A stretch of DNA of 64,000 bases from Rhodobacterales bacterium (lineage in GTDB: Bacteria > Pseudomonadota > Alphaproteobacteria > Rhodobacterales > Rhodobacteraceae), in the NCBI GenBank assembly GCA_002748265.1, contig PDRY01000017.1, forward strand, positions 1-64,000, read 5' to 3'. Each line of letters opens with the position of its first letter. Position 1 is the first letter of the stretch. Of this stretch, positions 1-64,000 are shown piece by piece. A program made the position numbers and the translations under genes. Under the pieces are notes generated by a model. The model was not told where the DNA came from. It did not search any database and was given only the letters and a program-made list of their open reading frames with translations.

Positions 1-111
1 GAGTGATCGCCTGAGGCGATTGCCTGGTGATCCCGAGACGCACCAGCAAGGGTGTGTCGAAGATCATCGAGTGATCTGACACTGGCCTGACGGCCGGACC
101 AGGACAAACAG
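1..111. other. left-edge stretch, unassigned
   Basis: No gene can be named here. One plus-strand frame is open from base 2 to a TGA at 77-79, so this could be the last codons of a plus-strand gene cut by the window edge; another frame is open only from 15 to a TGA at 69-71. A small dyad (atcgcc-tga-ggcgat) lies at 6-20. The strong plus-strand terminator that follows implies that some plus-strand transcript ends here. Confidence 0.2.
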
Positions 112-142
112 AAGGCCGCTCCCGAAAGGGGGCGGCCTTTTG
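112..142 (+). terminator. Rho-independent terminator
   Basis: A GC-rich stem (ggccgc-ccc, gaaa loop, ggg-gcggcc) is followed by tttt. It would end a plus-strand transcript entering from outside the window. Confidence 0.75.
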
Positions 143-189
143 TGTGGGCGGGGTGTTGTGGGCGCGGCTTGGGGGCCTTGAGCCCCCTG

Positions 190-254
190 CGTCCCGCTGG
201 GGGGCTCTGCCCCCGGCCTGCGGCCGCCCCCGAGGTATTTTGGCAAATAAGAAG
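190..254 (+). repeat. intergenic repeat, copy A
   Basis: This copy has a ggggctctgcccc hairpin, a ggcctgcggcc hairpin and the core cgaggtattttggcaaataa then gaag. The same core occurs at 46445-46470 and 53057-53086, and the copy at 53 kb also has both hairpins. Here it lies in the gap between the terminator and the promoter of the 358-831 gene, next to a G-rich tract at 254-261. Confidence 0.75.
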
Positions 255-298
255 GGGGGGGCGGAAAGGAAGGGAGAAGATCTAACCAGGATCAACGC

Positions 299-333
299 TT
301 GACTATTTTGATCCAGAAAACTATCGATATAGT
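299..333 (+). promoter_or_regulatory. putative promoter and dyad of the RHH-RAMA gene
   Basis: TTGACT at 299-304 is a good -35 box; TATCGA at 322-327 is a weak -10 box at 17 bp spacing. It overlaps the inverted repeat ACTAT-cgat-ATAGT (320-333), a candidate operator. Three GATC sites lie at 279, 290 and 310, about one and two helical turns apart. GATC is common in this genome, so the spacing may be chance. Confidence 0.45.
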
Positions 334-357
334 GATAATAGTAAAAATAGGTAATTC

Positions 358-831
358 ATGATGGGCGAAGATACACGCACAATTGAAATCGACCTTGATG
401 TCCATCGCGCCATCGAAAGTGCGCGTCGAAGTCTTGGTGAGAGTGAGTTGTCCATCCTGAAGCGGTTGCTGTTCAGTAAGGCAGTGGAGCGGGACAACGA
501 TTCAAGCAGGCCGGAGGAACTGGACCGTTCAGGTATTAACATCGGCGCCGACTGGTCGAATCTTGGAGTAACTTTGCCTCACGGCACGCTCTTGAAGATG
601 ACCTATAACGGTCAGGTTCAGCGCGGCCAGATCAACGATGGTCGTTGGGTGATCGGCGATGTCGTGGAGCACAGCCCGTCGGGTGCAGCCTGCGCGATTG
701 CAAGGACGCGGACGGGCGCAAGCGTGCAACTGAACGGTTGGCGCACATGGAGTGTCAAGAGACCGGGGGATGTTGACTGGATTTCGTTGCAGGCCCTGCG
801 TAAGGTCGCAGCGACAGGGGGGGAGCTGTGA
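358..831 (+). CDS. SeqA-N-like / RAMA-domain protein, putative methylated-DNA reader
   Basis: This 157-residue protein has two recognisable parts. Residues 8-41 (TIEIDLDVHRAIE then LGESELSILKRLL) follow the pattern of the SeqA N-terminal ribbon-helix-helix and oligomerisation segment, including the GES and IL(K/R)R positions. Residues 70-147 (GVTLPHGTLL, then DGRWVIG, HSPSGAACAIA, NGWRTW) fit the RAMA domain, which is found with restriction and adenine methylases and resembles the DNA-binding C-terminal domain of CcrM. No methylase or nuclease motif is present. It is therefore inferred to bind DNA, perhaps in a methylation-dependent way. It is convergent with the S10 cluster and shares a terminator with it. 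The start is ATG 358 or ATG 361, with a weak Shine-Dalgarno. The 5' region is more AT-rich than its surroundings, which hints at transfer. Domain calls are by eye. Confidence 0.7.
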   Translation: MMGEDTRTIEIDLDVHRAIESARRSLGESELSILKRLLFSKAVERDNDSSRPEELDRSGINIGADWSNLGVTLPHGTLLKMTYNGQVQRGQINDGRWVIGDVVEHSPSGAACAIARTRTGASVQLNGWRTWSVKRPGDVDWISLQALRKVAATGGEL

Positions 832-864
832 CGCCGAGTAGCTCCTGAGATGCTTGCAACGAAA

Positions 865-893
865 AACCCCCGCCAGATTGCTCTGGCGGGGGT
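865..893. terminator. bidirectional terminator
   Basis: A perfect 13-bp stem (aacccccgccaga / tctggcgggggtt) with a ttgc loop has A-rich flank on the left and tctattt on the right. It can end both the plus-strand RHH-RAMA gene and the minus-strand ribosomal transcript after rplP. Confidence 0.85.
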
Positions 894-917
894 TCTATTT
901 GTCACCTTCGGACTGGC

Positions 918-1331
918 TTACCAGTCTTCGCGGACCACAGTACGGGTCTTGATCGGCAGCTTCATCGCTGCGAGGCGCAGGGCCTCGATGGCGATCTCTT
1001 CGCTGACGCCGTCGATCTCGAACATGATCCGGCCAGGTTTCACCTTGGCGGCCCAGAAATCAACGGAACCTTTACCTTTACCCATCCGAACTTCGACCGG
1101 CTTCGAGGTCACCGGCAGGTCGGGGAAGATGCGGATCCAGACGCGGCCCTGACGCTTCATGTGACGCGTCATGGCCCGACGGGCGGCTTCGATCTGGCGA
1201 GCGGTGATCCGCTCCGGTTCAATCGCTTTGAGCCCATAGGTGCCAAAGTTCAGGTCAGAGCCACCTTTGGCCTGACCGTGAATCCGGCCCTTGTGCATCT
1301 TGCGGAACTTCGTGCGCTTCGGCTGAAGCAT
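918..1331 (-). CDS. rplP: 50S ribosomal protein L16
   Basis: This 137-residue protein has the full usual length of L16. It begins [16 protein letters not shown] and carries the family signature region around [17 protein letters not shown] and [20 protein letters not shown]16 binds 23S rRNA near the A-site tRNA and the peptidyl transferase centre. It follows rpsC by 12 bp. It is the last gene of this transcription unit: a strong hairpin follows and the next gene is convergent, whereas in most bacteria rpmC and rpsQ follow rplP directly. Those genes are not in the window to the left. Confidence 0.97.
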
Positions 1332-1343
1332 GACGTATCCTCC

Positions 1344-2051
1344 TTAGCGGCGGCCACCGGCGCCACGGGGCGCGGGACCGTCATTGAGTTCCTGAGCGCG
1401 GCGATCGCGGGCGGAAGGATCATGTTCCATGATCTCGCCTTTGAAGATCCACACCTTGATGCCGATGATCCCGTAGGGGGTCATGGCTTCGACCTGAGCG
1501 TGATCGATATCGGCGCGCAGGGTGTGCAGGGGCACACGGCCTTCACGATACCACTCAGTCCGGGCGATTTCAGCGCCACCCAGACGACCGGCGAGGTTCA
1601 CGCGGATACCCAGGGCGCCCATGCGCATGGCGTTCTGCACGGAGCGCTTCATGGCGCGCCGGAAGGACACACGGCGCTCAAGCTGCTGGGCGATGCTTTC
1701 GCCAACCAGCTGGGCGTCCAGTTCGGGCTTGCGAACTTCGACGATGTTCAGGTGCAGTTCGCTGTCGGTCATCGCGGCCAGCTTCTTGCGCAGGGTTTCG
1801 ATGTCCGCGCCTTTCTTGCCGATGATGACGCCGGGGCGGGCGGTGTGGATCGTGACGCGGCACTTCTTGTGCGGACGCTCGATGATCACACGGCTGACGC
1901 CGGCTTGCTTGCACTCTTTCTGGATGAACTCACGGATCTTGACGTCTTCCAGCAGAAGATCGCCGTAATCCTTGGTGTCGGCGTACCAGCGGCTGTCCCA
2001 GGTGCGGTTCACCTGCAGGCGCATGCCGATCGGATTAACTTTGTTACCCAT
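1344..2051 (-). CDS. rpsC: 30S ribosomal protein S3
   Basis: This 235-residue protein starts [22 protein letters not shown], the typical S3 N-terminus. It contains a KH domain with the [12 protein letters not shown] loop near residues 73-84 and the conserved [10 protein letters not shown] segment. S3 lies at the mRNA entry channel of the small subunit. Its ATG overlaps the stop codon of rplV by one base (TAATG), implying translational coupling. The C-terminal tail is short and glycine/arginine-rich. Confidence 0.98.
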
Positions 2052-2431
2052 TAGGCTTGCTCCTCAACCTGACGAACGACGATGGTCAGCTCCGAAAACG
2101 GCTTGCGCAGAGCGCCGAACCGGCCACGAGCCCGCGGACGGCCGCGCTTCATGACGAGGTTCTTACCCACGTAGGCTTCGGACACGACCAGTTCGTCGAC
2201 GTCCAGCTGGTGGTTGTTTTCGGCGTTCGCGATGGCAGACTGAAGGCATTTCTTCACGTCACCAGCGATCCGCTTCTTGGAGAAGGTCAGGTCCGAGAGG
2301 GCCTTTTCCACCTTCTTGCCACGGATCATCGCGGCCACCAGGTTCAGTTTCTGCGGGCTGGTGCGCAGCATCCGCAGTTTGGCGCGGGCTTCGTTGTCGG
2401 CCACGCGGCGGGGGTTCTTATCCTTGCCCAT
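2051..2431 (-). CDS. rplV: 50S ribosomal protein L22
   Basis: This 126-residue protein shows the L22 core [24 protein letters not shown] and the beta-hairpin end ([19 protein letters not shown]) that reaches into the peptide exit tunnel; macrolide-resistance changes occur in that hairpin in other species. It is placed between rpsS (3 bp upstream) and rpsC (1-bp overlap), the canonical S10 order. No odd residue is evident. Confidence 0.98.
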
Positions 2432-2434
2432 GAC

Positions 2435-2713
2435 TTACTTCCGCTTCGCTTTTTTGTCGGCGGCATGGCCATAATAGGTCCGGGTCGGTGCATATTCACC
2501 GAACTTCTGACCGATCATGTCTTCGCTGACATTGACGGGGATGTGCTTCTGACCGTTGTACACACCAAAGGTGAGACCAACGAACTGAGGCAGGATGGTG
2601 GAGCGGCGCGACCAGATCTTGATCACGTCGTTGCGCCCGCTTTCGCGTGCCGCTTCGGCCTTTTTCAGGACGTAAGCGTCAACGAAGGGGCCTTTCCAGA
2701 CGGAACGAGCCAT
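2435..2713 (-). CDS. rpsS: 30S ribosomal protein S19
   Basis: This 92-residue protein begins [18 protein letters not shown] and has the family core [13 protein letters not shown] and the basic C-terminal tail that ends KKAKRK. S19 forms the head of the small subunit together with S13. It follows rplB by only 3 bp and precedes rplV by 3 bp, so it is co-transcribed with both. Confidence 0.98.
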
Positions 2714-2716
2714 ATC

Positions 2717-3559
2717 TTAGCGGCCTTTCTTCTTGGCGTGACGCGAGCGGATGATCAGCTTGCTGGACGCCTTGTTCTTGTTGCGGGTGCGCGCACCCTT
2801 GGTCGGCTTGCCCCACGGGGTCACCGGGTGACGACCACCCGAGGTCCGACCTTCACCACCGCCGTGCGGGTGATCGATCGGGTTCATGACCACGCCGCGG
2901 ACGCTCGGGCGCGTGCCCTTGTGGCGCATACGGCCGGCTTTACCGAAGTTCTGGTTGGAGTTGTCGGGGTTCGACACGGCACCAACGGTGGCCATGCATT
3001 CCTGACGCACCATGCGCAGCTCGCCCGAAGAGAGGCGGATCTGAGCGTAGCCACCGTCACGGCCGACGAACTGGGCATAGGTGCCCGCGGCGCGTGCGAT
3101 CTGGCCGCCCTTGCCGGGCTTCAGCTCGATGTTGTGAACGATCGTACCGATCGGCATGCCGCTGAAGGGCATGGCGTTGCCGGGCTTGATGTCAGCCTTC
3201 TGGCTGGCGACGATCTTGTCACCCACCGCAAGACGCTGGGGCGCAATGATATACGCCTGCTCGCCATCTTCGTACTGAACCAGTGCGATGAAGGCGGTGC
3301 GGTTGGGGTCATATTCGATGCGGACGACCACAGCGGAGACGTCGAATTTGTTCCGCTTGAAATCCACGATGCGATAGAGGCGCTTGGCGCCACCACCACG
3401 ACGACGCGAGGTGATCCGTCCGGTGTTGTTCCGGCCGCCCGATTTGGTCAGACCCTCGGTGAGGGCTTTGACCGGACGTCCTTTCCAAAGCTCCGAACGG
3501 TCGATCAGAACCAGCCCACGCTGGCCAGGCGTCGTCGGTTTATACGACTTGAGTGCCAT
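2717..3559 (-). CDS. rplB: 50S ribosomal protein L2
   Basis: This 280-residue protein starts at the ATG at 3559 ([15 protein letters not shown]), the usual N-terminus. The frame stays open 26 codons upstream to 3637, but that extension does not look like L2. The C-terminal signature [15 protein letters not shown] with the peptidyl-transferase-centre histidine is intact. L2 is needed for subunit joining and peptidyl transfer. Normally it is co-transcribed with rplW, but here a terminator-bounded foreign gene lies between them. It must therefore have its own promoter within 3560-3645 or rely on read-through. Confidence 0.98.
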
Positions 3560-3644
3560 GTTTCCTGTCTTTCCGTTTGCTTTGCGAGGGCTTGCGCCCC
3601 CGGAAGTGTAGGGCCCCGAAGGTCCCCGGTTGGTCATGTTCTTA

Positions 3645-3679
3645 CGAACAACAACGAAGCCCCGGACGAATCCGGGGCT
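3645..3679 (-). terminator. terminator after the inserted membrane-protein gene
   Basis: A perfect 9-bp stem (agccccgga / tccggggct, cgaa on the plus strand as loop) is followed on the minus strand by a T-rich tail (ttcgttgttgttcg). It separates the gene at 3728-4186 from rplB. Confidence 0.75.
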
Positions 3680-3727
3680 GTCGAAGATAGGGGTGTGTAG
3701 GGGAGGAGGGGGTGGGGGTCAAGGGAC

Positions 3728-4186
3728 CTATTGCTTTGGTACTGATGCAACCATCCCGCGCAGTATTCGCTGACCTTCGGACTCAATATAGCACAGAGCT
3801 TCGAGCCGAGTGCCCCTCATCTCTTGTCGCCAGTCTGCAGCCGACGGGTCGTTGAAAAAGGCAACTTCGTCATCGGTTGGCCGAACGCATCTCGACCACA
3901 TCTTTTCGAACCAAGGTTCCACGTCGCTGGGAAAGCCCCAATATTTGCGATCCGCATGGCGAAGTGCCACCCTCCTGAATTCTTGTGGAAGATCCGCAAA
4001 CCTTTCCTGTAGTTCATGGTCAACCGGGACCAATGCCCTAAACTCTCCGAATTTCATTGGCATTTCATCGGCAGCCAATTCAGGCAAATCTAGATAGCCT
4101 GCCGCTTTGGTTTTTTGGTACGAATGAACCATCCAGCCCCCGAAGAGCGCCAATGCAAATATGAGTATTAATTTTGAGCGTTTCAC
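3728..4186 (-). CDS. hypothetical membrane-anchored protein inside the S10 cluster
   Basis: I do not recognise the family. With the GTG start at 4186, chosen because GGAG lies 5 bp upstream, the product is 152 residues; a TTG 15 bp further upstream is an alternative. It begins MKRSKLILIFALALFGGW, a positively charged N-terminus and one hydrophobic segment, then about 125 polar residues, probably periplasmic. Two cysteines (about C100 and C132) could form a disulfide. The G+C content is visibly lower than in the ribosomal genes around it. It sits alone between two minus-strand terminators, between rplW and rplB, so its transcription looks separate. Function cannot be inferred. Confidence 0.75.
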   Translation of the reverse strand: MKRSKLILIFALALFGGWMVHSYQKTKAAGYLDLPELAADEMPMKFGEFRALVPVDHELQERFADLPQEFRRVALRHADRKYWGFPSDVEPWFEKMWSRCVRPTDDEVAFFNDPSAADWRQEMRGTRLEALCYIESEGQRILRGMVASVPKQ

Positions 4187-4332
4187 AAATACTCCAATCA
4201 AAAAGCGCGGTATGTTCCTAGGTCGCCAAATAGGGCCAGAGCCCGTCCGTGGGTGGGCGCAACCAACCTACCCTCGGTGCGCTTTATCTCTCAAGCCCGC
4301 ACGACCTCTCTCGCTTCACCGACACTGCCAAG

Positions 4333-4362
4333 AGCGCCCGCCCTTCGGGACGGACGGGCGCT
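4333..4362. other. hairpin in the rplW-to-3728 gap
   Basis: Between rplW and the inserted gene (4187-4456) there is no coding signal. An 8-bp inverted repeat (agcgcccg / cgggcgct) with an inner ccc/ggg pairing lies here, without a T-tract. It may be a remnant of an insertion or a leader structure. Confidence 0.4.
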
Positions 4363-4397
4363 GGCCCGGGCAGCTACGCTGCTGTTCCGGGCCCAAC

Positions 4398-4431
4398 CAA
4401 AAACCCCGGCCACCTCGCGGCAGCCGGGGTT
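4398..4431 (-). terminator. terminator after rplW
   Basis: The stem aaccccggc/gccggggtt is followed on the minus strand by ttttt. It ends the promoter-proximal half of the S10 operon 25 bp after rplW. Confidence 0.85.
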
Positions 4432-4456
4432 CAAACCCGTCAACGGAAGCTAAGCC

Positions 4457-4750
4457 TTACAGGCCGGTGCTCACGTCGATCGTGTTGCCCTCTTCGAGGG
4501 TCACGTAGGCTTTCTTCACGTCTTTCCGCTTGCCGAGCTGGCCGCGGAAGCGCTTCACCTTGCCCTTGGTGATGGTGGTGTTGACCGCCTTCACCTTCAC
4601 GCCAAAGATCGCCTCGACGGCTTCTTTAATCTGGGGCTTGTTGCTGTCGATCGCCACTTCGAACACCACGGCATTGGCCTCAGAGGCCATGGTGGCTTTC
4701 TCGGTGATGATCGGCTTACGGATCACGTCATAGTGCTTGGCGTCGGTCAT
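4457..4750 (-). CDS. rplW: 50S ribosomal protein L23
   Basis: This 97-residue protein starts [20 protein letters not shown] and has the family core [16 protein letters not shown] and the GKVKRFRG loop. L23 lies at the tunnel exit and docks trigger factor and SRP. The start is set by the ATGA overlap with the rplD stop codon (4747-4750). It is the last gene before the terminator at 4398-4431. Confidence 0.98.
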
Positions 4751-5364
4751 TTCAGGCGCGCCTCCAGAGCTTCGACACCGGCTTTGGTCAGGACCAGGGT
4801 GTCGGATTTCAGGATGTCGTAGACGTTGGCCCCCATCGAGGGCAGGATGTCCAGACCTTCGAGGTTGCGCACCGCACGGGCGAAGTCTTCGTTGACCGCA
4901 GCACCGTCGATGACCAGAGCGCGTTTCCAGCCCAGGTCCTTGACCTGCTTGGCCAGAGCGGCGGTCTTGCCGTCGCATTCCGCAGCTTCGATCACGACCA
5001 GCTCACCAGCCGCCTGCTTGGCGGACAGCGCGTGGCGCAGGCCCAGCTTGCGGAACTTCTTGGTCAGCTCGTGGCCGTGGCTCCGCGGGGTCGGGCCCTT
5101 GTAGACACCACCCTTGCGGAAGATCGGAGCGTTGCGGTCGCCGTGACGAGCGCCGCCAGAGCCTTTCTGGCGCACGATCTTCTTGGTCGAGTAGCTGGTT
5201 TCCGAACGCGTCTTCACCTTGTGGGTGCCGGCCATCGCATTGTTGCGCTGCCAGCGGACCACGCGGTGCAGGATGTCGGCGCGCGGCTCCAGCCCGAACA
5301 GGGCCTCGTCCAGCTCGACCGAACCGGCTTTGCCGCCGTCCAGCTTGATCACATCAGCCTTCAT
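4747..5364 (-). CDS. rplD: 50S ribosomal protein L4
   Basis: This 205-residue protein has the extended-loop segment [22 protein letters not shown], the conserved K-G-G-ARHGD region of L4 that lines the exit tunnel, and the typical RHALSAK and [11 protein letters not shown] parts. It overlaps rplC by 11 bp and rplW by 4 bp. In enterobacteria L4 also represses this operon; whether that holds here cannot be read from the sequence. Confidence 0.98.
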
Positions 5365-6085
5365 TGTTTTCGCCTCCTTCCGGAGCCTCGGCTTCTGCCG
5401 TGGTCATCGCGGACCGCAGGGCGGCCGGATAAACGACATTTTCCGGGGTCGGTTTCTTGACGGCGTCCTTGACGGTGACCCAGCCACCCTTGGAACCCGG
5501 CACGGCGCCTTTGACCATGATGATGCCACGCTCGGCATCGGTCTTGACGACTTGCAGGTTCTGGGTGGTGACGCGCACGGCGCCCATGTGGCCAGCCATC
5601 TTCTTGCCTTTGAACACCTTGCCAGGGTCCTGACACTGACCGGTCGAGCCGTGCGAACGGTGGGAGATCGACACACCGTGGGTGGCGCGCAGGCCCCCGA
5701 AGTTGTGACGCTTCATACCACCGGCAAAGCCTTTACCGATCGTGGTGCCCGCGATGTCCACATACTGACCTTCGAAGTAGTGATCGGCGACGATTTCTTC
5801 GCCCACTTCGATCAGGTTCTCCGGGGAGACGCGGAATTCGGCCACCTTACGCTTGGGCTCCACGCCAGCCTTGGCGAAGTGACCGCGCATCGGGGCGGAG
5901 GTGCGCTTCGCTTTGGCCGAGCCGCAGCCCAGCTGAACGGCGGTGTAGCCGTCGGTTTCGACAGTGCGCTGCGCCACGACCTGAAGGCCGTCCAGTTGCA
6001 GCACGGTGACGGGGATTTGCTTCCCGTCTTCTTGGAAGATGCGGGTCATGCCGATCTTCTTTGCGATGATTCCAGAGCGCAACAT
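5354..6085 (-). CDS. rplC: 50S ribosomal protein L3
   Basis: This 243-residue protein begins [18 protein letters not shown] and has the central extension [13 protein letters not shown], which reaches the peptidyl transferase centre and carries the glutamine methylated by PrmB in other bacteria ([19 protein letters not shown]). An acidic C-terminal tail ([14 protein letters not shown]) makes it longer than the E. coli protein, as in other alphaproteobacteria. It overlaps rplD. Confidence 0.98.
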
Positions 6086-6097
6086 CAGTAGCCCTCC

Positions 6098-6409
6098 TTA
6101 CACCTTGATCTCGACATCCACGCCAGCGGCGAGGTCGAGCTTCATCAGAGCGTCAACGGTCTGCGGGGTCGGATCGACGATATCCAGCAGACGCTTGTGC
6201 GTGCGGATTTCCCACTGGTCGCGGGATTTCTTGTCGATGTGGGGACCACGAAGAACGGTGAATTTTTCGATCTTGTTCGGAAGCGGGATCGGACCCCGAA
6301 CCGAAGCACCCGTGCGCTTGGCGGTCTGAACGATTTCCTGGGTGCTGGCATCCAGCACGCGGTAATCGAAAGCCTTGAGACGGATGCGGATAGTCTGGCT
6401 AACGGCCAT
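6098..6409 (-). CDS. rpsJ: 30S ribosomal protein S10
   Basis: This 103-residue protein starts [20 protein letters not shown] and contains [26 protein letters not shown] split over the S10/NusE signature. It is both a small-subunit protein and the NusB partner in antitermination. It is the first gene of the cluster, 12 bp before rplC, with its promoter about 100 bp upstream. The usual tuf and fusA neighbours are absent; an acetyltransferase gene precedes it instead. Confidence 0.98.
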
Positions 6410-6509
6410 ATCTATACCTGCCTTTTCCTAGGCGGTTTCCAGTCCGAGAGGAGGACGCGCCCTCATGGCGGGCCCTCATCGGTGGATGCTGCGAGACGCA
6501 GAAGCCGTG

Positions 6510-6538
6510 CCCTTATGCGGGAATCGGCCATGTGTCAA
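6510..6538 (-). promoter_or_regulatory. putative S10 operon promoter
   Basis: On the minus strand TTGACA (6533-6538) is followed after 17 bp by TAAGGG (6510-6515), leaving a leader of about 95 nt before rpsJ. It lies directly after the stop codon of the acetyltransferase gene. Confidence 0.6.
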
Positions 6539-6542
6539 CGAT

Positions 6543-7217
6543 TCAATCGCGCTGCGGAGGTGCGAGTGCCTCGAGCTTTTTCGGATCGTTGCCCAGCAGC
6601 ACGGGCAGAGCATCAAGGATAGCGTCGATTGGCCAGTCCCACCAGGCAAGCGCGGTGAGCCGCTCTAGGTGCGGCTCGGCGAACCTGTGGCGCACCAGCC
6701 GGGCGGGGTTTCCCGCGACGACGGCATAGTCCTCTACCTCACCGCTGACCACTGCGCCTGCACCGATGATGACGCCATTCCCGATCCGCGCGCCGGGCAG
6801 TATCACCGCGCCGTAACCGATCCAGCAGTCGTGGCCGATCACGGTATCGCGCATTTGCGCGCTGAGCGTCTCGCCATAGGCTCCGATCAGGGCGTTGTCG
6901 AAAACCGGGAACGGATAGGTCGTCATCCCGTGCAGCGCGTGGTTGGCGCTTGATGTGATGATCTTCACCCCGTGGGCGATCTGGCAGAACTTTCCGATGG
7001 TCAGCCGCTCCGGCGCGCCGGGGTAGAGATAGGGCGCCAGATGCGCCGCGTGGTCTTTGACCGGCTCGGGGCCGAGGTCACTATAATAGGTATAGTCGCC
7101 CACCTCGATATTCGGGTGGTCGATCACGGTCTTCAGAAAGACCGTGCCGCGATAGGGCTCGCCATCTGGCGTGAGGATCGGGTGCACGGTGTCGGGCGTG
7201 GGGAATTTCTGGGGCAT
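6543..7217 (-). CDS. CatB/Vat-type xenobiotic acetyltransferase
   Basis: This 224-residue left-handed beta-helix protein belongs to the hexapeptide-repeat xenobiotic acetyltransferase family (type B chloramphenicol and streptogramin A acetyltransferases). The segment SSANHALHGMTTYPF matches the catalytic histidine region of Vat proteins, and IGHDCWIGYGAVILPGARIG plus the following VIIGAGAVV are hexapeptide coils. The start ATG has GGAG 5 bp upstream. Its stop lies just before the S10 promoter. Many chromosomal members of this family have no proven drug substrate, so resistance is only a possibility. Confidence 0.85.
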   Translation of the reverse strand: MPQKFPTPDTVHPILTPDGEPYRGTVFLKTVIDHPNIEVGDYTYYSDLGPEPVKDHAAHLAPYLYPGAPERLTIGKFCQIAHGVKIITSSANHALHGMTTYPFPVFDNALIGAYGETLSAQMRDTVIGHDCWIGYGAVILPGARIGNGVIIGAGAVVSGEVEDYAVVAGNPARLVRHRFAEPHLERLTALAWWDWPIDAILDALPVLLGNDPKKLEALAPPQRD

Positions 7218-7340
7218 GGGGGCTCCATTCGCTGCTGTTGCGGTCAGATCGGTTCAGCAGAAATGGTCCATGGCACCCTCCATCATTGTCTCTATGGTAG
7301 CCGATCTTCCCTTGCCCGCCAACTCTGATACATCTGCCCC

Positions 7341-8633
7341 ATGTCCGATCTCTTTTCCTCTGCCGCAGAAAAGACCCGCCCGCGCCCGCTGGCGGACCGT
7401 CTGCGCCCTGCGCAACTGAGCGACGTGATCGGGCAGGACCATTTGCTGGACGATGACGGCCCACTGGGCGCGATGCTGGCGGCGGGCAACCTGTCGTCGC
7501 TGATCCTGTGGGGGCCGCCGGGGGTGGGCAAGACGACCATCGCCCGCCTTCTGGCCGATGCGACCGATATGGCCTTTGTCCAGATCAGCGCGATCTTCTC
7601 CGGGGTGGCGGAGCTCAAGAAGGTCTTTCAGGAGGCCAAGACCCGCCCCGACGGCACGCTTTTGTTCGTCGATGAGATCCACCGGTTCAACAAAGCGCAG
7701 CAGGACAGTTTTCTGCCCCATATGGAGGACGGAACGATCCTCCTTGTGGGGGCGACCACGGAAAATCCCTCCTTCGAGCTGAACCGCGCTCTCCTGTCAC
7801 GTGCACAGGTGCTCACGCTTGAGCCGCTGGGCGAAGAGGCGCTTGCCCGTCTGCTGGCGCGGGCGGAGGCCGAAACCGGCCCGCTGCCGCTCGATAAGTC
7901 TGCGCGCGCCGCGCTGCTAGAGATGGCCGATGGCGATGGCCGTGCCCTGCTCAACCTGACGGAGCAGATCGCGGGGTGGGGTGCCAGCGATCCGATCGAT
8001 CGCAAGACCCTGACCACCCGCCTGACCCGCCGTGCCAGCCAGTACGACAAGACGGGGGATGCCCATTACAACCTGATCTCGGCCCTGCACAAATCGGTGC
8101 GCGGCTCCGATCCCGAAGCGGCGCTCTACTGGTTTGCGCGGATGCTGGAGGGCGGCGAAGACCCGCGCTATCTGGCCCGGCGGCTGACGCGCATGGCGGT
8201 CGAAGACATCGCCCTGGCCGATCCGCAGGCGCAGGCGATCTGCCTTCAGGCCTGGGACAGCTATGAGCGGCTTGGCTCTCCCGAAGGGGAGCTGGCCCTG
8301 GCGCAGGCGGTGATCTACCTCGCGCTCGCGCCCAAATCTAACGCGGGCTACGCGGCCTATAAGGCGGCGCGCAAGCTGGCGCGCGACACGGGGTCGAAGG
8401 CGCCGCCCAAGCATATCCTCAACGCTCCCACCGCGCTGATGAAGGATCAGGGCTATGGCGATGGCTACGCCTATGATCACGACGCCGAGGACGGGTTTTC
8501 CGGTCAGAACTACTTCCCCGACGGGATGGAGCGCCCCGCGCTCTATGCTCCGGTCGAGCGTGGGTTCGAGCGCGAGCTGAAGAAACGGATCGACTATTTC
8601 GACCGGCTCAGACGGGATCGCCGGAGCGACTGA
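7341..8633 (+). CDS. rarA: replication-associated recombination protein A (AAA ATPase)
   Basis: This 430-residue protein of the RarA/MgsA/WRNIP1 family acts at stalled replication forks. The Walker A motif GPPGVGKTT is at 58-66, Walker [11 protein letters not shown] around 107-116, and sensor 1 GATTENPSF at 137-145. The C-terminal half ([23 protein letters not shown] split over residues 240-265, then GNPEGE-like [16 protein letters not shown]) is the tetramerisation region of the family. It is divergent from the acetyltransferase gene, with a 123-bp intergenic region and no clear Shine-Dalgarno. Confidence 0.95.
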
Positions 8634-8728
8634 CAATCCTTGGGGGCATCCGTCCGGCGGGCCAAAGGGGGGGGCAGAGCCCCTATCTTGCTTGACTTCC
8701 GCCCCCGGTCGCCGTCAAACCCGCGCCC

Positions 8729-9103
8729 ATGACACCCCTGATCCAAGTCGCACTCGGCGGCGCCGTTGGCGCATCGCTGCGCTATCTCACCGGTAAGGCC
8801 GCCGTGAGGCTCCTTGGCCATGGTTTTCCGTGGGGCACGCTCACGGTGAACATCCTAGGGAGCTTTCTGATGGGCATGCTGGTCGTTCTGCTGGCGGAGA
8901 AAACGGGCAACCGCTTTGCGCCCCTGCTGATGACCGGTGTGCTTGGCGGCTTCACTACGTTCTCGGCCTTCTCGCTGGATGCCGTGACCTTGCTGGAGCG
9001 CGGTCAGAGCGCGCTCGCCATCAGCTATGTTGCGACCTCGGTCTTTGTCTCTGTTGCTGCGCTGATGCTTGGGCTTCTCTTGGCGCGGGGGGTATTCGCA
9101 TGA
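8729..9103 (+). CDS. crcB: fluoride exporter CrcB (Fluc)
   Basis: This 124-residue, four-helix protein has the Fluc signatures GAVGASLRYL, GTLTVNILGSFLMG and GVLGGFTTFSAFS; the asparagine and the phenylalanine pair of the ion path are present. Fluc channels work as dual-topology dimers, and a single gene is consistent with that. It is the first gene of an overlapping operon: its TGA overlaps the ATG of rluC. No fluoride riboswitch could be recognised in the 95 bp upstream. Confidence 0.95.
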   Translation: MTPLIQVALGGAVGASLRYLTGKAAVRLLGHGFPWGTLTVNILGSFLMGMLVVLLAEKTGNRFAPLLMTGVLGGFTTFSAFSLDAVTLLERGQSALAISYVATSVFVSVAALMLGLLLARGVFA

Positions 9104-10125
9104 GCGGTGTGCAGACTTTGACCGTGGAGCCCGGAGAGGGCGGGCAGCGGCTTGATCGGTGGCTGAAGCGCCGCCTTCCGCAGATCACGCAAGGCCGGAT
9201 CGAGAAGGGCTGCCGCAAGGGCGAGATTCGCGTGGATGGTGCCCGCTGCAAATCCTCGACCCGCGTCGAAGATGGCCAGTCCGTGCGCGTCCCGCCGTTG
9301 GCTGACACCCCCGCGCCCGTGCCGTTCAAGCCAAAGATCAGCGATGCGGATGCGCAGATGATGCGCGAGGCCGTGCTCTATCGCGACGACCATCTGATCG
9401 CGATCAACAAGCCTGCGGGCCTGCCCAGTCAGGGCGGCAGCAAACAGACCCGCCATGTGGACGGGCTGGCCGAAGCCCTGTGCTTTGATCTGGACGAAAA
9501 GCCCCGGCTGGTGCACCGGCTGGACAAGGACACTTCGGGCGTTCTGCTGCTGGCGCGGACCCGTGCGGCTGCGTCGGCCCTGACGGGAGCGTTCCGCGCG
9601 AAAGAGACGCGCAAGATCTACTGGGCCGCCGTTGCCGGTGTGCCCCATCCCCGCGAAGGCACGATCCAGACCGGGCTCGTGAAGGCGGGCGGACATGCCG
9701 AGAAGATGCACGTGATCCACACCCAGGACGTGCCCGCGACCGAAGGCGCCAAGCGGGCCGTGTCGGATTACATGGTGATCGACGCGCTCGCCCGCCGGGC
9801 CGCGTGGGTGGCACTGACCCCGATCACCGGGCGCACGCATCAGCTGCGCGCCCATATGGCAGAGCTGGGAAACCCCATCGTGGGCGATGGCAAATACGGC
9901 GGATCGGGTCAGGAGAATCTGGGCGATGGCTGGGGGGCTGGCATGGGCGGTGCGATCAGCCGCAAGCTGCACCTGCATGCCCGCTTCCTGAGCCTGCGCC
10001 ACCCGGTCACCGGCGCTCAGCTTCAGATCACCGCGCCCCTTCCCGAGCACATGGCCCGGACATGGGAAACTCTGGGCTGGAACGAGGCCGACGTGGCCTC
10101 TGATCCGTTCGAGGATCAGGAATGA
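9100..10125 (+). CDS. rluC: RluA-family 23S rRNA pseudouridine synthase (RluC-like)
   Basis: The ATG at 9100, fixed by the ATGA overlap with crcB, gives 341 residues. An S4-like RNA-binding domain is at about 5-65, followed by the pseudouridine synthase domain with the catalytic aspartate in HRLDKDTSGVLLLA and the ITGRTHQLRAHM motif. RluC modifies 23S rRNA helices; the exact target positions are inferred from the family. It overlaps the next gene by 4 bp. Confidence 0.9.
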   Translation: MSGVQTLTVEPGEGGQRLDRWLKRRLPQITQGRIEKGCRKGEIRVDGARCKSSTRVEDGQSVRVPPLADTPAPVPFKPKISDADAQMMREAVLYRDDHLIAINKPAGLPSQGGSKQTRHVDGLAEALCFDLDEKPRLVHRLDKDTSGVLLLARTRAAASALTGAFRAKETRKIYWAAVAGVPHPREGTIQTGLVKAGGHAEKMHVIHTQDVPATEGAKRAVSDYMVIDALARRAAWVALTPITGRTHQLRAHMAELGNPIVGDGKYGGSGQENLGDGWGAGMGGAISRKLHLHARFLSLRHPVTGAQLQITAPLPEHMARTWETLGWNEADVASDPFEDQE

Positions 10126-10775
10126 CCGATCTGGTCATCTTCGACGTGGATGGCACTCTGGTCGACAGCCAGGGTCATATCATGGCGTCGATGGTGCGCG
10201 CCTTTGAGACCTGTGGTCTGCCCGCGCCGGATCGCGCCACCGCCATGGGGCAGGTGGGGCGTAGTCTGGATCTTGTGATGGCTGAACTGGCCGGGCCTGC
10301 GCAGGCGGACGCGCTGGCAGACGCCTACCGCGCCGCCTATTTCGAGCTGCGCCAGAGCGGGGAGCCAAGCCCTCTCTATCCGGGCACCGAAGAAATGCTG
10401 GCCGCATTGGCCGCACGGCCGGGCACGCTGGTCGCGCTTGCGACAGGCAAGAGCCGCCGGGGGCTTAACGCCCTGATCGAAAGCTACGGTTGGGGCGATA
10501 TGCTCGCCTCGCACCAAAGCGCGGATGAACACCCTTCGAAGCCGCACCCGTCCATGATCCTGACGGTTCTGGCGGACACCGGCGCTGATCCGGCGTGCAC
10601 GGTGATGGTGGGGGATACGAGTTACGACATCGACATGGCGCGCAACGCAGGCGTCGGCAGCATCGCGGTGCCTTGGGGCTATCACGACGCGCAAAGCCTG
10701 GGCGCGGATCGCGCGATCGCAGAGTGGGCGGACCTGCCTGCCGCCCTGTCCAGCCTCTGGGAGATCGCGCCATGA
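10122..10775 (+). CDS. HAD-superfamily hydrolase, phosphoglycolate phosphatase-like
   Basis: This 217-residue HAD hydrolase has motif I FDVDGTLVDS at residues 5-14, a helical cap, motif II (LATGKS), the lysine region KPHPSM and motif IV VGDTSYDIDMA. This is the Gph/PGP subfamily layout, but the substrate cannot be read from the sequence. It overlaps rluC and the ATP12 gene by ATGA junctions, so all four genes of the operon are translationally coupled. Confidence 0.9.
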   Translation: MTDLVIFDVDGTLVDSQGHIMASMVRAFETCGLPAPDRATAMGQVGRSLDLVMAELAGPAQADALADAYRAAYFELRQSGEPSPLYPGTEEMLAALAARPGTLVALATGKSRRGLNALIESYGWGDMLASHQSADEHPSKPHPSMILTVLADTGADPACTVMVGDTSYDIDMARNAGVGSIAVPWGYHDAQSLGADRAIAEWADLPAALSSLWEIAP

Positions 10776-11476
10776 GCGAGTGGAAGGCCAAACGGTTCTG
10801 GAAGACCACATCGGCGGAGGCAGCGGATACCGGTTGGCGCGTGCTGCTGGACGCGCGCGAGGTCAAGACGCCCGCGAAGGCGCCCTTGCGCCTGCCGACC
10901 CAGGCCCTGGCCAAAGCCATCGCCGCAGAGTGGGACGCGCAGGAGGAGGAGATCGCACCGCTTTCGATGCCCCTGACCCGCGCGGCGAACGCGGCCTTGG
11001 ACAAGGTGATCCCGCAGCGTGACGGGGTGATTGATGCCCTGGCGGCCTATGGCGGCACCGATCTGCTGTGCTACCGCGCCGAGGCGCCCCCTGCGCTGTT
11101 TCAGCGCGAAGCCGCCGCCTGGGATCCCATGCTCGACTGGGCGGCCAGCACGCTTGGCGCGCGGCTCCTGCCGGTGCAGGGGGTGATCCCTGTGTCGCAG
11201 GACCGCAAGGCGCTTGCCGCCCTGCGCGGCCATCTTGAAGCGGCCAGCGATTTCGAGCTCACGGCGCTTCACGATTTGGTCATGCTCAGCGGCTCGCTCG
11301 TGCTCGGGCTGGCCGTCTGGCGCGGAGAGCTGAGCGGGGCCGAGGCCTGGGCGCTCTCCCGGATCGACGAAGAATGGCAGGCAGAACAATGGGGGCGCGA
11401 CGAAGACGCTGACGCCCTCGCCGATGCGAAGCGTGCTCAACTTCTGAATGCAGAACGGCTGCTGGAGCTGCTCTGA
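10772..11476 (+). CDS. ATP12-family F1-ATPase assembly chaperone
   Basis: This 234-residue protein belongs to the ATP12 family (Atpaf2 in mitochondria), which shields the F1 alpha subunit before hexamer assembly and occurs in alphaproteobacteria and mitochondria. The N-terminal KRFWKTTSAEA, the mid segment PLTRAANAALDKV and LLCYRAEAP, and the acidic C-terminal helix DEEWQAEQWGRDEDAD are typical. It starts at the ATGA overlap with the HAD gene and ends the operon. An 8-bp inverted repeat follows its stop codon. Confidence 0.9.
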   Translation: MSEWKAKRFWKTTSAEAADTGWRVLLDAREVKTPAKAPLRLPTQALAKAIAAEWDAQEEEIAPLSMPLTRAANAALDKVIPQRDGVIDALAAYGGTDLLCYRAEAPPALFQREAAAWDPMLDWAASTLGARLLPVQGVIPVSQDRKALAALRGHLEAASDFELTALHDLVMLSGSLVLGLAVWRGELSGAEAWALSRIDEEWQAEQWGRDEDADALADAKRAQLLNAERLLELL

Positions 11477-11477
11477 G

Positions 11478-11498
11478 ATCATTCCGGGATGGAATGAT
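11478..11498 (+). terminator. hairpin after the ATP12 gene
   Basis: A perfect inverted repeat (atcattcc-gggat-ggaatgat) starts 2 bp after the stop codon. It has no T-tract and could be a weak terminator or an operator for the downstream bzt promoter. Confidence 0.45.
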
Positions 11499-11535
11499 TG
11501 ACGTTGCATTTCGTGATAGGTGGCTTGACGACAGC

Positions 11536-11640
11536 GGCGGAATTCCGCCAATCTGGCAGTGCGAATGGCTCCTGCTTGCAGGGGTCGTGAAGTTGCGAGT
11601 CCCGCCAGATGGGGCCGCTCACAACCCGCAACAATGCGGG
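11536..11640 (+). promoter_or_regulatory. bztA leader with two dyads
   Basis: A perfect 14-bp palindrome (ggcggaattccgcc, 11536-11549) and a hairpin (cccgca-acaa-tgcggg, 11625-11640) lie in the 186-bp region before bztA; the hairpin ends just before the Shine-Dalgarno (aggaagagg). Either may be a regulator site or leader structure. Confidence 0.5.
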
Positions 11641-11662
11641 ACTACACAGGAAGAGGTAATCC

Positions 11663-12676
11663 ATGAACAAGACCCTGCTTCTCGGCGCCGTGGCCGCCAC
11701 CGGCATCGCCGGTGCTGCATCCGCCGGTACGCTGGACGACGTGAAAGCGCGCGGCCACCTGAACTGCGGTGTGTCGACCGGCCTGACCGGTTTCTCCCTG
11801 CCCAACGCTTCGGGCACCTGGGAAGGCTTTGACGTCGCGGTCTGTCGCGCTGTCGCTGCCGCGGTCTTCAACGACCCGAACGCTGTTGAGTTCGTCCCGA
11901 CCACCGGTCAGACTCGCTTCACCGCGCTTGCCTCCGGCGAGATCGACATGCTGGCCCGGAACACCACCTGGACCTTCTCGCGCGATGTCGACCTGAAGTT
12001 CGAATTCGTCGGCGTGAACTACTACGACGGTCAGGGCTTTATGATCCCGAAAGAGCTGGGCGTGTCCTCGGCCAAGGATCTGGACGGCGCCACCGTCTGC
12101 ATCCAGACCGGCACCACCACTGAGCTGAACCTGGCGGATTTCTTCCGCTCCAACAACATCAGCTATGAGCCGGTTCCGATCGAAACCAACGCCGAAGCTC
12201 AGCAGCAGTATCTGGCTGGCGCCTGCGACGTCTACACCACTGACGCCTCCGGCTTGGCCGCGACCCGCGCGACCTTCGAAGATCCCACCGCGCATGTGAT
12301 CCTGCCGGAGATCATCTCCAAGGAGCCGCTCGGCCCGCTCGTGCGCCACGGCGACAATGATTGGGGCGACATCGTGCGTTGGACGCTCAATGCGCTGATC
12401 GCCGCTGAGGAATATGGTGTGTCCTCCGCCAATATCGACGAACTGGCCAAAGGCACCGACAACCCGGAGATCAACCGTCTTCTGGGCACCGAAGGTGAGC
12501 TGGGCGGCATGCTCGGTCTGGAGCCGACCTGGGCGCAGCAGGCCATCAAGGCCGGCGGCAACTACGGCGAGATCTTTGAGAAGAACATCGGTGAATCCAC
12601 CCCGATCGGTCTGGCCCGCGGCCTGAACGGTCAGTGGACCAACGGTGGCCTGCTCTACGCTCAGCCGTTCCGTTAA
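11663..12676 (+). CDS. bztA: periplasmic glutamate/glutamine/aspartate/asparagine-binding protein
   Basis: This 337-residue protein has a Sec signal peptide over residues 1-21 (cleavage after ASA) and a family 3 solute-binding fold. LNCGVSTGLTGFSLPN and WEGFDVAVCRA contact ligand in this family, and the segment RWTLNALIAAEEYG is typical of the AapJ/BztA group. It feeds the BztBC-D transporter described in Rhodobacter capsulatus. A strong Shine-Dalgarno (ggaagagg) and a stem-loop after the stop suggest that it is made in excess over the membrane parts. Confidence 0.93.
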   Translation: MNKTLLLGAVAATGIAGAASAGTLDDVKARGHLNCGVSTGLTGFSLPNASGTWEGFDVAVCRAVAAAVFNDPNAVEFVPTTGQTRFTALASGEIDMLARNTTWTFSRDVDLKFEFVGVNYYDGQGFMIPKELGVSSAKDLDGATVCIQTGTTTELNLADFFRSNNISYEPVPIETNAEAQQQYLAGACDVYTTDASGLAATRATFEDPTAHVILPEIISKEPLGPLVRHGDNDWGDIVRWTLNALIAAEEYGVSSANIDELAKGTDNPEINRLLGTEGELGGMLGLEPTWAQQAIKAGGNYGEIFEKNIGESTPIGLARGLNGQWTNGGLLYAQPFR

Positions 12677-12685
12677 GTTACGACC

Positions 12686-12714
12686 CGGCCCCGCAGCGTA
12701 GCGTTGCGGGGCCG
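12686..12714 (+). terminator. intercistronic stem-loop between bztA and bztB
   Basis: The 10-bp stem cggccccgca/tgcggggccg has no T-tract. Such loops after binding-protein genes protect upstream mRNA or attenuate downstream expression. Confidence 0.7.
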
Positions 12715-12785
12715 ACCCTCTCCGAAAAAGAACGATTTTTGGCCGTCAGGTGTGATGGCGGACCAGAAACGACAGGGAGCACAAT

Positions 12786-14009
12786 ATGGCGACCACCGAC
12801 ATGCCGGAGCAAGGCTTCCGGCTCAGTCAGCTATTATATGATTCGCGCTATCGTTCGATGACCATCCAAGTGGTGGCCTTCATCTTGCTGATGGCCGCGA
12901 TCACTTGGCTGGTAAGCAACACTGTCCAGAACCTCGAAGCTCTGGGCAAGGATTTCGATTTCGGGTTTTTGGGTCAGCCGGCGGGCTATGACATCAACCA
13001 GCGGCTGATCGACTACAACAACCAGATGAGCCATGGGCGGGCCGCGACGGTCGGCATCCTGAACACGCTTCTTGTTGCCTTTCTGGGCTGTATCACCGCC
13101 ACGATCATCGGCGTTATCGCAGGCGTGTTGCGCCTGTCGAAGAACTGGATCGTAAGCCGGTTGATGGCCGTTTATGTGGAAGGTTTCCGCAACGTGCCGC
13201 TGCTGCTCTGGATCGTTTTGATCTTTGCGCTTGTGACGGAATCGACGCCGCAACCGCGGGCGTTCAAATCCGGCGAAGCGTCCATGCTGTTGGGAGACAG
13301 CGTCGCGATCACCAACCGGGGCACCTATATTCCCGGCATCCAGTTTGAAAGCCCGATCGGGACGGTGGGGATGTCCTGGCTGATCATCCTTGCGGTGATT
13401 GCGGGGGCCCTGGTTTTCGGTCGCTGGCTGACTCGCCGCGCGGACCGCATCCAGGAAGCGACGGGCGACCGACCTTCGACCCTCTTGTTCAAGGCTGCTG
13501 CTCTTGTACTGCCTTTGGTGGCGCTGTGGTTCGTCATGGGCGCTCATCTGAACCTGCCTTACGTGAAGGGGTTCAACTTCACCGGCGGGATCCATCTGCG
13601 CAATTCGCTGATCGCGTTGTGGATTGCCTTGTCTCTCTACACCGGGGCCTTCATTGCCGAGATCGTGCGAGGCGGTATCCTGTCGGTCAGCAAGGGGCAG
13701 ACCGAAGCCGCCTATGCGCTTGGCCTGCGTCCGAACCGGACGATGAACCTTGTTATCCTGCCGCAAGCGCTGCGGGTCATCATCCCGCCGCTGATTTCGC
13801 AGTATCTGAACCTGACGAAGAACTCTTCGCTCGCTATTGCGGTCGGCTACATGGATGCCCGTGCCACGCTGGGCGGGATCACCATCAACCAGACCGGCCG
13901 CGAGCTGGAGGGGATGCTCCTTCTAGGGCTGTTCTACTTGGTGGTTAGCCTGCTCATCGCGACGGTGATGAACATCTACAACAGCAGCGTCAAACTGAAG
14001 GAGCGGTGA
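12786..14009 (+). CDS. bztB: amino acid ABC transporter permease
   Basis: This 407-residue HisM-type permease is longer than the usual polar amino acid permeases, as is known for AapQ/BztB. A first helix is at about 26-46, a permease core begins with TVGILNTLLVAFLGC, and a long insert separates it from the C-terminal part. The EAA loop, SKGQTEAAYALGLRPNRTM, is near residue 300. It forms a heterodimer with BztC in the inner membrane. It is preceded by the Shine-Dalgarno cagggagc. Confidence 0.93.
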   Translation: MATTDMPEQGFRLSQLLYDSRYRSMTIQVVAFILLMAAITWLVSNTVQNLEALGKDFDFGFLGQPAGYDINQRLIDYNNQMSHGRAATVGILNTLLVAFLGCITATIIGVIAGVLRLSKNWIVSRLMAVYVEGFRNVPLLLWIVLIFALVTESTPQPRAFKSGEASMLLGDSVAITNRGTYIPGIQFESPIGTVGMSWLIILAVIAGALVFGRWLTRRADRIQEATGDRPSTLLFKAAALVLPLVALWFVMGAHLNLPYVKGFNFTGGIHLRNSLIALWIALSLYTGAFIAEIVRGGILSVSKGQTEAAYALGLRPNRTMNLVILPQALRVIIPPLISQYLNLTKNSSLAIAVGYMDARATLGGITINQTGRELEGMLLLGLFYLVVSLLIATVMNIYNSSVKLKER

Positions 14010-14010
14010 G

Positions 14011-15324
14011 ATGAGTGGAACACATGCCCATACCGTCGCTTTCGTGCGCGACGAAATGCTGCCCGAGCAGGCGCCGCCCGTCGCGCAGTCTGGCGCAATC
14101 AAGTGGGTTCGGGAGAACCTCCTGTCGAGCTGGCTCAACATTGTTCTGACGGCTGTGTCGCTGGCCGTGATCTGGTGGGTGCTGGCGCATATCGTGCCTT
14201 GGTTCGCTCATTCGATCTGGGACGCAGACAGCCTGTCCGAATGCCGCGAGATCCGCGATGCGACATGGGGGGACGATGCCACCATGTCATGCTTTGCAGT
14301 CATTACGGATCGCTGGAATCAGCTGCTGTTCGGGTTCTACCCGCCCGAGCTCTACTGGCGCCCGGTGCTGTCCATGGTGCTGATTCTGGTCGCTCTTGCG
14401 CCGATCCTCTTCCAGAGCGTGCCGCGCGCGCTGCTGAAGTTCTCGGCGGTCGCGCCCTTCGTGATCTACTGGCTCCTGTGGGGCGGGTCGGCCTGGGGGC
14501 CGGTTGTCGTGGGTCTGGGGCTTGTCCTCGGCTACGTGATCTATCGGGTGGTGGAGCGGTTCTCGGGACTCGTCGCGATTATCTTGGCGATCCTTGGCCC
14601 GATTGCCTTCTGGCTCAGCCAGGCCGGACCGCTGACGGACTGGCTCCATGGCACCATGCCACTTGGTATCGAGAAGGTGGTCTCCAAGGATTTCGGCGGC
14701 TTCATGCTGGCGGTCGTGATCGGCCTGTCGGGGATCGTCCTGTCCTTGCCGCTCGGCGTTCTGCTGGCCCTTGGCCGGAAATCCGACCTGGTCTTTATCC
14801 GCTACGTGTCGACCGCCTTCATCGAGGTGATCCGGGGTGTGCCACTGATCGTGTGGCTGTTCACCGCGTCGCTGTTGTTGAACTACTTCCTGCCACCGGG
14901 GACGAGTTTCGATCTCATGCTGCGGGTCATCATCATGGTGACGCTGTTCTCCTCGGCCTATATCGCCGAGGTGGTGCGCGGCGGGCTCGCCGCTTTACCG
15001 AAAGGGCAGTATGAGGCAGCGGACGCGCTTGGGCTGGATTATGCCAAGTCCATGCGGATGATCGTGTTGCCTCAGGCGTTGAAGATTTCGATCCCCGGCA
15101 TCGTGAATACCTTTATCGGCCTGTTCAAGGACACCACGCTGGTGGTGTTTATCGGCCTGCTTGATCCCATCGGGTTTACCAACTCGATCCGGGCGAGCAC
15201 CGACTGGAACGGCGTCTATTGGGAGCTGTTCGTCTTTATCGGGCTGATGTTCTTCATCTTCTGTTTCTCGATGGGCCGCTATTCGCTCTTCCTCGAAAAG
15301 AAGCTCCAGCGTGAGCACCGCTAA
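14011..15324 (+). CDS. bztC: amino acid ABC transporter permease
   Basis: This 437-residue partner permease of the AapM/BztC type begins one base after bztB. It has several extra N-terminal membrane helices, then the conserved core from FGGFMLAVVIGLSGIVLSL, and the EAA loop LPKGQYEAADALGLDYAKSM. The C-terminal half resembles GlnP/HisQ. The long N-terminal portion with VERFSGLVAIILAILGP is typical of this group and not a fusion artefact. Confidence 0.93.
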   Translation: MSGTHAHTVAFVRDEMLPEQAPPVAQSGAIKWVRENLLSSWLNIVLTAVSLAVIWWVLAHIVPWFAHSIWDADSLSECREIRDATWGDDATMSCFAVITDRWNQLLFGFYPPELYWRPVLSMVLILVALAPILFQSVPRALLKFSAVAPFVIYWLLWGGSAWGPVVVGLGLVLGYVIYRVVERFSGLVAIILAILGPIAFWLSQAGPLTDWLHGTMPLGIEKVVSKDFGGFMLAVVIGLSGIVLSLPLGVLLALGRKSDLVFIRYVSTAFIEVIRGVPLIVWLFTASLLLNYFLPPGTSFDLMLRVIIMVTLFSSAYIAEVVRGGLAALPKGQYEAADALGLDYAKSMRMIVLPQALKISIPGIVNTFIGLFKDTTLVVFIGLLDPIGFTNSIRASTDWNGVYWELFVFIGLMFFIFCFSMGRYSLFLEKKLQREHR

Positions 15325-15336
15325 GGAGACCTGACA

Positions 15337-16128
15337 ATGGTTGACCTGAATCTGAACCGTGAAATCGACCGTAGCCACATGCACATCTCTGACCAGGTGG
15401 CGATCGAGATTTCGAACATGAACAAGTGGTATGGTGACTTCCACGTGCTGCGCGATATCGATCTGACCGTCTATGAGGGCGAGCGGATCGTGATCGCGGG
15501 GCCGTCCGGGTCGGGGAAATCCACCCTGATCCGCTGCATCAACCGGCTGGAGGAACACCAGGCCGGCAAGATCGTCGTCGATGGGATTGAGCTGTCTTCG
15601 GACCTCAAGAACATCGACAAGATCCGCTCCGAGGTGGGCATGTGCTTCCAGCACTTCAACCTCTTCCCGCATCTGACGATCCTTGAGAATTGCACCCTGG
15701 CTCCGATCTGGGTGCGCAAGGTGCCCAAGCGCGAAGCCGAAGAGACGGCGATGCATTTCCTGGAAAAGGTGAAGATCCCCGATCAGGCGCACAAATACCC
15801 GGGCCAGCTTTCCGGCGGTCAGCAGCAGCGGGTGGCCATCGCGCGCTCGCTGTGCATGAAACCCCGGATCATGCTGTTCGATGAGCCGACCTCGGCCCTC
15901 GATCCTGAGATGATCAAGGAAGTGCTCGACACGATGATCCAGCTCGCGGAAGAGGGCATGACCATGCTCTGTGTGACCCACGAGATGGGCTTTGCCCGTC
16001 AGGTCGCGAACCGGGTGATCTTTATGGATCAGGGCCAGATCGTCGAACAGAACGAGCCGGAAGAGTTCTTTAACAACCCGAAATCCGACCGGACCAAGCT
16101 GTTCCTGTCGCAGATCCTCGGGCACTGA
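15337..16128 (+). CDS. bztD: amino acid ABC transporter ATPase
   Basis: This 263-residue protein has Walker [10 protein letters not shown], the Q-loop in [10 protein letters not shown], signature [15 protein letters not shown], Walker [15 protein letters not shown] and the switch histidine in CVTHEMGFA. It energises BztBC. The first 22 residues precede the usual ATPase start; the internal ATG at residue 15 is a possible alternative. It is the last gene of the operon and is followed by a terminator. Confidence 0.94.
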
Positions 16129-16169
16129 GGAATTTGGGTTTCGCCCCGCGCTTGTGCGCGAGGCGACCG

Positions 16170-16196
16170 GGGGCCGCGCTGATGCGCGGCCCCTTT
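16170..16196 (+). terminator. bzt operon terminator
   Basis: A perfect 10-bp stem (ggggccgcgc-tgat-gcgcggcccc) is followed by ttt. Confidence 0.8.
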
Positions 16197-16259
16197 GCGT
16201 TGGATCAGACGGTTTCGCGCGTGTTTCGGGCCGGTAACGCGCGTCTTAGGAAGAGGCGA

Positions 16260-16748
16260 TCAGGCGAGATCGCGCGGCGTGACAAAGCCGATGACGCGGG
16301 CCGTGTGCGGGGCGATGTCTGCCCAGCTGTCGATCTCGAACACGGTTGTGGCCGCGGTGGGGTAGTCGAGAAACCGGGGGTGCTCAGGCAGCTCGGCCGC
16401 GAGCCGCTGGGCCAGATCACCAATGCCGGGGTTATGGGCGATGAGCGCGATGCTGTCGGCGGTCTGCCCGTGCAAAAGGTCCAGCATATGCGCCGGAGCC
16501 GCATGGTAGAGATCGGGGCGGAGCTCCAGTCGCGGCCCACCGAGCGCGTCTTTCATCCGGGCGAAGGTCTCCTGCGTGCGGGCGGCGGAGGAGCACAGCA
16601 CCAGCTCCGGGCGGTGATCGTGATCCGCGAGCCATTGGCCAATGCGCGGCGCGGCGCGGCGGCCCCGGTCATTCAGGGGGCGGTCGTGATCGTCCTGATT
16701 GAGATCGTCCCAGCTCGATTTCGCGTGGCGGATCAGGATCAGTTTCAT
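16260..16748 (-). CDS. SixA-like histidine phosphatase
   Basis: This 162-residue member of the histidine phosphatase superfamily has the RHAKSSW motif at residues 7-13 (RHG-like catalytic histidine), [10 protein letters not shown], and the second histidine in [11 protein letters not shown]. SixA proteins remove phosphate from phosphohistidine in phosphorelay or PTS proteins, but the target here is unknown. It starts at the ATGA overlap with nadD, so the two are coupled. Confidence 0.85.
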
Positions 16749-17353
16749 GTCGTGTCTCCCCAGCCTGTCGCGGCACGGATGCGGGTCGAGCTTTGATCGC
16801 TCATCGGGATATTCAGAAAGCACCACGCGGGCGGTGTGCTGCGCGGCAGGAGCGGGGCCGCCGATTCCGGCAGGCGCGCGTGGCGGAGCATGCGGGCGGT
16901 GGGCGAATGCAGCGCCCGCGCACGGTCTCGAGGTCGGGCAAGGATGCCAAGCGGCACGCGCGCGGCGATATCGCGCCAGTCCTGCCAAAGGTGAAACTGC
17001 GAGAGGTTGTCGCCCCCCATCAGCCAGGTGAAGTGCGCAAGCGGGTAAGTGTCCTGCAGGGCAGCGATGGTCTGAGCAGTGTAGCGCGTGCCCAGTTCGG
17101 CTTCGATGCCGGTGATGGTCACGCGCGGGTGGCGCATCACCGCCCGGGCGCGCGCGATCCGATCCTCAAGCGGGGCCGGGCCGCGCGTCTTGAGAGGATT
17201 ACCAGGAGACACCAGCCACCACACCGCATCCAGCCCGAACCGCCGCAGCGCCGCGCGGGTGATGCGGACATGCCCTTCATGGGCCGGATCGAAAGAACCG
17301 CCAAGAAGGCCGATCAAGGCGCCGGGGCGGGCGTGGGGTTGGGAGTGGCGCAT
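16745..17353 (-). CDS. nadD: nicotinate-nucleotide adenylyltransferase
   Basis: With the ATG at 17353 the product is 202 residues. [11 protein letters not shown] at 18-28 is the nucleotidyltransferase signature. Residues LVSPGNPLK bind substrate, and SSTRIRAA near the C-terminus is the ISSTxIR motif. It converts nicotinate mononucleotide to deamido-NAD. In many bacteria nadD neighbours rsfS; here the partner is the SixA-like gene. It is divergent from ettA. Confidence 0.95.
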
Positions 17354-17476
17354 GAAGGCTCTGTCGGTTGCAACGGCGTGTTTATCGCAAAGCTGCCGCT
17401 CTTTGAGAAGAGCGCCCGATTGCCCCGGCCCGGGCGCCCCGCTATCAGGGGCAAAACCCTTTCCCCGGAGTATCCC

Positions 17477-19132
17477 ATGGCCAGCTACCAATACGTTTAC
17501 CACATGGATGGTGTCTCCAAGACCTATCCCGGCGGCAAGAAGACCTTCGAGGACATCCGCCTGTCCTTCCTGCCGGGCGTGAAGATCGGCGTTGTCGGCG
17601 TCAACGGCGCCGGTAAATCGACCCTGCTGCGGATCATGGCCGGGATCGACAAGGACTTCACCGGCGAAGCTTGGGCGGCCGAGGGCGCCAAGGTCGGCTA
17701 CCTGCCGCAGGAGCCGCAGCTGGATGCCTCCAAGAGCGTGCGCGAGAACGTCATGGACGGCGTGGCCGAGAAGAAGGCCAAGCTGGACCGGTTCAACGAG
17801 CTGGCGATGAACTACTCGGACGAGACCGCCGATGAGATGGCCCAGCTTCAGGACGAGATCGACGCCAACAACCTATGGGATCTGGACAGCCAGATCGACG
17901 TCGCCATGGAGGCCCTGCGCTGCCCGCCGGACGATGCCGATGTGACCAGCCTGTCGGGCGGCGAAAAGCGCCGCGTCGCGCTGTGCAAGCTGCTGCTGGA
18001 AGCGCCCGACATGCTGCTTTTGGACGAACCGACCAACCACCTTGATGCCGAGACGATCGCCTGGCTGCAAAACCACCTGATCGACTACAAAGGCACGATC
18101 CTGGTCGTCACCCACGACCGCTATTTCCTGGACGACATCACCGGCTGGATCCTTGAACTGGATCGCGGACGGGGCATTCCCTATGAGGGCAATTATTCGA
18201 GCTGGCTGGAGCAGAAAGCCAAGCGGCTGGAGCAGGAAGCCCGCGAGGACAAGTCCAAGCAGAAAACGCTTGAGCGCGAGCTAGAGTGGATGCAGCAGGG
18301 CCAGAAGGCCCGTCAGGCCAAATCCAAGGCGCGGATCGCGGCCTATGAGGAACTGGCGAACCAGTCCGAGCGCGAGAAGCTGGGCCGTGCCCAGATCATC
18401 ATTCCCAATGGCCCGCGCTTGGGCGGCAAGGTGATCGAGGTCGAGAACCTCAAGAAAGCCATGGGCGACAAGCTCTTGATCGAAGATCTGGACTTCGCGC
18501 TGCCGCCGGGCGGGATCGTCGGTGTGATCGGCCCCAACGGCGCTGGTAAATCGACCCTGTTCAAGATGCTCACGGGCCAGGAACAGCCCGATGAGGGCAA
18601 GATCGAATTTGGCGACACCGTGCAGCTATCTTACGTGGACCAGAGCCGCGACGATCTGGATGCCGATGCGACCGTCTGGGAAGCCATCAGCGATGGCGGT
18701 GAGATCATCCAACTGGGCGATGCGCAGATGAACAGCCGCGCCTATTGCTCGGCCTTCAATTTCAAGGGCGGCGATCAGCAGAAGAAAGTCGGGCTGCTGT
18801 CCGGCGGTGAGCGCAACCGGGTCCATATGGCCCGCCTGCTGAAATCGGGCGGCAACGTGCTGCTGCTCGACGAACCGACCAACGATCTGGACGTGGAAAC
18901 GCTCCGGGCTCTGGAAGACGCCCTTGTCGATTTCGCGGGTTGCGCGGTGGTGATCTCTCACGACCGCTTCTTCCTTGACCGGATCTGCACCCACATCCTC
19001 GCCTTCGAGGGCGAGGCCCATGTCGAATGGTTCCAGGGCAATTTCGAGGACTACGAAGAGGACAAGAAGCGCCGCCTCGGCGCGGATGCTCTTGAGCCCA
19101 AGCGGGTCAAGTTCAAGAAGTTCACCCGCTGA
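17477..19132 (+). CDS. ettA: energy-dependent translational throttle protein EttA (ABC-F)
   Basis: This 551-residue soluble ABC-F protein has two ATPase domains, with Walker A motifs GVNGAGKST (near residue 41) and GPNGAGKST (near residue 352), signatures [11 protein letters not shown] and [11 protein letters not shown], and an inter-domain linker rich in lysine and glutamate. EttA binds the ribosomal E site and couples translation to the ATP level. The start ATG ([20 protein letters not shown]) matches the family; the frame is open far upstream but without homology. Confidence 0.95.
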
Positions 19133-19135
19133 CAT

Positions 19136-19167
19136 AAAAAGGGCGCCCTCACCGGGGCGCCCTTTTT
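19136..19167. terminator. bidirectional terminator between ettA and the M48 peptidase
   Basis: aaaaagggcgcc-ctcacc-ggggcgccctttttt-type symmetric hairpin with A-tract and T-tract on the two sides. It serves both converging genes. Confidence 0.9.
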
Positions 19168-19189
19168 GCTTATTGATCGGCCCAGCCGC

Positions 19190-20035
19190 CTACAGCATGT
19201 CGCCGTGAACGTCGTAGCCCTTGGCGTCGATATCACGCAGCGCCTTGTAGCGTTTGCTCATCACGGCATGGCCGGACAAAAGGTTTGCCGCCCGCACCGA
19301 CCACTCCCGGCGATCTTCGACGCATTGATCCAGCCAGGCATCGGCGTCCACATCCTGAGTCATCCACGGACCAATCGCGAGAAGCTTCATCGCGGGGCCG
19401 TGGTGATCGCAGACCTTATGCGCTACGCGGTCGGCAGAGTATTCCTGCGCCCGCGACGTGGTCAGCCCCAGAGGCACCAGCAGGTTGGGCAAAAACCCGA
19501 TCACCAGCCGCCACAGGGCGACATGGCCCAGCTTGTGGTGCGCCAGCTCATGGGCCAGCACGAATTCCACGATCTCGGGGGTGTCTTTCATCGCCAGCAC
19601 CGTTTCGGCATGGAGCACGACGTATTTGTGCCGCCGGTTGCACGACAGCGCATAGGCATTCACCACCCCGTTGCCGTTGGTCACGTAAAGCTTGGGGAGG
19701 CGCTTCATCTCGAGCCGCTGGCCGATATCCTCATAGAGCGCCCACAGCTCGGGAAGCTGCCGGGGTCCGACCCGGATCGCGTTCGCCTTGGCCTTGGCCG
19801 CATAGTAGAAGCGGTAGATATACAGCGCCAAGGGCAGGGCCAGGATCAGCATAATGTTGAAGGCGGTGTCGCCGATGGCTTCGGCGTCTTCGCCGAACAT
19901 CTCCTGCATCTCGCTTTCGCTGATGGTCAGGACACTGGCGGCTAGAAGGAGGGCAGCCAGCGTGACAATCCCGGAAAGCCAGATCATCGGCATTTCCCAG
20001 CGATGTCGCAGGCGGCGGAAATCAAATCCTGTCAT
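19190..20035 (-). CDS. M48-family membrane zinc metallopeptidase
   Basis: This 281-residue protein has two membrane helices (about 18-35 and 60-78), then a catalytic domain with the zinc motif HELAHHKLGH at 162-171 and the third ligand in AQEYSADRVAH. It resembles HtpX/Ste24-type proteases that degrade damaged membrane proteins, but it is shorter than HtpX and has no HtpX-like C-terminal helices. The gene downstream of the shared terminator is ettA; upstream is the PhnA-type gene, 6 bp away and probably co-transcribed. Confidence 0.88.
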   Translation of the reverse strand: MTGFDFRRLRHRWEMPMIWLSGIVTLAALLLAASVLTISESEMQEMFGEDAEAIGDTAFNIMLILALPLALYIYRFYYAAKAKANAIRVGPRQLPELWALYEDIGQRLEMKRLPKLYVTNGNGVVNAYALSCNRRHKYVVLHAETVLAMKDTPEIVEFVLAHELAHHKLGHVALWRLVIGFLPNLLVPLGLTTSRAQEYSADRVAHKVCDHHGPAMKLLAIGPWMTQDVDADAWLDQCVEDRREWSVRAANLLSGHAVMSKRYKALRDIDAKGYDVHGDML

Positions 20036-20041
20036 GGCGGC

Positions 20042-20557
20042 TTACTTTTTCTTCACATACTGGGTCAGAATCACGATCCGCTGGCCTTCGACGCGGCCTT
20101 CGATGTGCTCCGCATTGTCGGGCACCAGCGAAATTCCCCGCACCGCCGTGCCGCGCTTGGCGGTGAAGCCCGCGCCCTTCACGGGCAGGTCCTTGATCAG
20201 CACGACGGTGTCGCCCGCCGCCAGTTCCGCGCCATTGGAATCGCGATGCACAACGGCATTCTCGAGCGCCCCGGCACGTCCGGCCACGTCCGGCTCCATC
20301 ATCATGGCTTCGCGGGCCTCGGTCGCCCAGGCCTCACCAATTTCGCCCAGCTTGCGCCAGACGGCGATCTGCACGGCGGGTTCGGGGTTCCAGGCCGCGC
20401 CTTCGAGGCAGCGCCAGTGGGCCTCGGGCGCGTCGCCCCGGCAGGTTGCACAGAGCAACACCTGATCGTCGCCGGGAGGCAGGGCCACGGCTTCGAGGCT
20501 GTCGGAGCTGCCACAGAATTCGCATACGCCACCGGCGCGGGTCATCAGATCGGTCAT
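20042..20557 (-). CDS. PhnA/YjdM-type zinc-ribbon protein
   Basis: This 171-residue protein starts MTDLMTRAGGVCEFCG, chosen for the ggagacc Shine-Dalgarno upstream. An N-terminal zinc ribbon (CEFC ... CATC) precedes the PhnA domain with DSNGAELAAGDTVVLIKDL and GFTAKRGTAVRGI. The family is named from the phosphonate operon, but its function is unsettled and no phosphonate genes are nearby. The N-terminal extension makes it longer than the E. coli protein (about 110 residues). Confidence 0.85.
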   Translation of the reverse strand: MTDLMTRAGGVCEFCGSSDSLEAVALPPGDDQVLLCATCRGDAPEAHWRCLEGAAWNPEPAVQIAVWRKLGEIGEAWATEAREAMMMEPDVAGRAGALENAVVHRDSNGAELAAGDTVVLIKDLPVKGAGFTAKRGTAVRGISLVPDNAEHIEGRVEGQRIVILTQYVKKK

Positions 20558-20652
20558 TTCGGGGTCTCCTTTGAGCGAGCCATAGCCGGGGCGGAGCGCA
20601 AGGGCCAGAGCCCACTTGCCCAAGATCGCGCGCCCGCGCTAGGGCTTGCCAC

Positions 20653-22116
20653 ATGAGCCAGTATTCCCGCCGCGCCTTTCTGAGCCTCTCTGCCGCCTTC
20701 GCCGCGACCGCCGCGCAGGCCGACGCGCCCCTGTCCGCGTTGCGCCCGCTCGCCCGCCCGAACGTGCCGGTGATGCGCCCGGAAAGCCCGCCGGTGCGGG
20801 CCGGATGGGAAGATCTGGTCCAGAACGCCGGGCTGGGTGACGGCGTGGCCGTGAAGCTGGTCGATATGGCCGATGGGGCTGTGCTCTGGGAGCGTCAATC
20901 AGACGCGCCCATGATGCCGGCCAGCACGACGAAATCCGTCACCACGCTCTATGCGCTCGACAAGCTGGGGGCGGATCACCGCTTCACCACGCGGCTGATC
21001 GCGACCGGACCCGTTGTTGACGGCAAGGTGCAGGGCGATCTGGTCCTCGCGGGTGGGGGCGATCCGGTGCTGGATACTGATGCCCTGGCGGGTATCGCCT
21101 CCGATTTGGCGGCTGCCGGGGTCACGGGGATCACGGGGGGCTTCCTCGTCTGGGGCGGTGCGCTGCCCTACGAGGAAGAGATCGAGCCGACTCAGCTGGA
21201 CCATCTGGGCTACAATCCCGCCGTGTCCGGGCTGAACCTCAACTTCAACCGGGTGCATTTCGAGTGGCGCCGCAGCGGCGGAGCCTATGCCACAACCTTC
21301 GATGCGCGCAGCGCTACGCGGGTGCCGCCGGTGCGGCTTTCGACCATGCGGATCGTGGATCGGAGCTTGCCGGTCTACACTTCAGAAGGGCCGGACCGCT
21401 GGACCGTGGCGCGCGGCGCCTTGGGCGGTGGCGGCGCCCGGTGGCTGCCGGTGCGCCAGCCCGCGCTCTACGCCGGAGAGGTGTTTCAGACGCTCGCCGG
21501 GGCGGAGGGCGTGACCCTTCCCGCCCCGCGTAAGATCACCGATCTGCCCGAAGGCACCGCAATCGTCAGCCATGACAGCCCCCCGCTTGAGCAAATCGCC
21601 AAGGGCATGCTGCTCTATTCGACAAACCTCACCGCAGAGGTGCTGGGGCTGGCCGCCAGTGCTGTGGATGGGCTGCCCGCCGATATCGACGCCTCTGCGG
21701 CGCGGATGAATGCCTGGATCAAGACGCGGTTCGGGGTGGAGACGGGCTTTAAGGACCATTCCGGCCTGAGCGACGAGAACCGCGTCTCGGCTGCGCAGAT
21801 GGTCGCGATGCTGACCAATGCGCCGGAGCGGCTGAGGCCCCTGCTCAAGAAGATCGCGATTCGCGAGGCGGGTGGGCTGTATCCCGGTCACGTCGCGGCC
21901 AAGACGGGCACGCTGAACTTCGTGAGTACGCTTGCGGGCTATGTGACCACCAGCTCCGGGCGCGAGCTGGGTTTTGCGATCATGACCGCAGATGAACCCG
22001 CGCGGGAACGCGGCAAAGCCAGCGGGGATGAACAGCCCGCTGGCAGCATCTCTTGGAACAGCCGCGCAAAGGTCTTTCAGGATGAATTGCTGCGCCGCTG
22101 GTCCCTGATGGCTTGA
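20653..22116 (+). CDS. dacB: D-alanyl-D-alanine carboxypeptidase/endopeptidase (PBP4, S13)
   Basis: This 487-residue periplasmic enzyme trims peptidoglycan. The N-terminus SRRAFLSL is a twin-arginine (Tat) signal, unusual for PBP4, with likely cleavage near residue 22. The catalytic S91-T-T-K94, the S-T-N triad near 322, and K-T-G near 417 are all present. The S13-type insertion domain lies between the first two motifs. It is divergent from the PhnA-type gene. Confidence 0.93.
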   Translation: MSQYSRRAFLSLSAAFAATAAQADAPLSALRPLARPNVPVMRPESPPVRAGWEDLVQNAGLGDGVAVKLVDMADGAVLWERQSDAPMMPASTTKSVTTLYALDKLGADHRFTTRLIATGPVVDGKVQGDLVLAGGGDPVLDTDALAGIASDLAAAGVTGITGGFLVWGGALPYEEEIEPTQLDHLGYNPAVSGLNLNFNRVHFEWRRSGGAYATTFDARSATRVPPVRLSTMRIVDRSLPVYTSEGPDRWTVARGALGGGGARWLPVRQPALYAGEVFQTLAGAEGVTLPAPRKITDLPEGTAIVSHDSPPLEQIAKGMLLYSTNLTAEVLGLAASAVDGLPADIDASAARMNAWIKTRFGVETGFKDHSGLSDENRVSAAQMVAMLTNAPERLRPLLKKIAIREAGGLYPGHVAAKTGTLNFVSTLAGYVTTSSGRELGFAIMTADEPARERGKASGDEQPAGSISWNSRAKVFQDELLRRWSLMA

Positions 22117-22359
22117 TTACTTACCCGCTTCCAGAGCGTCGAGCCGCGCCTTGAGCGCCTCATTTTCCTCGCGAGCCTTCTGAGCCATGGCACGCACGGC
22201 GTCGAATTCCTCGCGGGTGACAAAATCGCGGTCGGCCAACCAGCGGTCCATGAGGCTCTTCATGGCGGTTTCGGCTTCGTCGCGAGCGCCCTTGGCCACG
22301 CCCATGGCGTTGGTCATCAGGTGGCTCATATCGTCAAAGAAACGGTTGCGGGTTTGCAT
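22117..22359 (-). CDS. ubiK: ubiquinone biosynthesis accessory factor UbiK
   Basis: This 80-residue protein (formerly YqiC/BMFP) has an amphipathic N-terminal helix (NRFFDDMSHLMTNAMG) and a C-terminal coiled coil (TREEFDAVRAMAQKAREEN then LKARLDALE), which trimerises. UbiK binds UbiJ and lipids to help the soluble ubiquinone-synthesis complex. A GGAG lies 7 bp before the ATG. Its stop codon abuts that of dacB, with no gap. Confidence 0.9.
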   Translation of the reverse strand: MQTRNRFFDDMSHLMTNAMGVAKGARDEAETAMKSLMDRWLADRDFVTREEFDAVRAMAQKAREENEALKARLDALEAGK

Positions 22360-22482
22360 GTCATTCTCCGGTGATCTGGGTGGGCCATCTCTGCGCCCGG
22401 CTTGCCCCCTATATGGGCGCGTGGCCGCTCAGGGACAAGGCACGCCCGTTGACAGGGGCGCGGCCCGATAGCAAGAGGCCCC

Positions 22483-23334
22483 ATGCAGTTTCCAAATATC
22501 TCGCCTGAAATCTTCTCCATCACGCTTTTCGGCTTCAGCTTCGCGCTCCGCTGGTATGCGATGGCTTATATCGTCGGCATATTGATCGGCTGGCGGATCG
22601 TGGTGGCGGCCGTGCGGCGGCCCCGGCTCCATGGCGGCACCGCGCCGATGACCGAAGCGCAGGTCGAAGACCTCCTCACATGGATCATCGTCGGTGTCAT
22701 CGTCGGAGGGCGTCTGGGCTATGTGCTGTTCTACCAGCCGGGCTATTACAGTCAGCACCCGCTTGAGGCGCTCAGGATCTGGCAGGGCGGCATGGCGTTC
22801 CATGGTGGGCTCTTGGGGGTGATGCTGGCCGTGTGGCTCTGCGCGCGCAAATACGGCGCAAAACTGGGGCAGGTGGCGGATCTTCTGGCTATTTCGGTGC
22901 CGCCAGCGCTGCTGCTGGGCCGGGTCGCCAATTTCATCAACGCAGAGCTGTGGGGCCGACAGACCGACGCCCCCTGGGGGATCGTCTTTCCCGGCGACGC
23001 GGCGCTTTGCGCGGGGATGCCCTGTGCGCGTCACCCCAGCCAGCTCTACGAGGCCGGTCTGGAGGGCCTTCTGTTGGGCGCGCTTCTGCTGTGGCTGGCC
23101 TTTGGGCGCGGTTGGCTGCAACGGCCGTGGCGGCTGACCGGTGTGTTTTTCGCAGGCTACGGCATCGCGCGTTTCATCGTTGAGTTCTTTCGCCAGCCTG
23201 ATGCCCAGTTCCAATCGCCGGGGAACCCGCTGGGACTGGCTTTCCATGTGAATGGCTACGGGCTGACCATGGGGCAGACCCTGTCTCTGCCGATGATCGC
23301 CCTGGGGCTGTGGCTGATCCTGCGCCGCCGATGA
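22483..23334 (+). CDS. lgt: prolipoprotein diacylglyceryl transferase
   Basis: This 283-residue inner-membrane enzyme transfers diacylglycerol from phosphatidylglycerol to the lipobox cysteine of prolipoproteins. It has [11 protein letters not shown] with the essential histidine region, [14 protein letters not shown] (the Lgt signature), and [13 protein letters not shown]. It has about seven membrane helices. It overlaps the next gene by ATGA and probably forms an operon with it and pgeF. Confidence 0.96.
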
Positions 23335-24383
23335 CCCAGCTGCACGACATCCTGGTCCGCCGGATCGCCCGAACGGGGCCGATGACGATTGCGGAGTATA
23401 TGGCGGAGGCGCTCCTGCATCCGCAGCACGGCTATTACACCACACGCGATCCTTTGGGCGCGGATGGAGATTTCACCACCGCGCCTGAGATCAGCCAGAT
23501 GTTCGGGGAGCTTCTGGGGCTCGCGATCGCGCAGAGCTGGATGGATCAGGGACGCCCGCCGTGCATCCTGGCCGAGCTGGGTCCGGGCCGGGGGAGCCTC
23601 ATGGCCGACGCCCTGCGCGCCACGGCATCGGTGCCGAGCTTTCACGCGGCGATCTCGCTGCATCTGATCGAGGCGTCTCCCGCGCTGCGCAAGGTGCAGG
23701 CCGAGCGGCTGCCGGGCGCCACGTTCCACGATCACCTGTCGGAGCTGCCCGAGGGCCCGCTGTTCCTGATCGCCAACGAATTCTTTGATGCGCTCCCCGT
23801 GCGCCAGGCCATCCGCGATGGCGGCGGCTGGCGTGAACGTGTGGTCGGCGCGCAGGACGGTGCCTTGCATTTCGGCCTGACCGAAGCCGCCCCCCTGACC
23901 GTGCTGGATCCCCGCACCGACACGCCCGAGGGCGAGATGGTCGAATGGCATCCCGCGCTGCCCGCCTTCTCCGAAGAGATCGGGCGCCGGATCGCGGCCC
24001 ATGGCGGCGCGGCCTTGATCGTGGACTACGGTCATTGGGGCGGCACGGGCGATACGTTTCAGGCGGTGCAAGGGCATCATAAGGTCGATCCTCTGGCGGA
24101 TCCCGGTGCTGCGGACCTCACCGCCCATGTCGATTTCCGCGCGATTGCGCAGGCTGCCACGCCTGCAAAGGCCTCCGCCATGACCGATCAGGGCGTTTTT
24201 CTGGAGCGGCTGGGCATCACGCCTCGTGCGCAAAATCTTGCTCAGCGGCTGCAGGGCGCGGCCCTGGCCCAGCATGTTGCCGCGCACCGCCGCTTGACCC
24301 ATCCCGAAGAGATGGGCACGCTCTTCAAGGTGCTGGGCCTTGTGCCGCCCGGTGCGCCGCTGCCCCCAGGGCTGGATAGCTGA
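23331..24383 (+). CDS. MidA/NDUFAF7-family SAM-dependent methyltransferase
   Basis: The ATG at 23331 overlaps the lgt stop; an in-frame GTG at 23310 is less likely. The 350-residue product has the family features [45 protein letters not shown] (SAM motif I) and [13 protein letters not shown]. The mitochondrial orthologue dimethylates an arginine of the complex I subunit NDUFS2, and the bacterial target is presumably NuoD, by inference. Confidence 0.92.
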
Positions 24384-24392
24384 TCGCTTACC

Positions 24393-25145
24393 ATGACACT
24401 TGATATTATCACTGCGCCCTCGCTGGCTCCTTTGCGTCACGGGTTCTTTTCCCGGAAGGGTGGCGCGTCTTCGGGCGTATTTGCCGGTCTGAATTGCGGG
24501 CGTGGCTCGTCCGATCAGACCGAGGCCGTGCGGCTCAACCGCACGCGGGCGGCGCAGGCTCTGGACGTGGCGCCCGAGCGGTTGATCGGGATGCATCAGA
24601 TCCATTCCGCCCGCGTCGTAGAGATCAAGAGCCCCGAGGATGCCGACCAGGATGCCGATGGCATGGTGACGAACCGCCCCGGTCTCGCGCTTGCGGTGCT
24701 GACGGCGGATTGCCAGCCGGTGCTGTTGGCGGATCATGACGCGCGGGTGATCGGTGCGGTTCATGCGGGGTGGCGCGGCGCGGCTGCGGGCATCTTGCAG
24801 GAAACCGTCTCTCAGATGGAGCGCCTCGGCGCACGGGCGGAGCGGATCAAAGCTGTGATTGGCCCGACCATCGGGCAGCCCGCCTATGAGGTGGGCGCGG
24901 ATTTTCGCGACGCGGTTCTGGGCGCCGATCCCGAGGCGGAGCCCTTCTTTTCCGATGCGTTCGGGGCGAAGCCGCATTTCGATCTGCCGGGCTACGGCGT
25001 CGCCTGCCTCGCGCGCGCCGGAGTGCACGCAGTCTGGACTGGGGATTGCACCTATTCGGACCCGGATCGGTTCTATTCCTTCCGGCGGACCACTCATCGG
25101 GGCGAAGCCGATTATGGCCGCCTGCTTTCGGCCATCGTTCTTTAA
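24393..25145 (+). CDS. pgeF: peptidoglycan editing factor PgeF (laccase domain, YfiH)
   Basis: This 250-residue protein has the family motifs HGFFSRKGGASSGVF, LNCGRGS, MHQIHSARV, LTADCQPVLL (metal-binding D-C region) and AVHAGWRGAAAGI. PgeF removes mis-incorporated serine-containing muropeptide precursors; earlier it was called a polyphenol oxidase. It begins 9 bp after the methyltransferase gene, without a clear Shine-Dalgarno, so coupling is likely. Confidence 0.93.
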   Translation: MTLDIITAPSLAPLRHGFFSRKGGASSGVFAGLNCGRGSSDQTEAVRLNRTRAAQALDVAPERLIGMHQIHSARVVEIKSPEDADQDADGMVTNRPGLALAVLTADCQPVLLADHDARVIGAVHAGWRGAAAGILQETVSQMERLGARAERIKAVIGPTIGQPAYEVGADFRDAVLGADPEAEPFFSDAFGAKPHFDLPGYGVACLARAGVHAVWTGDCTYSDPDRFYSFRRTTHRGEADYGRLLSAIVL

Positions 25146-25262
25146 CCTTGCTCTTACCTTGATCTGCCAAGCGCGCGCCCAAGTCCTGCCCCAAATCGGG
25201 GCGAGGATTGGAAACAACCGGGGCCAACCCGGCACATTGAGCAGAACGGAGCAACGAGTGCC

Positions 25263-25436
25263 ATGAAGATCAAGACCCGCTGGATTGAGCAGACTCAGGC
25301 CGAAGCCAAAGCATGCCGTCACCAGATGCCTTGGGAGCGCGGCACGCGCCGCCAGATGTTCATCGCCCGCCGCGCCGCCCGCGCTCGCGCCCGGACCCAA
25401 GCGGTCATGCTGCGCTCTCTGGCCGAGACGATCTGA
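25263..25436 (+). CDS. 57-residue basic conserved-type small protein
   Basis: A plausible small gene begins at the ATG at 25263 and ends with TGA at 25434-25436. The product starts MKIKTRWIEQTQAEAKAC and continues PWERGTRRQMFIARRAARAR; it is very basic and probably mostly helical. From memory, short proteins of the pattern K-T-R-W...PWxRG.RR..fIARR are widespread in Rhodobacterales, but no function is known to me. GGAG lies 12-15 bp upstream, a little far. The 82 bp after it contain only a weak hairpin. Confidence 0.65.
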   Translation: MKIKTRWIEQTQAEAKACRHQMPWERGTRRQMFIARRAARARARTQAVMLRSLAETI

Positions 25437-25518
25437 GCCGGATCAGGCGGCTGGACGCCCCCCGATGTCGGCGCCGCCGAAGGCCCCACCTTCGCCGATC
25501 TGGTCGTCGTGACGGCCG

Positions 25519-25962
25519 CTAGAACGGAGGAGGTCGCATCCTCACAGGGCTGGATTTGACCACCGATGTGCTGGTGGTGGCCATCCGCCCGAAGGTCTCA
25601 AGCAGCGGATCCAATTCGCCGATGCTTTTCAGGACAATGCGCGCCACGAAACCGTCGTCGCCCGTGACTTTGTCGCATTGAACGATTCTGTCGGTCTCCT
25701 GGATCTGCCGCTCCAGAGCGTGCCGTTTTCCTGGCAGCGGGCGAAATCTCACGATGGCCTCAAGGCTGTATCCAAGCGCCGCCGTTGAGAGCTCTACAGC
25801 GAAGCCCTGAATGATCCCGATATCCTGAAGACGTTGCACGCGGTCTCTGATCGTCGGAGAAGAAACACCCGCTTCGCTTGCGAGGTCCGTCCAGCTCATG
25901 CGGGCGTCACGGCTCAGGCAGGCCAAGATCGTGCGATCAAGTTGATCCAGCTCTTTTCTCAT
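25519..25962 (-). CDS. Lrp/AsnC-family transcriptional regulator, LysE partner
   Basis: This 147-residue protein has an N-terminal winged HTH (LASEAGVSSPTIRDRVQRL at about 27-45) and a C-terminal RAM/AsnC effector domain with VTGDDGFVARIVLKS. It is divergent from a LysE-type exporter gene with a 128-bp shared region, the usual arrangement of an amino-acid-responsive activator and its exporter. The ligand is unknown. Confidence 0.9.
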   Translation of the reverse strand: MRKELDQLDRTILACLSRDARMSWTDLASEAGVSSPTIRDRVQRLQDIGIIQGFAVELSTAALGYSLEAIVRFRPLPGKRHALERQIQETDRIVQCDKVTGDDGFVARIVLKSIGELDPLLETFGRMATTSTSVVKSSPVRMRPPPF

Positions 25963-26090
25963 TTAAGCTCATATCCTCTAAATCCATCATAATCGGAAAT
26001 GAAAGCGGCCACTTGCCTCCTATGATGAATGTATTTCTTGGAATTCCATACATATTTTTCCATTGATGGCATGCATCTGTAGGAGAAAGC

Positions 26091-26711
26091 ATGGAGTGGG
26101 CAGTCTGGCTATCCTTCGCCACCGTTTCGGCCGTTAACATCGTCACGCCCGGTCCTGCGAACCTGAATACCGTACGGCGTGCCATGCAGTTGGGAGGATG
26201 GCGGGTCGCGCCAACGATCCTTGGCAACGCGCTTGGCCTCGCCGTCGGCGGTGTTTTTTGTGCAGCCGGTATCAGCTCGTTTGTGGTGGCGTCCGGTTTT
26301 CTGTGGCTGTTCTTTCAGGGGGCTGGCGTCGCGTATCTGGCGTGGCTTGGCGTCAAGCTGTTGACCAGAAGGGAAAAGCTGTCATTTGGCGAAGCGGTCG
26401 ATGACACCATCGGCGCGGGCCCGCTGTTTTCCGAGGCGTTCCTGCTTGCCGTAACCAACCCCAAGGCGCTGCTTTTCTTCATGGCCCTGTTCCCCCAGGT
26501 TCTGGATGCAGAGCGGGATCTTGCATTTCAGGCGGGCATTCTGATCACGACCTTTTGCGGGCTGTCGATTGTGTCGCTGAGCACCTATTCGACGCTGGCA
26601 AATCTGTTCAGAGCCCAGTTTATGACGCAGGCCATCTATGACAGATTTCGGCAGATCTCAGGCGTCATCCTTATCGGGTTTGCAATCAAGTTGCTTGTCC
26701 AACTCGGATAG
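26091..26711 (+). CDS. LysE/RhtB-family amino acid exporter
   Basis: This 206-residue protein has six predicted helices and the family N-terminus ATVSAVNIVTPGPANLNTV with the conserved PGP. The segment LLAVTNPKALLFFMALFPQ is the LysE signature around helix 4. It exports amino acids or related compounds out of the cytoplasm, substrate unknown. Shine-Dalgarno ggagaaag lies upstream. It is likely activated by the divergent Lrp-type regulator. Confidence 0.92.
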   Translation: MEWAVWLSFATVSAVNIVTPGPANLNTVRRAMQLGGWRVAPTILGNALGLAVGGVFCAAGISSFVVASGFLWLFFQGAGVAYLAWLGVKLLTRREKLSFGEAVDDTIGAGPLFSEAFLLAVTNPKALLFFMALFPQVLDAERDLAFQAGILITTFCGLSIVSLSTYSTLANLFRAQFMTQAIYDRFRQISGVILIGFAIKLLVQLG

Positions 26712-26984
26712 CGCGTTGGTTTGGGAAAACCCGCTGCGGACCGTCCGATTCGGGCGCACGTCCTGGCAACCGAAGCCTTCCTGCCGTATTTCCGCCTCAT
26801 TTCAGGGGGATTGAGCGCGCCATATGTGACAATCCGGTCGCAAGCTGGGGCATTGTCCGAGTATCTCCCGGCAAATGCGATCAGACTTTGACAAGGGGCG
26901 TCCATTTCCGCCACATTTGGCTCATGGATGACGCGGCGAATGCTGCTCTCCTCCGCCCTCATGGGGATGGATCGCTTGAAAACC
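26712..26984. other. intergenic stretch, no gene seen
   Basis: Between the lysE-type gene and the next Lrp gene there are about 340 bp. Short frames exist on both strands but lack start signals or recognisable homology. Only the hairpin at 26985-27031 stands out. It may hold the eroded remains of a gene. Confidence 0.4.
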
Positions 26985-27031
26985 GGGTGACCCGCGCGCC
27001 ACTTGCCTCACGGCGCAGATGCGGGTCGCCC
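26985..27031. terminator. hairpin downstream of the second Lrp gene
   Basis: gggtgacccgc pairs with gcgggtcgccc across a 25-nt loop that itself contains a gcgcc/ggcgc pairing. On the plus strand gtttctctttt follows; on the minus strand ggtttt follows. It can end the minus-strand Lrp transcript at 27052. Confidence 0.6.
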
Positions 27032-27051
27032 GTTTCTCTTTTCAGGGGGGC

Positions 27052-27552
27052 TCAGGCGTCCTGGGCCAGACGGTCTTCCAGCACGTCGAACGGCACGCCG
27101 GGCTCGTCCTTGGCGCCGCGGATGACCAGAGATGTCTTCACGCTGGCCACGTTCTCTGCCGCGGTGAGCTTTTCGGTCAGGAAGGTTTGGAAGCTGCGCA
27201 GATCGGGCGCGACGCATTTCAGGATGAAATCCACTTCACCGTTCAACATGTGGCATTCGCGGACCAAGGGCCAATCCTGGCAGAGATGTTCGAAAGCGGA
27301 GAGATCGGTTTCCGCCTGGCTGACAAGCCCGACCATGGCGAAAACCTGCACCTCAAAGCCAAGCTCGCGGGCGTCGACATCGGCGTGATAGCCCCGAATG
27401 TAGCCCTGTTCTTCGAGCGTGCGGACCCGGCGCAGGCAAGGCGGGGCAGAGATCCCAACGCGGCGTGCCAGCTCGACATTGGTCATGCGACCATCTGCCT
27501 GCAGCTCGGACAGTATCATCCGGTCAATCTGATCCAGCTTGGGCGTTGCCAT
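27052..27552 (-). CDS. Lrp/AsnC-family transcriptional regulator
   Basis: This 166-residue protein starts MATPKLDQIDRMILSELQADG (ATG 27552, Shine-Dalgarno aaaggaaac). The HTH ELARRVGISAPPCLRRVRTL and the RAM-domain signature GEVDFILKCVAPDL are the classical global-Lrp type found throughout Rhodobacteraceae, and it is closer to Lrp than the regulator at 25.5 kb. It is divergent from trxB; a 174-bp region with AT-rich pieces separates them and may contain its operators. Confidence 0.92.
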   Translation of the reverse strand: MATPKLDQIDRMILSELQADGRMTNVELARRVGISAPPCLRRVRTLEEQGYIRGYHADVDARELGFEVQVFAMVGLVSQAETDLSAFEHLCQDWPLVRECHMLNGEVDFILKCVAPDLRSFQTFLTEKLTAAENVASVKTSLVIRGAKDEPGVPFDVLEDRLAQDA

Positions 27553-27645
27553 CTCGTTTCCTTTGCGAGGCATTTTTGCGGAACCTACGCCCGGCGGTCT
27601 CCAGACGCAATAAAGTTTCGCAAATGAGCAATTTTGTGAACGTAG

Positions 27646-28671
<1,026 letters not shown>

Positions 28672-28801
28672 TATCGTCAAATTAAAAGCAAATACATGAG
28701 CTTGACAGTCGCGCCTTAGATTTGGGTGCGGCTGTTGAAGGATTGTTCAGGTTTTCCCCCAAGGCTTGCAGAGAATTGTAAGACCTACGGATGGGAGCCT
28801 T

Positions 28802-31186
28802 ATGGAACGCCGCATTCAGATCGCATCGGTCGTGATGACCGCCTTGCTCCTCTTCTCGACGGTGTTCGCCGCCGTCACGGCGCAGCGCTTTGTCAAAGCT
28901 GCGCATACCGTGGACGAGCTGGATCAGCTCAAGCACGAGAGCTACCTGCTCGCGGATGAGTTTCGTCAATCCGGGGATGATCTGACCCGATTGGCGCGCA
29001 CATTTGCGTTGACCGGCCAAGGCCGCTTCGAAGAGCAGTACCATCAGGTATTGGCGATCCGAAACGGGGACCAGCCGCGCCCGGCAGACTATCATCACAT
29101 CTATTGGGATTTCGTCGCCGCCGGGATGGAAGTGTCACCGGGCACCAAGGCGGCGCGATCTCTGACCCTGCTGATGAAGGACAAAGGGTTCACAGAGGTG
29201 GAGCTGGCGAAGCTGGAAGAGGCCGCTCTGGTGGCGGAGCGCGTGGTGGCGATGGATATTGAGGCGATGAATGCCGTCCGGGGATACTACCGGGATCCTC
29301 AGGGGAATTACACGCTCCGCGACGCGCCAAACCGCCAGTTGGCGAGACGCCTCCTGCATTCGGACGCTTACCATGAGGAGAAGGCCCGCAGCCTGCTTCC
29401 GCTGGATGAGTTCTATAAGCTGATGGAAGATCGGCTGGACGGTGCCGTTGCTCAGGCCCGGGCGACAGAGGGTCAGGCGGCTGGCCAGCAGGCTATGGCT
29501 CTGTCGGTCATGGGGCTGACCAGTCTTGCGGTCGGCGTGTTCCTTCTCGTGTTCTGTATCCGGCCGCTGAGTAAGCTGACCATCGCCATGCGGGAGCTCG
29601 CGGACGGCGCGGCCGAGACACAGATCCCCTATCAGGAAAGCCGGACGGAGTTTGGCGTGCTCGCCCGTCAGATCAATGACTACAAGGCAGCCAGCGACAA
29701 GATCGCTGAGATGGGAGAGGCGGAGAAACTGCGTAAGAGAGAAGTCATCGCGCAGCGCGAGTCGGCACTTGCCCTACAGGCTCAGGTGGACGAGGCCGTT
29801 GGCCTTGCCTTGGATGGCGATTTTTCCAGCCGTATCAATATCGACGCCCAGGATCCTTCAGCCGGCAAAATCGCGGACCGGGTCAATACGTTGATGGACA
29901 GGCTCGATGCGGCCACAGCGGAGCTGGTCGAGGCGCTCAATGCGCTCGGCTCCGGTGATGTCGAACGGCGCCTTTCTTTGGCGGGGGGTGGCCGTTTCCG
30001 CGAGCTGGAACACACCGGCGAGACAGCTCGCCAGCGGCTCGGGGAGCTGATCGGCCTCATGTCGGAGAATGCTGAAAATGAGCGTGCGAACAGTGCGCGG
30101 ATGCAAGCCCAGAAGGAACAATCGGATCGGCTTCAGGTTGAAATCGACGAGATGATCGCCCAAGCGCAGGACGGTGCTTTCGACAAGCGGATCGCGATTC
30201 CGGGCTGCGACGACAGCACCGCGCGCATCGCGGATGGCATGAATCGGTTGATCGAAGGCTATGATCACACGATTGAGGAACTGATCGCTCAGTTCACGGC
30301 CCTGGGTCAGGGGGATTTGACCCGCGAGCTCGGGCTCGAGGCCCGCGGGCGCTTCGGAGAGCTGCAGCATACCGCTGATCGTACAAGGCAGCTTCTGATC
30401 GCCTTGATCGCGAGCGTGCATGATAGCGCGGAACAGGTCCACGATTCGGTGAACCGGTTGCGGGTGGATGCGACCACGGTATCGGGAAGCATGCAAAACC
30501 AGGCTGCGTCCATCGAGCAAACCTCTGCGGCGGCGACGGAAATGACGAAGGCCATCAAGGACAACGCTGTGTCGCTTACGGATGCATCAGAGCTTGCCAA
30601 TGCGGTCGATCACAGCGCCATTGGTGGGGCGGAGACCGTCGCATCCGTCGTCGCTGCCGTGGAAGAGATCAAGTCGCGCTCCGACAAGATCGCCGACATC
30701 GTCTCGATCATTGAAAACATCTCGTTCCAAACGAATCTTCTGGCCCTGAACGCGACGGTTGAAGCGGCCCGCGCAGGGGAGGCCGGGCGTGGCTTCGCGG
30801 TGGTCGCCTCGGAAGTGCGAAATCTGTCCCTTCGCGCCTCCGATGCCGCGACTGACATTGCGGGGTTGATAAACGCGACAACCCAAAGCGTAGACCACGG
30901 CGTTGTGCTGGCGCACGAGGCGGGGACGGCGCTTACCACCATTTCTGACGATATGGCGAAGCTTCGCGAGAAGATCGAAAGCGTGAGCACCAGTGGCCGG
31001 GATCAGGCGATGACGTTTCACGAGGTGGAGCTTGCCATCAGCGAAATCAGCAAAGCCACCCAAACGAGCGCCGCGAGCGCAGAGCGCAGCGCCGAGCTAT
31101 CAGACGCGTTGGTTGATACTGCCACCACCTTGCGTGAAACTCTGGCGCAATTCCAAAGGCCGCCATCGGTCCAAGCCGCCGCCTGA
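28802..31186 (+). CDS. methyl-accepting chemotaxis protein with poly-HAMP repeats
   Basis: The ATG at 28802 with GGGAG 7 bp upstream gives 794 residues. A membrane helix at about 11-28, a periplasmic region to about 230, and a second helix at 232-253 are followed by a HAMP domain. Two similar segments follow (about 329-415 and 449-535), each with paired HAMP-like motifs (LDGDFSSRI ... GSGDVERRL; QDGAFDKRI ... GQGDLTREL). The signalling hairpin tip ENISFQTNLLALNATVEAAR lies at about 638-657. No C-terminal NWETF-type tether and no neighbouring che genes are present. The ligand is unknown. Confidence 0.92.
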   Translation: MERRIQIASVVMTALLLFSTVFAAVTAQRFVKAAHTVDELDQLKHESYLLADEFRQSGDDLTRLARTFALTGQGRFEEQYHQVLAIRNGDQPRPADYHHIYWDFVAAGMEVSPGTKAARSLTLLMKDKGFTEVELAKLEEAALVAERVVAMDIEAMNAVRGYYRDPQGNYTLRDAPNRQLARRLLHSDAYHEEKARSLLPLDEFYKLMEDRLDGAVAQARATEGQAAGQQAMALSVMGLTSLAVGVFLLVFCIRPLSKLTIAMRELADGAAETQIPYQESRTEFGVLARQINDYKAASDKIAEMGEAEKLRKREVIAQRESALALQAQVDEAVGLALDGDFSSRINIDAQDPSAGKIADRVNTLMDRLDAATAELVEALNALGSGDVERRLSLAGGGRFRELEHTGETARQRLGELIGLMSENAENERANSARMQAQKEQSDRLQVEIDEMIAQAQDGAFDKRIAIPGCDDSTARIADGMNRLIEGYDHTIEELIAQFTALGQGDLTRELGLEARGRFGELQHTADRTRQLLIALIASVHDSAEQVHDSVNRLRVDATTVSGSMQNQAASIEQTSAAATEMTKAIKDNAVSLTDASELANAVDHSAIGGAETVASVVAAVEEIKSRSDKIADIVSIIENISFQTNLLALNATVEAARAGEAGRGFAVVASEVRNLSLRASDAATDIAGLINATTQSVDHGVVLAHEAGTALTTISDDMAKLREKIESVSTSGRDQAMTFHEVELAISEISKATQTSAASAERSAELSDALVDTATTLRETLAQFQRPPSVQAAA

Positions 31187-31495
31187 CACAAAGCACGATG
31201 AACGTGAGGTATGCGCAGTCGCGGAGTAGGGCTGGGTCCGGGGCGCACTCCGCAGCGCGATAACGCAAGGTGTGACACGGAAAGGCAGCTGGTTGCGCCA
31301 GTCCTGCGTTCGCCGGTGCTGCACTCTCTCGCACGTCTTGAAACTCCCGACGGGCGTGAATGGCCTAATTCTGCCATGTAGAGGGGGGAAGTAGGCGCTT
31401 TTCGCTTCATTTCCCTCGATTGGTCTTGATTGTGCCCCAGTGTGAGGTGTAGCTGCCGACGATCCCCCCCCCCCTCGCGACGTGAAAGTATAGTT
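31187..31495 (+). other. leader/intergenic region before sat-cysC
   Basis: This 309-bp stretch has no convincing gene. It includes an 11-C homopolymer at 31464-31474, 22 bp before the start codon, and no clear Shine-Dalgarno. I could not fit a SAM or other known riboswitch by eye. Confidence 0.5.
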
Positions 31496-33211
31496 ATGGT
31501 CCAGCAGTCCAATCTGACCCCTATCCCCGAACTTTATGTCTCCTACGAGAGCGCGCAGAAGCTGAAGGTGGAAGCCGCTGATCTGATCAGCTGCGATCTG
31601 ACGCCCCGCCAGATCTGTGATCTGGAACTTCTGATGAACGGGGGCTTCTATCCGCTCAAAGGGTTTCTGGGCGAAGAGGACTACGACGGCGTCGTGGACA
31701 ACATGCGCCTGGCGGACGGCACGCTGTGGCCCATGCCCATCACGCTCGACGTCTCCGAGAGCTTTGCCGAGTCGATCCAGATCGGTCAGGATATTGCGCT
31801 GCGGGACCAAGAGGGCGTGATCCTGGCAACCATGACGGTCACCGATCGCTGGACCCCGAACAAGGCGCGCGAGGCGGAGAAAGTCTTTGGAGCTGATGAT
31901 CTGGCCCACCCGGCAGTCAATTACCTGCATAACACCGCAGGCAAAGTATATCTGGGCGGCCCGATCACCGGGATCCAGCAGCCGATCCACTATGACTTCC
32001 GGGCCCGCCGGGACACGCCCAACGAATTGCGGGCCTATTTCCGCAAACTGGGTTGGCGCCGCGTTGTGGCGTTCCAGACTCGCAACCCTCTGCACCGCGC
32101 GCACCAGGAACTGACCTTCCGCGCCGCGAAAGAGGCCCAGGCGAACCTTCTGATTCACCCCGTTGTCGGCATGACCAAGCCAGGCGATGTGGACCATTTC
32201 ACCCGCGTGCGCTGCTATGAGGCGGTGTTGGACAAGTACCCGAATTCGACCACCGCGTTGAGTCTGCTGCCGCTAGCGATGCGCATGGCTGGTCCGCGTG
32301 AGGCCGTGTGGCACGGGCTGATCCGCCGCAACCATGGCTGCACCCATTTCATCGTCGGTCGCGACCACGCAGGCCCCGGCAAAAACAGCCAGGGCGAAGA
32401 CTTCTATGGCCCTTATGATGCGCAGGAGCTGTTCCGCGCTCACCAGGACGAAATCGGCATCGAGATGGTCGATTTCAAACATATGGTTTACGTGCAGGAA
32501 CGCGCCCAGTACGAGCCCGCCGACGAGATCGAAGAGGGCGTCACCGTCCTGAACATCTCGGGGACCGAGCTGCGCCGCCGTCTGGCCGAAGGGCTTGAGA
32601 TCCCTGAGTGGTTCTCCTTCCCGCAGGTCGTGGAAGAGCTGCGCAAAACCAAACCGCCGCGCGCCAAGCAGGGCTTCACTGTGTTCTTCACCGGCTTCTC
32701 CGGCTCCGGAAAATCGACCATTGCGAACGCGCTGATGGTCAAGCTCATGGAGATGGGCGGCCGCCCGGTCACGCTGCTGGATGGTGACATCGTGCGCAAG
32801 AACCTGTCGTCCGAGCTGGGCTTCTCCAAGGAACACCGCGATCTGAACATTCGCCGCATCGGCTATGTCGCGAGCGAGATCACCAAGAACGGCGGCATCG
32901 CCATCTGCGCGCCGATCGCGCCTTACGCCACCACCCGCCGCGCGGTGCGCGAGGATGTGGAGCAGTTTGGCGCGTTCGTCGAGGTGCACGTCGCAACCTC
33001 CATCGAGGAATGCGAACGCCGCGACCGCAAGGGGCTCTACAAGCTCGCCCGCGAAGGCAAGATCAAGGAATTCACCGGCATCAGTGACCCGTACGATGTC
33101 CCTGTCGATCCCGAACTGCGGGTTGAAACGGAGAATGTCGAGGTCGACAACTGCGCCCATCAGGTCGTCCTGAAGTTGGAGCAGATGGGGCTGATTTCGG
33201 GCGACTGGTAA
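31496..33211 (+). CDS. sat/cysC: bifunctional sulfate adenylyltransferase / adenylylsulfate kinase
   Basis: This 571-residue fusion has an N-terminal PUA-like and ATP sulfurylase part, with QTRNPLHRAHQEL near 194-206 and VGRDHAGPG, and a C-terminal APS kinase domain whose P-loop GFSGSGKST is at about 400-408, with DGDIVRKNLSSELGFS following. It turns sulfate into APS and then PAPS for assimilation. The ATG at 31496 gives the family N-terminus. A terminator follows, so it is monocistronic, with no cysD/cysN partner nearby. Confidence 0.95.
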   Translation: MVQQSNLTPIPELYVSYESAQKLKVEAADLISCDLTPRQICDLELLMNGGFYPLKGFLGEEDYDGVVDNMRLADGTLWPMPITLDVSESFAESIQIGQDIALRDQEGVILATMTVTDRWTPNKAREAEKVFGADDLAHPAVNYLHNTAGKVYLGGPITGIQQPIHYDFRARRDTPNELRAYFRKLGWRRVVAFQTRNPLHRAHQELTFRAAKEAQANLLIHPVVGMTKPGDVDHFTRVRCYEAVLDKYPNSTTALSLLPLAMRMAGPREAVWHGLIRRNHGCTHFIVGRDHAGPGKNSQGEDFYGPYDAQELFRAHQDEIGIEMVDFKHMVYVQERAQYEPADEIEEGVTVLNISGTELRRRLAEGLEIPEWFSFPQVVEELRKTKPPRAKQGFTVFFTGFSGSGKSTIANALMVKLMEMGGRPVTLLDGDIVRKNLSSELGFSKEHRDLNIRRIGYVASEITKNGGIAICAPIAPYATTRRAVREDVEQFGAFVEVHVATSIEECERRDRKGLYKLAREGKIKEFTGISDPYDVPVDPELRVETENVEVDNCAHQVVLKLEQMGLISGDW

Positions 33212-33232
33212 GCAGCCCGCATCGCGATCACG

Positions 33233-33263
33233 GGGCCCGGTCAGCATGCTGATCGGGCCTTTT
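33233..33263 (+). terminator. terminator after sat-cysC
   Basis: gggcccggtcagc pairs with gctgatcgggcc (one G-T pair) and is followed by ttttt. Confidence 0.9.
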
Positions 33264-33318
33264 TCATATCAAAGGCTTGGGATATGATACGCCAACGCCG
33301 GACGAAGGAGCTTCATCA

Positions 33319-33768
33319 GTGACGATCGACAAGACCGCCATCAAGACCCGCATGCTTGAGCTTGAGCATGACGAGCTGGACCACGCCATTGAGCATTACG
33401 AGGCGTTTTTGAAGGGCAGCCGCCTGGACGGGCGCGAGGCGCATGATCGCGATGAATACGCAGTCGCGCGGCTCAACGCCGATCTGGCCCACAGCTTCGA
33501 CGAGCCGGTGCATGAACACCAGGCCAAGATTGAGCTGATCGAACACACCGACTTTGGCCCCAAGACAGAGGTCGAACGCGGCGCAGCCGTGAAGTTCAAC
33601 GGGCGCCGGTTCCTGGTCGTGACCTCCACCCGCCGCTTCACCGTCGACGGCAAGGAAGTCATGGGGATTTCCATGGATAGCCCCGTCTTCAAGGCCATGA
33701 AGGGCCTGAGCGCGGGCGACAGCTTTACGCTGAACGGGCGTGAAATCACGCTCGAAGAAGTCTACTGA
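33319..33768 (+). CDS. GreA/GreB C-domain-like protein
   Basis: The GTG at 33319 has gaaggag 8 bp upstream and gives 149 residues. The N-terminal half (ELEHDELDHAIEHYEAFLK) looks like an antiparallel coiled coil with many acidic residues. The C-terminal half (VERGAAVKFNGRRFLVV, then GISMDSPVFKAMKGLSAGD, FTLNGREI) fits the FKBP-like domain of GreA/GreB/Rnk proteins that bind the RNA polymerase secondary channel. It is closer to a Gre-like factor than to true GreA, which is in the 155-160 residue range with other tip residues. Function inferred only. Confidence 0.7.
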   Translation: MTIDKTAIKTRMLELEHDELDHAIEHYEAFLKGSRLDGREAHDRDEYAVARLNADLAHSFDEPVHEHQAKIELIEHTDFGPKTEVERGAAVKFNGRRFLVVTSTRRFTVDGKEVMGISMDSPVFKAMKGLSAGDSFTLNGREITLEEVY

Positions 33769-33776
33769 ATGGCGAG

Positions 33777-33797
33777 GGGCCCGCGTTGCGCGGGCCC
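33777..33797 (+). terminator. hairpin after the Gre-like gene
   Basis: A perfect 9-bp stem (gggcccgcg-ttg-cgcgggccc) lies 8 bp after the stop. No T-tract follows. Confidence 0.55.
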
Positions 33798-33803
33798 AGC
33801 CGA

Positions 33804-33840
33804 CCGGATCATTGGGGCCGGATCATTGGGGCCGGATCAT
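33804..33840. repeat. 14-bp tandem repeat over the cytochrome b561 stop codon
   Basis: The unit ccggatcattgggg occurs at 33804-33817 and 33818-33831 and is followed by a partial copy, ccggatcat. On the minus strand the repeats cover the last codons and the stop of the b561 gene; the duplication shifts frame, so only the first copy is coding. Confidence 0.9.
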
Positions 33841-34299
33841 CCGGCTCAGGCTGCCGTCTTTCTTCACGAACTGGTGGAACAGGGCGAGTGCCACGTGGCC
33901 GATGACCAGAACCATCAAGATAGTGGTCAAAATCTCATGCGGCTTGGCGGCGGCTTCGATCCCCGCACCCCAAGTCAATCCGCCGCTGATCACCATCAGC
34001 AGCGCGATCCCGTAGAGCGCCAGATGCCCGACATTCGCCGCCATGTGCATCGCGGGACTGGTGCCCGGTAGCGGAGCCGGGGCGCCGCCGCGTCGCTTCT
34101 TGATGACCATGCGGACGATGATCAGCAGTCCGGTGAGCATCCCGATAATGGTGTGCGGCGTGGGGGACCCGGTGGTCCCGGCCTCAAGCGCGCGCTCATA
34201 GCCTTCGGCCATCTTGTCGCCGATCAGGAAATTGAAGCCGATCAGCGCTGCGACGATCCAGTGAAGGGCAATTTGCAGTCGGGTGTAGGCAGGCGACAT
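33823..34299 (-). CDS. cytochrome b561-family protein
   Basis: The ATG at 34299 gives 158 residues. It has four membrane helices with heme-ligand histidines: H14 in LQIALHW, one in TPHTIIGML, one in GHLALYGIAL and one in GHVALALFHQF. Prokaryotic b561 proteins move electrons across the inner membrane, some as superoxide:quinone oxidoreductases; the partner here is not known. The 3' end is remodelled by a tandem repeat. Confidence 0.9.
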   Translation of the reverse strand: MSPAYTRLQIALHWIVAALIGFNFLIGDKMAEGYERALEAGTTGSPTPHTIIGMLTGLLIIVRMVIKKRRGGAPAPLPGTSPAMHMAANVGHLALYGIALLMVISGGLTWGAGIEAAAKPHEILTTILMVLVIGHVALALFHQFVKKDGSLSRMIRPQ

Positions 34300-34386
34300 A
34301 TCTTGCTCCTGTGATGTTTGGCACCTCTGTAGCGCATGGAGGCCGGGATGTGCCTGCGACATCCCGGCGCAATTTCGCGGCGCAGA

Positions 34387-34611
34387 TCAGTGCAGCATTA
34401 CCGGGGTCATGTCATGTTCGCGAGCCAAGTGCGCCGCCAATCGAGGGGTGGCGACCAGGGCGATCTGTTCGCCCTCGTGGTTGTGCACGGCGCACAGCGT
34501 GGTCAGGTCGCCGGCTTTGTCCTGCACATCCTGGGGCAGGTCTTCGACGCGGATCGATTTGAAATACACCATGTTCTCGCCCATGGCGCTCAGGTTGCGT
34601 TCGCTGTTCAT
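34387..34611 (-). CDS. DUF1150 family protein
   Basis: This 74-residue cytoplasmic protein contains NMVYFKSIRVEDLP and LCAVHNHEGEQIALVATPRLAAHLAREHDM, the DUF1150 pattern. The gene lies 3 bp after Hsp20 and must be co-transcribed with it from the heat-shock promoter. The pairing is seen in many alphaproteobacteria, which suggests a role as a chaperone co-factor; nothing firmer is known to me. Confidence 0.88.
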   Translation of the reverse strand: MNSERNLSAMGENMVYFKSIRVEDLPQDVQDKAGDLTTLCAVHNHEGEQIALVATPRLAAHLAREHDMTPVMLH

Positions 34612-34614
34612 GGC

Positions 34615-35028
34615 TTATTTCCTCCTGATCTTCACGGTTTGCACGACGCTTTCGGGGACTTTGCGGCTCAGGTCGATATGAAGAAGCCCGTTCTCCAGAT
34701 CGGCGGTGCCGACCTCGACTCCATCGGCCAGAACGAAGCTGCGCTGAAACTGGCGCGCGGCGATCCCGCGGTGCAGGAACGTGCGCCCTTCGGTGTCGTC
34801 CTGCTGGCGGCCACGGATGACAAGCTGGTTGTCTTCGACGGTGATCGACAGATCATCTTCGCGAAACCCGGCCACGGCGAGCGTGATCCGGTAGGCGGTT
34901 TCCGAGGTTTGTTCGATATTATAGGGCGGGTAGCCCTCCGATCCGCTCTTGGCGTTGCGCTCCATGAGGCGTTCGAGCTGCTCGAACCCGAGGAGGTTGG
35001 GATAGGATCCCAGCGTGAGTTTGGTCAT
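34615..35028 (-). CDS. small heat-shock protein Hsp20 (IbpA-like)
   Basis: The ATG at 35028 gives 137 residues. An N-terminal region (PNLLGFEQLERLMER) is followed by the alpha-crystallin domain (YNIEQTSETAYRITLAVAGF through LENGLLHIDL) and a short tail with VQTVKIRRK. It holds unfolding proteins for refolding by DnaK/ClpB. The promoter at 35095-35127 fits sigma-32 (RpoH). The about 65-nt leader could hold an RNA thermometer, but I could not draw a convincing ROSE element. Confidence 0.94.
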   Translation of the reverse strand: MTKLTLGSYPNLLGFEQLERLMERNAKSGSEGYPPYNIEQTSETAYRITLAVAGFREDDLSITVEDNQLVIRGRQQDDTEGRTFLHRGIAARQFQRSFVLADGVEVGTADLENGLLHIDLSRKVPESVVQTVKIRRK

Positions 35029-35094
35029 AGGGCACGTCCTTTTGGTCAAGCGACAGTCCAGGTTGCGGCCCCGATTGCGGCGACCGCGTTGATT

Positions 35095-35127
35095 AAAATA
35101 TGGGATAAGTTTCCCTACCCGCAAGGG
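35095..35127 (-). promoter_or_regulatory. RpoH (sigma-32) heat-shock promoter
   Basis: On the minus strand CCCTTGC (35121-35127) and CCCATATTTT (35095-35104) have the CTTG to CCCAT spacing of 17 bp. This is close to the alphaproteobacterial RpoH consensus and lies about 67 bp before the Hsp20 start codon. Confidence 0.8.
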
Positions 35128-35186
35128 CTGGGCAGGGCGGCGCGGGCGGGCTATCGTGTAGCACCGAGGCGAAGCAAGGGCGTGGA

Positions 35187-35417
35187 ATGGACGGCGAAAA
35201 CACGGCAAGCGGCCCGATGGACGAGGAAGAGATCCTCAAGGTTGAGCTGGATGTCCTGCGGCGTGAGCACCGCGAATTGGACGCGCAAGTCCGACAGATC
35301 GAAGAGGGTCCGGCGCCTGACGCCATCGCCGTGCGGCGGCTGAAGCGGCGCAAGCTGGCCCTGAAGGATGAGATCGCCCGGCTCGAAGACCGGCTTTACC
35401 CCGACATCCTCGCCTGA
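35187..35417 (+). CDS. YdcH-like (DUF465) small coiled-coil protein
   Basis: This 76-residue acidic/basic helical protein has LDVLRREHRELDAQVRQIE and LKRRKLALKDEIARLE, the DUF465 hairpin of two helices. Function is unknown. The N-terminal 15 residues are poorly conserved-looking, so the internal ATG at 35217 is an alternative start. A second member of the family is at 59.9 kb. Confidence 0.8.
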   Translation: MDGENTASGPMDEEEILKVELDVLRREHRELDAQVRQIEEGPAPDAIAVRRLKRRKLALKDEIARLEDRLYPDILA

Positions 35418-35481
35418 GCGACCATTGCACCGCAGCATTGGCCCGCTATAGTGCGCGCTCCCTGAGCGAGGAGGCGCAGCC

Positions 35482-35964
35482 ATGACCACCCCTGTTGTCG
35501 GCATCATCATGGGATCGCAAAGCGATTGGCCCACCATGCGGGAAGCGGCTGCGATCCTGGACGAGCTGGGCGTGCCCTATGAAACAAAGATCGTCTCGGC
35601 CCATCGCACGCCTGACCGGCTGTGGGACTACGGCAAGACTGCCGTGGAGCGCGGCCTGAAGGTCATCATCGCGGGCGCGGGTGGTGCGGCGCATCTGCCC
35701 GGCATGATGGCGTCCAAGACGCGGGTGCCGGTGGTGGGCGTGCCGGTTCAGACGCGGGCGCTGTCGGGTGTCGATAGCCTCCATTCCATCGTTCAGATGC
35801 CGCGCGGCTATCCGGTGGCGACCATGGCGATTGGCGGTGCGGCCAATGCGGGGCTGATGGCGGCAGGCATTCTGGCGGTGTCGGATGTGGCACTGGCCCA
35901 GAGACTGGACGACTGGCGCGAGGCGCTGTCGGCCTCGATCCCGCAGGAGCCCTCCGATGACTGA
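35482..35964 (+). CDS. purE: 5-(carboxyamino)imidazole ribonucleotide mutase
   Basis: This 160-residue protein contains [22 protein letters not shown] (catalytic histidine) and [14 protein letters not shown], all class I PurE signatures. It moves the carboxylate of N5-CAIR to give CAIR in purine synthesis. Shine-Dalgarno gcgaggagg. It overlaps purK by 8 bp. Confidence 0.97.
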
Positions 35965-37036
35965 TGCGCTCGCGCCGGGGTCGGTGGTTGGTATTCTGGG
36001 CGGCGGTCAGCTTGGCCGGATGTTGTCTTTGGCTGCGGCCCGGTTGGGGTTGAAATGCCACATCTATGATCCGGGTGCGGAGCCTCCCGCAGGTCAGGTT
36101 GCCGATGCTGTCACGACCGCCGCGTGGGATGATGCGGAGGCCTTGCGGGCGTTTGCCGGGGCCGTCGATGTCGTTACCTATGAGTTCGAAAATGTCCCCG
36201 CCGCGTCGCTCGATCTGATCGAAAGCATCGTGCCGATCCGTCCGGGCCGCAAAGCATTGGCCACCTCGCAGGACCGCCTGAGCGAAAAGGAATTCCTGTC
36301 TGGCCTCGGCCTGGCGGTGGCGCCTTTTGCGGATGTTCCCGACGCGGCGGCGTTGGATGCGGCGCTTGCCAGTATTGGCACGCCCGCGATCCTCAAGACC
36401 CGCCGTCTGGGCTATGACGGCAAGGGGCAGGCGCGGATCATGGCGCCGGATCAGGCGGTTCAGGCTCTGGCCGATATGGCCGGGCAGGACGCGATCCTTG
36501 AGGGGTTCGTCAACTTCGGTGCGGAAGTGTCGGTGATCGCGGCGCGCGGGCTGGATGGCTCCGTTGCCTGTTTCGATCCGGGTGAGAACCTCCACGAAGA
36601 CGGCATCTTGCGCCGCACCACGGTGCCTGCGCAGCTGAACGTGGCACAAAAGACGGATGCTGTGCTTTTGGCCGGGCGGATCCTCAATGCGCTCGACTAT
36701 GTCGGCGTGATGGGGGTGGAGCTGTTCGTGACGGGGCAGGGGCTGGTCGTGAATGAAATCGCGCCGCGCGTGCACAATTCCGGTCACTGGACCCAGAATG
36801 GCTGCGCGATCTGTCAGTTTGAACAGCATATCCGCGCCGTGGCGGGTTGGCCTCTGGGCGATGCCCGACGCCATTCCGACGTGGTGATGGAGAACCTTCT
36901 GGGCGATGAGGCCAATGACTGGCCCAAGCTGGCTGCCGACGGCGCGGCCATCCATCTCTATGGCAAGGCCGAGGCGCGTCCGGGCCGCAAGATGGGCCAT
37001 GTGAACCGTGTGACGGGGCCGGCGCAGGGCGGCTAA
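35957..37036 (+). CDS. purK: N5-carboxyaminoimidazole ribonucleotide synthase
   Basis: The ATG at 35957 gives 359 residues. An ATP-grasp enzyme, it shows [15 protein letters not shown] near the N-terminus, [12 protein letters not shown], the ATP-grasp [17 protein letters not shown] segment, and the mid-domain [14 protein letters not shown]. It makes N5-CAIR from AIR, bicarbonate and ATP. It is coupled to purE by overlap and followed by a hairpin. Confidence 0.97.
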
Positions 37037-37074
37037 GGCTGAGAGCCCCGCCCGGTGCGCCCCCGCATGGGGCA

Positions 37075-37100
37075 CGCGCCTGCCTGTCCGGGCAGGCGCG
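37075..37100. terminator. hairpin between purK and the M42 peptidase
   Basis: cgcgcctgcc pairs perfectly with ggcaggcgcg around a 6-nt loop, between two converging genes. Confidence 0.65.
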
Positions 37101-37113
37101 CTCCCCGCTTCGC

Positions 37114-38145
37114 TTAGATCCGTTTCAGATAGGAGGCCAGCAGATCTCGCGCGGCCTCAAGATCGCCCTTATCGGCCATCTCGGTCACGGTGTGGATGTA
37201 GCGGGTGCCCACCACGACGCCGATGGCGCGGGCCCCGGCAGCCGATTGCTGAAGCGCCGCGCCGTCCTGACCGCCCAGCCGCAGCATGGTGCGCTGCACC
37301 GCGATGCCGTCGGCCTTTGCGGCCGCTTCCAGGTCGGCCACCAGCCCCAGATCAGAGATGAAGCTGCCATCGCGCATGTGGATGCCCGCGCCTTTGCCCT
37401 GTTCGGTGGTGCGGTCCTGCTCCGGGACGCCGGGGGTGTCACAGGCCAGCGTCACGTCGATGCCGATCCCGATATCGGGCTGCACCCGGTGCGCGGCGGT
37501 CTTGGCGCCCCGCAGGCCCACTTCTTCCTGAACGGTGAAGACAACGTGGATCTCCGCGCCCCGGCCCTCATCGCCAAGCGCGCGGATCGCCTCGATGCCG
37601 AGCCAGCAGGCAATGCGGTTGTCGAGCGCCTTGGAGACAACCTTGTCGCCCATCTCAAGGAAGGGCTCGTCCAGAACGACCATGTCGCCGATTTGCACCT
37701 TGTCTTTGGCGGCCTCGCCCAGGCCGGTGTCGATGAAGAACTCGTGCACCTCGGGGATCTTCTTGCGGTCCTCGGGCGATGCGATGTGCACCGGGCGCCC
37801 GCCGGGGTTCATCACCGCCTTCAGATCGCCGCTGTCGGTGCACACCATCACCCGGCGCGAGAACAGGTTGCGCGGGTCGAACCCGCCGACGGGCTGCACA
37901 TGCAGGAAGCCCTTGTCGGTGATGTGGTTCACCAGAAAGCCGATCTCATCCATGTGGCAGGCCAGCATGACCTTGGGCGCGCCTTCTTTGGTCGCGTCCC
38001 GGCGGCAATGGAGAGAGCCCATGGCGTCTTCTTCGACATGGTCGAAAAGCCCGTCAATCTCGGAGCGGATCAGATCGCGCACGCGATGTTCGTGGCCGGG
38101 CACGCCGGGGGTTTCACACAGGCGTTTGAGCAGGTCGATGTTCAT
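37114..38145 (-). CDS. M42-family metallo-aminopeptidase
   Basis: This 343-residue protein belongs to M42 (glutamyl/deblocking aminopeptidase, FrvX-like). The metal ligands are in ACHMDEIGF, SKALDNRIAC, VQEEVGLRGA, GIDVTLACDTPG and RYIHTVTEM. Such enzymes form dodecamers and clip N-terminal residues from peptides. It is next to dapD on the same strand, but 127 bp apart; no functional link is obvious. Confidence 0.92.
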   Translation of the reverse strand: MNIDLLKRLCETPGVPGHEHRVRDLIRSEIDGLFDHVEEDAMGSLHCRRDATKEGAPKVMLACHMDEIGFLVNHITDKGFLHVQPVGGFDPRNLFSRRVMVCTDSGDLKAVMNPGGRPVHIASPEDRKKIPEVHEFFIDTGLGEAAKDKVQIGDMVVLDEPFLEMGDKVVSKALDNRIACWLGIEAIRALGDEGRGAEIHVVFTVQEEVGLRGAKTAAHRVQPDIGIGIDVTLACDTPGVPEQDRTTEQGKGAGIHMRDGSFISDLGLVADLEAAAKADGIAVQRTMLRLGGQDGAALQQSAAGARAIGVVVGTRYIHTVTEMADKGDLEAARDLLASYLKRI

Positions 38146-38272
38146 GGAACTATCCTTTGGAATGATCTGTCCAACAGATAGGGGTCCTGTTCGGGTGCCT
38201 GCAAGCCTGTCGTTGAGGCGGTATGGCGGGCGCCACGTCCCTGCACAAAGAGCCGTGGCGCCGCGCTGCGGA

Positions 38273-39103
38273 TCAGTCCCGCAGCAGCTCGTTGATCCCG
38301 GTCTTCGAGCGGGTCTGTGCGTCCACGCGTTTCACGATGACGGCGCAGTAGAGGTTGATGCCGTTCTTGGACGGCATGGAGCCCGCCACGACGACGGAAT
38401 AGGGCGGCACTTCGCCATACATGACTTCGCCGGTTTCGCGGTCCACGATCTTGGTGGATTTGCCGATGAAGACGCCCATGCCCAGCACGGAGCCTTCGCG
38501 CACGATGCAGCCTTCGACCACCTCGGAGCGGGCGCCGATGAAGCAGTTGTCTTCGATGATGGTCGGGCCCGCCTGCATGGGCTCCAGCACGCCGCCGATG
38601 CCGACGCCGCCGGACAGGTGCACGCCCTTGCCGATCTGCGCGCAGGAGCCGACGGTGGCCCAGGTGTCGACCATGGTGCCCTCGTCCACATAGGCGCCCA
38701 GGTTCACAAAGGACGGCATCAGCACCACGCCCGGCGCGATATAGGCCGATTTGCGCACCACACAGTTGGGAACGGCGCGAAAGCCTGCGGCCTTCCATTC
38801 GTTGTCGCCCCAGCCTTTGAACTTGCTGTCGACCTTGTCGAACCAATGCCCGCCCTGGATGCCGCCGTCCTGCTGCTCCATGTCCTTGAGCCGGAAGCCG
38901 AGCAGCACGGCCTTCTTGGCCCACTGGTTCACATGCCAGTCGTTGCCGCGCTTTTCGGCCACGCGCAGGGTACCGCTGTCGAGCGCGTTCAGGGTGTCTT
39001 CGATGGCCTCGCGGGTCTCACCGCCGGTCGAGGGCGTGATCTGGTCGCGGGCCTCCCAGGCGGCTTCGATGGCGGTTTCAAGCTGGGCGTTGGCGGTGGT
39101 CAT
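38273..39103 (-). CDS. dapD: 2,3,4,5-tetrahydropyridine-2,6-dicarboxylate N-succinyltransferase
   Basis: The ATG at 39103 with ggagc upstream gives 276 residues. It has the DapD N-terminal helical domain and the left-handed beta helix with [20 protein letters not shown] and the catalytic aspartate/glutamate region [14 protein letters not shown]. It works in the succinylase branch of lysine and meso-diaminopimelate synthesis. dapE is not adjacent here. Confidence 0.96.
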
Positions 39104-39294
39104 GGCGGGCTCCTTCATGGGGTGTCGGGGCCGGTTCTACCGGGGCGGGCGAGGGCGCGCAATTGCGGGCGTGGTGGGGGCTTTCATCCCCAGTATGCGC
39201 GGGTGCCTTGGGATATTTCGATCACAACGGCGTTGGAGGGTTGCCCCCCGCAGCGGCGCCGGGTCACAACGGGGCAACGCATTCAGGAGGCCCC

Positions 39295-40146
39295 ATGTCG
39301 GCAGACCATCATCACCCTTTGCGCCGGTCCGAGCAGGATCGGGTTGCCGCGGAGGACACGCCCCAGACCCCGCAAACGCTCTCGCCCGCCTATCGGCTGG
39401 CCTACTCCGACGAAGAGTTCCTGCTGCGCGAGGACATGCGCCCGGTGCGGTTGCAGCTGGAGCTGCGCAAGCCCGAAGTGCTGATGAACGAGGCCGGGGT
39501 GGAGAGCACCATCGTCATGTTCGGCGGTGCTCGCATTCCCGAGCCGGCCCGCAAAGCCGAGGCCCGGACCGAGACGCTGGCGGAGCTGTCGGCCCATTAT
39601 GCCGAGGCGCGAGAGTTTGCCCGGCTGATGACGCTGAGCTCTATGGAGCGCAGCGGCGGCCGCGAGGGCGTGATCGTCACCGGCGGCGGCCCCGGCGTGA
39701 TGGAGGCGGGCAATCGCGGCGCGGCGGATGCTGGCGGGCGCTCCGTTGGGCTTGGCATCGTTCTGCCCCATGAGCAGGCGCCGAACGCCTATGTGACGCC
39801 GGAGTTGAGCTTCAACTTCCACTATTTCGCAATCCGCAAGATGCATTTCCTGATGCGGGCCAAGGCGCTCTGTGTCTTCCCCGGCGGCTTTGGCACGCTG
39901 GACGAGCTGTTCGAGACGCTGACCCTGATCCAGACCGGGCGCATGGAGGAGATCCCCGTCCTGCTGTTCGGGCGGGCGTTCTGGGAAGAGATCATCGACT
40001 GGCAGGCTCTGGCCCGCGCCGGGACCATCAGCGATGCCGATCTGGACCTGTTTCGCTATGTGGAGACCGCTCAAGAGGCGGTGGAGGCGATTGAGGCCTG
40101 GGACCGCTATGGAGAGCGCCGTGGAGAGATCCCGGGGCGGGCGTGA
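39295..40146 (+). CDS. LOG-family (TIGR00730) protein
   Basis: The ATG at 39295 has aggagg 5 bp upstream and gives 283 residues. The Rossmann-like fold carries GGGPGVMEAGNRGA and PGGFGTLDELFE, the two LOG signatures (PGGxGTxxE). Members are nucleotide 5'-monophosphate phosphoribohydrolases or Ppnp-type nucleosidases. An N-terminal extension of about 75 residues before the fold is longer than in plant LOG. Substrate unknown; it stands alone. Confidence 0.9.
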   Translation: MSADHHHPLRRSEQDRVAAEDTPQTPQTLSPAYRLAYSDEEFLLREDMRPVRLQLELRKPEVLMNEAGVESTIVMFGGARIPEPARKAEARTETLAELSAHYAEAREFARLMTLSSMERSGGREGVIVTGGGPGVMEAGNRGAADAGGRSVGLGIVLPHEQAPNAYVTPELSFNFHYFAIRKMHFLMRAKALCVFPGGFGTLDELFETLTLIQTGRMEEIPVLLFGRAFWEEIIDWQALARAGTISDADLDLFRYVETAQEAVEAIEAWDRYGERRGEIPGRA

Positions 40147-40155
40147 CGGGTTCAG

Positions 40156-40629
40156 TCAGGCGCGCGCCATGGCGCAATCGGCGCGGCGCAGGGTGTTTCC
40201 CTGGCACATGAGCGCTTCTAGGCCGGTGTTGTCTTCGACCAGATCGCGCAGAACGACCTCGTCCAGTGTGGCGTAGAAAGCGGCTGCCGCGCGCTCCAGG
40301 GCCTTGCGCAGAAGGCATACGGCGTGGAGCGGGCAGGTGTTGCTTTCCGCGTCGAAGCACTCTGCCAAAGGCACGTCGCCTTCGATGTCGCGAAACAGAT
40401 GGCCGATGTTGATCTCATCCATCGGGCGGGCCAGCTCAAGCCCCCCGGCGCGGCCGCGCACCGTGTTGAGCAGCCCCATATGAGACAGCCGCCCGACCAC
40501 ATGGCCGATATGATGGGCGGAGGCGTTGACCGTGTCCGCGATCTCTTCGCGGGTGACCAGCCGCCCCTGATTGGCGCCGCAGTACATCAGGATTCGGACG
40601 GCCAGATTGGTGCGGGTCGTGACGCGCAT
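40156..40629 (-). CDS. nsrR: Rrf2-family regulator, NsrR-type
   Basis: The ATG at 40629 gives 157 residues. The winged HTH holds TREEIADTVNASAHHIGHVV, and the three cluster cysteines are C91, C99 and C105 (AECFDAESNTCPLHAVC). This C-x7-C-x5-C pattern fits alphaproteobacterial NsrR, a [Fe-S] sensor of nitric oxide, better than IscR, which has a C-x5-C-x5-C pattern. A palindrome of the NsrR type and an FNR-like site lie upstream. No hmp or nor gene is adjacent in the window. Confidence 0.82.
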   Translation of the reverse strand: MRVTTRTNLAVRILMYCGANQGRLVTREEIADTVNASAHHIGHVVGRLSHMGLLNTVRGRAGGLELARPMDEINIGHLFRDIEGDVPLAECFDAESNTCPLHAVCLLRKALERAAAAFYATLDEVVLRDLVEDNTGLEALMCQGNTLRRADCAMARA

Positions 40630-40708
40630 GAGAGGGTTCCTTATCCTAGGGCGCGCGTCCAAAACGCGCGACAACCGGCTATCCGGCCTACCGATGGGCG
40701 GCAAACTA

Positions 40709-40731
40709 CACCCGTATCTCAAATACGTGTT
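40709..40731. promoter_or_regulatory. NsrR-like inverted repeat upstream of nsrR
   Basis: cacccgtatct-c-aaatacgtgtt has the 11-1-11 layout of NsrR sites; the right arm agrees with the known AAATRCATCTT in 9 of 11 positions and the core cgtat/atacg is symmetric. It lies 80 bp before nsrR, consistent with autoregulation. Confidence 0.5.
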
Positions 40732-40744
40732 TGATCTAAATCAT
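40731..40744. promoter_or_regulatory. FNR/FnrL-like site
   Basis: TTGATctaaATCAt agrees with TTGAT-N4-ATCAA in 9 of 10 fixed positions. It adjoins the NsrR-like repeat between nsrR (minus strand) and dppA (plus strand); either could be controlled. Confidence 0.6.
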
Positions 40745-40898
40745 GTGCGCCCTCTTGAGGTTGATCCGAAGCGGCGGTGTTGCAACGCGGCGAAGAAAGT
40801 GGTTGCGCCGACCCGCGCCAAAGGTAACGCTGCCCCCACTACGAGGGCGCGGCGCCGCGTTGGCGCCAGCAGCCCCGCACTCAACAGAGAGGATGGAT

Positions 40899-42482
40899 AT
40901 GAAACATCTTGCCAAACTGACCGCTGCTGCCGCCCTGATGGGCTCCGCGGTCTCTGCGCAGACGCTGGTCTATTGCTCCGAAGGCTCGCCCGAAGGCTTC
41001 GACCCGGCGCTCTACACTGCCGGCACCACGTTTGATGCCTCTGCGCGTCAGGTCTACGATCAACTCGTGCTGTTTGAACACGGCACCACCAACACCATTC
41101 CCGGCCTTGCGGAAAGCTGGGACGTGTCTGAGGACGGCACCGAGTATACGTTCCACCTGCGTGAGGGTGTGAAGTTCCACTCCACCGATTTCTTCACCCC
41201 GACCCGCGACTTCAACGCTGATGACGTGATCTTCTCCTTCGACCGTCAGGGCAACGAAGAGAACGCCTATAACGGCGTGTCGGGCGGCACCTGGGAATAC
41301 TACAACGCCATGTCGATGCCCGACCTGATCGAGAGCATCGAGAAGGTTGACGACTACACCGTCAAGTTCAAGCTGACCCGCCCCGAAGCCCCGATGATCG
41401 CGAACCTCGCGATGCAGTTCGGCTCCATCATGTCCAAGGAATACGCGGATGCGATGATGGAAGCGGGCACGCCCGAGATGCTGAACCAGCAGCCGATCGG
41501 CACCGGCCCGTTCAAGTTCGTGGGCTACCAGAAAGATGCCGTGATCCGCTATATGGCGCATCCCGACTACTGGCAGGGCGCTGCGGATATCGACAACCTG
41601 ATCTTCGCGATCACCCCCGATGCGTCCGTGCGCTATCAAAAGCTCAAGGCGGGCGAATGCCACGTCATGCCTTACCCGAACCCGGCCGATCTTGAGGCCA
41701 TGGGGTCGGACGAAGAAGTGAACCTGCTGAGCCAGGAAGGCCTGAACGTGGGCTATCTGGGCTACAACACCATGCAGGCGCCCTTCGACAACCCGATGGT
41801 CCGCAAGGCGCTGAACCACGCCATCAACAAGCAGGCCATCCTGGATGTTGTGTTCCAGGGCGCGGGCCGCGCGGCGACCAACCCGATCCCGCCGACCATG
41901 TGGTCCTACAACACCGCCGTCGAGGATGACGCTTACGACCCGGAAGCCGCGAAAGCGATGCTGGCCGAAGCTGGTGTGGAAGATCTGTCCATGAAGGTCT
42001 GGGCGATGCCTGTGCAGCGTCCCTACAACCCGAACGCCCGCCGCATGGCGGAGCTGATCCAGGAAGACTTCGGCAAGATCGGCGTCGATGTGGAGATCGT
42101 CTCCTACGAATGGGGTGAGTATCTCTCCCGCTCCAAGGACGAGAACCGCGACGGTGCTGTGCTGCTGGGCTGGACCGGCGACAACGGTGACCCGGACAAC
42201 TTCCTGGCGGTTCTGCTGGGCTGTGACGCCGTGGGCGGCTCCAACCGCGCCAACTGGTGCAACGAGGAGTTCAACGACCTGATCACCCAGGCCAAAGTGA
42301 CCTCCGATCCGGCCGAGCGCACCCGTCTCTACGAAGAGGCCCAGGTCGTGTTCAAGCGCGAAGCCCCGTGGGCGACCATCGCGCACTCGGTCGTCTATGA
42401 GCCGATCCGCAACGAAGTGCAGGGCTACAAGATCGACCCGTTCGGTGGCCACCATTTCTATGGTGTGAGCCTGGCCGAGTAA
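40899..42482 (+). CDS. dppA: peptide ABC transporter substrate-binding protein
   Basis: The ATG at 40899 is favoured by gagagg 6 bp upstream (an ATG lies 6 bp before). The 527-residue family 5 binding protein has a signal peptide of about 20 residues ending in SAVSA, then TLVYCSEGSPEGFDPALYTAGT, the typical cluster of DppA. It binds di- or oligopeptides in the periplasm. A stem-loop with four Ts follows, before the permease genes. Confidence 0.92.
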   Translation: MKHLAKLTAAAALMGSAVSAQTLVYCSEGSPEGFDPALYTAGTTFDASARQVYDQLVLFEHGTTNTIPGLAESWDVSEDGTEYTFHLREGVKFHSTDFFTPTRDFNADDVIFSFDRQGNEENAYNGVSGGTWEYYNAMSMPDLIESIEKVDDYTVKFKLTRPEAPMIANLAMQFGSIMSKEYADAMMEAGTPEMLNQQPIGTGPFKFVGYQKDAVIRYMAHPDYWQGAADIDNLIFAITPDASVRYQKLKAGECHVMPYPNPADLEAMGSDEEVNLLSQEGLNVGYLGYNTMQAPFDNPMVRKALNHAINKQAILDVVFQGAGRAATNPIPPTMWSYNTAVEDDAYDPEAAKAMLAEAGVEDLSMKVWAMPVQRPYNPNARRMAELIQEDFGKIGVDVEIVSYEWGEYLSRSKDENRDGAVLLGWTGDNGDPDNFLAVLLGCDAVGGSNRANWCNEEFNDLITQAKVTSDPAERTRLYEEAQVVFKREAPWATIAHSVVYEPIRNEVQGYKIDPFGGHHFYGVSLAE

Positions 42483-42508
42483 GGCCGATCCTCGCCTGAT
42501 TTGAAGGC

Positions 42509-42535
42509 GGCCGGGCCCCGCGCCCGGCCGTTTTC
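42509..42535 (+). terminator. intercistronic attenuator between dppA and dppB
   Basis: cggccgggc-cccgc-gcccggccg and tttt form a perfect terminator, yet the operon continues 25 bp later. It is expected to reduce permease mRNA relative to the binding protein. Confidence 0.8.
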
Positions 42536-42560
42536 CTTCCACCCTCCCAGGGGCTGATCC

Positions 42561-43568
<1,008 letters not shown>

Positions 43569-43571
43569 GCC

Positions 43572-44468
43572 ATGAGCGAAGTGACTGAAACCGGGCCGGT
43601 GGCGCCTCCGGGGCCGCTCAAGGAATTCTGGCAAAGCTTCTCCGTGAACCGCGGGGCGGTGATCGGGCTTTTCGTCTTCCTGGCGTTCCTGTTCGTGGCG
43701 ATCTTTGCGCCGCTGCTGGCGCCCTATGCGCCGCAAGAGCAGTTCCGCGACCATCTGTTGCAGCCGCCGTTCTGGCAGGAGGGCGGCTCTGCCGAATTCC
43801 TTCTGGGCACCGATCCGCTGGGCCGGGATATGCTGACCCGCCTGATCTATGGTGCGCGGTTCTCGTTCTTCATCGGGGTCGTGGTTGTGGCCGTGGCCAG
43901 CTTCTTCGGCATCCTGATCGGGGTGATCGCGGGATTTGCACCGACCTGGCTCGATACGCTGATCATGCGGCTCATGGACATCATCTTGTCCTTCCCGTCG
44001 CTTCTGCTGGCGCTTGTGCTGGTTGCGATCCTGGGGCCGAGCCTGATCAACGCGATGATCGCGATTGCCGTGGTGCTTCAGCCGCATTTCGTGCGCCTGA
44101 CCCGCGCCGCCGTGTTGGGAGAGCGGGCCAAGGACTACGTGACCGCCGCCAAAGTGGCGGGCGGAGGCAAGCTGCGGATCATGTTCCGCACCGTGCTGCC
44201 CAACTGCCTTGCGCCGATCATCGTGCAGGCCGCTTTGTCGTTTTCGACGGCGGTTCTGGACGCTGCCGCCCTGGGCTTTCTCGGGATGGGGGCACAGCCG
44301 CCCACGCCGGAATGGGGCACCATGCTGGCCGAAGCGCGCGAATTCATTCAGCGCGCCTGGTGGGTCGTGACCTTCCCCGGTCTGTGCATCCTGGTCACGG
44401 TGCTCGCGATCAACCTGATGGGCGACGGTCTGCGCGATGCGCTCGATCCCAAGCTGAAGACGACATGA
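43572..44468 (+). CDS. dppC: peptide ABC transporter permease
   Basis: This 298-residue partner permease has the N-terminal cytoplasmic part, LLGTDPLGRDMLTRLIYGAR (the DppC/OppC signature), and the EAA loop RAKDYVTAAKVAGGGKLRI. It is 3 bp after dppB. Confidence 0.94.
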   Translation: MSEVTETGPVAPPGPLKEFWQSFSVNRGAVIGLFVFLAFLFVAIFAPLLAPYAPQEQFRDHLLQPPFWQEGGSAEFLLGTDPLGRDMLTRLIYGARFSFFIGVVVVAVASFFGILIGVIAGFAPTWLDTLIMRLMDIILSFPSLLLALVLVAILGPSLINAMIAIAVVLQPHFVRLTRAAVLGERAKDYVTAAKVAGGGKLRIMFRTVLPNCLAPIIVQAALSFSTAVLDAAALGFLGMGAQPPTPEWGTMLAEAREFIQRAWWVVTFPGLCILVTVLAINLMGDGLRDALDPKLKTT

Positions 44469-44478
44469 GGGGAACGCC

Positions 44479-45468
44479 ATGAGCCTTTTGGAAATCCGAA
44501 ACCTCTCCGTCGATTTCGCCACCGCCAATGGTGCCTTCCGGGCCGTGGACGAGGTGGATGTCAGCGTCGCTCAGGGCGATCTGATGGCCATCGTGGGCGA
44601 AAGCGGATCGGGCAAATCCGTGTCCATGCTGGCCGCGATGGGCCTGCTGCCCTGGACTGCGACGGTCACCGCCGACAAGATGGAGTTCATGGGGCGCGAT
44701 CTGATGACCATGTCCGCCCGCGAGCGGCGCAAGATCATCGGGCGCGACATCTCCATGATCTTTCAGGAACCGATGAGCAGCCTCAATCCCTGCTACACCG
44801 TCGGGTTCCAGATCAAGGAAAGCCTGCGCCTGCACACGGATCTGAGCGCTCGCCAGCGGCACGAGCGCGCCGTGGAGCTGATGAGCAAGGTCGGTATCCC
44901 CGCGCCCGAAAAGCGGCTGAACGCCTTTCCGCACCAGCTGTCCGGCGGGATGAGCCAGCGGGCCATGATCGCCATGGCCCTGGCCTGCAATCCCAAACTG
45001 CTGATCGCGGATGAACCCACCACGGCGCTCGACGTGACCATTCAGGCGCAGATCCTGGAGCTGCTGATCGAGCTTCAGGAAACCACCGGCATGGCGCTGA
45101 TCCTGATCACCCATGACATGGGCGTGGTCGCCGAAACGGTGGAGCGCGTGTCGGTGCAATATGCCGGGCAGAAGGTCGAAGAGCAGCCGGTGGACGATCT
45201 GTTTGCCACGCCGCACCACCCCTACACGGCGGCGCTGCTGGCGGCCTTGCCCGAACGGGCGACGGATCGGCACCTGCCGACCATTCCGGGCGTCGTCCCC
45301 GGTCAGTTCGACCGGCCCAAGGGCTGCCTGTTCTCGCCGCGCTGCAAATTCGCGGATGCGCGCTGCCACGCGGAGCCGCCGATGCATGCGAGCGCCGATC
45401 TGGGCTATGCGCTATGCCACTACCCGCTGGTCGATGGCCAGCCGACCGGCAAGGAGGGTGCCGCATGA
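44479..45468 (+). CDS. dppD: peptide ABC transporter ATPase
   Basis: This 329-residue ATPase has Walker A GESGSGKSV, signature LSGGMSQRAMIAMAL, Walker B LLIADEPTTALDVT, and the C-terminal OppD/DppD domain with three or four cysteines (GCLFSPRCKFADARC) that binds an iron-sulfur cluster in some members. It overlaps dppF by ATGA. Confidence 0.94.
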   Translation: MSLLEIRNLSVDFATANGAFRAVDEVDVSVAQGDLMAIVGESGSGKSVSMLAAMGLLPWTATVTADKMEFMGRDLMTMSARERRKIIGRDISMIFQEPMSSLNPCYTVGFQIKESLRLHTDLSARQRHERAVELMSKVGIPAPEKRLNAFPHQLSGGMSQRAMIAMALACNPKLLIADEPTTALDVTIQAQILELLIELQETTGMALILITHDMGVVAETVERVSVQYAGQKVEEQPVDDLFATPHHPYTAALLAALPERATDRHLPTIPGVVPGQFDRPKGCLFSPRCKFADARCHAEPPMHASADLGYALCHYPLVDGQPTGKEGAA

Positions 45469-46433
45469 GCATTCTGACCGCCAAGAACCTGACCCGCCAT
45501 TACGAGATCAAGGGCGGGCTGTTCGGCAAGGACGCGACCGTGCGGGCGCTCGACGGGGCGAGCTTTGAGCTCACGCCGGGTAAGACGCTTGCCATCGTGG
45601 GGGAATCCGGCTGCGGAAAGTCCACGCTCGCCCGCGTCGTCACGATGATTGAGCCGCCCACGAGCGGCACGCTCTCCATCGGCGGGCGCGAGATCAAGCC
45701 GGGCGATGAAGCCCGCGACCGCGACCTGCGCGCCATGGTACAGATCGTGTTCCAGGATCCTTACGGCTCGCTCAACCCGCGCCAGACCATTGGCCAGACC
45801 CTGATGGAGCCGCTTCTTCTGAACCGGCCCGAGGTGCGCGCGGACGAGCGCGAGGCCAAGGCCCGCGAGATGATCGAGCTGGTCGGCCTGCGCAAGGAGC
45901 ATTTCGAGCGCTATCCGCACATGTTCTCGGGTGGGCAGCGGCAGCGGATCGCGGTCGCCCGCGCGCTGATGCTGGACCCGAAGATCCTCGTTCTGGACGA
46001 GCCGGTCTCGGCGCTCGATCTGTCGATCCAGTCTCAGGTTCTGAACCTGCTGGTGGACCTGCAGGAGCGGCTGGATCTGGCCTATCTGTTCATCAGCCAC
46101 GATCTGTCCGTGGTGAAGCATTTCGCGGATGAGGTCATGGTCATGTACCTGGGCCGCCCGGTGGAGCGGGGCCCGCGCGATGCGATCTTCGCGGAGCCGC
46201 GGCACCCCTACACCAAGGCCCTGCTGTCCGCGACACCGGTGGCCGATCCGAGCAAACGCAAGGAGCGGATCAAGCTGGAGGGCGAATTGCCCAGCCCGAT
46301 GAACGTGCCGCCCGGCTGCCCGTTCAACCCGCGCTGCTGGAAAGCGACGGATGCCTGCCACGAGCGCTTCCCCGAATACGAGGGCGGCGAGCACCGCTTT
46401 GCATGCCACAATCCTGTGAGGGTGGAAGCGTAA
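45465..46433 (+). CDS. dppF: peptide ABC transporter ATPase
   Basis: The ATG at 45465, at the ATGA overlap, gives 322 residues. Walker A GESGCGKST, signature FSGGQRQRIAVARAL, Walker B ILVLDEPVSALDLS and the C-terminal cysteine segment PPGCPFNPRCWKATDAC are typical. It ends the operon; an intergenic repeat follows immediately. Confidence 0.94.
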   Translation: MSILTAKNLTRHYEIKGGLFGKDATVRALDGASFELTPGKTLAIVGESGCGKSTLARVVTMIEPPTSGTLSIGGREIKPGDEARDRDLRAMVQIVFQDPYGSLNPRQTIGQTLMEPLLLNRPEVRADEREAKAREMIELVGLRKEHFERYPHMFSGGQRQRIAVARALMLDPKILVLDEPVSALDLSIQSQVLNLLVDLQERLDLAYLFISHDLSVVKHFADEVMVMYLGRPVERGPRDAIFAEPRHPYTKALLSATPVADPSKRKERIKLEGELPSPMNVPPGCPFNPRCWKATDACHERFPEYEGGEHRFACHNPVRVEA

Positions 46434-46444
46434 GGCCGCCTCTG

Positions 46445-46470
46445 GCGGAGGTATTTGGACAAATAAGAAG
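46445..46470 (+). repeat. intergenic repeat, copy B
   Basis: ggcggaggtatttggacaaa then taagaag fits the core of copies A and C. It ends at the base before the annotated GTG codons, so its purine end acts as Shine-Dalgarno for the next gene. Confidence 0.75.
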
Positions 46471-46479
46471 GTGAGTGGC

Positions 46480-47415
46480 GTGACAGCGATTGTCGAGATC
46501 AAGGGCCTTCGGAAGGTCTATGAGGGCGGGTTCGAGGCGCTCAAGGGCGTGGATCTGGAGATCCGTGAGGGCGAGGTGCTCGCGCTGCTCGGCCCCAACG
46601 GGGCGGGAAAGACGACGCTGATTTCGACCGTCTGCGGCATCACCGAGCCCACGGAGGGGACAATCCATGTGGGCGGCCACGACATTAAACGTGCGTTCCG
46701 CGCCGCGCGGCAGCTGATCGGGCTGGTCCCGCAGGAGATCGCTCTCGAGATGTTCGCCAAGGTGCGCAACACGGTGGCGTTTTCCCGCGGGCTCTTCGGC
46801 AAGAAGCGCAACGATGCCTATATCGACGATCTGCTGGCGCAGCTTTCCCTTTCGGACAAGGCGGGTGCCATGACGATGATGCTCTCGGGCGGGATGAAGA
46901 GGCGGGTGCTGATCGCGAAGGCGCTTAGCCACGAGCCCCGCGTTCTGTTCCTGGACGAGCCGACGGCGGGCGTTGATGTCGAGCTGCGCAAGGGGATGTG
47001 GGAGGTGATCTCTCGGCTCAAGGAGCGGGGCGTGACCATCGTTCTGACGACCCACTATATCGAAGAAGCCGAAGAGATGGCCGACCGGATCGCCGTCATC
47101 AACAAGGGGCAGATTGCCCTGGTCGAGGAAAAGGCCGCGCTGATGTCCCGGCTGGGGGCGAAGCATCTGCGCGTCCAGCTGTGCGATCCGGTTGAGACGG
47201 TGCCCGAGGCCTTGGCGCCCTGGGGGTTGGAGCGTGATGAGGACGGACGCGTTCTGGTCTACACCTATGACAGCACCCAGGACCGCAGCGGCGTGACGCG
47301 CCTGCTTAACGACATTCGCGACGCGGGCCTGGTTGTCCACGATGTCGAAACGCGCCAGTCGAGCCTTGAGGAGATCTTTGTCGGACTGGTGCGGGACGCG
47401 GAGGCAGCGGCATGA
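46480..47415 (+). CDS. ABC-2 type exporter ATPase
   Basis: The start is taken as the GTG at 46480 ([17 protein letters not shown]), because aagaagg then lies at correct distance; the GTG at 46471 is too close to it. The 311-residue product has Walker [10 protein letters not shown], signature [15 protein letters not shown] and Walker [15 protein letters not shown]. It is like YadG/NodI proteins. With the following permease it forms an exporter of unknown substrate. It overlaps the permease gene. Confidence 0.9.
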
Positions 47416-48173
47416 ATTTTCGCGCGATCTGGGTGATCTACGCCAATGAAATGGCGCGGTTCTTTCGCACCTTGCTGCAAAGCTTTGTCTCTCCGGTGAT
47501 CTCGACCTCCTTGTATTTCGTGGTGTTCGGTGCCGCCATCGGCAGCCGCATTCAGGAAGTCGAAGGCGTGCCCTATGGCGCCTTTATCGTGCCGGGGCTC
47601 ATCATGCTGTCGGTGATGACGCAGGCGACCAGCAATGCCAGTTTCGGGATCTACTTCCCCAAATTCGTCGGCACGATCTATGAGCTTCTCACCGCGCCGG
47701 TGAACTTCCTTGAGATCACCATCGGCTTTGTCGGGGCCGCCGCCACCAAGGCGCTGTTCATCGGGGCCGTGATCTTGGGCACGGCCGCGTTCTTTGTCGA
47801 TCTGACCATTGCGCATCCGCTGGCCATGGTCGCGTTCCTGCTGCTGACCTGTTTCAGCTTTGCCCTGCTGGGCTTCATCATCGGGATCTGGGCGAAGAAT
47901 TTCGAACAACTCCAGTTGATCCCGCTGCTGGTGATCACGCCGCTCGTGTTCCTTGGGGGATCGTTCTACTCGATCTCCATGCTGCCGGGCATCTGGCAGA
48001 AGATCGCGATGTTCAACCCGGTGGTCTATCTGGTGTCGGGCTTTCGGTGGTCGTTCTTCGGCGCGGCAGATGTGCCGGTGGGCCTGAGCCTTGCGGCGAT
48101 TGGGCTCTTTACCAGCCTGTGCATGGCGGTGATCTGGTGGATTTTCCGAACCGGTTGGCGTTTGCGGGACTGA
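47412..48173 (+). CDS. ABC-2 type exporter permease
   Basis: This 253-residue protein starts [20 protein letters not shown] with six membrane helices and the ABC-2 signature around [17 protein letters not shown]. It is of the YadH/NodJ type. It starts at the ATGA overlap with the ATPase gene. Substrate unknown. Confidence 0.92.
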
Positions 48174-48214
48174 TCCGGTTGTCGCCCCGGTCCCGGCGCC
48201 CTATCTGAGGCTGC

Positions 48215-48997
48215 ATGCGTAATCCGTTTAGAACCTCTCCGACCGTCAATGTGCTGCGCCTGAACGGCGCGATCGGCATGGCGGGGCGTGGGCTGTCCGA
48301 TGCCGGGCTGGCCGACCTGATCCAGAGCGCCTTTTCCAAAGGCAAACCGAAAGCGGTGGCTCTGCTGATCAACTCGCCCGGTGGCAGCCCCGTGCAATCC
48401 AGCCTGATCGCGGCCCGCATCCGGCGCCTGTCCGAAGAAAAGGACGTCCCAGTTAGCGCCTTTGTCGAAGACGTGGCCGCGTCGGGCGGCTACTGGCTGG
48501 CGACGGCCGCGGATGAAATCATCGCGGATCGCTCTTCGATCCTGGGTTCGATCGGCGTGATCTCGGCGGGGTTTGGCCTGCACGATCTGGCGGAACGCCA
48601 CGGGGTCGAGCGGCGCATCCACACGGCGGGCGGCTCCAAGAGCTTCATGGATCCGTTTCGCCCTGAGAACCCGGCCGATGTCGCGCGGCTGGAGGTGCTG
48701 CTGGAGCAGATGCACGAGACGTTCATCACCCAGGTGAAGACTCGCCGCCCGAATCTGGCCGATGATCCTGATCTCTTTACCGGAGCCTTCTGGCTGGGCG
48801 CCCGCGCGGTTGAGCTGGGGCTGGCCGACGGGCTGGGACACATGGTCCCGCATATGAAAGCCCGTTACGGCAAAAAGGTCCGGTTCCGCGAATTCAAACC
48901 CAGCCGAGGCTGGATGGCGCGCTTGACCCGCGCGGGGCTCGAAGAAGCGGCCTTCGGGATCGAGGAGCGCGCGGCCTTTGCGCGGTTCGGTCTATGA
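48215..48997 (+). CDS. S49-family (SppA/SohB-like) serine peptidase
   Basis: This 260-residue protein has the nucleophile region DVAASGGYWLATAADEI (serine in ASGGY) and the family segment LLINSPGGSPVQSSLI; the catalytic lysine would be in the GGSKSFMDPFR region. No signal peptide or membrane helix is visible, so it may be cytoplasmic or need a partner. It starts an operon with three overlapping genes behind it. Confidence 0.9.
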   Translation: MRNPFRTSPTVNVLRLNGAIGMAGRGLSDAGLADLIQSAFSKGKPKAVALLINSPGGSPVQSSLIAARIRRLSEEKDVPVSAFVEDVAASGGYWLATAADEIIADRSSILGSIGVISAGFGLHDLAERHGVERRIHTAGGSKSFMDPFRPENPADVARLEVLLEQMHETFITQVKTRRPNLADDPDLFTGAFWLGARAVELGLADGLGHMVPHMKARYGKKVRFREFKPSRGWMARLTRAGLEEAAFGIEERAAFARFGL

Positions 48998-49161
48998 TCC
49001 TGAAGATCGTTCTGCTCTTTTTGGTGTTTATCGGGGTGCTGGGCATGTTCGGGCGCCTGCGCTATCCGGGGCAGCGCACCATTGAAAATGCACGCTGTCC
49101 ACGCTGCGGACGGTTTCGGATCGGCAAGGGCCCCTGTCCTTGCGGGAAGGACAAACGATGA
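48994..49161 (+). CDS. 55-residue membrane-anchored zinc-ribbon protein
   Basis: A small gene linked by ATGA overlaps on both sides, to the S49 peptidase and the antiporter. It begins MILKIVLLFLVFIGVLGMFG, one membrane helix, and ends with ARCPRCGRFRIGKGPCPCGK, a compact zinc-ribbon with four or five cysteines. The double overlap, Shine-Dalgarno-free coupling and the cysteine pattern make it real. From memory, similar small proteins occur beside this antiporter in other Rhodobacterales. Function unknown. Confidence 0.85.
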   Translation: MILKIVLLFLVFIGVLGMFGRLRYPGQRTIENARCPRCGRFRIGKGPCPCGKDKR

Positions 49162-50099
49162 TGGATTTCGTGCTTGTGGCGCTTGGCCTCGTGCTGCTGC
49201 TGCTGGGTGGTGACAGCCTGGTCAAAGGGGCGGTGAACCTGTCGCTGCGGATCGGGATCCCGGCGCTGATCGTGTCCTTGACGGTCGTTGCCTTCGGCAC
49301 CTCTGCGCCGGAACTTCTGATCTCTGTGCAGGCGGTGCTGGACGGGGTGCCGGGGCTCGCTCTTGGCAATGTGGTCGGGTCGAACACGGCGAATATCCTT
49401 CTGGTGCTGGGTGTGCCGGCCTTGCTGGCTGTCATGCACACCAGCGGCTGCGACAGCCGCAACAGTTACCTGCAGATGATCGGCGCAAGCCTTTTGTTTA
49501 TCACCTTGTGCTTCCTTGGACCGCTGACGTGGTGGTCGGGCCTGATCCTTTTGACCGCCCTGGCCGCCATGCTGTTGCACGCGATCCATTCGGCCCGGTG
49601 CCACCGCCGCGACGCGAAGGCCGAGGACGAAGAGATCGAAGGCGCGGACCCGTCACTTGGATGGGGCAAGATCGCGCTGTTCCTGGTGCTGGGTCTGATC
49701 GGCCTGCCGTTGGGGGCACAGTTGCTGATTGACGGCGCCGTGGGGATCGCCACCCGCTTTGGCCTGCCCGAAGAGGTGATCGGCCTTACGCTCGTCGCCC
49801 TCGGGACATCGCTGCCCGAGCTGGCGACCACGGTCATGGCCGTTCTGCGCAAACAGGCCGATGTGGCCCTGGGCAATGTCATCGGATCGAACATGTTCAA
49901 CCTTCTCGCCATCATCGGCGTGGCGTCTTTGGTCGGGCCGATCCCTGTCTCGCCCGAGATCCTGAGCTTTGACCTGTGGGTGATGCTGGGCGCTTCGCTC
50001 CTGCTGATCCCATTCGTTTTCTTCCGCCGCGACATCACGCGGGTCTGGGGAATCGGCCTGACGGCGCTCTACGTCGCCTATGTCATGGTGCTGCTATGA
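49158..50099 (+). CDS. CaxA/YrbG-type calcium/sodium antiporter
   Basis: With ATG 49158 (ATG 49161 is equally possible) the protein has 313 residues and ten helices in two inverted repeats. The cation-binding alpha motifs are VAFGTSAPELLISV and VALGTSLPELATTV. It exchanges Na+ or K+ for Ca2+ across the inner membrane. Between the repeats is an acidic cytoplasmic loop (DAKAEDEEIEGADP). Confidence 0.92.
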   Translation: MMDFVLVALGLVLLLLGGDSLVKGAVNLSLRIGIPALIVSLTVVAFGTSAPELLISVQAVLDGVPGLALGNVVGSNTANILLVLGVPALLAVMHTSGCDSRNSYLQMIGASLLFITLCFLGPLTWWSGLILLTALAAMLLHAIHSARCHRRDAKAEDEEIEGADPSLGWGKIALFLVLGLIGLPLGAQLLIDGAVGIATRFGLPEEVIGLTLVALGTSLPELATTVMAVLRKQADVALGNVIGSNMFNLLAIIGVASLVGPIPVSPEILSFDLWVMLGASLLLIPFVFFRRDITRVWGIGLTALYVAYVMVLL

Positions 50100-50878
50100 G
50101 CCGGGTTGCGCTTGTCACCGGCGGAGCAACCCGGCTGGGTCGCGCCATGGCGCTGTGTCTGGCCCGCGAAGGGTTCGACGTCGCGGTGCATTTCAACCAA
50201 TCGGACAGCGCAGCCAAAGAGGTGGGTGCCGAGATCGAAGCACTTGGGCAGCGTGCGGCGCTGGTTCAGGCGGATCTTCTGGATGAGTCTCAGACCGAAA
50301 CCATCGTGCCGCGCGTGATGGAGACGCTCGGCGCGCCGGTCGTTTGCCTGGTCAACAATGCCTCGATCTTTGAATATGATCGCATGGGCAGCCTGACCCG
50401 CGAAAGCTGGGATCGGCATATGGAAAGCAATCTGCGCGCGCCGGTGGTTCTGACCCAGGCCGTTGCAGAGCACATGCCCCAGGCCGCGCCGGATGAGACC
50501 GGAGAGCCGCGTGCGCCGGGGCTGGTCGTGAACATGGTGGATCAGCGGGTGCGCAAGCTCACACCGGAATTCATGTCCTACACCATCGCAAAGATGGGGC
50601 TGTGGGCGTTCACCCAAACCGCCGCGCGGGCGCTTGCTCCTCATGTGCGGGTCAACGCGATCGGGCCGGGCCCGACCATGATCGGGCACCGCCAGACGCC
50701 CGAACATTTCGCGGCGCAGCGTGCTGCGACGATACTGGAGCGCGGGGCCAATCCCGAGGATGTGACAGGTGCCTTGCGCTATTTTCTGTCGTCTCCAGCG
50801 GTGACCGGGCAGCTATTATGCGTGGATGGCGGGCAGCACCTTGGATGGCAGACTCCGGACGTTCAGACCAAGGAATAA
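50096..50878 (+). CDS. pteridine reductase-like short-chain dehydrogenase
   Basis: This 260-residue SDR has TGGATRLGRAM at 8-18, the TGxxxRLG variant found in pteridine reductases, and N-N-A-S at 87-90. Where most SDRs have the catalytic serine it has D149 (NMVDQRV), followed 13 residues later by Y162 and by K166. Asp-Tyr-Lys with that spacing is a mark of PTR1/FolM enzymes, which reduce dihydropterins or dihydrofolate. It is coupled to the antiporter gene by ATGA. The substrate is inferred. Confidence 0.8.
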   Translation: MSRVALVTGGATRLGRAMALCLAREGFDVAVHFNQSDSAAKEVGAEIEALGQRAALVQADLLDESQTETIVPRVMETLGAPVVCLVNNASIFEYDRMGSLTRESWDRHMESNLRAPVVLTQAVAEHMPQAAPDETGEPRAPGLVVNMVDQRVRKLTPEFMSYTIAKMGLWAFTQTAARALAPHVRVNAIGPGPTMIGHRQTPEHFAAQRAATILERGANPEDVTGALRYFLSSPAVTGQLLCVDGGQHLGWQTPDVQTKE

Positions 50879-50980
50879 GTGACGCTGCGACAAGTTGTGC
50901 ACTGGCTTACAAATCCGTCATTCAGTCTTTACGAAATTGTAACGTATTCAGAGGCTTGCTCTGGGCGTCAAAAAAATCCC

Positions 50981-51028
50981 TATAATTTCAATACGCTAAA
51001 ATCGTGCCTATTTATTAGGCAATCACGA
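50981..51028 (+). promoter_or_regulatory. uvrC upstream region: perfect -10 and hairpin
   Basis: TATAAT at 50981-50986 is a perfect -10 box, with a poorly spaced TTGCTC at 50956. A two-step inverted repeat (tcgtgccta-tttat-tagg-caat-cacga) is at 51002-51028. The 275-bp gap 50879-51153 is AT-rich and could hold the uvrC promoter or a small RNA; no alphaproteobacterial LexA box (GTTC-N7-GTTC) was seen. Confidence 0.45.
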
Positions 51029-51082
51029 CAATAGGGCCGAAAACAAGGGAAAATGACGGCTGGCGGGATTTCACCCACGGGG

Positions 51083-51091
51083 TTATCCACA
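51083..51091 (+). promoter_or_regulatory. DnaA box
   Basis: TTATCCACA is a perfect DnaA box, 63 bp before uvrC. It stands alone, so it may be a regulator or titration site rather than an origin. Confidence 0.5.
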
Positions 51092-51153
51092 GCTTCCGGG
51101 GATGCCTTTATCCTTGTGTCCGACCGTTTCTCATTGCAGCGTTTTACAGAATC

Positions 51154-53022
51154 ATGACACCCGACACGCCCTCCGAACCGCTGCGCGGTCATGCCTGCAT
51201 TCAAGCGTATCTGAAGCTGCTGGATTCCTCTCCCGGCGTCTATCGGATGCTCGATGACAAGGCGCAGGTTCTCTATGTCGGCAAGGCCCGTAACCTGCGC
51301 GCGCGGGTGAGCAACTACGCCCGCCCCAGCGGTCACAGCGCGCGGATCGCGCGGATGATCTCGGAAACCTCGTCGATGATGTTTCTCACGACCGAGACCG
51401 AGACCGAAGCCCTCCTGCTGGAGCACAACCTCATCAAGCAGCTCAAGCCGCGCTACAATGTGCTGCTGCGCGATGACCGGAGCTTCCCGTCGATCCACGT
51501 GACCGACCATCCCTTCCCGATGATCCGCAAGCACCGCGGCGCGCGGCGTGACAAAGGCGCCTACTTTGGCCCCTTCGCCAGTGCGGGTGCCGTCAACCGG
51601 ACCCTGCGCCAGCTTCAGCGGGGTTTCCTGCTGCGCAACTGTTCCGAGACGATGTTCGCGTCGCGCACGCGGCCATGCCTTCAGTATCAGATCAAACGGT
51701 GCAGCGGGCCTTGTGTGGGCAAGATCAGCGAAGAGGACTACGCGGCCAGCGTCGAGGATGCCAAACGGTTCCTGTCCGGCAAATCAACTGAAGTTCAGGC
51801 GCGCCTGGCCGAGCAGATGCAGGAGGCGTCCGACGCTTTGGAGTTTGAGCGCGCCGCCGCCCTGCGCGACAGGATCAAAGCGATGACCAGCGTTCAGACC
51901 GCACAGGGGATCAACCCGAAAGGGGTGCCCGAGGCGGATGTCGTCGCGCTCCATGTGGAGGGCGGGCAGGCCTGTGTTCAGGTCTTTTTCATTCGCAACA
52001 ACCAGAACTGGGGCAACCGCGATCACTACCCCCGGATCGGCGGGGTCGAAGACCCGGCGGAGATCATGCAGGCGTTCCTGACCCAGTTCTACGAGAACAA
52101 GGAGCCGCCGTCGCTGCTGCTCCTGTCCCACGCGCCGGACGACGTGGATCTGGTTGAAGACGCGCTGATCGGGAAGGCGGGGCGCAAGGTCTCGCTCCAT
52201 GTGCCGCAGCGGGGTGAGAAGGCTGATCTGGTTAGTCACGCCTTGCGCAATGCACGCGAGAGCCTCGCCCGGAAGATGGCGGAAAGCGCCACGCAGGCGA
52301 AGTTGCTGCGCGGTCTGGCCGAGGCGTTCGAGCTGGAGGAGGCGCCCGCGCGGGTCGAGGTCTATGACAACAGCCACATCCAGGGCGCCCATGCCGTGGG
52401 GGCGATGATCGTGGCGGGGCCGGAGGGGCTGGAGAAGGGGCAGTATCGCAAGTTCAACCTCAAGGGCACGGACATCACGCCGGGCGACGACTTCGGCATG
52501 ATGAAAGAGGTGCTCCGGCGGCGGTTCACCCGGCTCTTGAAGGAAGACCCGGATCGCAAGGAGGGCCACTGGCCCGGCTTGCTGCTGATCGACGGCGGGG
52601 CCGGACAGGTTTCGGCCGTGGACGAGATCATGCAGGAGATGGGGGTCGAGGATATCCCAATGGTCGGCGTTGCCAAGGGCATCGATCGGGATCAGGGCAA
52701 AGAGGAGTTCCACCGCGTCGGCAAGCCGGTGATGGCGCTGCGGCGCAATGACCCGGTACTGTATTTCATCCAGCGGCTGCGGGATGAAGCGCACCGCTTT
52801 GCCATCGGCACGCACCGGGCGAAGCGGGGCAAGGCGATGCTGTCCACGCCTCTGGACGAGGTGCCCGGCGTTGGGGCGGCGCGTAAGCGGGCGTTGCTGG
52901 CGCATTTCGGCTCGGCCAAGGCGGTGAGCCGGGCGGCTCTGGCGGACCTGAAGGCGGTGGATGGGATATCGGAGGTGCTCGCGCGCAAGATCTTTGATTT
53001 CTTCCACGGGGAAAACGGGTAG
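51154..53022 (+). CDS. uvrC: excinuclease ABC subunit C
   Basis: This 622-residue nucleotide excision repair nuclease has the GIY-YIG domain (GVY at 28-30, YVGKARNL at 41-48), the cysteine segment [15 protein letters not shown], the UvrB-binding UVR motif near 210-245, the RNase H-like domain with [11 protein letters not shown] and [10 protein letters not shown], and C-terminal helix-hairpin-helix repeats ([19 protein letters not shown]). It cuts on both sides of a lesion. Confidence 0.97.
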
Positions 53023-53056
53023 GGAGGGGCGCTGCCCCTCTGGGCCTTGCGGCCCA

Positions 53057-53086
53057 TTCACCCCGAGGTATTTTGACAAATAAGAA
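53057..53086 (+). repeat. intergenic repeat, copy C
   Basis: caccccgaggtattttgaca then aataagaaag, with hairpins ggggcgctgcccc and gggccttgcggccc just upstream (53025-53057) as in copy A. Its purine-rich end lies before the pgsA GTG. Confidence 0.8.
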
Positions 53087-53099
53087 AGAGAGTGCCTGC

Positions 53100-53762
53100 G
53101 TGACCTGGACCCTTCCAAATATCCTGACCGTGATCCGGCTTTTGGCTGCTCCGATGGTGGCGGGCGTGTTCGTCATCCTGCCCCGCGGGCCGGCGGACTG
53201 GGCGGCGTTGGTGCTGTTCGTTCTGGCGGCGGCGACGGATTGGCTGGACGGGCGGATTGCGCGGCGTTGGGGGCTGGAGAGCCGGTTCGGCGCCATGTTG
53301 GATCCCATTGCCGACAAAGCGATGGTGGTGATTGCTTTGGCGTTGGTGATGGCGCTTGGCGGTATCAACGGCGCGATCCTGATCCCGGCGGCGCTGATCC
53401 TTTTTCGTGAGGTTTTTGTATCGGGGCTGCGCGAGTTTTTGGGGGATACGGCGGGGCTGTTGAAGGTCACCCAGTTGGCCAAGTGGAAGACGACGGTCCA
53501 GATGGTGGCGATTACGCTTCTTCTGGCCAAGGGGGGCTTTGAGGCCGAGATGATCGCGCGGCAGGTGGGCATGGACCCGTCGCTGGCGGCGGGGATCGTC
53601 TCTGGCCAGATCGCGGATGGTGCGGGGCTTGTCTGGGCCGAGCAGGGATGGAGCATTGCGCGGGGTGTCGGGCTGCTTTGCTTGTGGCTCGCGGCGGCTT
53701 TGACGCTGATCACCGGTTGGGATTATTTCCGCAAGGCGCTGCCCTATCTGAAGGAGGACTGA
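53100..53762 (+). CDS. pgsA: CDP-diacylglycerol-glycerol-3-phosphate 3-phosphatidyltransferase
   Basis: The GTG at 53100 gives 220 residues starting MTWTLPNILTVIRLLAAP, the family N-terminus; the open TTG at 53073 lies inside the repeat and is rejected. The catalytic CDP-alcohol phosphotransferase motif is AATDWLDGRIARRWGLESRF then GAMLDPIADK. It makes phosphatidylglycerol phosphate at the inner membrane. It is an operon partner of moaD and moaE (1 and 3 bp gaps), with uvrC upstream. Confidence 0.94.
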   Translation: MTWTLPNILTVIRLLAAPMVAGVFVILPRGPADWAALVLFVLAAATDWLDGRIARRWGLESRFGAMLDPIADKAMVVIALALVMALGGINGAILIPAALILFREVFVSGLREFLGDTAGLLKVTQLAKWKTTVQMVAITLLLAKGGFEAEMIARQVGMDPSLAAGIVSGQIADGAGLVWAEQGWSIARGVGLLCLWLAAALTLITGWDYFRKALPYLKED

Positions 53763-53763
53763 G

Positions 53764-54009
53764 ATGAAGGTTCTGTATTTCGCATGGTTGCGTGAGCGGA
53801 TTGGAGAGCGCTCGGAAGAGATCGAGACCGGAGCCGCGACCGTGGCTGATCTGGTGGCGGAGCTGTGTGGGCGCAGCGAAGGCCACGCCCTAGCCTTTGC
53901 GGATCTGTCGGCATTGCGGGTGGCGGTGGATCAGGACCTGACCGGGTTCGATGCGCCACTGGCCGGAGCGCGCGAGGTCGCTTTCTTTCCGCCGATGACG
54001 GGGGGCTGA
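53764..54009 (+). CDS. moaD: molybdopterin synthase sulfur carrier subunit
   Basis: This 81-residue ubiquitin-like protein ends FFPPMTGG. The C-terminal Gly-Gly, which is adenylated and thiocarboxylated, is intact. It carries sulfur for the conversion of cyclic pyranopterin monophosphate to molybdopterin. It precedes moaE by 3 bp. Confidence 0.93.
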   Translation: MKVLYFAWLRERIGERSEEIETGAATVADLVAELCGRSEGHALAFADLSALRVAVDQDLTGFDAPLAGAREVAFFPPMTGG

Positions 54010-54012
54010 GCG

Positions 54013-54450
54013 GTGCTTCGTGTGCAGGAGGCCTCGTTCGATCCGGGGGCAGAGCTGAACGGGTTTGCCGCCGGGCGCGCGGATCTGGGCGCGGTGGTTT
54101 CCTTTACCGGGATCGTGCGCGATCCGGGGGGGCTGCGCCACATGGAGATCGAGCACTACCCCGGCATGACCGAGCGCGCGATTGGCCAGATCATGGATCA
54201 GGCGCAGGCGCGGTTTTCGCTTGGAGACGTTTTGGTCATCCATCGCTATGGCGCGCTTGCGCCGGGCGAGGTGATCATGATGGTGGCCACCGCCGCGCCG
54301 CACCGGGCGGATGCGTTCGCGGGGGCGGAGTTCCTGATGGACTACCTCAAATCCCGCGCGCCCTTCTGGAAGAAGGAGATTGGCGTGGACGGCGCGACCT
54401 GGGTCGAGGCCAAAGACCACGACGAAGACGCGCTATCGCGTTGGGAGTAG
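54013..54450 (+). CDS. moaE: molybdopterin synthase catalytic subunit
   Basis: GTG start; 145 residues. It shows the MoaE segments VVSFTGIVRD, LEIEHYPGMTE-like HMEIEHYPGMTERA, ALAPGEVIMMVATAAPHR, and K-S-R-APFWKKE with the catalytic lysines. It forms a heterotetramer with MoaD. Its 3' end overlaps the convergent tag gene by 18 bp. Confidence 0.94.
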   Translation: MLRVQEASFDPGAELNGFAAGRADLGAVVSFTGIVRDPGGLRHMEIEHYPGMTERAIGQIMDQAQARFSLGDVLVIHRYGALAPGEVIMMVATAAPHRADAFAGAEFLMDYLKSRAPFWKKEIGVDGATWVEAKDHDEDALSRWE

Positions 54451-54999
54451 CGCCGCATGGCGGGGGCAGGTGGTGACGTGATCGTTCACCATCCCGACCG
54501 CCTGCATGAACGCATAGGTGATCGTCGGGCCGCAGAAGGTGAAGCCTTCTTTCTTGAGGTCCTTTGCGATCTGCTCGGACAGTTTGGTTTTGCCGGGGAC
54601 GTCTGCCAGCGTCGCCGGGCGCGGCTGGAGCGGCTCTCCATCCACGTATTTCCATAGATATTGATTAAAACCTTCGCGGCTTTCGATCTCCTGCCAGATG
54701 CGGGCGCCGCGGATCGTGGCTTCGATCTTGCCGCGGTGACGGATGATGCCGGGGTTCTGCAGCAGGTTCTCGACCTCCTGTTCGCCCCATTCCGCGACGA
54801 TCAGGGGATCGAACCCGGCGAAGGCGTCTCGGAAATTGTCGCGCTTTTTCAGAATGGTGATCCAGGACAGCCCGGCCTGGAACCCGTCCAGTACCAGCTT
54901 TTCCCAAAGCGCGCGGCTGTCATGTTCGGGCACGCCCCATTCGGTGTCGTGATAGTCCACGTAGAGCGGGTCGCTTCCGCACCATCCGCAGCGTTCCAT
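54433..54999 (-). CDS. tag: DNA-3-methyladenine glycosylase I
   Basis: This 188-residue protein begins MERCGWCGSDPLYVDYHDTE. Zinc ligands correspond to C4, H17, H174 and C178, as in E. coli Tag. LSWITILKKRDNFRDAFAGF and the helix-hairpin-helix region complete the family features. It removes 3-methyladenine from alkylated DNA. It is convergent with moaE and overlaps its end. Confidence 0.95.
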   Translation of the reverse strand: MERCGWCGSDPLYVDYHDTEWGVPEHDSRALWEKLVLDGFQAGLSWITILKKRDNFRDAFAGFDPLIVAEWGEQEVENLLQNPGIIRHRGKIEATIRGARIWQEIESREGFNQYLWKYVDGEPLQPRPATLADVPGKTKLSEQIAKDLKKEGFTFCGPTITYAFMQAVGMVNDHVTTCPRHAALLPTR

Positions 55000-55060
55000 G
55001 GATCGGCCTCCTGATCTCTGTTTACGGCTCGTTAGCCCGCAGCATGATTGGCTGACCGCG

Positions 55061-55870
55061 ATGAGTCTACCTCTGTCGCCTCCTCCGCCGCCGGACCAGA
55101 TTTCGGCCCAAAGCCCGCTGGACTACGCGTTCGCGGTGCGGGATGTCGATGTGCTGACCATGGTGCGCACCGCGCTTGAAAACGGCTGGTGCCGTCTTGC
55201 GGTTCAGCCCGTTGTGCTGGCGGGAGACGTGCAGAAGATCGCTTTCTATGAAGGGCTGATCCGCGTTCAGGACGACCGGGGGCGGATCATTCCCGCGGGC
55301 CAGTTCCTGCCCGTCATCGGAGAGACGGACCTGGGTCGGGAGGTGGACTGCGCCTCGCTTAGGCTGGGATTTGATCTGTTGCGAACGAACCCGACGCTGA
55401 GGCTGTCCATCAACACCTCCGCGCGGTCCATCGCGGATGGGAAGTGGCGCCGGGTCATGGATCAGGGTCTGGCTGCCGACCCGCTCGCCGGGGAGCGTCT
55501 GATTCTGGAGATTGGCGAATCGCAAGCCATGCTCCTGCCCGAAGTCGTGATCCGTTTCATGGAAGAAATGCAGCCCTGCGGGGTGTCCTTTGCTCTTGAT
55601 GATTTCGGGGCGGGGATGACGGCGTTTCGGCATCTGAAGGACTTCTTCTTCGATCTGGTAAAGATCGACCGTTTGTTCATCGCCGGCATTCACGAAAGCC
55701 CTGACAATCAAGTGATTACGGAGGCGCTGACCATGATCTCCCACCAGTTCGAGATGTTCGCCGTCGCCCAGGGGGTCGAGCGGGTGGAAGAAGCGAGGTT
55801 CCTGCAAGGGATCGGGATCGACTGTCTGCAGGGCTACTATCTGGGGCGACCGGGATTTCAGCTGGCTTAG
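55061..55870 (+). CDS. EAL-domain protein with altered catalytic motifs
   Basis: The ATG at 55061 gives 269 residues; an upstream in-frame codon at 54998 overlaps tag and is unlikely. An EAL fold from about 40 on shows E64-G-L (for EAL), N118, E150, D180-D181 (LDDFGAG), K201 (KID), Q257 (LQGYYLGRP). The conserved AEGVE has become AQGVE (Q237). This glutamate is important for phosphodiesterase activity, so the protein may bind c-di-GMP without efficient hydrolysis. It has no GGDEF, PAS or membrane segment and no motility gene neighbour. Confidence 0.88.
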   Translation: MSLPLSPPPPPDQISAQSPLDYAFAVRDVDVLTMVRTALENGWCRLAVQPVVLAGDVQKIAFYEGLIRVQDDRGRIIPAGQFLPVIGETDLGREVDCASLRLGFDLLRTNPTLRLSINTSARSIADGKWRRVMDQGLAADPLAGERLILEIGESQAMLLPEVVIRFMEEMQPCGVSFALDDFGAGMTAFRHLKDFFFDLVKIDRLFIAGIHESPDNQVITEALTMISHQFEMFAVAQGVERVEEARFLQGIGIDCLQGYYLGRPGFQLA

Positions 55871-55984
55871 CGGCAGGATGACGCTGCGTCGCAGCGGGGA
55901 TTGCCCTCTTACGGGTGGGCCGCTACGGTTTGCGCGACTGCCCGGGCGCAGCGCCGGGCCGATCATTGCAGAGAGGACGCTCCC

Positions 55985-57160
55985 ATGACCAATGTCGTTA
56001 TCGCTTCTGCCGCGCGTACCGCGGTTGGTTCCTTCCTTGGCTCGTTTGCGAACACACCCGCCCACGATCTGGGCGCCGCAGTGTTGCGCGCTCTGGTCGA
56101 ACGCGCCGGGATCGACCCGTCGGAGGTGGATGAAACGATCCTTGGTCAGGTGCTGACCGCGGCTCAGGGCCAGAACCCGGCGCGTCAGGCGCATATCAAC
56201 GCGGGTCTGCCGAAGGAAAGCGCCGCTTGGGGCATCAACCAGGTTTGCGGCTCGGGCCTGCGCGCCGTGGCGCTTGCGGCGCAGCACATCCAGCTGGGCG
56301 ATGCGTCGATTGTCTGCGCTGGCGGTCAAGAGAATATGTCCATGTCCGCCCACGCCCAGAGCCTGCGCCAGGGTCAGAAGATGGGCGACATGAAGCTGAT
56401 CGACACGATGATCCGCGACGGTCTGTGGGACGCTTTCAACGGCTACCACATGGGCCAGACGGCCGAGAATGTGGCGGACCAGTGGGGCATCACCCGCGAG
56501 CAGCAGGACGAATTCGCTCTGGCGTCGCAGAACAAGGCCGAAGCCGCCCAGAAAGCTGGCAAGTTTGACGATGAGGTGATCCCCTTCACCATCAAAGGCC
56601 GCAAGGGCGACACGATCGTGGATAAGGATGAATACATCCGCTACGGCGCCGAGATGGCCGCGATGCAGAAGATGCGCCCGGCCTTCACCAAGGACGGCAC
56701 CGTAACCGCCGCCAATGCGTCGGGCATCAATGACGGCGCGGCTGGCGTGCTCTGCATGTCCGCCGAGGAAGCCGAAAAGCGCGGGATTGAGCCGCTGGCC
56801 CGCATCGCCTCCTACGCCACGGCGGGTCTGGACCCGTCGATCATGGGCACCGGCCCGATCCCGGCGTCGCGCAAGGCGCTGGACAAGGCTGGTTGGGCCG
56901 TGGGCGATCTGGACCTCGTTGAGGCCAACGAAGCCTTTGCCGCCCAGGCTTGCGCGGTGAACAACGATATGGGCTGGGACCCGGCGATCGTGAACGTGAA
57001 TGGCGGCGCCATCGCCATCGGTCACCCCATCGGCGCGTCTGGCGCCCGTATCCTCAACACCCTGCTCTTTGAGATGAAGCGCCGCGACGCCAAGAAAGGT
57101 CTGGCGACGCTTTGCATCGGGGGCGGTATGGGCGTGGCCATGTGCCTCGAACGGCCCTGA
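55985..57160 (+). CDS. phaA: acetyl-CoA C-acetyltransferase (beta-ketothiolase)
   Basis: The ATG at 55985 gives 391 residues. Active-site residues are C88 ([10 protein letters not shown]), H347 (GHPIGASG) and C377 ([10 protein letters not shown]). It condenses two acetyl-CoA into acetoacetyl-CoA for polyhydroxybutyrate, given phaB downstream. A 114-bp upstream gap has a gc-rich dyad at about 55941-55958; no clear PhaR site was seen. Confidence 0.95.
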
Positions 57161-57171
57161 CGGGGCCTCGG

Positions 57172-58011
57172 GTGATCCGCCCCCCGACGGGGGCGGAGGC
57201 GCCTTTCACGCAACTGGTGTTCTCGGGCGGGGGGCTACGCTGCTACTGGCAGGGCGGCTTTCTGCGTGCGGCCTCGTGTCTCGCGCTGAACCCCTCGCAG
57301 ATCGTTGGGGTCAGCGGCGGGGCTATGTCAGCCGTGGTCCATGTGGCCGGGGTGCAGGAGCAGCTGATGGACGCGGTGTGCGCCATGGCCGCAGGGCAGG
57401 CCGGCAATATCGACTGGCGCCGCGAACATGGGTCATTCCTGCCGCATCAGGCGCTCTATCGTCAGCTGCTGGAGCAGGTCCTGACCGAAGAGGTCTGCGC
57501 CCGTGTGGCAAACGGCCCCGATCTTAAGATCCTGATCGGCCACCCGCCCAGTGACCGCTTTCCGACCCTCACGGGCGCTGCGATGACCTTGGTCTATGAG
57601 GCCGAGCGGCGCAGCAAAGGGCTTCCCCATTTCGACTGGCCGGAGCGTCTGGGGGTGACGTGGACCTTGGTCGACGCCCGCGAGGAAGCCCGCGCGGGGC
57701 GTCTGGTTGATTTGGTGGCGATGGCGGCGATCATTCCGCCGATCTTCACACCCGGTCATTGGCGCGGGCGCCGCGTGATTGATGGCGGCATGGCGGATCA
57801 GGCCCCGGTGCCCGACACGGAAGGGCAGACGCTGATTTTGCTTACGCGTGTGTATCCCGGTCTCCGCCCGACGCCCGGTCGCACCTATATTGGCCCGGGC
57901 GAATCGGTGCCGGTCCGCAAGGTTGATTTCAGTAGCCCTGACAAAATCCGTGCGACATGGTCTCACGGAGAACGCGACGGCATGCAGTATTGTGCCTCGT
58001 CGGAGTATTAA
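57172..58011 (+). CDS. patatin-like phospholipase between phaA and phaB
   Basis: The start is probably the GTG at 57172, just after phaA (279 residues), but earlier GTG codons inside phaA are possible. The patatin domain is intact: oxyanion G-rich loop FSGGGLRCYWQG, nucleophile S48 in GVSGG, and catalytic D204 in VIDGGMADQAP. No signal peptide. Patatins hydrolyse acyl esters. The position suggests a role on the PHB granule surface or in PHB turnover, but substrate is unknown. The 3' end is close to an AT-rich region before phaB. Confidence 0.85.
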   Translation: MIRPPTGAEAPFTQLVFSGGGLRCYWQGGFLRAASCLALNPSQIVGVSGGAMSAVVHVAGVQEQLMDAVCAMAAGQAGNIDWRREHGSFLPHQALYRQLLEQVLTEEVCARVANGPDLKILIGHPPSDRFPTLTGAAMTLVYEAERRSKGLPHFDWPERLGVTWTLVDAREEARAGRLVDLVAMAAIIPPIFTPGHWRGRRVIDGGMADQAPVPDTEGQTLILLTRVYPGLRPTPGRTYIGPGESVPVRKVDFSSPDKIRATWSHGERDGMQYCASSEY

Positions 58012-58040
58012 TCGGACGCGTAGTAATGTTGCGCTTTCGT

Positions 58041-58062
58041 ATCAAGTTTTGTAATCAAGTTT
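58041..58062 (+). repeat. direct repeat before phaB
   Basis: atcaagttt occurs twice with 13-bp period (58041-58049 and 58054-58062), 29 bp before the phaB start. It may be a regulator site. Confidence 0.5.
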
Positions 58063-58090
58063 CCAAGCCACATATTCGAGGGAGACCAAA

Positions 58091-58813
58091 ATGGCCAGAG
58101 TTGCACTTGTCACCGGGGGGAGCCGTGGGATCGGCGCCGCGATTTCCAAAGCGTTGAAAGACGCGGGATATCAGGTCGCTGCCACCTATGCTGGCAATGA
58201 CGAGAAGGCCAAAGCCTTCACCGATGAAACCGGGATCAAGACCTACAAGTGGAACGCCGCCGATTATGAGGCCTCTAAGGCCGGGATCGCGCAGGTCGAA
58301 GCCGATCTGGGCCCGATTGATGTGGTTGTCGCCAATGCGGGCATCACCCGCGACGCGCCGTTCCACCGCATGACTCCCGAGCAGTGGCACGAGGTGGTCG
58401 ACACCAACCTGACCGGCGTATTCAACACCGTGCACCCGGTCTGGCCGGGCATGCGTGAGCGCGGCTTTGGCCGTGTGGTCGTGATCTCGTCGATCAACGG
58501 TCAGAAGGGCCAGTTCGCTCAGGTGAACTATGCCGCGACCAAAGCGGGCGATCTGGGCATCGTGAAATCTCTGGCGCAGGAAGGTGCGGCCAAGGGCATC
58601 ACCGCCAACGCGATTTGCCCCGGCTACATCGCCACGGACATGGTCATGGCGGTGCCGGAAAAAGTGCGCGAATCCATCATCAGCCAGATCCCCACGGGCC
58701 GCCTGGGCGAGCCCGAAGAGATCGCGCGCTGCGTGGTGTTCCTGGCCTCCGACGATGCCAGCTTCATCAATGGTTCGACCATCTCGGCCAACGGGGCGCA
58801 GTTCTTCGTCTGA
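58091..58813 (+). CDS. phaB: acetoacetyl-CoA reductase
   Basis: This 240-residue SDR of the PhaB type has GGSRGIG at 9-15, S134, Y147 and K151, and the family segment SSINGQKGQFAQVNYAATKAG split over 133-153. It uses NADPH to form (R)-3-hydroxybutyryl-CoA, the monomer of polyhydroxybutyrate. The polymerase phaC is not in the window. Shine-Dalgarno gagggaga. Confidence 0.95.
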   Translation: MARVALVTGGSRGIGAAISKALKDAGYQVAATYAGNDEKAKAFTDETGIKTYKWNAADYEASKAGIAQVEADLGPIDVVVANAGITRDAPFHRMTPEQWHEVVDTNLTGVFNTVHPVWPGMRERGFGRVVVISSINGQKGQFAQVNYAATKAGDLGIVKSLAQEGAAKGITANAICPGYIATDMVMAVPEKVRESIISQIPTGRLGEPEEIARCVVFLASDDASFINGSTISANGAQFFV

Positions 58814-58838
58814 TCTGTCACAGATACAAGAACCACGG

Positions 58839-58871
58839 CCGGTGCCTTTGCGGGCGCCGGTCTTTCTTTTT
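58839..58871 (+). terminator. terminator after phaB
   Basis: ccggtgcc-tttgcg-ggcgccgg and tctttcttttt form a Rho-independent terminator. Confidence 0.85.
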
Positions 58872-58952
58872 GGGGGGGTGGGTCATGGCGTGTCTCCTTT
58901 CACGAAGAAGATGCGTTTTCCCACGGGGTCTGACAAACGAGACTTTCTAGCT

Positions 58953-58979
58953 GTTCACTTAAGTGATACTTAACTGAAC
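58953..58979 (+). promoter_or_regulatory. inverted repeat abutting the LysR start codon
   Basis: gttcacttaagt-gat-acttaactgaac (12-bp arms, 11 of 12 pairs) ends at the base before the ATG at 58980. No Shine-Dalgarno is present. It looks like an autoregulatory operator that overlaps the translation start, or the gene may be translated leaderless. Confidence 0.8.
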
Positions 58980-59891
58980 ATGAGCGATCGCCTGCCCCCT
59001 CTGACCGCATTGCGCGCCTTTGATGCGGCGGCGCGGCATATGTCGTTCCAGATGGCTGCGGCAGAGCTGAACGTGACCCCGGCAGCGCTGTCCTTTCAGA
59101 TCAAGTCGCTCGAACAGCACCTTGGCGCGCCGCTCTTTATCCGCCGCAACCGCGCGGTGGAGCTGACCGAGGCCGGGAAGGCGCTCGCCCCCGGTGCGGC
59201 CGAAGGCTTTGCCACGCTCATCACCGCGTGGGGCGCGGCCCGGCGCGCATTGGATACGCGGGGGCTCACGGTGACGGCGGGCCCGGCCTTCACCGCGTCT
59301 TTCCTGGTGCCACGGCTCTATGATTTTGCGGAGGCCCATCCCGATATCGACCTGCGCATATCGGCCTCGCTGCACCTGTCCGATCTGGAGCGCGACGGTT
59401 TTGATGTGGCGATCCGGTTCGGGCCGGGCTGGCGCGAGTCGGGCATTCCGCTGTTCGAAGAAATCTGGACCCCGATGGCGTCGCCCGAGCTGGCCGCGCA
59501 GATCACGGCGCCCAGCGATCTGATGACGCTGCCTTTGGTGCATTGCTCCGAGGATTTCGTTGATGTCCGCGCCGATTGGCCGTCTTGGTTCAGTGCTGTC
59601 GGGCTATCTGCGCCAAGCCGATCCGGCCCAACCTTCAACCGTCCCGAGCACGCGCTTGGGGCGGCGACTCAGGGGCAGGGGGTGGTGCTGGGGCGGGTCT
59701 CTCTGGCGGAGCAGGATCTGAAAGCGGGGCGCCTGATCATGCCGCTGGCGGAAAGCCTGAAGCGGGATACCGGCTGCCGGGCGATCCTCCGGCGTGAGGA
59801 CTGCGCGCGTAGCGCGGCTTTTGTCGCCTGGCTTCGCGCGCAAATGAAGACCCTTAGCGATCTGGCTCAGGGTCTTGTTATTGTGGGGTGA
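58980..59891 (+). CDS. LysR-family regulator (GcvA-like)
   Basis: This 303-residue protein starts MSDRLPPLTALRAFDAAARH. The winged HTH holds SFQMAAAELNVTPAALSFQIKS split over 22-43, and the effector domain begins near 90. It resembles GcvA/AmpR-type regulators. The true target is unknown: the neighbours are phaB (terminated) and a YdcH-like gene on the other strand. The start codon is confirmed by the family N-terminus despite no ribosome binding site. Confidence 0.9.
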   Translation: MSDRLPPLTALRAFDAAARHMSFQMAAAELNVTPAALSFQIKSLEQHLGAPLFIRRNRAVELTEAGKALAPGAAEGFATLITAWGAARRALDTRGLTVTAGPAFTASFLVPRLYDFAEAHPDIDLRISASLHLSDLERDGFDVAIRFGPGWRESGIPLFEEIWTPMASPELAAQITAPSDLMTLPLVHCSEDFVDVRADWPSWFSAVGLSAPSRSGPTFNRPEHALGAATQGQGVVLGRVSLAEQDLKAGRLIMPLAESLKRDTGCRAILRREDCARSAAFVAWLRAQMKTLSDLAQGLVIVG

Positions 59892-60059
59892 TCACCCTGC
59901 CGTAAGGCGACTGATCTCTTCCTTGAGGTGAAGCTTTTCCTTCTTCAGGCGGGCAATCTCCAGATCGTCAGTGCCGGGGCTGCGCTGTGCTGCCTCGACC
60001 TGTTCAGACAGATGGGCATGCTTGCGCTTGAGCTCTTCGATGTGGGTCGCGACGCTCAT
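59892..60059 (-). CDS. YdcH-like (DUF465) small protein
   Basis: The ATG at 60059 with a strong aggagg gives 55 residues: MSVATHIEELKRKHAHLSEQ, then IARLKKEKLHLKEEISRL. Two short helices form a hairpin. It is convergent with the LysR gene, with touching stop codons. Function unknown. It is a second member of the family in the window, after 35187-35417. Confidence 0.88.
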   Translation of the reverse strand: MSVATHIEELKRKHAHLSEQVEAAQRSPGTDDLEIARLKKEKLHLKEEISRLTAG

Positions 60060-60178
60060 GGGGATCCTCCTGTTTGCTGATGAATGCCCCCACTGCATCA
60101 CCTTTTTACCAAACTGTCACGTTGCACCGCAGCGGGATGGGGCGTCTGCGACGCTGCACCACAGCTCTTGCCAAAAGG

Positions 60179-60928
60179 TTAATCGGCGACGGGCAGCGCC
60201 GCTGCATCGCGCAGCACGGCAGAAATGGCGGATGTGTAGTGGTCCTGATCGCCGGGATGGCTCACGCCATTGTGAAGAATGATCGGCGCGGCCAGCCGCA
60301 GCGGAGCCCTGCCCCCCTTGCGCGCCCGCACGATCACCAAATGCGCCTCCTGTCCCGTCCGGGGGGCCAGCGGTTGCACCATGATCGACCCCAGCCGCGC
60401 ATCCATCGCAGTGAGAACATCGCCCAGCCGGTCGGCTTTCTGGATCATCGTCAGCCAGCCCTTCGGCTTCAACCGCCGCGTCGCGGCATCGCACCATGCG
60501 GTCAGCGGTGTATCTCCGGCAAGGGCGGTGTCGCGCCCCGGATCCGGCGCGGCAGAGCCTTTGCCGCGCTCATAATAGGGCGGGTTGGCGATCACATGGT
60601 CAAAGCTGCGCGCGCGCAGGGCGTCCGGCAGGCGGGTCAGATCGGCGCAGTGGACGTCCATTTCCTGCCCGGCCTCATGCGCATTGCGGCGGGCAAGTGC
60701 GGCGTAGTCCTCCTGCAGCTCCACCCCGGCCAGGCGCAGCCCCGGCACCCGCACGCCCAGGCACAGCGCCGCCGTACCCACACCGCAGCCCAGATCCAGC
60801 ACGTGATCGCCAGGGCGTGCGGGGCAGGCGGCGGCGAGCAGCACGGCGTCGATCCCCCCGCGAAAGCCGCGAGCCGGTTGATGCAGGTGCAGCCGCCCGC
60901 CCAGGAAGGCGTCATGGGTCAGGGTCAC
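60179..60928 (-). CDS. TrmN6/YfiC-type N6-adenine methyltransferase
   Basis: This 249-residue SAM enzyme has motif I VLDLGCGVGTAALCL and the N6-adenine motif NPPYYERG. Its E. coli relative modifies A37 of tRNA1(Val). It could equally act on another RNA; the DNA is less likely. It overlaps the DUF2007 gene by 4 bp, a combination seen in alphaproteobacteria by recollection. Confidence 0.88.
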   Translation of the reverse strand: MTLTHDAFLGGRLHLHQPARGFRGGIDAVLLAAACPARPGDHVLDLGCGVGTAALCLGVRVPGLRLAGVELQEDYAALARRNAHEAGQEMDVHCADLTRLPDALRARSFDHVIANPPYYERGKGSAAPDPGRDTALAGDTPLTAWCDAATRRLKPKGWLTMIQKADRLGDVLTAMDARLGSIMVQPLAPRTGQEAHLVIVRARKGGRAPLRLAAPIILHNGVSHPGDQDHYTSAISAVLRDAAALPVAD

Positions 60929-61137
60929 GAGGGCTCCAGCCCGTTGTCGCGCAGGATCGCGGCGGCCATGAAATGCTGCTGGTCCGCGACCATCAGTCGC
61001 CGCGGCAAGACGCCGACCGATCCTTCCAGGACGCTCATATTTACGTCCATTTCAAAGACAGGTATGTCCTCGCCGGATAACAGGGCTTTCGCAAAGGCCA
61101 AGGTCGTCGGATCGGTGCTGCGCAGAAGCTCTTTCAT
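60925..61137 (-). CDS. DUF2007 family protein
   Basis: The ATG at 61137 gives 70 residues: MKELLRSTDPTTLAFAKALL and MSVLEGSVGVLPRRLMV fit DUF2007, a small ferredoxin-like or PII-like fold called a putative signal-transducing protein. It is the first gene of a two-gene operon with the methyltransferase. It is divergent from the prenyl synthase gene, 29 bp away. Confidence 0.85.
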   Translation of the reverse strand: MKELLRSTDPTTLAFAKALLSGEDIPVFEMDVNMSVLEGSVGVLPRRLMVADQQHFMAAAILRDNGLEPS

Positions 61138-61166
61138 GGCATGACATAACCGCAAAGGGGCCCGCT

Positions 61167-62162
61167 TTGTCCACCACAGTGCTGTTGAGACCCCATGACG
61201 CCCTCGCTGCCCTGCTGGCCCCTGAAATGGAGGCCGTGGCCGAGGTGATCCGCACCCGCATGGCATCCGAGCACGCTCCCCGTATTCCCGAGGTTACGGC
61301 GCATCTGATCGGGGCCGGGGGCAAGCGGTTGCGCCCGCTTCTGACGCTCGCAGCGGCGAAACTGTGCGGCTATGAGGGCGACAACCACGTCAAGCTCGCC
61401 GCGACGGTGGAGTTCATCCATACGGCGACGCTGCTCCATGACGATGTGGTCGATGACAGCGATCAACGCCGAGGCCGTCCGACGGCGAACCTGTTGTGGG
61501 ACAACACGTCTTCCGTGCTGGTCGGGGACTATCTCTTTGCGCGCAGCTTTCAGTTGATGGTGGAAACCGGCTCCCTGCGGGTGCTGGATATTCTGGCGAA
61601 CGCTTCGGCGACCATTGCCGAAGGCGAGGTGCTTCAGCTCACGGTGTCCCGCAATCTGGCCACGGATGAGGCGACCTATGTGAAGGTCATCCGAGGTAAG
61701 ACGGCGGCGCTGTTTTCGGCGGCTTGCCAGGTGGGCGGCGTGATCGCCAATGCGCCCGAACCTCAGGTGCAGGCGCTGTTCGACTATGGCGATGCGCTTG
61801 GGATTGCGTTCCAGATCGTGGACGATTTGCTGGACTATGGTGGCACCGAAGCCATCGGCAAAGACATCGGGGACGATTTCCGCGAAGGCAAGATGAGTTT
61901 GCCGGTGATCAAGGCGGTGGCCGCCGCCGATGCCGATCAGCGGGCGTTCTGGGAGCGGACCATTGGCAAGGGCCGGATCGAAGACGGCGACCTGGAGCAT
62001 GCGCTTGCGCTGATGGCGCAGCATGGATCGCTTGAGGCCACGCGCGCGGATGCGCTTGCCTGGGCGGCCCGGGCCCGCGCGGCTCTGGCGCCTCTGCCTG
62101 AGGGAGAGCTGCGCGATCTGCTTGATGGGCTGGCCGACTACGTGGTGGCGCGGATCAACTGA
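61167..62162 (+). CDS. long-chain polyprenyl diphosphate synthase
   Basis: The TTG at 61167 has aagggg 6 bp upstream and gives 331 residues; the GTG at 61179 is the alternative. Trans-prenyltransferase motifs: first aspartate-rich D92-D-V-V-D96, GGKRLRP at 51-57, second D219-D-L-L-D223. It makes the ubiquinone side chain, octa- or decaprenyl; in this group it is usually decaprenyl (Q-10), which is an inference. Confidence 0.93.
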   Translation: MSTTVLLRPHDALAALLAPEMEAVAEVIRTRMASEHAPRIPEVTAHLIGAGGKRLRPLLTLAAAKLCGYEGDNHVKLAATVEFIHTATLLHDDVVDDSDQRRGRPTANLLWDNTSSVLVGDYLFARSFQLMVETGSLRVLDILANASATIAEGEVLQLTVSRNLATDEATYVKVIRGKTAALFSAACQVGGVIANAPEPQVQALFDYGDALGIAFQIVDDLLDYGGTEAIGKDIGDDFREGKMSLPVIKAVAAADADQRAFWERTIGKGRIEDGDLEHALALMAQHGSLEATRADALAWAARARAALAPLPEGELRDLLDGLADYVVARIN

Positions 62163-62182
62163 CACGCGGGGCGCGCCCTGAC

Positions 62183-62986
62183 TCAGGTCGTGGCGCAGGG
62201 TGCGACCCACCAGTTGGGCCGGGCTTTGCGGATCTCGCCGGCCGCTGCGTCCGCCTCTTCAGCCGTATCGAACAGACCGAAACAGGTCGCACCGGACCCG
62301 GACATCCGGGCAAAGCGCGCGCCGGACAAAGCGGCCAGAACTTCAGTGATGACCGGAGCCACTTTGAGCGCGGGGGGCTCAAGATCGTTGCGAGTGCCGC
62401 CCAGCCACTCGATCAGCGCCGTCGCATCGGGCCAATCGGTCAGAGGGGGCAGGGGCGGGTTCTCGCGGCGGTCGAGCGCGCGGAACACATGTGGCGTGGC
62501 CACCGGAACGCGCGGGTTCACCAGCACCAGATGCAGGGGGGGCAGGCGCACCGGCTCCACCCGTTCTCCGATCCCGCGCACCCGCGCCGGGGTCGAGCTC
62601 AGGCACATTGGCACATCCGCGCCCAGCTGTTCCGTTTCTGTCGGCAGGGAGGTGCCGGTCAGCGCGTGCAGCCCGCGCAGCGCTGCCGCGGCATCCGCCG
62701 ATCCGCCGCCGATGCCCGATGACACGGGCAAACGCTTGTCGAGGGTGATCGCGGCCTGAGCCCCCATCAGCCGGGCGGCGCGCAGGATCAGGTTGTCCGG
62801 CTCCGCCTGCAGGCCCTCGGCCTCGGGGCCGGTCAGGTTCAGCGACAACGGGCCTTCGCGCAGCGTCAGCACATCCCCCACGGTGCAGAACGCCACCAAA
62901 GTGTCGAGCAGGTGATAGCCGTCAGCCCGTTGGCCGGTGACGTGAAGGCACAGGTTGATCTTGGCGGGCGCAAAGACCTCGATCAC
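62183..62986 (-). CDS. ispE: 4-(cytidine 5'-diphospho)-2-C-methyl-D-erythritol kinase
   Basis: The GTG at 62986 overlaps the TPR gene stop (GTGA) and gives 267 residues. Starting MIEVFAPAKINLCLHVTG, it has the GHMP-kinase ATP loop PVSSGIGGGSADAAAAL and the C-terminal MSGSGATCFGLF. It phosphorylates CDP-methylerythritol in the MEP isoprenoid pathway, which supplies the prenyl synthase next door. It is convergent with that gene, 20 bp apart. Confidence 0.94.
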   Translation of the reverse strand: MIEVFAPAKINLCLHVTGQRADGYHLLDTLVAFCTVGDVLTLREGPLSLNLTGPEAEGLQAEPDNLILRAARLMGAQAAITLDKRLPVSSGIGGGSADAAAALRGLHALTGTSLPTETEQLGADVPMCLSSTPARVRGIGERVEPVRLPPLHLVLVNPRVPVATPHVFRALDRRENPPLPPLTDWPDATALIEWLGGTRNDLEPPALKVAPVITEVLAALSGARFARMSGSGATCFGLFDTAEEADAAAGEIRKARPNWWVAPCATT

Positions 62987-64000
62987 GGGGCGGTGCTCTG
63001 CGGCAGTCCGCTCTCCAGCTTGCGCCGGATGATCTCGGCCTGCTCTGGTTCGGGGTCGAAGGACAGCGCGCGCTGCCATTGGAACCGCGCCTCGTCGCGG
63101 CGCCCGACGGACCAGAGCACATCGCCCAGATGGTCGGACACGACCGGATCGGTGGGCTCCAGCTCGGCGGCGCGCTCCATATGGGGGACGGCCTCTTCGA
63201 CCCGGCCCAACCGGTAGAGCGCCCAAGCGAGGCTGTCGACGATGGCGCCGTTGTCGGGCGCGCGTTCCACGGCGCGTTCGATCATGCCCAGAGCTTCGTC
63301 CAGCTTCTCGTTTCGCTCCACCAGCGAATAGCCCAGGTAGTTGAGCACGTTCGGGCTGTCGGGGTTGAGCACAAGCGCCGCGCGAAAATCGGCTTCGGCC
63401 TCGGGCCATTTGTCCAGATCGTGGCGCACGATGGCGCGGGCATAGAGCAGCACCCAGCGGCTTTGGGTTTCTTCGGGCACGAGATCAAGCGCGCGGGAAT
63501 AGGCATCTTCGGCCTGGGCGAGCGCATCGCTGCGGCGCAGGACATCGGCCAGCAGGGACCAGACCTCTGGCGCGTCAGGGCGGGTCTCCGTCAGGGCGCG
63601 CAGGGCGGCAATGGCGCGATCCTGATCGCCCGCCGCGTCATAGGCCCTTGCACTGCCCATTTGGGCCTGGGGCAGGGCCGGATCGCCCGGCTGGATCGCG
63701 CCAAAAGCGGCGGCGGCCAGTTCGGGGCGGTCCAGTTGCAGATAGCTTTCGGCCGAGACCAGGATGGCATCGGTGAGCCCGGGGGAGAGGGCCTCTGCCA
63801 GCCGCGCATGCAGCAGCGCCTGCGAGCCGTTCGATTGCTCCAGATGCGCGGCGGCGACCAGCGACAAAGCCTGCGCGATCCCGTCAGCGGGGCCGGAGAT
63901 CGCCGTGAAGGGCACGGCTTCATTCGCCAACAGGGCGCCGCGCAGTTCAGAGACTGCGGTGTCGCCTTCCGCGGGGCCGAAGCGTTGCTCCAGCAATGTC
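62983..64000 (-). CDS. tetratricopeptide repeat protein (5' end outside the window)
   Basis: The frame is open up to the right edge, so the N-terminus is missing. About 338 residues are visible with TPR-type helices: ALRALTETRPDAPEVWSLLA, LDKWPEAEADFRAALVLNPD, SLAWALYRLGRVEEAVPHME and DHLGDVLWSVGRRDEARFQW. It is probably a periplasmic or membrane-bound TPR protein, common beside ispE in Rhodobacterales by recollection. It couples to ispE through GTGA. Confidence 0.85.
   Translation of the reverse strand, partial: TLLEQRFGPAEGDTAVSELRGALLANEAVPFTAISGPADGIAQALSLVAAAHLEQSNGSQALLHARLAEALSPGLTDAILVSAESYLQLDRPELAAAAFGAIQPGDPALPQAQMGSARAYDAAGDQDRAIAALRALTETRPDAPEVWSLLADVLRRSDALAQAEDAYSRALDLVPEETQSRWVLLYARAIVRHDLDKWPEAEADFRAALVLNPDSPNVLNYLGYSLVERNEKLDEALGMIERAVERAPDNGAIVDSLAWALYRLGRVEEAVPHMERAAELEPTDPVVSDHLGDVLWSVGRRDEARFQWQRALSFDPEPEQAEIIRRKLESGLPQSTAP

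Follow-up and report, generated by a model that had tools for sequence, protein, structure and literature searches.

The gene at the start of the 64-kb window (the whole stretch of 64,000 nucleotides analyzed here, which begins at the contig start) encodes a SeqA-N/RAMA protein that is best explained, with a probability of roughly 0.6, as a mobile, autoregulated, and oligomerizing DNA-binding protein with the layout of SeqA and another head. A RAMA domain gripping the DNA backbone would take the place of the GATC-reading domain of SeqA. Dimers or oligomers would form via the SeqA-N domain and would line up along the promoter of their own gene on YACT repeats arranged in tandem every 9 bp, and the bound dimers would keep expression low. 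The genes may move on prophages, phages, and plasmids, presumably with a role in the element that carries them, and may become established at certain loci, the S10 ribosomal operon being one. The features of the gene and its surroundings are collected in Table 1.

Table 1. Positions of the SeqA-N/RAMA gene, its domains, and its flanking signals in the window.
Feature	Position	Strand	Basis
Promoter-like TTGACT-17-TATCGA	299..327	+	loose script match, 8/12; a stricter promoter scan found none
Operator-like array	329..351	-	9-bp units CCTATTTTT, ACTATTATC, ACTAT...
AGG, weak candidate ribosome-binding site	349-351		judged by eye
SeqA-N/RAMA protein gene, 157 aa	358..831	+	ORF; homologs align along whole length
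SeqA-N-type (ribbon-helix-helix-like) N-terminal domain, residues 6-44	373..489	+	hhalign to SeqA, VIA-align, profile search
Linker, residues 45-64	490..549	+	low model confidence; length differs among homologs
RAMA domain, residues 65-155	550..822	+	VIA-align; conserved S106, S108, N126, W128, R148
Intrinsic terminator-like hairpin	865..894	+	between SeqA-N/RAMA gene and convergent rplP

The original prediction had joined a SeqA-type N-terminal segment to a RAMA-like domain resembling the C-terminus of CcrM, and structure and profile comparisons bore out both assignments. The N-terminal domain was aligned to SeqA by hhalign with an E value of 1.2e-11, and residues 6..40 of the model were matched to SeqA (1xrx) using VIA-align. 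The same program matched residues 67..155 to 7ydw, 7ydt, and 6pbd, which identifies the RAMA fold and includes the C-terminal domain of CcrM. The pLDDT of the linker is about 50, and residues 46-48 and 53-57 fall below 50. Against Pfam, the window protein alone gave values of 0.0012 for SeqA_N and 0.012 for RAMA, both under the curated cut-offs, and the SeqA_N profile also gives weak matches at E<=1 in 11 of the 14 genomes that served as controls. Since the evidence from the single sequence was thin, a 44-row family alignment (A4) was built, and it forms one continuous pattern over the full length. At the family level the SeqA_N domain is supported by hhalign and by profile searches. When the family profile was used to search 398 genomes of the phylum, 36 N-terminal-only matches appeared, and all eight of those retrieved contain SeqA_N followed by the SeqA C-terminal domain, above the cut-off. 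A chance likeness of the N-terminus to SeqA was rejected on the basis of hhalign, the profile searches, and this reciprocal test. The SeqA C-terminal domain (PF03925) was matched by the same eight retrieved SeqA proteins, used as the control, and by neither the window protein at E<=10 nor the 44 members at E<=0.01.

The DNA-contact residues given for CcrM in the accessible text of PMC6787082 are S315, H317, N330, W332, and R350. The corresponding positions in the window protein are S106 (S in 39 of 44 members, T in 3), S108 (S in 44/44), N126 (N in 29 and D in 15 of the 44), W128 (W in 43/44), and R148 (R in 39/44). The phosphate-contact residues of CcrM are thereby found in the RAMA domain of the family, with S108 at the position of H317. 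A RAMA-only profile (A6) run against the PDB gave matches that are apparently unrelated, mostly antibody light chains, and no PHROGs family matched the window protein at E<=1. Monomer models of the N-terminal domain contain two helices and no strand. Sequence searches of the PDB, taken to E=10, matched no chains of classic ribbon-helix-helix proteins, an absence that is no proof.

SeqA of E. coli (PF17206 and PF03925) shares the homologous N-domain and the same order of oligomerization domain, linker, and DNA-binding domain. Its limits are described as 1-33 for oligomerization, 34-64 for the linker, and 65-181 for DNA binding in the accessible part of PMC6225831; those of the SeqA-N/RAMA protein are 6-44, about 45-64, and 65-155. 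The matching limits therefore suggest the plan of SeqA with another head, and oligomerization through the N-terminus would be expected from homology. Unlike SeqA, the protein carries RAMA in place of PF03925, its family is sporadic and often found on mobile elements, no Dam was found in the host (a genome 88% complete), and YACT repeats take the place of GATC at the promoter. Compared with the C-terminal domain of CcrM (6PBD), the methylase domain is missing and RAMA is joined to SeqA-N. The RAMA domain of MPND (7YDW) is eukaryotic and stands beside an MPN domain; it also binds histones, according to the available text of PMC9963953. The Pfam families DUF2924 and DUF4357 are matched by 20/44 and 16/44 members, respectively. 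Two plasmid members are named DUF2924 and one is named DUF4357, the DUF4357 match of the window protein falls in its RAMA-like part, and the records mention no SeqA-N part. DUF2924 is also mentioned in the Wolbachia literature, as far as the accessible text goes. The ribbon-helix-helix DNA binders MatP and TraM are listed among the nearest known systems.

The family is sporadic and often located on mobile elements. With the window protein as the query, matches were obtained in 3/61 relatives, in 8/394 genomes of the Rhodobacteraceae, and in 11/385 of the class, the genome of the window being included in every count. One phage record and 5 plasmid records also matched; some of all these matches are RAMA-only or broken. 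Scans of named genomes located 45 loci and scans of viral contigs 8, and the full protein was found in 4 further viral contigs. The genes occur in a phage genome, on plasmids, and in viral contigs. Profile A4 at E<=1e-20 matched 1/61 and 14/366 genomes of two orders. The tree is patchy over hosts, for example with a Psychromarinibacter row beside Rhizobium and Ensifer (support 98/80), and is therefore consistent with horizontal transfer. The window protein lies on a long branch (1.83), a point against the main explanation. From the 200 neighbors within two genes of 54 loci, as called with a simple script, 95 were hand-picked and compared with Pfam. The best 25 of 105 families include phage integrase (3 neighbors) and the terminase gpA, portal, and Clp protease families (2 each); among the best 25 of 148 PHROGs are integrase, terminase, portal, and head maturation protease. 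A constant partner gene was sought and rejected, the widest neighbor clusters spanning 4 loci among the first 25 clusters listed.

Five of 12 new members from one order, inferred to be Sphingomonadales from a contig that one of the genomes has in common with L074, begin directly 3' of uvrB (L140, L141, L142, L144, and L146), and the identity of uvrB was confirmed with NCBIfam in three of these loci. The fixed chromosomal site after uvrB therefore suggests domestication. A relative at L017 (1096-1866, minus strand) has about 100 extra residues after the RAMA part, possibly a winged-helix domain. At L018 (minus strand, match 1501-1770), the segment that precedes the RAMA-like domain differs from SeqA-N.

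In the window, the contig provides only 357 bases upstream of the gene. On its 3' side lies a convergent ribosomal operon, whose first gene (918-1331) is named rplP from its sequence and from the same gene order in L049 and L054. The SeqA-N/RAMA gene adjoins rplP of the S10 operon in three Rhodobacteraceae (window 1-1331, L049 7992-8891, and L054 7559-10376). The L049 and L054 copies are inside the operon, the latter between rpmC and rplP together with two more ORFs; these two cluster in the tree, and the window copy falls elsewhere. The location beside rplP may mark a hot spot for insertion, or the copies may be old and evolving fast. No Rfam family matched positions 1-2000 of the window at the gathering threshold.

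A new observation is that about half of the family genes are preceded by YACT ([TC]ACT) repeats with a spacing of 9 bp. The array in the window starts at the downstream end of the promoter-like site, and AT-rich arrays, for example TACTACTATTTTTACTA and AGTACTATAGTACTATTAG, occur in family upstream regions. The analysis covered 60 upstream regions, each no longer than 150 bases, and 29 of them contain a pair of YACT on one strand with 9-bp spacing; 200 dinucleotide shuffles gave 0.7 on average and never more than 5. Other spacings were found in 13 (3 bp; shuffle mean 1.6), 12 (12 bp; 0.8), and 7 (8 bp; 0.7) of the 60 regions. If spacings of 8 or 9 are allowed, a pair appears in 32/60 regions and three or more units in 11, and 28/60 promoters are without the repeat. 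The pattern was derived from these same 60 promoters, and therefore 15 members retrieved later were used as the test set. The 9-bp pair is present in 5/15 of these (mean 0.13, maximum 3 for 500 shuffles), and 9 of the 10 misses belong to a divergent set from one order. The array overlaps the promoter in 15 of the 17 regions with a promoter-like site, a count made without a control set. ACTCC replaces ACTAT with the 9-bp spacing kept in the subgroup L061, L062, L074, L031, and L029. Comparison by eye of operator type with protein residues gave no clear covariation.

The 60 regions omit L006, L007, and L052 (duplicates of loci that were retained); L010, a distinct locus with the repeat that was taken for a copy; L002, L003, and L011 (genes already entered as L040, L077, and L036); L005 and L012 (other-strand matches, the repeat absent by eye in both); L008, L009, L014-L019, and L025 (partial, broken, or RAMA-only, with L017 the longer variant); and L034 and L035 (on the contigs of L027 and L031). 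L077 and L080, which are without the N-terminus, were kept. The held-out set omits L126 (a near copy of L125), L120 (partial), and L098 (on a contig equal in length to that of L074).

All 14 exact YACTANNNNYACTA sites (11 loci) in the 734,703 bases of L020-L080, a set in which two contigs are counted twice, lie <=102 bp upstream of the gene. Nine other whole genomes with the gene contain 0-3 exact sites each, 15 in total, of which 3 are at the family promoter (G281, G537, and G769) and 12 are elsewhere. Exact YACTATNNYYACTAT occurs once in the genome of the window, at the promoter of the SeqA-N/RAMA gene. A wider regulon was considered and rejected, with 3 matches in this genome at <=1 mismatch and also 3 for a control pattern. 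The protein probably switches off its own promoter.

The N-terminal ribbon is the likeliest source of base-specific contacts with the repeats, at about even odds, and RAMA is a somewhat less likely one. MPND and CcrM RAMA domains grip the DNA backbone with no base contacts in the accessible text of PMC9963953 and PMC6787082, and the N-terminal ribbon is therefore favored as the sequence reader. Against the main explanation, the N-domain of SeqA serves oligomerization and its C-domain DNA binding in the available portion of PMC6225831. SeqA also requires sites two to three turns apart, unlike the 9-bp repeats found here (PMC5145175, accessible part). The exposed ribbon positions of the window protein would be T8, E10, and D12, which are acidic and argue against reading of DNA by the ribbon. 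DNA-binding ribbons of ribbon-helix-helix proteins carry polar or basic residues, and SeqA-N is not itself known to bind DNA.

The proposal that the protein reads adenine methylation is not supported by the published RAMA tests, the promoter motif counts, the methylase search, or the sporadic and mobile family; such reading is conceivable, at a low probability. RAMA heads dimerized by SeqA-N would then recognize N6-methyladenine or hemimethylated sites, and could further make transcription, replication, or defense of the element depend on the state of methylation or on the passage of a fork; both are unlikely. This explanation draws on the layout of SeqA joined to a methylase-associated domain and on the proposal of RAMA as a 6mA reader (PMC11037411 and PMC12839542, in the parts available). 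An earlier study did report binding of 6mA by MPND, as cited in the accessible text of PMC9963953, but that text itself describes 6mA as without effect on DNA binding by MPND RAMA, and CcrM crystals with hemimethylated and unmodified DNA are described as alike (PMC6787082, available text). In 4/54 loci a methylase motif is found no more than three genes away, a neighbor at a fifth locus (L044) clusters with the methylase-like neighbor of L078, and N6_Mtase was matched by 3 of the 95 chosen neighbors (among the best 25 of 105 families). In Rhizobium phage RHph_X2_26 (L020 5024-6543) the gene directly follows an annotated DNA adenine methylase gene, and one plasmid copy is oriented divergently to a methylase that is accompanied by a specificity subunit. 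In about 49 of the 54 loci, however, neither motif nor clustering showed a methylase among the nearest three genes. Searches of the 88% complete genome of the window for Dam-type (PF02086) and type I (PF02384) methylases gave no match, with E. coli matched as the control for PF02086; a separate CcrM is present (L094 685-1809). GANTC occurs in 27/60 family promoters, above random windows of the same loci (mean 14.1, maximum 25 of 200), but at the level of dinucleotide shuffles (mean 24.9). GATC occurs in 20/60, compared with means of 37.5 for random windows and 25.5 for shuffles. The excess of GANTC and deficit of GATC relative to random windows are attributed to the AT-rich base composition. 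The held-out regions contain GANTC in 8/15 and GATC in 6/15, counted without a control, and GANTC is absent from positions 1-400 of the window. The GATC sites at 279, 290, and 310 were considered as a SeqA-like cluster and rejected as ordinary, since the window holds 759 GATC and 23 triples within 31 bp. This total corresponds to 11.9/kb, compared with about 3.4 expected from our composition estimate, in a genome where no Dam homolog was found.

An element-borne coating protein is a slightly weaker candidate than a methylation reader. RAMA would bind non-specifically and SeqA-N would spread the protein, so that the element is shielded or silenced in a nucleoid-like or anti-restriction role, and the promoter repeats would merely tune its level. 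The non-specific binding of MPND and CcrM RAMA (PMC9963953 and PMC6787082, accessible text), the phage or plasmid context of many members, the lack of a regulon in the sites counted, and the few exact sites per genome are consistent with this role, but the array of sites speaks for specific binding. An antitoxin of a toxin-antitoxin pair, with a ribbon-helix-helix N-terminus and autoregulation, is highly improbable. Autoregulation through tandem repeats is typical of antitoxins, VAPB_antitox was matched by 5/44 members at E<=0.01, and a same-strand ORF lies within 60 bp downstream in 15/54 loci. However, no partner or adjacent toxin recurs among the first 25 neighbor clusters listed, the next predicted gene is convergent in 24/54 loci, and the window copy is followed by a terminator and convergent rplP, with its short upstream side running to the contig end. 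The autoregulated protein with the layout of SeqA remains the preferred reading.

No description of the SeqA-N and RAMA layout was found in the accessible open-access literature, in agreement with the original prediction, which knew of no described protein of this kind in the group. SeqA homologs are described only in some Dam-bearing proteobacteria in the available part of PMC4285127. A second SeqA-type system outside Dam bacteria, in which RAMA heads held in pairs by SeqA-N bind hemimethylated DNA born of replication, is improbable. If it existed, GANTC or element-specific 6mA would be bound after fork passage in alphaproteobacteria and phages, and promoters or origins of mobile elements would be sequestered. 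The small proteins and their candidate operator make 6mA reading by bacterial RAMA domains testable with simple binding assays, and the methylase and SeqA-N/RAMA genes of phage RHph_X2_26 are a natural pair for such tests. The SeqA N-domain is joined to a different DNA-binding head in alphaproteobacteria, in further groups, and in phages, which indicates that the layout of SeqA is modular and movable.
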